Source: a virus
DNA length: 29,511 nt
IMG/VR virus record: IMGVR_UViG_3300031877_000006
Span: 1 to 29,511 of that record
Reading direction: 5' to 3' (one strand)
Positions 1 through 29,511 of the stretch are shown in pieces. Positions within the stretch are counted from its first letter, which is position 1, and the number at the start of each line of letters is the position of its first letter. The notes beneath the pieces are model-generated. The model was not told the DNA's origin, searched no databases, and saw nothing but the letters and a program-made list of their open reading frames with translations. Position numbers and translations under genes: made by a program.

Positions 1-201
1 CAATTTGAGTTCCCCCATGACATGGAGTTAGAAGCCGAACTCAACGTGGTTCAGTGGGAACAGCGACCAGGTTCAGAAATCTACAGTTTCTCTCATCCGC
101 AAGGAACACATGATGACTTGTTTTGGGCGATCGCTTTGGCGTGCGTTGCCACAACAGGTGCTACTCCAGACAAATTATTGGAGGCTTTCAAGTTTGGTTA
201 G
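1..201 (+). CDS. terL: Terminase large subunit, C-terminal fragment
   Basis: This is the end of a DNA-packaging terminase. The reading frame is open from the first base and ends in TAG after 66 codons. The visible part has the typical end of a TerL RNase-H-like nuclease: an FEFPHD stretch, an EL..VQWE strand, then a serine/histidine-rich turn and THDDLFWAIALA, where HDD carries the last metal-binding aspartate. The N-terminal 380 residues of what is almost certainly the same protein lie at the other end of the window. In known TerL nucleases the second and third acidic residues are about 80 residues apart. Here 8 plus 38 residues are visible, so about 35 residues (about 100 nt) are missing between the ends. 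A second, unrelated terminase is possible but unlikely. Confidence 0.85.
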   Translation, partial: QFEFPHDMELEAELNVVQWEQRPGSEIYSFSHPQGTHDDLFWAIALACVATTGATPDKLLEAFKFG

Positions 202-273
202 GCGCCCGTAACCCAAAAACGATTACATAAGAGTTTGAGACGATTTTTCCATTAAAAAAAATTTTTAATAACC

Positions 274-281
274 TTTATATG
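274..281 (+). promoter_or_regulatory. TATA-box promoter of the early region
   Basis: TTTATATG follows an A/T-rich run (251-270) and is the first promoter-like element after the terminase stop. Archaeal transcription starts about 25 bases downstream of a TATA box, which would be near 300. That makes the ATG at 279, inside the box, an impossible start and supports the ATG at 345. Confidence 0.55.
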
Positions 282-344
282 TACATCATGTGTATATTAA
301 AGTGTTTTGTGTTTGGATACGAAAACCCAAAACTGGTGAAGAAA

Positions 345-590
345 ATGCAGTATTACAAAGCTATCCCATGGACGGACATTGTAACAAAAGAGCCAGACAT
401 TGAAGCCTATGGCGTCATCGGGCACGTTCATCCGCAAAAAGGAGAGTACATGTGGAACTATGCAGTCAAAAGCTTGGTTTCGAAGCAAATTATGTTCTGT
501 TGCTCGCGGCATATCGACGCGTTGGAATTGGCGCAACATTATGAAGACCTCTACCAAAGGGGATTGAAAAGAAGAGAGGGAAAAACATGA
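345..590 (+). CDS. Hypothetical protein, 81 aa, first early gene
   Basis: I do not recognise this small soluble protein. The frame is open from 279, but the ATG at 345 is preferred: it has a GGTGAA ribosome site four bases upstream and lies downstream of the predicted transcription start. The product begins MQYYKAIPWTDIV, has a central GHVHPQKGEYMW segment and ends in a charged helix (ALELAQHYEDLYQRGLKRR). No membrane segment or zinc motif is visible; two adjacent cysteines sit in the middle. Its TGA overlaps the ATG of the next gene (ATGA), which points to translational coupling. It is the first gene after the TATA box, so it is probably expressed early. Confidence 0.6.
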   Translation: MQYYKAIPWTDIVTKEPDIEAYGVIGHVHPQKGEYMWNYAVKSLVSKQIMFCCSRHIDALELAQHYEDLYQRGLKRREGKT

Positions 591-760
591 CATTGGATGA
601 GATACAGCGTAATCTTGAACGCCTCAAGAAAGCAGGCAAAGAATTGGTTGGTGAAGAGTTGAAGCCTCTGCCACCAACAAAGAAGCCGAAGAATGTTCCT
701 GCTCCAGGCAAAACATGGACCGCTTGGGTTCGAGAGCACAATAGTCCTATGGAGCGATAA
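587..760 (+). CDS. Small charged protein, 57 aa
   Basis: The ATG overlaps the preceding TGA, and the frame runs 57 codons to TAA. The first 25 residues form a likely amphipathic helix (DEIQRNLERLKKAGKEL). A proline/lysine-rich linker (PLPPTKKPKNVPAPG) and a short KTWTAWVREH tail follow. It could be a DNA- or protein-binding adaptor, but no family is recognised. Overlapping stop and start with its neighbour and a natural helix-linker composition support it as real despite its size. Confidence 0.5.
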   Translation: MTLDEIQRNLERLKKAGKELVGEELKPLPPTKKPKNVPAPGKTWTAWVREHNSPMER

Positions 761-764
761 AACG

Positions 765-929
765 ATGTGGAATAGAGCTATTCGCAATTGGATGCATCGG
801 GAACAATGTGAGGACATGGAAAGCCAGTACGAACGAGAGCTCTATGTACGTTGTGTTCTACTGGCTGATTGGAAAAAAAGTTGGGGTTTCGGTCGGACGC
901 AAAACAGGACATGTAACAGTGGCAGCTGA
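765..929 (+). CDS. Possible small ORF overlapping the integrase start, 54 aa
   Basis: This ATG-initiated frame begins five bases after the previous stop. It encodes a tryptophan- and arginine-rich start (MWNRAIRNWMHREQ) and an acidic helix. Its last 28 codons overlap the start of the recombinase in another frame and look less protein-like (ending in TQNRTCNSGS). It may be a short real peptide coupled to the integrase, or only open sequence. The ribosome site is weak. Confidence 0.3.
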   Translation: MWNRAIRNWMHREQCEDMESQYERELYVRCVLLADWKKSWGFGRTQNRTCNSGS

Positions 930-1776
930 AGACTATAGTCAATTTCCAGAGAGTGTACATCGATTACTTTCAGTGGAATCTTTGAAGGAACGGAGACTTT
1001 GCGCCTGGTCTGTCCAAGCTGTTTTAGTCAGTAAGACAATCACTATTAAAAAGCGAAATGGCAAACGAAAGACTTTTGCATTGCACTTAGAAAAATCAGC
1101 CGAAGTCAACTTCTCAGAGGGCAAAATAATCGTTTATCGAGGTCGCTTCATAAAACTCTTGAACGCACCCAAGCCACTAAGGGATCAATTAATCGTTGAA
1201 TTGCCGACGTTAAACGCTTTCCGCACCACTGAAGTTGCTACGGTGCAAAAAGAACATATCGACTTGGAACATGGTGACATCGAAGTTTTCGACAGCAAGA
1301 AACACAAATTTTTCACCGTGCCATTACATCCAACAGTAGCAATTCATCTTGATGAATTCATCGTGCAACAAGGCATTAAGTCAGGTTTGCTGTTTCGACC
1401 TGGGTCCAAAGCTGGACGCCGATCAGAAGGACCCTTGACTGATGTAGCCATCGACTACATCTGGAAGAAATGTTGCGCTCTCGCTCGCGTCCCCTATATG
1501 TCGCCTCGTTACGGCAGAGCCTACTTTGCAATCAACTGGCATATCGTCCAAGGTAAAAGCCTCATTGGCCTGATGGATATTCTCCGTCACATCAGCCTCT
1601 TAGCTACGCAACGTTACCTGAGTAAAATCCGTTGCTACGAGGACCTCAAAACAGAATTTTATCGAGGCGTGCGTTCTCCTTTCTCTCCTCTCTGTGCACG
1701 CTTTGAGGCTTGCCCTTTAGCAACGGATGGCTGCTACTGCCACTTTTACATGCCAAAAATAAAGGTTGAAGCATAA
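844..1776 (+). CDS. int: Tyrosine recombinase / integrase
   Basis: Site-specific recombinase expected to insert the virus genome into, or excise it from, the host chromosome. Numbered from the ATG at 844, the catalytic residues are Arg127 (FRTTEVA), a beta-hairpin lysine near 153-155 (SKKHKFF), Arg222-x-x-Arg225 in the HxxR position (SPRYGR, His replaced by Arg), His249 (ILRH) and the nucleophile Tyr258 (TQRYL), nine residues after the His as usual. About 125 N-terminal residues would hold the arm- and core-binding part. The tail has four cysteines and a histidine in C-x5-C-x6-C-x-C-H, a possible zinc knuckle. A GTG at 808 in the same frame would add 12 residues that do not look protein-like, so the ATG is preferred. 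Candidate attachment sites lie 1-1.5 kb downstream. Confidence 0.85.
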   Translation: MYVVFYWLIGKKVGVSVGRKTGHVTVAAEDYSQFPESVHRLLSVESLKERRLCAWSVQAVLVSKTITIKKRNGKRKTFALHLEKSAEVNFSEGKIIVYRGRFIKLLNAPKPLRDQLIVELPTLNAFRTTEVATVQKEHIDLEHGDIEVFDSKKHKFFTVPLHPTVAIHLDEFIVQQGIKSGLLFRPGSKAGRRSEGPLTDVAIDYIWKKCCALARVPYMSPRYGRAYFAINWHIVQGKSLIGLMDILRHISLLATQRYLSKIRCYEDLKTEFYRGVRSPFSPLCARFEACPLATDGCYCHFYMPKIKVEA

Positions 1777-1792
1777 GGGAGGGATAAGTCAA

Positions 1793-1885
1793 ATGCGGAA
1801 AATCAAATTAGTGCAATTGGCTATGGTTGGAACCATAGTTTTGGGATCAGCCATTTCGTGGGGCTGGCCAGGCATGATTTACTGA
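1793..1885 (+). CDS. Single-pass membrane peptide, 30 aa
   Basis: A very short gene with a strong ribosome site (GGGAGGG) about ten bases before its ATG, just after the integrase stop. The peptide starts MRKIKL and continues as one hydrophobic segment (VQLAMVGTIVLGSAISWGW), so it should span the membrane once with the basic end inside. The next gene also encodes a membrane protein, so the two may act together. No function can be assigned. Confidence 0.5.
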   Translation: MRKIKLVQLAMVGTIVLGSAISWGWPGMIY

Positions 1886-1904
1886 AGAGGCAGAAGGTGA
1901 GCCC

Positions 1905-2207
1905 ATGTTAAAGAGTCTATTCTTTGCGATGCTTCTGGTGTCTTTCATTATTCCAGCGTCGTTTATGTACTTCGCGTTTCAAGTGGGAGCTAATGTATCT
2001 GGCTTCTTCGGCGGCATAGGCATTGTAGTCTTGTTCGTTACGTTTGAACTAATTGGAATTATTGCAGTGGGAGCTATCGCATGGATAGGCGACCGAGGCA
2101 AGGGAATTCCTTCAGATGCACCATTGGGAAGAACTCTCTCTTTCGAAGAAATAGAGGCTAAGGTGGATGAGTATATTCATCGTTACCCAAGGAAAAAAGT
2201 CAACTAA
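1905..2207 (+). CDS. Two-pass membrane protein, 100 aa
   Basis: The ATG follows an AAGGTGAG ribosome site. Two long hydrophobic segments, roughly residues 4-27 and 36-62, are separated by a glycine-rich turn (SGFFGG). A soluble C-terminal tail of about 35 residues (SFEEIEAKVDEYIHRYPRKK) should face the cytoplasm. Size and topology resemble holins and other small viral membrane proteins, but the place among early regulatory genes argues against lysis. The function is unknown. Confidence 0.65.
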   Translation: MLKSLFFAMLLVSFIIPASFMYFAFQVGANVSGFFGGIGIVVLFVTFELIGIIAVGAIAWIGDRGKGIPSDAPLGRTLSFEEIEAKVDEYIHRYPRKKVN

Positions 2208-2229
2208 AAATGGAGGTTGAAACCAAGAT

Positions 2230-2406
2230 ATGACTGAAACAGAAGAAGAAGTGCATGTACATTTCATCGTGCCTAAGACGCTACTCGAAGAATTTGACCG
2301 AGTTGTGAAGGAGCTTGCTTTTCAGGATCGCACAGCTGCGTTGTTAGCTTTGATGCGCAAATTCGTGAAATATGGTAGCATCAACAAAGCCGCAAAGGAG
2401 GCTTAG
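2230..2406 (+). CDS. Ribbon-helix-helix-like DNA-binding protein, 58 aa
   Basis: A small protein with a short strand (VHVHFIVP), then helix KTLLEEFDRVVKELAFQDR, then helix TAALLALMRKFVKYG. This strand-helix-helix order and size fit the MetJ/Arc/CopG class, which binds DNA as a dimer through the strand. Its end contains the AAAGGAGG ribosome site of the next gene, so the two are in one operon. It is a likely transcription regulator of early viral genes, with targets unknown. Confidence 0.6.
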   Translation: MTETEEEVHVHFIVPKTLLEEFDRVVKELAFQDRTAALLALMRKFVKYGSINKAAKEA

Positions 2407-2408
2407 TT

Positions 2409-2690
2409 TTGTCTTCGGTTTTCGATGAAATATTAGATACTCTCAAGGATGGCAAATGGCATAGTTTCCATGAAATTCTAACTGGTTGCAGACATTCAAA
2501 TCAAAATCAACTCGAAGCAGTTCTCTCTCTCCTCGCTGAATCTGGGTTTCTGCACCGTAAAATGCGTTACCTGGGCAGCACACGGACAGCCAGAGCCAAA
2601 CTTTCAGAGCCCATGTTACGGTTTCTCAATCGTCTAAATGAATTAAAAAGCGACAGCCTGGTTGAAGCTGAGAATGCCATCGTAAAATAA
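2409..2690 (+). CDS. Winged-helix DNA-binding protein, 93 aa
   Basis: It starts at TTG with an AAAGGAGG ribosome site at 2394-2401. The fold reads as a winged helix: helix 1 (FDEILDTLKDGKWHSFHEIL), helix 2, helix 3 (NQNQLEAVLSLLAESGFLHRK), then the wing (YLGSTRTARAKLSEPM) and a C-terminal helix. This arrangement is very common in archaeal and viral transcription regulators. It sits directly between the RHH-like protein and the ParB-like protein, so it probably belongs to an early regulatory operon. Confidence 0.65.
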   Translation: MSSVFDEILDTLKDGKWHSFHEILTGCRHSNQNQLEAVLSLLAESGFLHRKMRYLGSTRTARAKLSEPMLRFLNRLNELKSDSLVEAENAIVK

Positions 2691-2707
2691 GAAGAGAGTT
2701 GAATAGC

Positions 2708-3535
2708 ATGGCGTTGCCAGTGGCTTGCCAAGATTGCAGAAGAGAAGGAAAACAAATCGAGTTTTGCAATGTTAGAACCTATCGATTCGCTGCTTTAATG
2801 AAGAAGTGTCCTCGAGAGGTGGGATTTGAACCCGCGAAGCCAAGCATTCCTGTGGTGAAAGAGGAACATATACCTGAAGATGAAGCAGCCTATTTGCGCC
2901 CAACTTATGAAAAACTCGGCGCTTTATTGCCAGTGTTGCGAGCTCCTGATGGCGATGTTGTTGATGGAAAACATCGTTTGCAAGTGGATCCAGCTTGGTA
3001 TCAGCAAGTCTTGATTGGTTTAGACGACCCGGTTAAGAAAGCTATGGCTCGATTGGTCATTAATGTTGTACGTCGCAATGTCTCAGCTCAAGAGAAAACA
3101 GAGATGCTCGGTGAAATCGCCAAATTAAGCGGATGGACTCCGCAGCAAATTGCTGACAGTCTCGGAATGAGCTATTCTTGGGTAATGAAGTATTTACTGG
3201 ATGAATTCAAAGAACGCCCAGGGCAGGGTCCATCAGAATATCCTGTTACACGGCGTGTAACAGAACCCGGTCCATCGGAAGTGGTGCGGCCGCCGGGATT
3301 CGAACCCGAGATCCAAGAAGCTCGGAGAGCTGAGCAACCAGAAGTTACTTCGACTACACCGGGCACTTCGGATGTATCAACTACACAAGCCACTCAGAAA
3401 GCAATTGAACCTAAACCTGAGCCTTTAGATGTTGCTGATTTCACGTGTCCAGAGTGCCACCAAGATTTTCGTATAGTCCATATTAAACGCAATCTGCACC
3501 GTTTCGTCCCAGTTAAAAAGGAGCCAGCTTCTTGA
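2708..3535 (+). CDS. ParB-like protein with HTH and two Cys modules
   Basis: Probably a DNA-binding partition or regulatory protein of the ParB/Srx fold. From the ATG at 2708 it has an N-terminal Cys cluster (C7, C10, C20, C34), a ParB-type motif DGDVVDGKHR (81-90), a helix-turn-helix (GWTPQQIADSLGMSYSWVMKYL, about 142-163), a low-complexity linker (170-240) and a C-terminal CPEC knuckle. TTG 2699 would add three residues but is too close to the GAAGAGAG ribosome site. The linkers on either side of the folded core both contain GFEP, which is the translation of antisense tRNA T-arm sequence. The gene therefore carries two tRNA 3'-end mimics, and the second has a 21-bp palindrome beside it. A role in genome partition or in sensing integration is inference. 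Confidence 0.65.
   Translation: MALPVACQDCRREGKQIEFCNVRTYRFAALMKKCPREVGFEPAKPSIPVVKEEHIPEDEAAYLRPTYEKLGALLPVLRAPDGDVVDGKHRLQVDPAWYQQVLIGLDDPVKKAMARLVINVVRRNVSAQEKTEMLGEIAKLSGWTPQQIADSLGMSYSWVMKYLLDEFKERPGQGPSEYPVTRRVTEPGPSEVVRPPGFEPEIQEARRAEQPEVTSTTPGTSDVSTTQATQKAIEPKPEPLDVADFTCPECHQDFRIVHIKRNLHRFVPVKKEPAS
2811..2841 (-). other. tRNA 3'-end-like sequence 1 (candidate attP)
   Basis: Read on the minus strand this stretch has the T arm of a tRNA: GGGTTCAAATCCC with a nearly complete five-pair stem (one C-A mismatch), then seven bases CTCTCGA as an acceptor 3' strand. It is preceded by GGCTTCGC, as in the variable arm end of Leu/Ser-type tRNAs. The rest of a tRNA is absent. Tyrosine recombinases commonly use tRNA 3' halves as integration targets, so this may be an attP core or a relic of one. 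It lies in frame inside the ParB-like gene. Confidence 0.5.
3227..3280. repeat. 21-bp palindrome between 12-bp direct repeats
   Basis: A perfect inverted repeat, CTGTTACACG and CGTGTAACAG around one central G, occupies 3243-3263. It is flanked by GGTCCATCAGAA (3227-3238) and GGTCCATCGGAA (3269-3280), 42 bases apart and 11 of 12 identical. The block lies in the linker-coding part of the ParB-like gene and ends where the second tRNA-like sequence begins. It could be recombinase arm or accessory sites, or a ParB-binding (parS-like) site. Confidence 0.6.
3281..3313 (-). other. tRNA 3'-end-like sequence 2 with CCA (candidate attP)
   Basis: On the minus strand this gives a complete T arm (TCGGG, loop TTCGAAT, CCCGG), a seven-base acceptor strand CGGCCGC, discriminator A and an encoded CCA. 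The pairing 5' half of a tRNA is missing. The match from T stem to CCA is too long and too ordered to be chance, and it is what an attP core for integration into a host tRNA gene looks like. The implied host tRNA would have acceptor 5' strand GCGGCCG. Confidence 0.7.
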
Positions 3536-3843
3536 GCATTCGCTATCTTTACCGGGTCCTTCCATCTTCCAAACGCATCTGTAGTTATTGGCGATGTGGC
3601 ACACAGATACTTCGTAATATCGCTAAAACTGATGATGGGCGCCTCTGGCATTACGGCTGCCTACAATCAGCTAAAGATGACCGTTTCCACTGCTTAGACT
3701 GTGACTCCCATCAAGATAGTACAGAAATTAATGTTGCCGATTTCGGTGAAGGCCCCATTTTCACTTGTGGAAACTGTGGCAGCACACACGTGAAAATTCC
3801 AAGTGATTTTCGATACATCCCAAATAAAATCGGGAATCTATGA
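3532..3843 (+). CDS. Zinc-ribbon protein, 103 aa
   Basis: It begins at a TTG that overlaps the preceding TGA. Seven cysteines lie in pairs or near pairs: C17/C22, C43 after a His, C54/C57 (CLDC) and C79/C82 (CGNC). This would bind one or two zinc ions, with CLDC and CGNC as a treble-clef or ribbon. The last strand (STHVKIP) fits a zinc ribbon. Such small proteins often contact nucleic acid or RNA polymerase, but no target is visible. It opens a run of short, overlapping Cys-rich genes. Confidence 0.6.
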   Translation: MSIRYLYRVLPSSKRICSYWRCGTQILRNIAKTDDGRLWHYGCLQSAKDDRFHCLDCDSHQDSTEINVADFGEGPIFTCGNCGSTHVKIPSDFRYIPNKIGNL

Positions 3844-4313
3844 AGATGAAAAACATGACAGAAAAACCTAAAATTACTAAGTTAGTTGTTGGGCGTGGAA
3901 GTACAAGAAAAATCGCTGGCACCGAAAATTTTGACAAGGTTTACTATCAAATAGAATTTGAATTTGCTGAGAGACCGAGAGCAAATGAGTTTGAGCAAGC
4001 CAGAAAAGTGGGTTTTGAAACTATTACAGCATGGTTAAATGAAGCTATTGCAAAGCCAAGCTTAAGTGTTGAAGAAATCGACAAATTACCTTGGAAGCAT
4101 TATCAGACGAAGGATATTGTGGGACCCGGTCACATTGGTTGGATTCTGTGGGATCGAGACGGCGGCGCTGACCTTGCCAAAGCCATAGAGCAAGAGCCTG
4201 AAAAGAAACTCAAGTTGGATCCATATGAATTCAGCTTCTCAGGAAAGGAACGGCAGTTTATCTCTCGGAAAGTTATTGAACCAACCGAACCAGCTTCGGA
4301 GGCTCCTTCTTAG
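3840..4313 (+). CDS. Hypothetical soluble protein, 157 aa
   Basis: The ATG overlaps the upstream stop (ATGA). After a short basic start the protein has a beta-rich section (KITKLVVGRGSTRKI, then YYQIEFEF) followed by a helix (NEFEQARKVGFETITAWLNEAI). Later come KLPWKHYQTKDIVGPGHIGWILW and an acidic/lysine tail with a PTEPASEAPS end. The VGRGST strand followed by an aromatic YxIEFEF strand may form a small nucleic-acid-binding barrel, but this is only a shape-based guess. No cysteine motif is present, unlike its neighbours. Confidence 0.6.
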   Translation: MKMKNMTEKPKITKLVVGRGSTRKIAGTENFDKVYYQIEFEFAERPRANEFEQARKVGFETITAWLNEAIAKPSLSVEEIDKLPWKHYQTKDIVGPGHIGWILWDRDGGADLAKAIEQEPEKKLKLDPYEFSFSGKERQFISRKVIEPTEPASEAPS

Positions 4314-4571
4314 TTGCCAATGGTTGTTCGTTGTCGTGGCTGTGGCAGTGTTCTGCTACATGCTGAAGAATTGCCTGCTGCAGAATGGTACCTCAATGTT
4401 TATGCACATTTTAATGGGCACTGTCAAGATTGTAAACGCAAGTTGCCATCTCCAATGGCTTTCAAAGAAGCCATTAATGTTGAAGTTAAGCCAAACTCAG
4501 CGACATTGAACAAGTCTGCGTTAGTCTCTGCTTTTCACCACGACTATCACAATGAGGTGGCTGAGACGTGA
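4314..4571 (+). CDS. Zinc-ribbon protein, 85 aa
   Basis: TTG start directly after the previous TAG, with GGAGG at 4298-4302; ATG 4320 is the alternative but is too far from that site. Two cysteine pairs, CRGC near residue 7-10 and CQDC near 39-42, enclose about 28 residues, the spacing of a classical zinc ribbon. The C-terminal half is helical, then polar (SALVSAFHHDYHNEVAET). It is part of the zinc-protein run and may bind nucleic acid or modify host transcription. Confidence 0.6.
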   Translation: MPMVVRCRGCGSVLLHAEELPAAEWYLNVYAHFNGHCQDCKRKLPSPMAFKEAINVEVKPNSATLNKSALVSAFHHDYHNEVAET

Positions 4572-4804
4572 GTGACCGGCGGCAATCATCACCTGCCCCA
4601 GCTGACCCTGGGCGTAAACAGGCAGCCCAGGCAGCCACCACCCCAAAAATACGAGATTGGCCAATCTGCGCCCTTTGTGGTCAGTCAATATGGCCGTCAT
4701 ATCAATATCAGGAGTTACACGCGTTCTGCAGAGATTTACTGTCCTTTCTGCCTAAGGGCGCCAAAATCAAAATAACGTTTCCCAAGGAGGCGCCCCAATG
4801 CTGA
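4568..4804 (+). CDS. Small zinc-knuckle protein, 78 aa
   Basis: It starts at GTG overlapping the previous TGA. The first 28 residues are a disordered Ala/Pro/Gln linker. A compact motif follows (CALCGQSIWPSYQYQELHAFC), giving a C-x2-C-x14-H-x2-C zinc site, then a short basic strand. Another frame across the same bases encodes a 67-residue protein without such a pattern and is taken as a shadow. The end overlaps the next ATG. Confidence 0.5.
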   Translation: MSDRRQSSPAPADPGRKQAAQAATTPKIRDWPICALCGQSIWPSYQYQELHAFCRDLLSFLPKGAKIKITFPKEAPQC

Positions 4805-5181
4805 AGACTAAGGTTCGGGTTATGGGAGAGCCTGGGCTGTGTGAGAAGGTTGCTGCCGTTGTCCAGGAGCATTTTGTGATTGAGGGGCGACCTGAAAAAC
4901 ACGAAGGCCTTGTTGGACCTAAAGCTGATCGTGCGGATGCGCTTGGAATCACCGTTTACATTACGGTGCGAGAGCCTGTTGAGCCTGAATCTGGCTACTC
5001 TGTGACCTGTCCCTTATGTGGCAAAGTCTATCAGGATTGGAATGGGTTGCAAACGAAGGAGCAGGTTGAGAACAGTTTCAGGGCGCATTTGAGTGGGAAA
5101 CACTGCGTCAGAGGCGATGTTTTCAAAAAAGCCTACGAAAGCGCGAAAAGAAAGGAGACAATTGTATCATGCAGCATGTGA
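4798..5181 (+). CDS. C2H2 zinc-finger protein, 127 aa
   Basis: The ATG lies eight bases after a CAAGGAGG ribosome site and overlaps the previous stop. The N-terminal 60 residues form an alpha/beta part (KTKVRVMGEPGLCEKVAAVVQEHF, then ITVYITVRE). The C-terminal part has C71, C74, H97 and H102, a C2H2 finger with a long loop, followed by C103 and a basic helix. Such fingers in archaeal viruses are usually DNA-binding. Its last four codons overlap the start of the repeat protein. Confidence 0.6.
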   Translation: MLKTKVRVMGEPGLCEKVAAVVQEHFVIEGRPEKHEGLVGPKADRADALGITVYITVREPVEPESGYSVTCPLCGKVYQDWNGLQTKEQVENSFRAHLSGKHCVRGDVFKKAYESAKRKETIVSCSM

Positions 5182-5594
5182 TTTCTCAACCGCCAAAGAG
5201 TCGCTGGGCATGTCCAAAATGTAAATGCCTAACCGTACATATGAAGACCGTTAACGGGTTTGTTTGTGTCGAATGTGGTTCACCGCTGGCGCCCACTGAA
5301 TCAGAAAAACGAGCCTACTATCAACGACCTGACGTCAAGGAGAAGCAACGAGCCTACCGTCAACGACCTGACGTGAAAGAGAAGCAACGAGCCTACTATC
5401 AACGACCTGACGTCAAGGAGAAGAAACGAGCCTACCGTCAACGACCTGACGTGAAAGAGAAGAAACGAGCCTACCGTCAACGACCTGACGTGAAAGAGAA
5501 GAAACGAGCCTACATGAGGCAGTGGGCAGAACGACGCCGTGAAAAACTCCGCAAAATGAAGGAAGATTTAGTTATGGAGGTTTCTGCACCCTGA
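5169..5594 (+). CDS. Zinc-ribbon protein with 13-residue tandem repeats
   Basis: Residues 1-40 form a zinc ribbon (CPKC, then CVEC about 20 residues later). Five near-perfect 13-residue units follow, of the form RAY(Y/R)QRPDVKEK(Q/K), then one partial unit, and the protein ends in a basic helix (MRQWAERRREKLRKMKEDL). The units are rich in Arg, Lys and Tyr with one Asp and one Glu, and should form an extended positively charged helix array able to lie along DNA or RNA. The ATG sits inside the end of the previous gene. The repeats are also nearly identical in DNA, so unit number may vary between relatives. Confidence 0.7.
   Translation: MQHVISQPPKSRWACPKCKCLTVHMKTVNGFVCVECGSPLAPTESEKRAYYQRPDVKEKQRAYRQRPDVKEKQRAYYQRPDVKEKKRAYRQRPDVKEKKRAYRQRPDVKEKKRAYMRQWAERRREKLRKMKEDLVMEVSAP
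5310..5513 (+). repeat. 39-bp tandem repeat, five full units plus partial
   Basis: Units start at 5310, 5349, 5388, 5427 and 5466. They alternate between two types (TAT/GTCAAGGAG and CGT/GTGAAAGAG variants), which suggests duplication of a 78-bp pair followed by one extra copy. The repeat stays in frame and changes only a few codons, so it is a coding repeat and not a CRISPR or origin array. Confidence 0.9.
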
Positions 5595-5605
5595 GTGAGG
5601 AGATT

Positions 5606-7249
5606 TTGTTAGGCTTCGAAGTGCCAGGCGGCGAACCCGTCTTTCTTTCAGTTCATCACCTCGCCATCTTCGGTATGACGCAGCTATCTGGCAAGACAAC
5701 CGCGCTCGAGGCTCTGATCAGTCGTTCAGGCTTGAAAGCAATAGCCTTCAAAACTAAGCGTGGAGAGGCTGGTTTTACCAAGTATAACCTGGTTACACCA
5801 TATTATAAGCCGAGGGCGGATTGGCAATTCGTTGAAGGCTTAGTAAATGTTGCTCTCGGTGAAAAAGTCAAGTATGAACCTGGCATGCGCTACGCCATCA
5901 TGAAAGTTTGTAGGGGTCGGAAGGACCTCCGAGAGATACGCCAAGCAGCTGTCGACATGGCGAAAGAGTCCAGACGAGAGTTTATGAAAAGCGTGTATGA
6001 GAAGCTTGCGGCGTATCTTGACATTGTAGTTCCTGAACTTGAGAAATGGCCTTTTTCTGAAAAGCTCGAGTTACAAGAAGGCGTTAACGTTATGGATCTG
6101 GCAAGCATGCGCCTCGAGACTCAGCACCTGGTCATCGCCAGCACGATTGAATACGCCTTCAGTTTTCTCGACCACATAGTTGTAATTATTCCTGAGGCGT
6201 GGGAAACGATCCCACAAGGCAAGATGACGCCTGTCAAGTGGGTTGCTCAACAGTTTATTCGGAAAGGCGCCGCCATAGGCAACTACCTCTGGTTGGATAG
6301 CCAGGACATCGGCGGAATCGACAAGACGCCACTTCGGCAATGCGATAACTGGTTAATGGGGCGCATGAAAGAAGCTCACGAAGTTGAGAGGATCCTCAAG
6401 CAGTTGCTTGGGATGAAGGTTCCTGCTGAGGAGATTCAGACCTTGCCTCTCGGTACTTTTTACGCGGCCATCGGGAACGAAGTGAAGAAAACGTATGTTT
6501 TGCCTGCTGGTGTGCCTGAGGATGTGGGGCGTAAGGTTGCCCGTGGTGAGTTGGCGCCGGAGTATGTGCGAGATAATTTTCTTAAGAGGTCACGAGTATT
6601 GGAGGAACAAGACGAAATGGTTTACAAAGAAAAATATGAACAACTACAGCAAGACTTTAAGAAACGGGTCGAAGAAGAGCGGCAAAAGGCTTTCGGAGAA
6701 GCTATGGCTAAAATTGAGGAAATCAAGAAGCAATGGAACATCGATGAATATCAGCAGACTATAGCGAAACTGAAAGACGATAAAAACGTCTTAGAGAAAG
6801 GGAAAGCTGAGTTGCTTGAGGAACTGAGTATTTACGAGGGGCTTGACCATTTTTTTGAGCGGTTAATTCAACGTCATATGCCTACGAGTATACCTACGAG
6901 TATACCTACTAATCAGCCTACGGAGGCGTCTCCCGTTGTTGGGTTGCAGAGTGTTACGACTGTTGTTAATGTGCCTTCTGCGGTGAAGCGTGTAACCATT
7001 CCAACTGACACGGTTAAGGGTAAGGTTTTCGCTTTAGCTAAGCCGGGCTTTTTTGACGCTTGGAAGACTGCCAAGGAAGTTCATAAGAGGCTCATTGACG
7101 ATGCCAACTACTGCACGTATGCTGCTGTGAACGAAGCCCTTAACCAGTTGGTTAAGGATGGTTTGTTCGGCATGAAGCATACGGATCGGAATCGTTTCAA
7201 ACTGGCGCCAAACGTGACTTTCGCTGAGAAAGAGGTTGAAGCCAAATGA
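5606..7249 (+). CDS. HerA/FtsK-like ATPase with coiled coil and wHTH
   Basis: A P-loop ATPase of the HerA/FtsK group, which usually forms hexamers that move DNA. It starts at TTG behind a GAGGAG site. Walker A is GMTQLSGKTT (23-32). The Walker B strand is HIVVIIPEAW (190-199), with Pro in place of the usual Asp but the catalytic Glu kept. LWLDSQDIGG (228-237) fits the sensor strand. Residues about 330-410 are a highly charged coiled coil; a linker contains PTSIPTSIPTNQPT, and the last 70 residues form a winged helix (FDAWKTAKEVHKRLIDDANYCTY, then VKDGLFGM). It is too different from TerL, present elsewhere, to be the packaging motor. With the ParB-like protein it may serve genome partition, replication or host takeover. 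Confidence 0.7.
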   Translation: MLGFEVPGGEPVFLSVHHLAIFGMTQLSGKTTALEALISRSGLKAIAFKTKRGEAGFTKYNLVTPYYKPRADWQFVEGLVNVALGEKVKYEPGMRYAIMKVCRGRKDLREIRQAAVDMAKESRREFMKSVYEKLAAYLDIVVPELEKWPFSEKLELQEGVNVMDLASMRLETQHLVIASTIEYAFSFLDHIVVIIPEAWETIPQGKMTPVKWVAQQFIRKGAAIGNYLWLDSQDIGGIDKTPLRQCDNWLMGRMKEAHEVERILKQLLGMKVPAEEIQTLPLGTFYAAIGNEVKKTYVLPAGVPEDVGRKVARGELAPEYVRDNFLKRSRVLEEQDEMVYKEKYEQLQQDFKKRVEEERQKAFGEAMAKIEEIKKQWNIDEYQQTIAKLKDDKNVLEKGKAELLEELSIYEGLDHFFERLIQRHMPTSIPTSIPTNQPTEASPVVGLQSVTTVVNVPSAVKRVTIPTDTVKGKVFALAKPGFFDAWKTAKEVHKRLIDDANYCTYAAVNEALNQLVKDGLFGMKHTDRNRFKLAPNVTFAEKEVEAK

Positions 7250-7710
7250 GCGAAGTTGAACAAGAAAAATTTGACCAATTCTACGGCGATGCCGAACTTG
7301 AGCCAGAGGAAGATTGGGAAAGCGATGATCCTTGTGACAATTGTGGTCCTTGGTACGACGAATGGGGAGGGGATGGTCTTTGCATGGTCGTTATTCGAAA
7401 CCAGAGCCGTCAAAGAGCCGATTACAACCGCCGGCACACTGGCGAAAGAAACTGTCCGGTTTGTAAAAAGAAGCTTAGGCGTTATGACGTTCTTGGTGTC
7501 GACGAACTCTGGACATGGGCACCCGATTACTACGACCCCATTATAGCTATTGAAGTCCTCGGTCCATTGTGGCTCAACAAAGGCGAAGTGCACCATAAAG
7601 GAAACTTGTTTCACGTTTGGATCGAATGGGGCACGGGAAGGGAAGAGCGATTGATACGTCTGATTCCCAACGATCAACTGATTCAGGAGTTTCCAAAAGA
7701 TGGGTTGTAG
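7246..7710 (+). CDS. Zinc-binding protein, 154 aa
   Basis: It overlaps the ATPase stop (ATGA). After a strongly acidic start (EPEEDWESDD) there is CDNC, a Cys about 13 residues later, then HTGERNCPVCKKK, giving a four- or five-Cys zinc site. The second half is beta-rich (DPIIAIEVLGPLWL, VHHKGNLFHVWIEWGTG, RLIRLIPNDQL). No known enzyme motif is seen. Coupling to the ATPase suggests a partner role. Confidence 0.6.
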   Translation: MSEVEQEKFDQFYGDAELEPEEDWESDDPCDNCGPWYDEWGGDGLCMVVIRNQSRQRADYNRRHTGERNCPVCKKKLRRYDVLGVDELWTWAPDYYDPIIAIEVLGPLWLNKGEVHHKGNLFHVWIEWGTGREERLIRLIPNDQLIQEFPKDGL

Positions 7711-7885
7711 ATATTGCACTTCGGGTCTTGGTGAAGCGTGCCAAGGTCCTCTCGGCATGGACGACATAGAAGTAGGTTGTGATTGTGATTGCCATCGCTG
7801 CCCAGATTGTGGATCAGCCTACTGTGAGAAAATGGGTGGACCTGATCCGTGCGAGAGTGAAGAGGAAGACTACGAATATCCGTAG
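7700..7885 (+). CDS. Cysteine-rich mini-protein, 61 aa
   Basis: About ten cysteines in 61 residues: C3 and C6 (CRYC), C14, then C27, C29 and C31 (CDCDCHRCPDC), followed by a Cys and PDPC, and a very acidic end (ESEEEDYEYP). This would bind two metal ions or a small cluster. The ATG lies inside the end of the previous gene. Metal-binding regulator or redox protein are both possible. Confidence 0.55.
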   Translation: MGCRYCTSGLGEACQGPLGMDDIEVGCDCDCHRCPDCGSAYCEKMGGPDPCESEEEDYEYP

Positions 7886-7893
7886 GTGATTTT

Positions 7894-8040
7894 TTGGCAA
7901 GATTTCACTGCAGAAGTCTTTGTGCCCGTTGTGAATGGGGAACAGGCAAACAGAACTATTGCCAACATCATTCGAGAACCAGAAAAGCACGGTCGAGGGT
8001 TCTAAGATGGCATAGCTGCAAATTATTTAAGGAGAAATGA
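7894..8040 (+). CDS. Cysteine-rich peptide, 48 aa
   Basis: TTG start seven bases after GGTGA, with a run of T between. It reads MARFHCRSLCARCEWGTG and then CQHHS, giving C-x3-C-x2-C ... C-x2-H, a plausible zinc knuckle, followed by a basic tail (RTRKARSRVLRW). It is real-looking because the Cys pattern and start context match its neighbours, but it is short. Confidence 0.4.
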   Translation: MARFHCRSLCARCEWGTGKQNYCQHHSRTRKARSRVLRWHSCKLFKEK

Positions 8041-8044
8041 TTTT

Positions 8045-8260
8045 TTGGTTATCGCCAAACCTGAGAAGCCCAAAACTCTTCACGAGGAATTTGGAGAGAT
8101 CACAGAGCAGATCAAGCGCCTTGAGACGATGCAAATTGAAAATTACGCCCAGATTAGGAAGCTACAACGAAATAATAAAGCGCTGAAAGAGACCATCGAG
8201 CAACTGAAGACTAAGCGGCGCCACTTCGCTTTTCTAAGTATCCACATTCCAGAGAAGTGA
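8045..8260 (+). CDS. Coiled-coil protein, 71 aa
   Basis: TTG start after AAGGAG (8029-8034) and a T run. Residues 10-60 make one long charged helix with leucine/isoleucine heptads (ITEQIKRLETMQIENYAQI, then LQRNNKALKETIEQLKTKRR), so it should dimerise as a coiled coil. The end is short and hydrophobic (FAFLSIHIPEK). It may help assemble the adjoining DNA-binding proteins. Confidence 0.55.
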   Translation: MVIAKPEKPKTLHEEFGEITEQIKRLETMQIENYAQIRKLQRNNKALKETIEQLKTKRRHFAFLSIHIPEK

Positions 8261-8266
8261 GTTTTT

Positions 8267-8989
8267 TTGGCTGTTGACATGGGCAGGTTGGCTGCTATAT
8301 CTTCTACTACTACTGTTCGTGTCACAGCCTTGGAACGAATCCGTGGCTTCACAGTCAAGTTACTCGTCTATCTGAAGCGTGGCGAGAAACGGTGCATAGA
8401 CATAGCTGTCACCACGGGAAAGACAAGGCACTATGTACATGAGTACCTTGAAAGAATGCAGCTCTATGGCTTAGCGAGGAAAAATAACGCTTTCTGGCGC
8501 TTAACAGACCTTGGAGACTTCATGGCTGACTACTTCATTGACTTCCTGAAGGAATTAAAGAAAGAAATAAAGAAAGAAAGAAATAAAGAAATAAATAAAG
8601 AAAGAAAGAAAGAAAGTAAACAGATAGACAATAGACAGACAACAGATAATCAACAGTTAGACAACACTTCTCCAAAACCCGAACCTAAACCTCAACGCCA
8701 GACCTTGCTCAGTCTCTGGCTGCTAAAAAGTCCATTGCCAGACAAGGAAAAAGAAGTAGTAGAAATGCTAACCAATCACTACGAGGAAACCGGCTCCAAG
8801 TTCCTCTACTTCAAAACGCCCTACGAACTGGCGGAGCGGCTGCGAGTCAACCCAGAACAAGTAAACGAAATCATGATGCACCTCAGCCAAGACCGTATAG
8901 CCTACCTGTGGAAGGACCCGAAACACAACGCCTGGAAAGTCGGGTTGTATAAGGCCTTCGTGGAAGTCATAGCCAAACAGGAGCCCTGA
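8267..8989 (+). CDS. Two-domain winged-helix protein with K/E linker
   Basis: It starts at TTG, again after GTGA and T-run context. The N-terminal domain is a winged helix (TALERIRGFTVKLLVYLKRG, then TTGKTRHYVHEYLERMQLYGLARK and the wing). Residues about 96-120 are a lysine/glutamate/arginine/asparagine run encoded by AAAG/AAAT repeats, followed by a Gln/Asn/Asp-rich linker and PKPEPKP. The C-terminal domain (KEVVEMLTNHYEE, YELAERLRVNPEQVNEIMMHL, then an aromatic wing) is a second winged helix. Two such domains on a flexible linker fit a replication initiator or a regulator that bridges two sites. No catalytic motif is seen. Confidence 0.6.
   Translation: MAVDMGRLAAISSTTTVRVTALERIRGFTVKLLVYLKRGEKRCIDIAVTTGKTRHYVHEYLERMQLYGLARKNNAFWRLTDLGDFMADYFIDFLKELKKEIKKERNKEINKERKKESKQIDNRQTTDNQQLDNTSPKPEPKPQRQTLLSLWLLKSPLPDKEKEVVEMLTNHYEETGSKFLYFKTPYELAERLRVNPEQVNEIMMHLSQDRIAYLWKDPKHNAWKVGLYKAFVEVIAKQEP
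8556..8618 (+). repeat. AAAG/AAAT tetranucleotide-like microsatellite
   Basis: Purine-only stretch of AAAG and AAAT units inside the winged-helix gene, followed by a looser CAGA/TAGACA repeat up to about 8660. The unit is four bases, so gain or loss of one unit would shift the reading frame and remove the second winged-helix domain. Confidence 0.75.
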
Positions 8990-8999
8990 CATTCCCGTG

Positions 9000-9140
9000 G
9001 TGACGATTGAGAAATGTTTCCGTTGCGGTCAACCCTGCAACCCAGTTATGTTTGTGTACAGCGCCAGAAAACGGAAGAATCTTCCTCTCTGCGGGAAGTG
9101 CGCAAACGCCTGGAATGAAGGAGGCAGCATGCCAGAATGA
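9000..9140 (+). CDS. Zinc-ribbon peptide, 46 aa
   Basis: GTG start (a second GTG directly upstream at 8997 is in frame). The sequence reads MTIEKCFRCGQPCNP, then CGKCANAW, a CxxC-x21-CxxC zinc ribbon of minimal length. It lies eight bases after the winged-helix gene, and its TGA overlaps the ATG of the next gene. It belongs to the same class of tiny zinc proteins seen upstream. Confidence 0.5.
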   Translation: MTIEKCFRCGQPCNPVMFVYSARKRKNLPLCGKCANAWNEGGSMPE

Positions 9141-9277
9141 GAGTTAAAAATGTTCCCAAACATCGATACTACGTAGATTGGCACTATGGACTTTTCATGG
9201 ACTTTTCAGACTATGCTGTTTCAATAGTAGGTAATGTAGAGCAAATATGCTCATTTTTTCATGATGGGAATGTGTGA
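9137..9277 (+). CDS. Small hypothetical protein, 46 aa
   Basis: ATGA overlap with the zinc-ribbon peptide. The product is rich in aromatic residues (HRYYVDWHYGLFMDFSDYAV), with a short C-terminal helix. There is no motif. The gene contains one copy of the ACTACGTAG element (9168-9176). Tandem stop/start overlap supports translation, but the call is modest. Confidence 0.4.
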   Translation: MRVKNVPKHRYYVDWHYGLFMDFSDYAVSIVGNVEQICSFFHDGNV

Positions 9278-9803
9278 AAATCAATGGTTGGAACAATCGA
9301 GCATGATAGAACAGCTTGAACCGTCTCAATCATTGGTATCTAAGCCAAAAAAACGCAGTAAAGCCGACAAAAGAGGAAGAATAAGATATACTCTGGACCT
9401 GATGCATGAGATCATTGACCGATTAGACATCATCGAGGCAACTCTCAACCTTATAGTGGACGGTATGCAAACGGCAGAGTACGCACGCTGGAACCAGCCT
9501 TATATTGAAAAAGTCTGCGCCGGAGATGAAATCGACAAAATTATCCTGGAGAAACTCTGGGAAGCTGGACACCGCGGACTCTTGCCCAAAGACCTCATAA
9601 AATTGGTGAACGACCCACGTTTATGGGACCGTAAACAGGTTCTCCGCCGCATTAACCGCATGAACAGAAAACTCTACAAAAGAACCAAAAAGACCGTAGC
9701 TGAAAAAACAGGGCACGAATGGACACTAACTGAATTTGGGTATCAAGCGTTCAAACTAACAAAAGAGGAGTTATTTTCTCAGACTGGCGAAAAAAATGTT
9801 TAA
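9261..9803 (+). CDS. Winged-helix regulator, 180 aa
   Basis: The start is uncertain: ATG at 9261, 9264 or 9270, all overlapping the previous gene. The first 35 residues are polar, with a basic patch (KPKKRSKADKRGRIR). A coiled helix follows (LMHEIIDRLDIIEATLNLIVDGM), then a winged helix (EIDKIILEKLWEAGHRGLLPKDLIKLV, DRKQVLRRINRMNRKLY, wing HEWTLTEFGYQAF). It closes the plus-strand early cluster and probably regulates transcription, either of its own operon or of the minus-strand genes that follow. Confidence 0.6.
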   Translation: MMGMCENQWLEQSSMIEQLEPSQSLVSKPKKRSKADKRGRIRYTLDLMHEIIDRLDIIEATLNLIVDGMQTAEYARWNQPYIEKVCAGDEIDKIILEKLWEAGHRGLLPKDLIKLVNDPRLWDRKQVLRRINRMNRKLYKRTKKTVAEKTGHEWTLTEFGYQAFKLTKEELFSQTGEKNV

Positions 9804-9811
9804 ATATTGAC

Positions 9812-9847
9812 GATTGTCGCAATTGTCCGCTTTGTCACATTTGTAAT
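9812..9847. repeat. Four 9-bp direct repeats (iteron-like)
   Basis: Consecutive units GATTGTCGC, AATTGTCCG, CTTTGTCAC and ATTTGTAAT share a TTGT(C) core every nine bases. They lie in the gap between converging genes, just past the 9803 stop. Short direct repeats like these can bind an initiator or regulator. Confidence 0.5.
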
Positions 9848-9850
9848 AGC

Positions 9851-9864
9851 TTATTTTTTATATA
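9851..9864 (+). terminator. T-rich transcription terminator between convergent genes
   Basis: TTATTTTTTATATA follows the plus-strand regulator gene. Archaeal RNA polymerase stops at such T tracts without needing a hairpin. It overlaps the last codons of the minus-strand gene. Confidence 0.4.
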
Positions 9865-10141
9865 GTGGAGATGATTTGCGTAGAGCCCTTAGTCTATAGG
9901 AATATTCCTCGGGTCTCTCCGGGTGCCAAAACAAGCCTTCCTCCCTTAAGTATATTCTGTGTCCAAGCCCACAATCACAGCAAACGTTGATTTCTCCCCA
10001 ATACTCGAGTTGTTTGCGAGGCGACAGAAAGGTTCTATGCTTCAGAATGCGATTAGGAAAACAGATTTTTTCACGTAGCCAGCCGAGAATCATAATTAAC
10101 AAAGTGAGAATCTCGTAGGTAGTTAATCGAATTCGATACAA
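9851..10141 (-). CDS. Hypothetical protein with a Cys/His motif, 96 aa
   Basis: TTG start on the minus strand; the ribosome site is poor. The first 25 residues contain a hydrophobic helix (YEILTLLIMILGWL). Then follow basic residues and CCDCGLGHRIYLREEGLFW, a short Cys-Cys-x-Cys and His cluster leading into an arginine-rich tail (PERPEEYSYRLRALRKS). The CCDCGLGHR segment looks like a conserved small metal motif, but I do not know a named family. It is the last gene of the minus-strand cluster. Confidence 0.5.
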   Translation of the reverse strand: MYRIRLTTYEILTLLIMILGWLREKICFPNRILKHRTFLSPRKQLEYWGEINVCCDCGLGHRIYLREEGLFWHPERPEEYSYRLRALRKSSPLYKK

Positions 10142-10172
10142 GGAAAGTACCAGTCTAAACTGTGGCCTTCAA

Positions 10173-10631
10173 TTACTTTGGGGGTCCTGGTCCAGTTGCG
10201 GCTCTCGCTGCCTCAATCTTTACCTTCAGGTTGAATATGAATTTCCAAGTTTTATCCACTAAGTAGATCAGTGTGACTCCCGGTGCAGTGTTAACTACAA
10301 GATTAGCGATTGAGCCGAGTAATCCGCCAAATTGAGTCTCGACGTTGACGGGGGAGATTTTAAAGGCTATAGCAACGAATCCCGTGAACACTGTGATGAG
10401 GAAGCTCCTTCCAAACTTCACTGGATCAAATGGATCTTTGTTTGCGAGTAAACCAGCGATTGCGTAGACCAGCCAGCCCGCGAAAACCCACCCGAAAGTG
10501 ACTTCTGGAGCTGGTCCAACTGGCTCAGTTGGGGTGGATGCGAGTTCTTGAGCTACCACGGGGATTATGGGTATGCTCATAGTAACCATGACAAGTAGTG
10601 TGAAGGCGAATAGCCAGATTTTTTTCGTCAT
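10173..10631 (-). CDS. Multi-pass membrane protein with signal peptide, 152 aa
   Basis: A perfect AAGGAGGTGA ribosome site precedes the ATG. Residues 1-28 are a cleavable-type signal (MTKKIWLFAFTLLVMVTMSIP, then VVAQE). A Pro/Thr-rich spacer follows, then hydrophobic segments at about 46-64, 74-92 and 105-125, and a basic C-terminal tail ending TGPGPPK. Size and topology fit a holin or a viral membrane/virion-envelope protein, though no family is recognised. Its own minus-strand promoter region holds an 18-bp palindrome and two hairpins, so it is probably controlled separately from both flanking plus-strand blocks. Confidence 0.65.
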   Translation of the reverse strand: MTKKIWLFAFTLLVMVTMSIPIIPVVAQELASTPTEPVGPAPEVTFGWVFAGWLVYAIAGLLANKDPFDPVKFGRSFLITVFTGFVAIAFKISPVNVETQFGGLLGSIANLVVNTAPGVTLIYLVDKTWKFIFNLKVKIEAARAATGPGPPK

Positions 10632-10672
10632 TTTGTTCCATTCACCTCCTTACTTACTTTTCAAATTTTCAT

Positions 10673-10690
10673 ACTACGTAGCTACGTAGT
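10673..10690. promoter_or_regulatory. 18-bp perfect palindrome, double CTACGTAG operator
   Basis: ACTACGTAGCTACGTAGT is its own reverse complement and contains CTACGTAG twice. It sits about 42 bases upstream of the membrane-protein ATG, next to an A/T-rich TATGAAAAT on the minus strand that may be its TATA box. It is the densest of the CTACGTAG sites scattered in this window and the best candidate for a ParB-like or RHH protein binding site. Confidence 0.6.
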
Positions 10691-10691
10691 T

Positions 10692-10730
10692 GTTCCCGCT
10701 GTGAGGGAACGGGCGCTCTCTGAAAGAGAG
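10692..10730. other. Two adjacent short hairpins
   Basis: GTTCCC/GGGAAC with a seven-base loop (10692-10710) is followed by CTCTCT/AGAGAG with a three-base GAA loop (10716-10730). They lie between two minus-strand genes. They may separate the two transcripts or form part of the control region of the downstream gene. No U tract follows on the minus strand, so this is not a classical terminator. Confidence 0.4.
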
Positions 10731-10765
10731 AAAGGAGAATTGTTCCATTCGCTGCGGTGACAAAT

Positions 10766-10939
10766 CTACACACCTGCCCTCACAGCTTTAGGACCTTGTC
10801 TCGGTTGAAACTGAGCGAGCATGATCAGGAATGGACAGAACCGTTTTAGGACCGGTTTATTCTTTGGATCAGGAACGCTAACTATCAATGGTTGCTTATT
10901 GCATTCTTCGACGATTGGACAATGCTTACACTTTGGCAA
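10766..10939 (-). CDS. Small cysteine protein, 57 aa
   Basis: TTG-initiated frame just past the RHH gene. The product begins MPKCKHCPIVEECNKQP and has a fourth Cys later (RFCPF), giving C-x2-C-x5-C ... C-P. The spacing resembles either a zinc site or an iron-sulfur cluster ligand set, and it recalls the cysteine tail of the integrase. The last third is basic and glycine/proline-rich. The short length and weak ribosome site keep confidence modest. Confidence 0.45.
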   Translation of the reverse strand: MPKCKHCPIVEECNKQPLIVSVPDPKNKPVLKRFCPFLIMLAQFQPRQGPKAVRAGV

Positions 10940-10945
10940 TAGTTT

Positions 10946-11134
10946 CTATCCCATCTTAAACGGGATTTCCACCCTTCGAGCTTCCTGAATTTTCGTTGGC
11001 GCTTGAGTCTCCACATGCTTTCGCAAAACTTTCCCAACATATGCATTGAGGCTTCGATCCTCATTCTCCGCGAGTTTCTTCAATGATTCCACGAGACTCT
11101 CTGGAAGATAGAGATTCATTCGGCTTGTTTTCAA
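10946..11134 (-). CDS. Ribbon-helix-helix (CopG/Arc-like) repressor, 62 aa
   Basis: Classic RHH: strand RMNLYLPE, helix 1 SLVESLKKLAENEDR, helix 2 SLNAYVGKVLRKHVET, then a tail ending VEIPFKMG. Such dimers bind operators as pairs. It starts at TTG 11134 (or ATG 11119), neither with a strong ribosome site, so a leaderless or short-leader transcript is likely. It is divergent from the late structural operon, and the gap holds two nested inverted repeats. This is the usual arrangement for a repressor that controls itself and the structural genes. Confidence 0.75.
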   Translation of the reverse strand: MKTSRMNLYLPESLVESLKKLAENEDRSLNAYVGKVLRKHVETQAPTKIQEARRVEIPFKMG

Positions 11135-11232
11135 AGGAATTCACATAATATTCAATAAGTCAATTTTTAAACATTGTTAAACAAATCGTTTAACAAGACT
11201 ATTTTGAAAGAATCTTCTTGATATTCCTTTGA
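11131..11232. promoter_or_regulatory. Divergent control region with nested inverted repeats
   Basis: The inner element, TTGTTAAAC and GTTTAACAA around AAATC, is perfect (11174-11196). An outer pair, TCAAAGGAAT (11131-11140) and ATTCCTTTGA (11223-11232), lies almost symmetrically about the same centre, each beside one of the two divergent start codons. CTATTTTGAA (about 11199-11208) is a possible TATA box for the late operon. The layout fits operators of the RHH protein encoded on the left. Confidence 0.6.
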
Positions 11233-11240
11233 ATTATTAA

Positions 11241-12623
11241 ATGCAACTCGAAACCGCAATCAAAAAGACCAAGCCTCGCCACGCTAAAGACTCAATCAAA
11301 AAGCCAAGGCGAACCGCGAAAGATGTTGCAACGGAGCCTCTCGGTATCCGTGGTGCAGGTGCCACCAGCCAAGCTGATTTTGGCGAAACCATCAGTAACG
11401 CCGACCTAATTTTTGCAGTTAAGCGTGAGCCAGTGGCAAATCGCGTAGTGTTTACCGTGGCTCATGACATTTTTGATAATTGGTTTGAGGTTTTAGAAAT
11501 CGCTGAAAAGCCCAATCCTGACTTCAATAGGGAAGTGCAAAAGGTTCTATCAGCGCTAAATGCCAAATCTATTTTTACTCAGGCAGCATCTTTTGAACGA
11601 TTGTTCGGTTGGAGCATAATTGTGGTTGGTTTTGTCGACCATGGAGAAAGTCTCCAAGCTGAAGTTAAGCAAGCCCAAGAAATCCGTGATCTGGAAGTTT
11701 ATAGCCCGCTTGAAGTTGATGTTCAAAATAGTGATGAAGACAAGGATCCGAAAAGCCCTCGGTTTGGCCTTCCCATATTCTACACTGTCAATCGAGGCTT
11801 AGGTGCACAACAAGAAAAGATACATTTCAGCCGCGTTATTCATGTCGCAACTCGTCTCTTAGACCACGCCTACAAGGGACAGAGCATTCTTGAAGCTATC
11901 TATGACGATTTAACCGTTTGGCGGAACATTCGCTGGGGCATAGGCCAAACTATGTTCCGATACGGCGGCGGCGTACTTGACATCGAATATCAAGGGGCCT
12001 CACCAAAACAAATCGACGAATTCATCGCCAGCAAACAATTCGAAACCGTTAACTCACGCACGTACTTCGTGCACTCAGAAAAACAGAAGGCACAGTTCCT
12101 CGGCACATCTGGTCGCGCTCTGGACCCTGATCCCTACTGCAAAAACACTTTAGAAAGTCTCAGCACAGGCACAAACATTCCAACAGCAATACTACGGGGA
12201 GCCCAAGCTGGCGCCCTAACCGGGTCAGAAGTCAACGAACGCGAATACTTCAAAATCATCAGCGATGCTCAAAGCCTCTACGAACCAGCTATTTGGCAGC
12301 TCATCGACCTCTTAATGGCAACAGGGCAAATCCCAGAAGTCGAAGATTACGAAATCAAATGGCTTGGCGGCTTTGAAATCAATGAGCTTGATAAAGCGGT
12401 AGCGGACCTTAACCGCGCTCGAGCTGAGGACCTACGTAGTAAATTTTTGACAGTTAATGAATTGCGAGCTCGAATGACTCCACCTTTGGATCCACTACCA
12501 GGTCCAGAAGGTGAGCTAATTCCAGGTTTGTTGAAACCTCAGGCGCCTGGTTTTCCATCTCCGTCAGAATCATCAAAACACAACGGTGAAGAAGATGAGG
12601 AAAATAGGGATAGCACAAGCTGA
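11241..12623 (+). CDS. Portal protein (DUF1073-like)
   Basis: Forms the dodecameric ring at one capsid vertex through which DNA enters. The 460 residues have a basic, disordered N-terminus (1-45). A core follows with NRVVFTVAHDIFDNWFEV, a strand-helix wing (SFERLFGWSIIVVGF), the FSRVIHVATRLLDHAYKGQSILEAIYDDL segment, and the GALTGSEVNEREYFKIISDAQSLYEPAIWQLIDLL helix that is typical of the family. The C-terminus is proline-rich and acidic. Start is ATG with a short leader after the divergent control region. It is the first gene of the late operon and overlaps the next by 29 bases. Upstream packaging genes lie at the far end of the window, consistent with a circular map. Confidence 0.85.
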   Translation: MQLETAIKKTKPRHAKDSIKKPRRTAKDVATEPLGIRGAGATSQADFGETISNADLIFAVKREPVANRVVFTVAHDIFDNWFEVLEIAEKPNPDFNREVQKVLSALNAKSIFTQAASFERLFGWSIIVVGFVDHGESLQAEVKQAQEIRDLEVYSPLEVDVQNSDEDKDPKSPRFGLPIFYTVNRGLGAQQEKIHFSRVIHVATRLLDHAYKGQSILEAIYDDLTVWRNIRWGIGQTMFRYGGGVLDIEYQGASPKQIDEFIASKQFETVNSRTYFVHSEKQKAQFLGTSGRALDPDPYCKNTLESLSTGTNIPTAILRGAQAGALTGSEVNEREYFKIISDAQSLYEPAIWQLIDLLMATGQIPEVEDYEIKWLGGFEINELDKAVADLNRARAEDLRSKFLTVNELRARMTPPLDPLPGPEGELIPGLLKPQAPGFPSPSESSKHNGEEDEENRDSTS

Positions 12624-13518
12624 AATTGATGCCACAAAGATCATCGAGGATACAGATGACTTTCTGGTTGTTCCGGCAATCATCGCCAGAGAAGGAGTCT
12701 TCAAACATTATGAAGGCATGGAATATTATCCTGCGGATGAACTGAAGAAAGCAACATGGACCGCAGATGGCGCGTGGATCGTTGCAGAGCGACATCCTGA
12801 CACTTTAGTGGTAATGAACCCAGAAGAAATTAAGGGTCGCGTGGAGAAACCGTTCTTCTGCGACAAAATCAACGGAATCATGGCTAATTTACGCTTCGAC
12901 AAAAAACGCAACGACCCAACCTTTCTTGCCGACATCAAAACTGGCAACCGAAAAGACGTGAGTTGGGGCTACTTTTACGACGAGGATCCAACGCCAGGAG
13001 AATGGGATGGCCAACACTATGACCACGCCCGTCGCAACTTCCTGGTCGACCACGTGGCTGCAGGCGTGCCCGTCGGGCGGTGCACATCACCTTACTGCGG
13101 TATAGCGCTAGATGAATTAATCCGCAAACCTGCTGGGGACCCGTGGGAAGAAACAGAAGAATATATCCGCAGTGGACATCGAGACGCAAGCGACACATGC
13201 CGCACGGACACATTGAGCGAAGAGCAAGGCATCAAGGCAGTTATCTGCAAATATGGCGACAAATGGGAGATCCAAAGCTATCTTTTTGCGAAGGATAAAG
13301 GCTGGACTAAAGAGAAAGCGCAAGCCTGGTTTAACGAGCATAAAGACGCTGATTCCTTGGAAGTTTCTAAGGGTCCTCAGGAAGTTTCTCAGCCTAAAGT
13401 GGAAGTCGACCAGGTTGAGCGTTGCGAGCGGTTGCTCGCTTTTCACAGTCACTTTGTGGCAGAATTGCATCGAAATGATGGTGCTCGACGAACAGTGCAG
13501 GATAACGTCGTAAAATAA
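12595..13518 (+). CDS. Capsid maturation protease-like protein (DUF2213-like)
   Basis: It sits between portal and scaffold, the normal place of the prohead protease. The N-terminal 190 residues resemble the DUF2213 type: FLVVPAIIAREGVFKHYEG, then AWIVAERHP, KDVSWGYFYDEDP and NFLVDHVAAGVPVGRC. Here the His of VDHVA and the nearby Ser/Cys residues are candidates for activity. The last third has an independent small module (GIKAVICKYGDKWEIQSYLF, GWTKEKAQAWFNEH) seen in many phage proteins. ATG 12595 has GGTGA five bases upstream and is preferred over GTG 12586. The catalytic set is inferred, not proven. Confidence 0.65.
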   Translation: MRKIGIAQAEIDATKIIEDTDDFLVVPAIIAREGVFKHYEGMEYYPADELKKATWTADGAWIVAERHPDTLVVMNPEEIKGRVEKPFFCDKINGIMANLRFDKKRNDPTFLADIKTGNRKDVSWGYFYDEDPTPGEWDGQHYDHARRNFLVDHVAAGVPVGRCTSPYCGIALDELIRKPAGDPWEETEEYIRSGHRDASDTCRTDTLSEEQGIKAVICKYGDKWEIQSYLFAKDKGWTKEKAQAWFNEHKDADSLEVSKGPQEVSQPKVEVDQVERCERLLAFHSHFVAELHRNDGARRTVQDNVVK

Positions 13519-13551
13519 ACCTGTCAAACTTCAAAAAGAGGAAAAATCAAA

Positions 13552-13986
13552 TTGAGTGCAGATCCAAAAGGTGGGTCTGATCCGAAACCGCCAGAGACAA
13601 AACCGCCGGAGAATCCAACTGCTCAAATAAGCGCTGATCAACTGGCTGGCGAATTAGCAGCAATGACAATTGAACGCGACGGATTACTCGAAAAAGTCAG
13701 TAAATTGGAAAAGGCATTGAAAGAAGCAAATGACGTTCTCGAGGCCCAAGCCAAAGAAAAACTTATCAAGGATATTTTACCGAGAAGCAAGTTTACGCCA
13801 GACGACCTGAGCGCCAAACCTCTCGAGGAACTGCAGAACATTCGCGCAACCTTAGACCAAGCGATCACACCGACTTACAAGAACATTCACTTTCCGCCAG
13901 TTGCAGGCGACCAAAATACTGACCGTGACACTGTCGGCGATTTGAGCATTCCCACTGCTGAAAAGCGAAAAACTGGGAGGTCCTAA
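13552..13986 (+). CDS. Capsid scaffold-like protein
   Basis: TTG start with an AAGAGG site. After a Pro/Lys-rich disordered start, residues 27-75 form a long coiled coil (LAGELAAMTIERDGLLEKVSKLEKALKEAND, split by heptad breaks). An acidic and helical segment with a polar tail follows. This shape and the position between protease and decoration/capsid genes match phage scaffold proteins, which line the procapsid interior and are removed at maturation. Confidence 0.65.
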   Translation: MSADPKGGSDPKPPETKPPENPTAQISADQLAGELAAMTIERDGLLEKVSKLEKALKEANDVLEAQAKEKLIKDILPRSKFTPDDLSAKPLEELQNIRATLDQAITPTYKNIHFPPVAGDQNTDRDTVGDLSIPTAEKRKTGRS

Positions 13987-13988
13987 AA

Positions 13989-14465
13989 TTGCCACAGGGC
14001 ATTGTTAAGCCATCAAATCAAATTGTGGCCGCTGGGAACCCGCTGAAAGTTGAAATGGAAATCGGTGCTAATGCCACAGCAGCCAAAATGTTGCCTGGCA
14101 TACTCGTGATTTTTGACACCACAGACTTCACTGTCAAGGAAGCTGGAGCCAAAGCTGACAACGTTGTAGGCATCTTAGATGTTGACCCTGAAGATCTCGA
14201 GGCTACCGCTTACGCTGTCGGCGAAGAAGCTATGGTGATCATGGGTGAATGCATCGCCAAACTCATACTACTTGCCAGTGAAAACGTGACCCGTGGTGAC
14301 CCGCTTGTAGCTGCAGCTGATGGCAAAGTCGCCAAGCAAGCCGTTGGCGCTATGGGCGGACAAGGAACTGTCATTGGCCACGCGTTAGAATCAAGCAACG
14401 TCACAGTAGACGCTGAAATTCTGGTGCATTTCCACAAGACCGCTGAACCCGCTGCCGCAAGCTAA
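13989..14465 (+). CDS. Head decoration / capsid-stabilising protein
   Basis: TTG start right after GGGAGGTCC. The 158-residue product is all-beta and glycine/alanine rich: LKVEMEIGANATAAKMLPGILV, DNVVGILDVDP, AYAVGEEAMVIMGECIAKLIL, GDPLVAAADGKVAKQ and GTVIGHALESS. Repeated V-G-x-L and G-D-P-L turns are characteristic of the trimeric capsid-cementing proteins encoded just upstream of HK97-fold capsid genes. No signal peptide is seen. Confidence 0.7.
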   Translation: MPQGIVKPSNQIVAAGNPLKVEMEIGANATAAKMLPGILVIFDTTDFTVKEAGAKADNVVGILDVDPEDLEATAYAVGEEAMVIMGECIAKLILLASENVTRGDPLVAAADGKVAKQAVGAMGGQGTVIGHALESSNVTVDAEILVHFHKTAEPAAAS

Positions 14466-14476
14466 GAGGGATAACC

Positions 14477-15355
14477 TTGAAGACCTTAAGAAGAGTTGGA
14501 ATTGAAACAGGACAACTAACAGATGAGGAGCTCAGATATGTTGATGCCCGTGTTGTCGAAACTGTTACACCACTGTTAGTTGGAAGAAAACTCTTTCCAT
14601 TCTTTAGACTTCCACATGCTGGACTGAGGACCGTTCGCGGATGGAAAGAAACCCCCATGGGACCAGCCACAATCGACATGGATGGCGAAACTGATGCCTT
14701 CGACCGCATTGAACTCACGGCTTTCAACATCAACGTTCCAGTAATCAGCAAGGGCTTTTACCTTAACTGGCGTGACATCATTGCAGCTCGAGAAGGCGGT
14801 ATCCCAATCGATACTCGTAGCGTGGAAAATGCAGCCCGCCAAGTGACTGAAGAGGAAGACAAACTGCTCCTAAGTGGCGAATATACGGGCTGGAGAGCGC
14901 TTGGCATTGAAGGTTTAGCAACAGCGACAAGCCGTAACACTCAGGCGAGTGGAGGTGCATGGGCAGCCAACTGTATCGCCGATATCAACGCCGCCATCGG
15001 TAAGCTCGAAGCTGCAGGACATTTGGGACCTTACGCCCTGATTCTTCGAAGCACATGGTACCGTAAATTACCGACCATGATTAGCAACACCGGCATTTTC
15101 TACCTTGAGAAAGTGCTGGAACTTGTGAAAGCAGGCATCTTGGTTAGCGACTCATTGTACTCGAGCGGAGGAGCGACAACAAGCGCATTGATTGTGGAGC
15201 CTTCTGCAGACAATTTTGACATGGTAGTTGGCCAAGATATTGCGACTTTCATGTGGCAGGACAAAAACATGAACCTCTTTGGCAAGGTTTACGAGGTCAT
15301 GGCGCCCCGGATCAAACGACCCGCCGCAATCTGTGAGATCACTGGATTAACTTAA
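14477..15355 (+). CDS. Major capsid protein, HK97 fold, encapsulin-like
   Basis: Builds the icosahedral shell. TTG start with AGAGGG upstream. At 292 residues it has no long N-terminal delta domain. Several stretches resemble the encapsulin branch of the HK97 fold: helix QVTEEEDKLLLSGE (spine), the segment YALILRSTWYRKLPTMISN, then LELVKAGILVSDSLYSSGG, MVVGQDIATFMWQDKNMNLF, and the closing strand ending RPAAICEITG. Its neighbours (decoration before, small linker protein after) confirm the role. Whether it assembles a T=1, T=3 or larger shell cannot be told from sequence, though a genome near 30 kb needs a larger one. Confidence 0.8.
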   Translation: MKTLRRVGIETGQLTDEELRYVDARVVETVTPLLVGRKLFPFFRLPHAGLRTVRGWKETPMGPATIDMDGETDAFDRIELTAFNINVPVISKGFYLNWRDIIAAREGGIPIDTRSVENAARQVTEEEDKLLLSGEYTGWRALGIEGLATATSRNTQASGGAWAANCIADINAAIGKLEAAGHLGPYALILRSTWYRKLPTMISNTGIFYLEKVLELVKAGILVSDSLYSSGGATTSALIVEPSADNFDMVVGQDIATFMWQDKNMNLFGKVYEVMAPRIKRPAAICEITGLT

Positions 15356-15428
15356 GGGGCGCCAAGTTAGTCCGGACACATTCATCCCCATTTTTGTAAC
15401 CCTTTCATAAACTATGTGGAGGTAAAAA

Positions 15429-15665
15429 ATGAAATTCAAAATCTTGCCGAAGGTCGCAAGCTTCACTGACGCTGAAGGCGTTGAGCATAAGCCAGGGGAG
15501 ATTGTGGAACTCCCACTGTCTTACTTGGGTGAGACTTGGCTTGAGCCAGTTGAAAAGCCGAAGAAGGCTGAAGTTCCGGCTGCCAAAGTTGAGCCTGCGC
15601 CTGCGGAAGAGAAATCTGCGAGCCCTTTAGAGACCAAATCGAAAGGAAAAAAGTCAAAGTCTTAA
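15429..15665 (+). CDS. Small capsid-neighbour protein with Lys/Pro/Ala tail
   Basis: ATG with GTGGAGG upstream. Residues 1-40 form a compact beta module (MKFKILPKVASF, then HKPGEIVELPLSYLG) like the small proteins that follow many capsid genes. Residues 41-78 are a flexible Lys/Pro/Ala/Glu linker ending KGKKSKS. The last codons contain the slippery heptamer A AAA AAG. A -1 shift there would continue into the glycosyltransferase-methyltransferase frame, so the tail would act as the linker between an anchor and the enzyme. Confidence 0.7.
   Translation: MKFKILPKVASFTDAEGVEHKPGEIVELPLSYLGETWLEPVEKPKKAEVPAAKVEPAPAEEKSASPLETKSKGKKSKS
15641..15653 (+). promoter_or_regulatory. Probable -1 ribosomal frameshift site (A AAA AAG)
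   Basis: In the zero frame the codons are GGA AAA AAG, so positions 15647-15653 read A_AAA_AAG, the heptamer used in E. coli dnaX. GAAAGGA directly upstream resembles a ribosome-pausing site, although the spacing is much shorter than in dnaX. The -1 frame then runs VKVLIGIPNLREND, the natural start of a family-2-type glycosyltransferase, and that frame has no ATG, GTG or TTG between its last upstream stop (15590) and this point. Confidence 0.6.
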
Positions 15666-16741
15666 TCGGTATTCCAAACCTGCGGGAGAATGATCGTTTC
15701 GCGTCTTACCGAGAGGATGTACTCCGCCATATTACGACAGCGATCGGCGACGTATCTCATGAAGTTTTTGTTACTCCGCCAACACATACCGAAAGTTGGC
15801 CAGGCGTAGTCGACCGCTGCAATCTTATAGTTGACAAGTTTCTGTCCGGGTCCTGGACATATCTCTGGCTGGTCCAAGCTGATGTGCAAGTTCCCAAGGA
15901 TTCATTTCAAAAATTGTTAAGCCTTGATGTCGATGTGGCGCAAGGTATTGTCTCAGGGCATGATGATAATAACCGTCTTGTCGCTGGCTACATGGATGAA
16001 AACATGAAAGTGTGGTATCTGCCACGTAAAGCGATTGAAGGCATGATCCTCTCGGGTTGGGTCTTCGCTGGTCTCAGCTGCACATTAATCAAAAGGCGGG
16101 TCTTGGAGGCTAAAGTCCGATTCCGATTGGTGCCAGGCGTAGGTGAAGATGTTTTGTTTTTGTATGACGTGCAGAGTAAAGGCTTTGTTGCACGTGTGCA
16201 TGGCGGTGTATACTGCGGTCATTTGCCTGAGTGGCCGCTTACTACAGGAATGCCTAAACATTCCCGTGGTGAATTTAGAGTTTTGGATGTAGGCTGTGGT
16301 CATCAGCCAAAAGGCGATGTGAATATTGATTTATTCCTGGGTCCTACCGCGCATCGTTCAGCTGATCAACGCATTTGCGACGACGTCGCCCTGGATATAC
16401 GTAGTATCTCAAATTTAGTTAGAGCGGATGGTTGCCATCTGCCTTTCAAGAATGGGGCCTTTAAGAAAGCTTGTTGTGCACATTTGATTGAGCATATTCA
16501 AGAACCTGAGCAATTACTCGCGGAGATGAGCCGCGTTGCAGAAAGTATTGAGGTCCGATGTCCTCATCAGGATTGTCCAGGTGCTTTCAATGAGACTAAA
16601 CTATTGCACCTTCGTAGTTTTCATCCTTCGTGGTTTCAAGTTAACCTTTCAAAGTTGGGATTAAAAGTTGATGTCCACACGGAGTTTTCTCAGGGTCTGC
16701 CTTTCGAGATAGTTGCGCAAGGATGGAAGTTCAATGGTTAA
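15653..16741 (+). CDS. Glycosyltransferase (GT-A) fused to methyltransferase
   Basis: Two enzyme domains in one chain, 362 residues from the frameshift point. The first (about 1-195) is GT-A-like: VKVLIGIPNLREND at the start, YLWLVQADVQVP as the sugar-nucleotide/metal strand (QAD in the DxD position), and GVGEDVLFLYDVQSKGFVARV. The second (about 205-362) is an S-adenosylmethionine methyltransferase: FRVLDVGCGHQP (motif I), VNIDLF, ADGCHLPF and CCAHLIEHIQEPEQLL. It likely adds and modifies a glycan, perhaps on the capsid or tail. The frame has no normal start; a GTG at 15884 would cut the glycosyltransferase in half. Expression by -1 frameshift from 15429 is inferred. Confidence 0.7.
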   Translation, partial: VKVLIGIPNLRENDRFASYREDVLRHITTAIGDVSHEVFVTPPTHTESWPGVVDRCNLIVDKFLSGSWTYLWLVQADVQVPKDSFQKLLSLDVDVAQGIVSGHDDNNRLVAGYMDENMKVWYLPRKAIEGMILSGWVFAGLSCTLIKRRVLEAKVRFRLVPGVGEDVLFLYDVQSKGFVARVHGGVYCGHLPEWPLTTGMPKHSRGEFRVLDVGCGHQPKGDVNIDLFLGPTAHRSADQRICDDVALDIRSISNLVRADGCHLPFKNGAFKKACCAHLIEHIQEPEQLLAEMSRVAESIEVRCPHQDCPGAFNETKLLHLRSFHPSWFQVNLSKLGLKVDVHTEFSQGLPFEIVAQGWKFNG

Positions 16742-16910
16742 AGTTAAATTGCAAGGAACCATCTCTTCAGAACTTCTGCAAAAATTGAAGGACATATTCG
16801 AAAAAGAAAATGACAAAGCAAGATGCGATGAGAGACCAGAATTGAATTGGAGTCAATTTATTGAGATGGTTCTGAAAAAAGGCTTAAAACAGTTCGAAAA
16901 TAAGAGATAG
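16734..16910 (+). CDS. Ribbon-helix-helix protein, 58 aa
   Basis: The ATG overlaps the stop of the methyltransferase. The pattern is strand KVKLQGTIS, helix SELLQKLKDIFEKENDKARC and helix NWSQFIEMVLKKGLKQFENK, matching RHH DNA-binding proteins. It lies inside the structural operon between enzyme and virion genes and is followed by a 75-base gap with TATA-like GTATAAT (16912-16918). It may therefore control transcription of the fibre/tail segment. Confidence 0.6.
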   Translation: MVKVKLQGTISSELLQKLKDIFEKENDKARCDERPELNWSQFIEMVLKKGLKQFENKR

Positions 16911-16985
16911 TGTATAATTTTTGAGATAATGTATCATTAAGCTTAGTTTAGGGTTCTTGCTCATTTTTAATTCGTTGGAGACACT

Positions 16986-17579
16986 ATGGTTGCCACCGTT
17001 AAAGTGAATGAAATTAATGGTGCCGCCGGAAGCAAAGTCTATACACCTGTGGGTGCGGGTGAAACAGTCACTTATGCTCGATATTGTACAGCAGATCAAG
17101 TAAGCCCCGCGCTCAACTATCCCTTGCCGATTCCAACGAGCGGATTTAGATACAGCTATTGGAAAAGCCACTGTTTAGACTTAAGCGGAACTTTCACTAA
17201 AATCAACAATATCCGATGGTACACCGATGGCGCAATTGGATGGACGCTTGGAACTAACGGAGAAGTGCGCGTCGGACGTCGAGATTCAGGTGACAATGGT
17301 TGCCCAGACGCAAGTTATGAACAAGCCACAGGAACGCAAGGCACAACAGGCAACGATATGGAAAACGCCACAAACGGGCATGGATATTATAAGGGACAAA
17401 CCAATCCCAGCGATCCTGCCCAGAACTTCACAAGTGGTTCTCCCTTAACAGTTGATACAAGCGACTACACGAGTGCGGGCAAAACCAAGCACGTTGTAAC
17501 TCAAGTGAAAGTAGCGAGCGACGCAACACAGGGCGAGCAAGCCGACGAAACATTCACTTTCATGTATGACGAGATTTAG
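16986..17579 (+). CDS. Beta-rich virion protein, 197 aa
   Basis: ATG after TTGGAGA. The sequence is beta-rich and low in charge, with many Gly, Thr and Asn: VATVKVNEINGAAG at the start, TKINNIRWYTDGAIGWTLG, and TAGKTKHVV-like repeats (SAGKTKHVVTQVKV, GEQADETFTFMYDEI). It has no signal peptide or enzymatic motif. Such proteins lie next to fibres in many tailed viruses, so a virion or adsorption role is the best guess. I do not recognise a named family. Confidence 0.6.
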   Translation: MVATVKVNEINGAAGSKVYTPVGAGETVTYARYCTADQVSPALNYPLPIPTSGFRYSYWKSHCLDLSGTFTKINNIRWYTDGAIGWTLGTNGEVRVGRRDSGDNGCPDASYEQATGTQGTTGNDMENATNGHGYYKGQTNPSDPAQNFTSGSPLTVDTSDYTSAGKTKHVVTQVKVASDATQGEQADETFTFMYDEI

Positions 17580-17590
17580 GATGCAATTCA

Positions 17591-18052
17591 ATGCAACCAA
17601 AAAACCCGCATCAAAGCGGTCCACAACCTCTTTTTGACGATTTGGGCTACAATCCACTCGTCTACTATTGGATAGCATTTTACAAGGACAAGACGGTTCT
17701 ACCTCAATTTGATTTTGAAACGGGAAAAGAGAACTTATTTTCTGATATAGTCCAGGCAAAGCTCGAATCCATCGGATGGTTTCCATTCACTCAAGAATTA
17801 GCAGATCAAATCGCGAAGACCGGATTGATAGTCTATGCTCGGCAACTTCCGATTTTTAAAACCAAAATTACGAATGGACAGCGCCTTATTTTATTCAGAC
17901 GCAATACAGTTTCAGTCTCCCTAAAAACAGGCGAAATGAAAGGGCGAAAGACATTCTATCTTTTGGGCTGGCAGCAAACAGTCAACGGATCCAATATCAA
18001 AGCCATTTTGAAGATCGATGAAAACGGAAACGCCCTTTTAGGAGATGAATAA
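17591..18052 (+). CDS. Conserved-looking hypothetical protein, 153 aa
   Basis: Follows the previous gene by eleven bases. It shows YYWIAFYKDKTVLPQFDFETGKEN, then an IVQAKLESIGWFPFTQELADQI helix and LKTGEMKGRKTFYLLGWQQTVNG near the end. The YYWIAFYKD...LPQFD pattern looks like a conserved phage protein of unknown function rather than a capsid component. The stop is immediately followed by the fibre start. Confidence 0.6.
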   Translation: MQPKNPHQSGPQPLFDDLGYNPLVYYWIAFYKDKTVLPQFDFETGKENLFSDIVQAKLESIGWFPFTQELADQIAKTGLIVYARQLPIFKTKITNGQRLILFRRNTVSVSLKTGEMKGRKTFYLLGWQQTVNGSNIKAILKIDENGNALLGDE

Positions 18053-21000
18053 ATGCCAGCAGATGTTGGAACCTCTACAAGTCAAAATGCAACCATTTAT
18101 CCACATCAGGAAAAGGCGCTCTCCGGCGCCGGACGAGATTGGGTTTGGTATTACGATGGCCCTACTCCCTCAATTGGATTTAGTTCTCGCCCATACGGAG
18201 GCTCCTTTGGTGCATTCACGACATATTGGACTGGGTCCAGTCACGGAGCCAGATTTTCAATTTTCAAAGAAGGGAAGTTTCCGCCAGCAGTTGAAGATGC
18301 AGCCTACTATGGGTATACTGGACAATACAACACACCCACTGGAACATTCTTTACGCAGCGGCCTCAAGCAATCTATGATGACATAAGCAAAAAAACATTC
18401 ATCGCCTACATGAGCAATAACGGATTTTCACCGCACATAACCTATTTTGACCACGTAACCAAACGATTCGGCACAGCTGTAGAAGTAGCCACAATTTCAA
18501 CTACAGATGGACACGTAGGCCCGGCCTTACTTATGGACGTTCTGGGCTATCTCTATGTTTTCTACGGTGGGGCAAACCTTTCCTTACGTATGAAAAAATC
18601 CACAAATCCACGAGACATCAGTTCATGGGGATCAGAGAAAGTAATCAGCACTGAAACATACTTACAATATCCAATGCCTGTCTTAATCGCGGGCACTATC
18701 TATCTCTTCATCCGCCGTTACCAATCAAGCCCATATAAAGCTTGGGAAGCCTATTTTACAAGTACGGATGGCGGTAACACTTGGACAGGACCTACTGATT
18801 TAATTGATTTTGGTACGCCCAACAATATTTACGCAGTTGTCATAAAGGCCAAAAACGGATCAGTGCATATCGCTTGGACCTATTACAACAACACAGATCA
18901 ATACTATCACAATGTCTATTATATGTATACCGACGATATGGTGACTTGGAAAAAACGAAACGGAACCACAATCACTCTTCCTGCTAATTCTTCAAACTCG
19001 GATTTGGTCTATTCCGATAGCAATGTCAAAGGTTTCGTCGTTGACATTCAAACCGACGAAAACAATGCGCCTTATATTTTGTTCCGTAAAGAAGGCACAT
19101 ACTACTTTTCAAAATACACAACTTCTTGGGTCACAAGCTCCATTACAACAAGCGGTGACGCTGGTGCATGGAACAATGGATTTCTCGATTGGGCTTGCCT
19201 TCGCGTCAAATCATCTACAGATTTCGATGTTTACTTAACTAAAGGCGGGCAAGCAACTAAAGATGGTGGAGAAATCGAACTTTGGGAAAGCAGCAACGGC
19301 ACAAGTTGGTCTAAAAGTAAAGAAATCACGCAGAATTCACCCAATCAACACAATATGTTGAAAACCGTCGCAGACGGACTCGATGAACTTCCTATAATTT
19401 GGTCTTACGGTGATGCATCGCCAACAAAAGTAATGATTGATACGTTGGAAAGAGTATGCATCGTAAGATGTCAAGGGGCTTCAGTTAACATTTATTATAA
19501 TCAGGGAATTCTCAAATCAGATGGCACAATAGCATGGGACAACGCTTCTGAGGTTCAAGCGACATCAGATGACGGTTATGACGTTAATCTTTGCAAAGAT
19601 TCAGATGGTTATCCTTGGATAAGTTACTTCAAAAATTCTGCCCTTACCTTGATGGTGGTGAAAGCTACAAGCACGAAAGGCGCCACGTGGGGAACGCCAA
19701 CTACTCTGTGGGCAAGTGATGGATCGGCAACCAGAGGCTTGAAAATTATTGCTCTAACCGCAAAAAAGTTACTTGCCATAGCAAACAAAACTGGAGCGAT
19801 ATCCAAGAGCCGACTCTTCAACGGGACTTCTTGGGAAGCAGAAGTCAATGCATCCTCTTCTTATCCCCAATCATATGTTTATGTAGACGCCGTAAATGAA
19901 GGCGACAACGTTCATCTGGTCTTCCTAAAACAAACAACCTATGCCATCATTTACATTAAATACACTTACGGCACCGGATGGAGTAGTGAAACAGTCGTTC
20001 AAGCCAGCACAACTGCTACTTCTGGACCCACATGCTCTCTGGATGAGGATAATGTCACACTTTACGTTTTTTGGGCTGGCTCACCAACGGTAAACCACAT
20101 CTTCTATAAAAAATGCGTAAACGGAACTTGGGACTCAGCCGAAACCGACTGGATACCGGAAACTGCGTTGACAAGCAATGAAAAATTGACCAGCTTCTTT
20201 AAAGATCAATTCACTAAAAGAATTGGCTTAGTCTACATGACTGGTAGCGCATCTCCCTATACCATTCGCTTTGAGTTTCTTTCAATAAAAACTAAAGTCA
20301 TCAGAACATACACCATCGACTTCTTTCTCCAAAAAACCTTTCAGAAACCTGCAATTTTTGATGCTGCAATACAAAAACAGAATATCACGAAACCATTCCT
20401 AAAAGATATCCTTCTTTCAACGAAATTTACAAAACCCTTATTAATAGACATAGAGATCCAAAAAGCCTTTACAAAGGCAATTCCAACTGACATAGCAATA
20501 TTGAAAACGCTCTTGCCTACTTATCCCATCGACGTAATCCTTCAATCATCACAACCAACGACAAAGTCTTTCCTCTCTGATTTGTTATTGCAAAAGGGAT
20601 TCTCAAGAGGCTTTCTAATCGATGTGAGGCTTGTACAATTCGTAACTTATTTCGCAGCGCACGCCATAGACTTAGATCTTCAGCAAAGAAACATAACAAA
20701 ACCTGCCTTCTTTGACCTTCGAATCATTAAACTGGACATAACGAAGATTCATAACATCGACATAATTCTGGCTCAATTCAAGACAACAAATTTTGCCAGT
20801 GACTTCTTGATACAAAAGACTTCAATCCTCAAAACTATCGCCATCGATACAGCCATCAGCAAAGCTTTTTCAGCGGCTTTTCTTTCAGACATTGTCACTG
20901 TTCAGAGGTTAACTACCGAAATTTTGGCAGATATCCTCTTGACTAAAGCCTTCAAAACAATCTCATTCCTTCACGACCTTGCAATTCAAAAGACTGTCAC

Positions 21001-21109
21001 CAAAACTATTCTAATTGATGTAAACATCGGCACGACCGCATATGCTGGCTTGATCAAAATGGACATGGAAGAACTCTTTCCAATCCAAATGCAAATAGAG
21101 GGACTTTAA
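18053..21109 (+). CDS. Long tail fibre / receptor-binding protein, 1018 aa
   Basis: The largest gene. Residues 1-740 read as one or two beta-propellers of sialidase/BNR-like type: an Asp-box (STDGGNTWTG, about 237-246) and many SxDG..W strands, consistent with glycan binding or cleavage. Residues about 750-1000 are a different array: about 17 irregular repeats of 14-18 residues, of the form (L/I)xDIxIxKxFTK, expected to make a fibrous shaft. The C-terminus (YAGLIKMDMEELFPIQMQ) may attach or trimerise. This arrangement (globular head first, shaft second) is unusual for phage fibres, which typically have the shaft N-terminal. No intramolecular chaperone motif is seen. It is probably the host-recognition protein. 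Confidence 0.7.
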   Translation: MPADVGTSTSQNATIYPHQEKALSGAGRDWVWYYDGPTPSIGFSSRPYGGSFGAFTTYWTGSSHGARFSIFKEGKFPPAVEDAAYYGYTGQYNTPTGTFFTQRPQAIYDDISKKTFIAYMSNNGFSPHITYFDHVTKRFGTAVEVATISTTDGHVGPALLMDVLGYLYVFYGGANLSLRMKKSTNPRDISSWGSEKVISTETYLQYPMPVLIAGTIYLFIRRYQSSPYKAWEAYFTSTDGGNTWTGPTDLIDFGTPNNIYAVVIKAKNGSVHIAWTYYNNTDQYYHNVYYMYTDDMVTWKKRNGTTITLPANSSNSDLVYSDSNVKGFVVDIQTDENNAPYILFRKEGTYYFSKYTTSWVTSSITTSGDAGAWNNGFLDWACLRVKSSTDFDVYLTKGGQATKDGGEIELWESSNGTSWSKSKEITQNSPNQHNMLKTVADGLDELPIIWSYGDASPTKVMIDTLERVCIVRCQGASVNIYYNQGILKSDGTIAWDNASEVQATSDDGYDVNLCKDSDGYPWISYFKNSALTLMVVKATSTKGATWGTPTTLWASDGSATRGLKIIALTAKKLLAIANKTGAISKSRLFNGTSWEAEVNASSSYPQSYVYVDAVNEGDNVHLVFLKQTTYAIIYIKYTYGTGWSSETVVQASTTATSGPTCSLDEDNVTLYVFWAGSPTVNHIFYKKCVNGTWDSAETDWIPETALTSNEKLTSFFKDQFTKRIGLVYMTGSASPYTIRFEFLSIKTKVIRTYTIDFFLQKTFQKPAIFDAAIQKQNITKPFLKDILLSTKFTKPLLIDIEIQKAFTKAIPTDIAILKTLLPTYPIDVILQSSQPTTKSFLSDLLLQKGFSRGFLIDVRLVQFVTYFAAHAIDLDLQQRNITKPAFFDLRIIKLDITKIHNIDIILAQFKTTNFASDFLIQKTSILKTIAIDTAISKAFSAAFLSDIVTVQRLTTEILADILLTKAFKTISFLHDLAIQKTVTKTILIDVNIGTTAYAGLIKMDMEELFPIQMQIEGL

Positions 21110-21110
21110 A

Positions 21111-21413
21111 ATGATAAAGAATCGGGGCGACAGTTATGGTCGAAAGTGCACGTTCACAGATGAAGATGGCGCACCATTGATTCCAGACAGCCAAGAAGTC
21201 ACAATCTACGATCCCGGGGGAAATCTCAAAGCCACTTTAATTTATCCAACAGACATCACATTAGTCTCCGGAACAACATACAAATTTTATTATAATATCC
21301 CGGCAGATGCTACATTCGGAGATTGGAAGGGATATTGGAAGGCCATCAAAGGCACAAAACAAGAAACAGAAGCATTCATTTTCACAGTTGAAGCAAAACC
21401 TGGAGAATCCTAA
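21111..21413 (+). CDS. Ig-like beta-sandwich structural protein, 100 aa
   Basis: ATG one base after the fibre stop. It has a beta-rich pattern with YDPGGNLKATLIYPTDITLVSGTTYKF split by turns, and WKGYWKAIKGTKQETEAFIFTVE at the end, resembling an immunoglobulin-like strand set used as small virion or fibre-attachment modules. Its position suggests a fibre adaptor. Confidence 0.55.
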   Translation: MIKNRGDSYGRKCTFTDEDGAPLIPDSQEVTIYDPGGNLKATLIYPTDITLVSGTTYKFYYNIPADATFGDWKGYWKAIKGTKQETEAFIFTVEAKPGES

Positions 21414-21414
21414 A

Positions 21415-21735
21415 ATGGCATCATACTGCACTGTAGCTGACGTAAAAGAAATCCTTCAATTGGATCCTGAAGATTCGACTATGGATTTAGAGATTGAACA
21501 ATGTATCAAATCAGCTTCTACCCACGTATACAACCTTGCCACAAAGGAAGGCATAACAATCTCAGAATCAATCCCTCAATCGGTTACAGATGCAACCGCT
21601 CACTTCGCAGCCTGGATCCTTCGACGTCGAAGAGACCCATCAGGCGCAGAAGCCTTCAAAGCCGAAGCTGAAGAGATTTGGCAAAAATACGCTGACGCTG
21701 AAAGAGGAATTCCCTTCAAGGTGGGTCACGCCTAA
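21415..21735 (+). CDS. Head-tail connector (gp6-like), 106 aa
   Basis: ATG at 21415; an upstream in-frame ATG at 21307 would overlap the previous gene by 107 bases and is rejected. It is an all-alpha protein: TVADVKEILQLDPEDSTMDLEIEQCIKSAS, VYNLATKEG, then VTDATAHFAAWILRRRRDP and a C-terminal helix. This is the usual outline of connector proteins that form the first ring below the portal. Confidence 0.65.
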   Translation: MASYCTVADVKEILQLDPEDSTMDLEIEQCIKSASTHVYNLATKEGITISESIPQSVTDATAHFAAWILRRRRDPSGAEAFKAEAEEIWQKYADAERGIPFKVGHA

Positions 21736-21737
21736 AA

Positions 21738-22181
21738 ATGGTTAAACCAGTTTTGCGCGTTGATGATACAAAACTTCAGTCTTGGTTAAGCCATGAGCCT
21801 GAACGTGAAGCAGAATCGCTGCGACTGTTCCAAGAAGAGGGTTCAATCTTGGTTATGGCGGAGATGCGACAACAAGTTCCGATCCGCACCGGATTCTTAC
21901 GTGAGAGCATTACTACGAGGATCACGCCAGCTGGGTTCACGGTTGAACCAACAGCGCCCTATGCGCTTGCGGTTGAGAAAGGCACAGGTCCACACACTAT
22001 TTTTCCAGTGCGAGCCAAAGTTTTGAGATTTGAAACAGAGGCTGGGGCTATTATCTTCGCGAGATATATGAAACACCCTGGCTTTCCAGGTCGATTCTTT
22101 GTCAAACGGACTGCGGAAGCGGTTCGAGAAAGATTGAGAGAGTTGGCAGAAAATATTCTGCGGAGGCTATATCATGCCTAA
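21738..22181 (+). CDS. HK97 gp10-like neck/tail-completion protein, 147 aa
   Basis: ATG two bases after the connector stop. Hallmarks: VPIRTGFLRESI, APYALAVEKGTGPHTIFP, KVLRFETEAGAIIFARYMKHPGF and a basic C-terminal helix. The pattern VP.RTG.LR.SI ... YA..VE.GTGPH is diagnostic of this family, which bridges the head and tail. It overlaps the next gene by 8 bases. Confidence 0.8.
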   Translation: MVKPVLRVDDTKLQSWLSHEPEREAESLRLFQEEGSILVMAEMRQQVPIRTGFLRESITTRITPAGFTVEPTAPYALAVEKGTGPHTIFPVRAKVLRFETEAGAIIFARYMKHPGFPGRFFVKRTAEAVRERLRELAENILRRLYHA

Positions 22182-22602
22182 TCCAAGAGCCATTAGAGAT
22201 CAAATCATCTCCATTCTGACAGCCGCAGACCCCAAAAACGATGCAGAGGCAAGCATCAAAAAAATCTTTAAAGGGGAGCCTCCTCGAAGTCGTTGGCCTG
22301 GTTTTCCTTGGGGTTGGGTTGAATGGGTGGGCGGAATCATGGAGCCGCCTGTCGGCGCCAAAGCCCAAATCAGAGATATTTTCTATATTGTGATTGTCGA
22401 CAGACACGTTGACGCTGAAAAAGCTGAGAACAGCATTATGGAATTTGCCAGTTCTGTTGAGGCAGCTCTCGATGACGACCCGTCTATAGGTGGGTTAGTT
22501 GCTGCTTCTTGGGTCATTAATCGTGAGAAACAGAAATTGTTTGAAAGCGACTATAGCATAGTCGCGGTTAGGCTCACTTTTGCTACAAGAAGGCGGGAGT
22601 GA
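22174..22602 (+). CDS. Tail terminator-like protein, 142 aa
   Basis: Starts inside the previous gene. Features include helix PRAIRDQIISILTAAD, aromatic WPGFPWGWVEWVGG, AQIRDIFYIVIVDRHVDAEKAENSIMEFASSVEAALD and a last strand (YSIVAVRLTFATRR). The alpha-beta pattern and place between the gp10-like protein and the tail tube match tail terminator proteins that cap the tube. Confidence 0.6.
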   Translation: MPNPRAIRDQIISILTAADPKNDAEASIKKIFKGEPPRSRWPGFPWGWVEWVGGIMEPPVGAKAQIRDIFYIVIVDRHVDAEKAENSIMEFASSVEAALDDDPSIGGLVAASWVINREKQKLFESDYSIVAVRLTFATRRRE

Positions 22603-22614
22603 GAAGGTGAAAAA

Positions 22615-23556
22615 TTGGCGATAAAACGATATGTTGGATTGGGAAAGGAAACAACTTATGGAGTAGCCGTAGCAGCAACTCGTTATTTGGCGGCTTTAGC
22701 ATCAATCAAACCCGATCAAAGTTGGATTATTCCACCTCCAATCGCGAGCAGAGGTTTCCGCAAACGAAATCTCGGACCCTACAGAGCTCGTGGCTCAATT
22801 GATTTTCCAGTTGAACCCGAAAACATCGGAGAACTACTTTTAGGCGTGCTCGGAAGTGTCTCATCCGCTCAACAAGGCGGAACAATAGCTTATTTGCACA
22901 CGTTCACACCTGGTGATCTGCCACCGAGCTTTACACTGAGAATGGGAGTAGAACAAACCGAACGAGTACTTCCTGGCGGCTTAATTGATGGTTTGACCCT
23001 TCGATTTCCACACGATGATGACGTAAAAGCAAGAGCGGAAATCTGCAGCGGATTTGTCGAAACAAAAGCTTCTTTGGCTTCACCTACAATGTCGATATTG
23101 CAGGCCTTGAACTTTAATTATTCGGGTTCACTCTTCAAAATTGCGGCTTTGGATAAAAGAAGCATAATTTACGATGCTGAGGTGACTATTAAAAATAACG
23201 TTCCATTTTCCCGTGGTGATTTGTCAGGTCGGACATTTGCAACCAAGCGGTTTGGGCAACGCGAAGTCTATGGCAAGATCAGCGCATACTTTGATGACAC
23301 AACTGAGTATGACAGGTTCATCGCCGGAAACGAATTTGCACTACAGATAACAGTCATGGGTCCTGTCATAGTTGGAGCTTATCAATACTACCTTCAAATT
23401 GACATGAACAAATGCATCTACTTGAAAGACACAAGCCCCGACGTCACAGCTGAGAATGAACCGCTTGTTATCGATGCACCATTCAAAGCGTTTATTGACC
23501 CTGCAACTGAACGAGAAATATTGGTTAAACTCCAAAATTCCATAACGAGCTATTAG
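22615..23556 (+). CDS. Major tail tube protein, 313 aa
   Basis: TTG start with AGAAGGTGA upstream. The protein is beta-rich: KRYVGLGKETTYGVAVAATRYLA at the start, GSIDFPVEPENIGELLLGVLGSV, FTLRMGVEQTERVLPGGLIDGLTL, and KISAYFDDTTEYDRFIAGNEFALQI. This is the standard layout of the two-sheet tube protein that stacks as hexamers. Its place between the terminator and the frameshifted chaperone gives a second argument. Confidence 0.75.
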   Translation: MAIKRYVGLGKETTYGVAVAATRYLAALASIKPDQSWIIPPPIASRGFRKRNLGPYRARGSIDFPVEPENIGELLLGVLGSVSSAQQGGTIAYLHTFTPGDLPPSFTLRMGVEQTERVLPGGLIDGLTLRFPHDDDVKARAEICSGFVETKASLASPTMSILQALNFNYSGSLFKIAALDKRSIIYDAEVTIKNNVPFSRGDLSGRTFATKRFGQREVYGKISAYFDDTTEYDRFIAGNEFALQITVMGPVIVGAYQYYLQIDMNKCIYLKDTSPDVTAENEPLVIDAPFKAFIDPATEREILVKLQNSITSY

Positions 23557-23565
23557 GTGATTCTC

Positions 23566-23904
23566 TTGAAAACGAAAATCGGTGATACGGAATACACGGT
23601 AATGCCGATTCCACCATACCTGTCACCATATTCAACTCGGATTGGCGAGCTGCTGCAGAAGAGACCTCAAACCGTTCAAGAAGCTGAAGAAATGAGTAAA
23701 GAGATCAAAATCCTTATGGAAAAATTGCTCAAAGAAACGGTGAAGCCTGAGCCATCTATTGAGCATCAAACACAAATTTTCAAGGTACTCTGCAATCACA
23801 CAAACGACATAATCCAACAAGCCCAATTTTTTCGCGCACATAAAGGATCCAGCATTACAAAAAGCAGCGCAGCTCGCTCTGATCCTGCATCAGAGACCAA
23901 GTGA
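23566..23904 (+). CDS. Tail assembly chaperone, short (G-like) form
   Basis: TTG at 23566 has GGTGA seven bases earlier; GTG 23557 is part of that ribosome site. The product is helical: RIGELLQKRPQTVQEAEEMSKEIKILMEKLLKE and then IFKVLCNHTNDIIQQAQFF. It ends in a basic, low-complexity tail (SSITKSSAARSDPASETK), typical of a frame that is not the main product. A second frame downstream extends the protein, as in lambda G/GT. Confidence 0.65.
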   Translation: MKTKIGDTEYTVMPIPPYLSPYSTRIGELLQKRPQTVQEAEEMSKEIKILMEKLLKETVKPEPSIEHQTQIFKVLCNHTNDIIQQAQFFRAHKGSSITKSSAARSDPASETK

Positions 23905-24055
23905 ACTCTTGAAACTGAGGGATTCAGAAATATGGCTGCTGGAAGTCGACTATCAACTTATCATGCAAACGTTAGAGAAAATGTCGACCGGAGAGGATGA
24001 AACCGCGGAGCAAAAAAGAGAAAAGGTGAGGCAATGGAAAAATGGCAAGTCCTGA
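23822..24055 (+). CDS. Tail chaperone C-terminal extension (T-like)
   Basis: An open frame without a start codon overlaps the end of the short chaperone: FFAHIKDPALQKAAQLALILHQRPSELLKLRDSEIWLLEVDYQLI, with breaks. This helical pattern is common in T extensions that bind the tape measure. To enter it from the short form the ribosome must move +1 or -2; the -1 frame stops at once (TAA at 23841). The window for the shift is 23813-23904 and contains a six-T run at 23827-23832. It ends 14 bases inside the tape measure gene. Confidence 0.6.
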   Translation, partial: PNFFAHIKDPALQKAAQLALILHQRPSELLKLRDSEIWLLEVDYQLIMQTLEKMSTGEDETAEQKREKVRQWKNGKS

Positions 24056-24644
24056 GGTGACGATTCAAGCCAATCTTGAAGGAGTCGAACAAGTTACGGC
24101 AGGTTTTAATCAAATCGGCGAAGCCGCTGGAACCATGGGCTCCAAAGTTGGCGCCTCAACAAACACCATGGATATCAGTTATCGACGCTTATTGCTTACA
24201 ACTGCAGGGATGATGACTAACATGCTTCAGCTCGGCGACATCATGGGTCGCATGGCCTCAGGTCAAATGGACTTGGGAAGAGGCGCAATAATGCTGGGTT
24301 TGAATCTTCTACAATTGGCCAGCCAAATTTGGCTTGTTGTAGGCGCCTTGAAAGCTCAAGCTATTGCTCACGCAATCGCCCACGGTTTATCAGGTCCAAT
24401 TGGATGGGCGATTTTAGCTGGAGCTGCAGCTGCCATCGGAGGCGCATTAGTACTCACAGCTTCAATTCCCTCCCGACAAACAGGAGGACCCATCCCGCAA
24501 ACAGGACCATATCTCCTGCATGCCGGTGAATACGTTTTACCGAGAGGGCCCTCAGCTTTAACAATCAACATTTATGGTGCTGGTTCACCACGGGAAACAG
24601 GTGACGCAGTGGTTGATGCGTTGCGCCGAGCAGGAGTGATATAG
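24042..24644 (+). CDS. Short tail tape measure protein, 200 aa
   Basis: Sets tail length and is ejected with the DNA. Residues 1-50 are a polar alpha region (MASPEVTIQANLEGVEQVTAGFNQ). Residues about 50-150 carry two hydrophobic segments (MIMLGLNLLQLASQIWLVVGAL-like and GPIGWAILAGAAAAIGGALVL). The end has the conserved TGGPIPQTGPYLLHAGEYVLPRG motif, split here, that marks the C-terminal part of tape measures. Most tape measures have 600-2000 residues; at about 1.5 angstrom per residue, 200 residues would give a tail of about 30 nm. The ATG sits in the chaperone extension, the normal place for this gene. Confidence 0.7.
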   Translation: MASPEVTIQANLEGVEQVTAGFNQIGEAAGTMGSKVGASTNTMDISYRRLLLTTAGMMTNMLQLGDIMGRMASGQMDLGRGAIMLGLNLLQLASQIWLVVGALKAQAIAHAIAHGLSGPIGWAILAGAAAAIGGALVLTASIPSRQTGGPIPQTGPYLLHAGEYVLPRGPSALTINIYGAGSPRETGDAVVDALRRAGVI

Positions 24645-24646
24645 TC

Positions 24647-26692
24647 CTGAGTACACTTGCTCCTGTTAAATGTCGCGTGGAGATTCTGCGTGGGCCTCCC
24701 TACTTTTTTGATGATCACTTTTCAAAGGCTACTTGGGACACGTGGCAAGCCACAAAAGTCATTTATGGAGACCTTATCGATGTCACTATCGCGGCTGGCT
24801 ACACTGCCGGAGCCATCACCCACCCTTTAGGCGCCACGATCAGCACTGATCCATATCGTTTTCTCGTCGTACGAGCAACTGCGTTTTATGGAACAAACTG
24901 GCGAATTGAAGTGCCTGTCCTCGGCGCAGGTTACACAATTTTCAAAATTTTCACAGACACAGGCTTAAAGATCATTGATTTGTACGCTGAAAACGGCGGT
25001 GCCCACTTTAATTACAATCAATTTTCAATTAGAGTAGATGGAGCCCAAGGTGATTTTGTCCAACTTGATTATGTAGCCACCTGCAATTATTTGAGCGTGC
25101 TTGTCCCAGTCGATGTCGGTGATGTCGTTGAAGAATTAACGATAACGCGCCCTTTATTGGCGCAAGGGGTTTCTGGCGCCCAACTCACACTCCAAAATTT
25201 TGGAGGCGCCCTCAACGGACAAATTAACAAACATGATATCATCTTGATTTGGTTGAGCCGCGTAGCCAGCGATCTCGGTAGCAATCCAGCCTGCAAGGTC
25301 TTCGGCGGAAGAATAGTTAATCCCACAAATCAGGGTCGTGGACAGGGCGCCTTTTTCCTCAAATTGGACTGTCATGGACACGCTTACGAATTGAACAATC
25401 CGCCTGGTTTGCTTCAAAAATTGTATCCTTCTCCTGGAACTAATGGAAGAACGATAATAGAGGATGCTCTTGGGCTATGTTACTACGTAGCTAAGCATCC
25501 AGTCGCCTCAAAATGGTTTGATAACACCGGCGCAGAGGGATCAACAGACGATCGCATAAACTCTACACACGAAGTGGAATATGATGAAGTTAAGCCCAAG
25601 ACTGTTATTGATGAAATCGCTGAAAAAGCCAGTAATCCCGCGGGTATAAAAGGCTTCGACATCTATGAAACGCCCAGCGGCGTACTTGTCGGACATCTCA
25701 AAAACAGTTTAGATTTTGTCAGTCCAATCAGCAGCATTACGCCAGAAAATTATAGCAAAAGCGAGGATGTGCATCGAATAAAAAACAAAATCAAAGTCTA
25801 CGGAGCCAGAGAACGTACAAATCCGAGCGATAAAGATTCTTGGACCGAATCGCTGACCAACTGGACAAGTGATGGTACATTGTCTCTTAATGCCGATAGA
25901 AAATTGGGTTCATGTAGCGTTCAAGCGACTAAAATTGGGGCATCAGTAATGTATATGCAATTGACATTCTCACAAATTTCGGCTCTTTTCCGCGCGGGAT
26001 ATCGAAATATCAATTATTGGCTCAAATTCATTCATAGTAGCGGGGTGAAACCCTCCAGCTTAATGATTTATCTCTTCTGTCCTAACTACAATAATTCTCG
26101 TAGAACCTATCAATATGATTTCCCTGATGACAGTGTCTGGGGACAAACTGAAGGAAAAAAAATTGGTCCTACTCAGAATCACGAATGGGAAGTCGTGATG
26201 AGTGGTAACCCTAATTGGGCAAATATTCAAGGCGTCAGATTCGATGTAACTTTTCCTTCATCAGGTGATATCACAATGCGATGTGACGCTTTATTTTTTG
26301 GCGAGAGACCATTTGAAGGCTCTGCAGAAGACGCGACAAGCCAAAACAATTATGGAATTCGCGTTCCAGAGCCAGAAGTAGATGAGGCGTTAAAAAGTGA
26401 TGCTGACTGTTTGGCAAAGGCTCAATCAATTCGAGATTTTCTCAAAGACCCGGTCGTCTCATTGCAGAATGTTTTTGTTGATGGAGATTATCGCTACAAT
26501 CCAGGTGACAGACAAAGACTTATTGTTTCAAATGACAATTTAGATAACTACTTCCGAATCCTTTCAATTAAACACCAAATAAGAGGCCCAACCTGGGATA
26601 CAATTCTCACACTTTCTGAGGAACCCGAGTATATCGATTACGTGATCAGAAAATTGAGGGAAACCGACAAATTACTCGAGAGGATTTTTTAA
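24647..26692 (+). CDS. Tail hub / tail-tip protein with carbohydrate-binding-like modules
   Basis: About 681 residues. The likely start is CTG 24647 (STLAPVKCRVEILRGPPYF), with AGGAGTGA eight bases upstream; GTG 24677 would delete the first strand. The N-terminal 150 residues are a jelly-roll-like module (DDHFSKATWDTWQATKVIYG). The middle resembles tail hub proteins: VEELTITRPLLAQGVSGAQLTLQNFGG, HDIILIWLSR and KVFGGRIVNP, then GRTIIEDALGLCYYVAKHP. Residues about 400-560 form another jelly-roll-like domain (WTESLTNWTSDGTLSLNADRK, then NINYWLKFIHSSG), and the end returns to a hub-like beta part (VSLQNVFVDGDYRYNPGDRQRLIV). Its stop overlaps the stop of a minus-strand gene. Confidence 0.65.
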   Translation: MSTLAPVKCRVEILRGPPYFFDDHFSKATWDTWQATKVIYGDLIDVTIAAGYTAGAITHPLGATISTDPYRFLVVRATAFYGTNWRIEVPVLGAGYTIFKIFTDTGLKIIDLYAENGGAHFNYNQFSIRVDGAQGDFVQLDYVATCNYLSVLVPVDVGDVVEELTITRPLLAQGVSGAQLTLQNFGGALNGQINKHDIILIWLSRVASDLGSNPACKVFGGRIVNPTNQGRGQGAFFLKLDCHGHAYELNNPPGLLQKLYPSPGTNGRTIIEDALGLCYYVAKHPVASKWFDNTGAEGSTDDRINSTHEVEYDEVKPKTVIDEIAEKASNPAGIKGFDIYETPSGVLVGHLKNSLDFVSPISSITPENYSKSEDVHRIKNKIKVYGARERTNPSDKDSWTESLTNWTSDGTLSLNADRKLGSCSVQATKIGASVMYMQLTFSQISALFRAGYRNINYWLKFIHSSGVKPSSLMIYLFCPNYNNSRRTYQYDFPDDSVWGQTEGKKIGPTQNHEWEVVMSGNPNWANIQGVRFDVTFPSSGDITMRCDALFFGERPFEGSAEDATSQNNYGIRVPEPEVDEALKSDADCLAKAQSIRDFLKDPVVSLQNVFVDGDYRYNPGDRQRLIVSNDNLDNYFRILSIKHQIRGPTWDTILTLSEEPEYIDYVIRKLRETDKLLERIF

Positions 26693-27099
26693 TGTTCAAT
26701 AATTATGTAGCCCGCTTCTTGTCCAGCCCGAAACCAAAAAATAATACGATAAGTCTCAGATGGAAAAATCAAAGCAGGGGGGGTTTGCTCATTAATGGGA
26801 ACGTTCAAGGATACGGATTTTTGAATCAATATTTTTCCGATTGCAGATTCTTCATTTGGATGACCAAAACAAGTATACGAATAAATTTCTGCATCAATTT
26901 TTCCATTGTTATAAAGAATTACCTGGAGACCATCTGGCGTAAACGCCAGATTTTTTATAGCAAAGGACAATTCAGGGGAGGAACTGACGATCTCGAACGT
27001 TTTTTGAGGTTTTGGCCACACAAAATAGATAGTCACCAAACTAACGGCAATGATAAGAACGCAAATTCCAGCAAGTTGGAAAAATTTTCGCATTGTCAT
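26689..27099 (-). CDS. Membrane-anchored exported protein, 136 aa
   Basis: Minus strand, ATG start. One N-terminal transmembrane segment (FFQLAGICVLIIAVSLVTIYFVW) is followed by an exterior beta domain with FTPDGLQVILYNNGKIDAEIYSYTCFG, a Cys and LIFPSETYRIIFWFRAGQ at the end. The YNNGKIDAEI type of segment is usual in archaeal surface proteins with Ig-like folds. It might alter the host surface, for example superinfection exclusion, but this is inference. The opposite strand is also open (26692-27213) but that translation is compositionally poor and is treated as a shadow. Confidence 0.6.
   Translation of the reverse strand: MTMRKFFQLAGICVLIIAVSLVTIYFVWPKPQKTFEIVSSSPELSFAIKNLAFTPDGLQVILYNNGKIDAEIYSYTCFGHPNEESAIGKILIQKSVSLNVPINEQTPPALIFPSETYRIIFWFRAGQEAGYIIIEH
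26932..26956 (+). terminator. Hairpin plus T tract after the tail operon
   Basis: ATCTGGCG and CGCCAGAT pair around a TAAA loop, and six T follow (26951-26956). On the plus strand this has the form of an intrinsic terminator, about 240 bases past the tail-hub stop, inside the antisense minus-strand gene. Archaeal termination does not need hairpins, so the role is uncertain. Confidence 0.4.
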
Positions 27100-27154
27100 A
27101 CCCCACTATTACTTTCATGGGGGTCTCTCTCCTTTAAGTTTGTGGAATTTATCT

Positions 27155-27192
27155 ATAGAACATTGTTCTATTGCTTTTGGCATCTACGTAGT
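27155..27192. promoter_or_regulatory. Divergent promoter with 17-bp palindrome and CTACGTAGT
   Basis: ATAGAACA, T, TGTTCTAT forms a perfect inverted repeat (27155-27171); CTACGTAGT follows at 27184-27192, ending three bases before the TTG of the plus-strand gene. TTTATCTATA (about 27148-27157) is a possible TATA box. The region separates a minus-strand gene from the plus-strand packaging operon, so it likely regulates one or both. Confidence 0.55.
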
Positions 27193-27194
27193 AT

Positions 27195-27446
27195 TTGGGG
27201 GTCCATGCCATAAGAAAACATTTTTTTAACGTTGTTCTTCTCTGTTTAGCCTCTCTACTGTTTGCGATTGCCGCTTGGCAACTTGACCTCTTAACTTCAC
27301 CCTACGTTTGGGCAAACCGTCACTGGCGCGAAATCTTACCCTTCTGGTTCATGTGGTCCACAGACTTCTACATACTCTGCTACATCGCATTGTTCATTGC
27401 GCCGAGCCTAATCTTTCTGGCAGTCTGGTTTTGGGAGGACTCATAA
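27195..27446 (+). CDS. Two-pass membrane protein, 83 aa
   Basis: TTG start without a clear ribosome site, consistent with a short-leader transcript from the nearby TATA-like box. Hydrophobic segments are at about 11-29 (NVVLLCLASLLFAIAAW) and 55-78 (DFYILCYIALFIAPSLIFLAV), with an aromatic loop between them (VWANRHWREILPFWFMW). Its size fits a holin-like or membrane-associated viral protein. Function unknown. Confidence 0.55.
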   Translation: MGVHAIRKHFFNVVLLCLASLLFAIAAWQLDLLTSPYVWANRHWREILPFWFMWSTDFYILCYIALFIAPSLIFLAVWFWEDS

Positions 27447-27447
27447 A

Positions 27448-27831
27448 ATGCCCAAGAAACAAAATTTGAAAGATCTCCTCAAACTCTTATATCCAGGCGA
27501 CTTAGTCTGCTGTGAATGGTACGACGCCAGCGTGGGCAAAAGTGTCTCCGGAGGCGACCTTGACATTCCAGTCAAAAGTTGGGGCATCTTTCTTGGGGTC
27601 TTGGGCCAGAGAGTAAAACACATTGTGTTAGCTCAGAACAATTTTCACTACACCAACGGCATCTATGATGTTGATTATACGGCTATTCCTTTCACTTGGA
27701 CCTTGAGCATCAAAGTTATCAATCAGAATGAAGTCGCAAAAGATGAAGCCCAATGCCTGATCCGCAGTTTCTTGAGCGGTCGATCTCGAACGATTAAGAG
27801 GAGAACAAATAATCATGAGCCGCACGATTAA
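27448..27831 (+). CDS. Conserved-looking hypothetical protein, 127 aa
   Basis: ATG one base after the membrane-protein stop. The core is LLYPGDLVCCEWYDASVGKS, then DIPVKSWGIFLGVLGQRVKHIVLAQNNFHY and YDVDYTAIPFTWTLSIKVI, a beta-rich alternation like a small barrel. The pattern looks like an archaeal viral protein of unknown function. It overlaps the next gene by 17 bases, with a basic tail (GRSRTIKRRTNNHEPHD) added by that overlap. Confidence 0.6.
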   Translation: MPKKQNLKDLLKLLYPGDLVCCEWYDASVGKSVSGGDLDIPVKSWGIFLGVLGQRVKHIVLAQNNFHYTNGIYDVDYTAIPFTWTLSIKVINQNEVAKDEAQCLIRSFLSGRSRTIKRRTNNHEPHD

Positions 27832-28072
27832 GAAGGCCTTAACCAGAAAGGTGAAGGTAAAGGGACCCAGAAACCGAGAGGTTCAAGTTGAAGTCCCACC
27901 GAGCGAACGTTTAATGTTCACGTTCATATTCGCCATCGCCATGATACTCAGCCTCGTCATCCTCGAAATCGGACACTTATTTGTTCTCGGCGAGTGGAAC
28001 GATGCTATATTCGCGGCGCTCACAGGCATTTCTGGAACAGTCATTGGCATCCTCATAGACAAAAAAACGTAG
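27815..28072 (+). CDS. Small membrane protein, 85 aa (holin-like topology)
   Basis: ATG within the end of the previous gene. A basic N-terminus of about 30 residues is followed by hydrophobic segments at about 34-57 (MFTFIFAIAMILSLVILEIGHLF) and 64-81 (IFAALTGISGTVIGILI). Two segments, a short turn and a short charged tail match class II holins in shape. Archaeal viruses rarely use known lysis modules, so the function remains open. Confidence 0.55.
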   Translation: MSRTIKKALTRKVKVKGPRNREVQVEVPPSERLMFTFIFAIAMILSLVILEIGHLFVLGEWNDAIFAALTGISGTVIGILIDKKT

Positions 28073-28087
28073 GGGGGGTATTCGCTA

Positions 28088-28447
28088 TTGACGAAAATTT
28101 CTCGCAATAGCATGGTCCTAAACCGTGTGAGGAGAGTCAGACGAACAATTAAAATCGATACTCAGCGTATGCGTGGAAAAGCCCTTACTAACCTCGAGGA
28201 ACTGTTTGATATGGCAAAGGCATTAGCCAAAGACAAAAAAGTTAAACTTCCTACACGACAAAAATGGGCGCAGATTGCGGCTTACATCGCTCAAGTTATC
28301 AATAGTGTGGCCAGTGGGTTCGACGAAAAAGAAATTGACATTCAATTGGATGAGTTGGAGCGTTTGGTGAATGAAGCAAAGACAAAAACAAAGGTTAGAA
28401 AACCTGAAGGGTCAGCTGCAGGCACAAGAGCAGCCTCAAGTTCCTGA
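28088..28447 (+). CDS. Small terminase subunit-like protein, 119 aa
   Basis: TTG start about eight bases after GGGGGGG. The product is basic and helical: RRVRRTIKIDTQRMRGK, LEELFDMAKALAKDKKVKLPTRQKWAQIAAYIAQVINSVASGF, then DIQLDELERLVNEAKTKTK. A DNA-binding helical start plus an oligomerising coiled core directly upstream of TerL matches the small terminase in position and shape, although no family motif proves it. It overlaps TerL by 77 bases. Confidence 0.55.
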   Translation: MTKISRNSMVLNRVRRVRRTIKIDTQRMRGKALTNLEELFDMAKALAKDKKVKLPTRQKWAQIAAYIAQVINSVASGFDEKEIDIQLDELERLVNEAKTKTKVRKPEGSAAGTRAASSS

Positions 28448-29511
28448 GGACCCGGTTGAATTCTTCGAGGAAATACTCCATATCAAACCGTATTCCTATC
28501 AAGCTGATTTTTTGTCTGACCCTACCCCACTTAAGGTGATTCGCTGGTGCAGACGAGCTGGCAAAACAACAGTCATGAGCGGAAGTGACATACATTATGG
28601 CGCCACACATTCCAATTCAACTATCCTTGTTTTAATGCCCAAACATCAACAAATCAAGGAAGTCTATTTTCAAGGCGAAGGGGGTCTGCATGAGCATCTG
28701 GCGCGTATGGACAGAGACATCTACGATACCTTGATTTTGGAACAGCTACAAACCATAATTCGTTTCAGAAATGGTAGCAAGATCCTCGCTGAAGTGCCCG
28801 AGCCGTTCACAATCAGAGGTCACGGTCCACACAAAATCAGCATTGATGAAATGAATTTTATTCGTAAGGACCGGGATTTGTGGCTTAGTGCTCTCTTACC
28901 CATGACCCTTACTCGAACGGTCTACATTAATGTGGCGAGCACGCCTTGGAATAAGGACAGCATTTATTGGAAGATGTGTTTTGATCAAGCCTTCAAATTT
29001 TTCAGCGGTAACATCCATGAACAATGCGTGGAGAAGCCTTGTAAATTGGAGATTTCAAAGCATCTTCAAGCCCGATACTTGCGAATTTGGAGTGATGTCT
29101 TGAGTCCAAATGGACCGTTGAACCTTGAACAAGTCGAAATCATGAAGGAACAGTATGCAGGGGATGTATGGCGTTGGCAGAGAGAAATGGAACAAAGCTT
29201 CGTAGACGATGAAACCGCTTTCTTACCCAGCAGCCTTGTGATAAAGTGCCAAAACGAACAACTGGAATATCCTGAATTTGAACAGGATCAACGCGGCAAT
29301 TTTTTCATAGGCTGGGACCTTGGCCGCGAACGAGACCCAGGAGTGATTGTTGTCATTGACAAGCGACACGATGTGCTTTCGCTTGTGCACAAAAAAAAGT
29401 TTCCGTTAGGTACTCCCTATGTATCTCAGATGGGCTACATCAAATCAATCTGCGACAGATGGCAAAATGTCAATTCAGTCTATTACGATCACACCGGCAC
29501 GTTTGGCATGG
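28371..29511 (+). CDS. terL: Terminase large subunit, N-terminal 380 residues (runs off window)
   Basis: ATP-driven DNA packaging motor with a cutting nuclease. ATG 28371 has GGTGA upstream and lies in the TerS-like gene. Walker A is WCRRAGKTT (59-67). Walker B is KISIDE (155-160), and the coupling motif is NVASTP (187-192). The nuclease starts at GWDLGRERDPGVIVVID (Asp316 as first metal ligand) and the second ligand is Asp373 (YYDHTG). The frame is open to the last base. The last third of the nuclease is found at 1-201. Adding about 35 missing residues gives a protein of about 480, a normal size for this family. Confidence 0.9.
   Translation, partial: MKQRQKQRLENLKGQLQAQEQPQVPEDPVEFFEEILHIKPYSYQADFLSDPTPLKVIRWCRRAGKTTVMSGSDIHYGATHSNSTILVLMPKHQQIKEVYFQGEGGLHEHLARMDRDIYDTLILEQLQTIIRFRNGSKILAEVPEPFTIRGHGPHKISIDEMNFIRKDRDLWLSALLPMTLTRTVYINVASTPWNKDSIYWKMCFDQAFKFFSGNIHEQCVEKPCKLEISKHLQARYLRIWSDVLSPNGPLNLEQVEIMKEQYAGDVWRWQREMEQSFVDDETAFLPSSLVIKCQNEQLEYPEFEQDQRGNFFIGWDLGRERDPGVIVVIDKRHDVLSLVHKKKFPLGTPYVSQMGYIKSICDRWQNVNSVYYDHTGTFGM

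Follow-up and report, generated by a model that had tools for sequence, protein, structure and literature searches.

A family of tailed viruses of Bathyarchaeia appears, judging from sequence comparison, to join a small protein encoded after the capsid gene to an enzyme lacking a start codon of its own by means of a −1 ribosomal slip. The arrangement was analyzed in IMG/VR record IMGVR_UViG_3300031877_000006 (29,511 nt, ~29.5 kb; hereafter the window), and the small gene followed by the enzyme in the −1 frame was found in 19 viruses, namely the window and 18 relatives, with near-identical copies counted once. It is very probable that the two frames constitute one recoded gene, in which −1 slippage, most likely on the in-phase heptamer C_CCU_UUA, would give rise to a 437-residue fusion. 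We prefer this explanation because, among the hypotheses considered, only −1 frameshifting accounts together for the heptamers, the stop-free overlap and a natural in-frame fusion present in one further relative.

Gene Layout Downstream of the Major Capsid Gene

The capsid-proximal locus of the window contains the following features.

14477..15355, plus strand: major capsid protein of the HK97 type (match to Pfam Linocin_M18 / Major_capside)
15429..15665, plus strand: zero-frame ORF for the small post-capsid protein (78 aa; stop codon TAA at 15663-15665)
15593..16741, plus strand: open frame of the glycosyltransferase-methyltransferase (GT-MT), −1 relative to the small gene; canonical start absent before 15884
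15623..15629, plus strand: in-phase heptamer C_CCT_TTA, the best-supported −1 slip site (in phase in 14 of 19 viruses)
15647..15653, plus strand: in-phase heptamer A_AAA_AAG (X_XXY_YYZ phase), secondary or alternative slip site
15653..16250, plus strand: GT-A-like glycosyltransferase (GT) domain (Foldseek matches; PHROG glycosyltransferase)
16269..16738, plus strand: class I SAM methyltransferase domain (Pfam Methyltransf_11)
15429..16741, plus strand: predicted frameshift product of 437 aa (by sequence arithmetic; in-frame counterpart at L007:5804-6646)

The nearest upstream stop in the GT-MT frame is located at 15590-15592, and a scan for ATG, GTG and TTG identified GTG 15884 as the first canonical start, in agreement with the initial annotation, which had described the enzyme frame as start-less up to this point. 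In the modelled enzyme (15623-16738), the GTG corresponds to residue 88 and directly follows the Asp that is invariant in the LVQAD-V-x-VP motif, whereas residues 12-17 are predicted to form the first GT strand. Since this codon lies inside a GT motif and downstream of three predicted strands, it is not a credible start; gene callers would report the enzyme truncated, from 15884, with its N-terminus lost. If the slip takes place at C_CCT_TTA, the 437 residues correspond to 67 zero-frame and 370 −1-frame codons. The initial annotation had instead placed the slip at A_AAA_AAG, which is indeed in phase and from which −1 reading continues as KKVKVLIGIPN; it had overlooked C_CCT_TTA, the conserved heptamer of the two.

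Domains of the Small Protein and the Enzyme

The small protein is predicted to comprise a beta domain of ~40 residues, a Pro/Ala/Lys linker and a basic tail, the latter modelled with low confidence and probably disordered. Fold and family searches with this protein returned nothing significant; the matches to YqbF (2hjq, E 3.2), DUF7210 and uncharacterized phage proteins were too weak and were rejected. In several relatives, the expected start of the small gene behind a strong GGAGG is a near-cognate codon: CTG in L023, L024, L025 and L047, ACG in L031, ATC in L033 and ATA in L034. Such a start possibly lowers the dose of the small protein.

The enzyme model (mean pLDDT 79, pTM 0.56) was matched by Foldseek to GT-A enzymes, including COLGALT1, mimivirus R699 and WrtF, as well as to class I methyltransferases. 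Several of the GT-A enzymes were retrieved with a probability of 1.00, which assigns the N-terminal domain to the GT-A fold; the corresponding TM-scores are moderate (0.35-0.40), being normalized by the two-domain query. At the DxD position, the first Asp (D87) is invariant, and the place of the second acidic residue is taken mostly by E, in some sequences by Q or C, and in the window by Q. The C-terminal domain is recognized by Pfam Methyltransf_11 (E=3e-7, 31 bits vs a cut-off of 21.2).

Occurrence in Related Viruses and Host Assignment

A search with the GT identified one distant relative only, and a search of annotated phages with the GT-MT produced zero matches. Relatives were collected by capsid alignment, which gave 19 loci, and GT alignments added further loci. 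The major capsid protein was found in 14 out of 14 GT-bearing viral records checked; in the L031 record (contig 4383-5346) its match falls into two pieces, 4383-4457 and 4543-5346, perhaps reflecting a frameshift, an insertion or an intron in the capsid gene. Among 13 capsid-bearing records without a capsid-adjacent GT, no GT was detected elsewhere, although these records may be fragments.

The layout in the 18 relatives supports the proposal of the initial annotation that a −1 frameshift feeds the start-less GT-MT, and it also bears on the objection that a sequencing or assembly indel in the A run, or decay of the gene, has separated two frames that belong together. The relatives, located on other contigs, have the same frame relation with an open and conserved GT-MT frame, and in one further relative (L007/L036) the small protein and the GT are naturally encoded in frame within a single 280-codon ORF (L007:5804-6646). 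An indel artefact is thereby refuted, and for an indel or decay taken together we see practically no probability left. More distant relatives, L002/L039 and L019/L038, show other variants: the −1 overlap of L002 contains a GTG in frame, and the GT of L019 stands apart from the small gene and has its own ATG. A gene resembling HNH endonucleases, as named by eye, is located at L019:3640-4200, with a remnant of the GT N-terminus on one side and the ATG-started GT on the other.

Among the matches, L061 was found on a Bathyarchaeota MAG contig and L069 in another genome belonging to the same class. On the L069 contig, apparent host genes are followed by an integrase-like ORF and then by virus head genes (names assigned by eye from translations), a succession that resembles a provirus; thus, L069 looks like an apparent provirus in a Bathyarchaeia genome. 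The apparent provirus at L070-L072 (33-78 kb of contig C2 of G142, a genome of the Bathyarchaeia class) lies near STT3/AglB-like oligosaccharyltransferase and GlcNAc-phosphotransferase-like genes (likewise named by eye).

Candidate Slip Heptamers in the Overlap

The overlapping frames of the small gene and the GT-MT contain in-phase heptamers of the X_XXY_YYZ type, as expected for frameshifting in the −1 direction. C_CCT_TTN is in phase in 14 of the 19 viruses, and four of these 14 (L027, L028, L030, and L032) have no A_AAA_AAR. In the remaining five (L031, L033, L034, L037, and L050), CCCTTT is absent, and in-phase A_AAA_AAG is the only heptamer type. Conservation of A_AAA_AAG, the check suggested in the initial annotation, speaks for this heptamer in the five viruses where it stands alone and against it in the four that lack A_AAA_AAR.

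Chance rates were estimated by redrawing synonymous codons; because the sequences share ancestry, the resulting figures, which ignore it, are not independent. CCCTTTN arises by chance in ~2.5% of sequences, compared with ~24% for A_AAA_AAR, and A_AAA_AAG appeared in the tail of the window in ~22% of redraws, so that an A-rich heptamer alone is weak evidence. At the C-rich heptamer the codons read AGC/GTC/GCC/ATC CCT TT(A/G/C): the residue preceding it may be V, A, S or I, but the third base of its codon is C in every case. At the conserved Leu-Pro of these small genes, by contrast, nearly every synonymous codon is used. In L061, Pro-Phe replaces Pro-Leu in the zero frame, and CCCTTT is retained. 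C_CCT_TTN is thus conserved (14 of 19 viruses, uncorrected for relatedness) beyond what amino acid and codon usage constraints require.

In 10 relatives that have the small gene without a GT, A_AAA_AAR was found in none and C_CCT_TTN in one, L003. The latter virus, whose capsid protein is the closest to that of the window among the relatives retrieved, keeps C_CCT_TTA (L003:7136-7174), with no GT and a −1 frame that stops within five codons. This heptamer is perhaps a relic of a lost GT, and its presence ahead of a closed −1 frame indicates that C_CCT_TTN can persist unused.

Alternatively, the ribosome might slip at A_AAA_AAG in the window and leave C_CCT_TTA unused, a sub-case of the frameshifting model whose likelihood overlaps with that of the model as a whole. 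The window and L069 have exactly the same GGAAAAAAGTCAAAGTCTTA, and L037, one of the five viruses with A_AAA_AAG as the sole heptamer type, has nearly the same sequence, even though the GTs of these three viruses are only ~41-45% identical to the rest of the group; in Escherichia coli, A_AAA_AAG is highly shift-prone (PMC5009743). However, its chance frequency in the tail of the window and the four viruses that keep C_CCT_TTN in its absence make exclusive use of A_AAA_AAG rather unlikely. The proposal of the initial annotation that A_AAA_AAG is the slip site is hence not upheld: it is probably a secondary site in the window, with slippage more likely at C_CCT_TTA. The GT protein tree left the main group mostly unresolved, and the A_AAA_AAG-only state requires ~3 label changes on it. 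Transcriptional slippage on the A run, which is 6 to 9 long in several members, could also generate mixed mRNAs that are read conventionally. Most A runs are short, though, L027, L028, L030, and L032 have no A_AAA_AAR heptamer, and the conservation of C_CCT_TTN would stay unexplained; we regard this explanation as very improbable.

Frame Use and Start Codons in the Overlap

From the heptamer to the enzyme, the −1 frame is free of stops in all 19 viruses, whereas upstream of the heptamer it is closed after a median of ~3 codons. The last eight codons before the zero-frame stop were compared in 13 viruses: stops in the −1 frame number 0 vs 10.7 expected, and those in the +1 frame 1 vs 1.0 expected, that is, no avoidance. 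Amino acid similarity in the overlap is elevated in the +1 and −1 frames alike; as this measure cannot single out the −1 frame, it was set aside as evidence. Consensus folding 3′ of the heptamer revealed no conserved stem-loop or pseudoknot, and inspection by eye revealed no conserved upstream stimulator or Shine-Dalgarno sequence. Such stimulators are frequent but not obligatory in frameshifting. To our knowledge, C_CCU_UUA is not a proven site of efficient slippage on archaeal ribosomes.

The main competing explanation is stop-coupled reinitiation at a near-cognate or GTG codon overlapping the stop of the small gene (GUAA, AUAA, GUGA), which would release a free GT-MT. In 13 of the 19 viruses, the zero-frame stop does overlap the codon located two residues ahead of the conserved VLVGIP strand; this codon is ATA or GTA in most cases and GTG (as GTGA) in L022 and L031. 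This explanation gains some weight from the CTG, ACG, ATC or ATA codons at which the small gene seems to start behind a strong Shine-Dalgarno sequence in several relatives, since they imply that weak starts are tolerated in this lineage. Against it, ATG is not found at this codon in any of the 19 viruses, though a single substitution would create one, and no GGAGG-like site precedes the GT strand; the window itself has GTC at this codon and its stop three codons later. More broadly, in the stretch from the −1-frame stop to the GIP motif, ATG is absent from all 19 viruses, and GTG occurs in seven, as a valine codon of the strand. Reinitiation would furthermore leave unexplained the conservation of C_CCT_TTN, the stop-free −1 frame upstream and the in-frame fusion in L007/L036, and we consider it improbable.

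Predicted Products and Their Possible Role

Under the frameshifting model, the majority of ribosomes would terminate at 15663 and produce the 78-residue protein, while a fraction would slip by −1, most likely at C_CCU_UUA (15623-15629) or else at the second possible site, A_AAA_AAG (15647-15653). The shifted ribosomes would continue to 16741, and their product would consist of the small protein, a Lys-rich linker, the glycosyltransferase and the methyltransferase. Both the occurrence of slippage and its rate are what we infer here. The small domain would position the enzyme at the assembling head or close to it, and a virion or host surface protein would be glycosylated, after which the sugar would be methylated. 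We tentatively suggest, as a possibility short of an even chance, that the fusion is a low-copy GT-MT anchored to the virion or prohead via a small head-associated protein, that it glycosylates and caps the capsid or a Bathyarchaeia surface glycoprotein, and that its dose is set by slippage. If frameshifting does operate, these viruses would provide a conserved example of archaeal recoding with ~19 natural variants, including natural swaps of the two slip heptamers.

Comparison with Known Recoding Systems

Coat proteins extended by frameshifting are known from T7/T3 (gp10B), Lactobacillus phage A2 and Listeria phages A118/A500 (PMC5009743). In these phages, as in the arrangement proposed here, a −1 frameshift takes place where a head-module gene ends and yields a second product with a C-terminal extension. 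Extensions encoded in frame exist too, as in L007/L036 here. In systems of the T7 gp10B type, however, it is the coat protein that receives the extension, in many cases an Ig-like domain, whereas here the extended ORF is not the major coat protein gene but a small post-capsid gene, whose product would gain a two-domain enzyme, and the viruses are archaeal. Frameshift extensions in the phage head are thus known, and what would be new is the enzyme cargo and the archaeal viruses. If the proposal is correct, what a tailed virus attaches to a head-module protein by frameshifting is here an enzyme and not a binding domain.

Linkage of a structural protein to an enzyme by a −1 frameshift is also the principle of Gag-Pol and of the capsid-polymerase fusions of totiviruses; these belong to retroviruses and RNA viruses, carry a polymerase and use structural stimulators, in contrast to the present locus with no conserved stimulator found. 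In giardiavirus, CCCUUUA was earlier proposed as the slip site, an assignment disputed in PMC8230311. The remark of the initial annotation that no described example of such a design is known agrees with our finding none, in the literature searched, for an enzyme on a head-module protein of a tailed virus, but has to be narrowed in view of the coat-protein extensions and Gag-Pol (PMC5009743). No report of this arrangement was found in the literature searched, which misses most subscription journals. On archaeal ribosomes, −1 slippage at a heptamer has been described for the tail G-T genes of HVTV-1 and HCTV-1/2/5, for fucA of S. solfataricus and for Mg-chelatase (PMC8211752, PMC5009743); these cases concern tail chaperones or cellular genes and do not involve a head-module enzyme.

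Head-tailed viruses of Bathyarchaeia have been classified as Fuxiviridae and Kunpengviridae (PMC10848311), which, compared by description, are likewise Caudoviricetes from Bathyarchaeia, and an HK97-like capsid protein is reported for Fuxivirus. That study does not mention frameshifting, and its one glycosyltransferase belongs to a spindle-shaped virus. Elsewhere in the window, an ORF at 5169-5594 contains a repeated RQRPDVKEKQRAYYQ-like unit.
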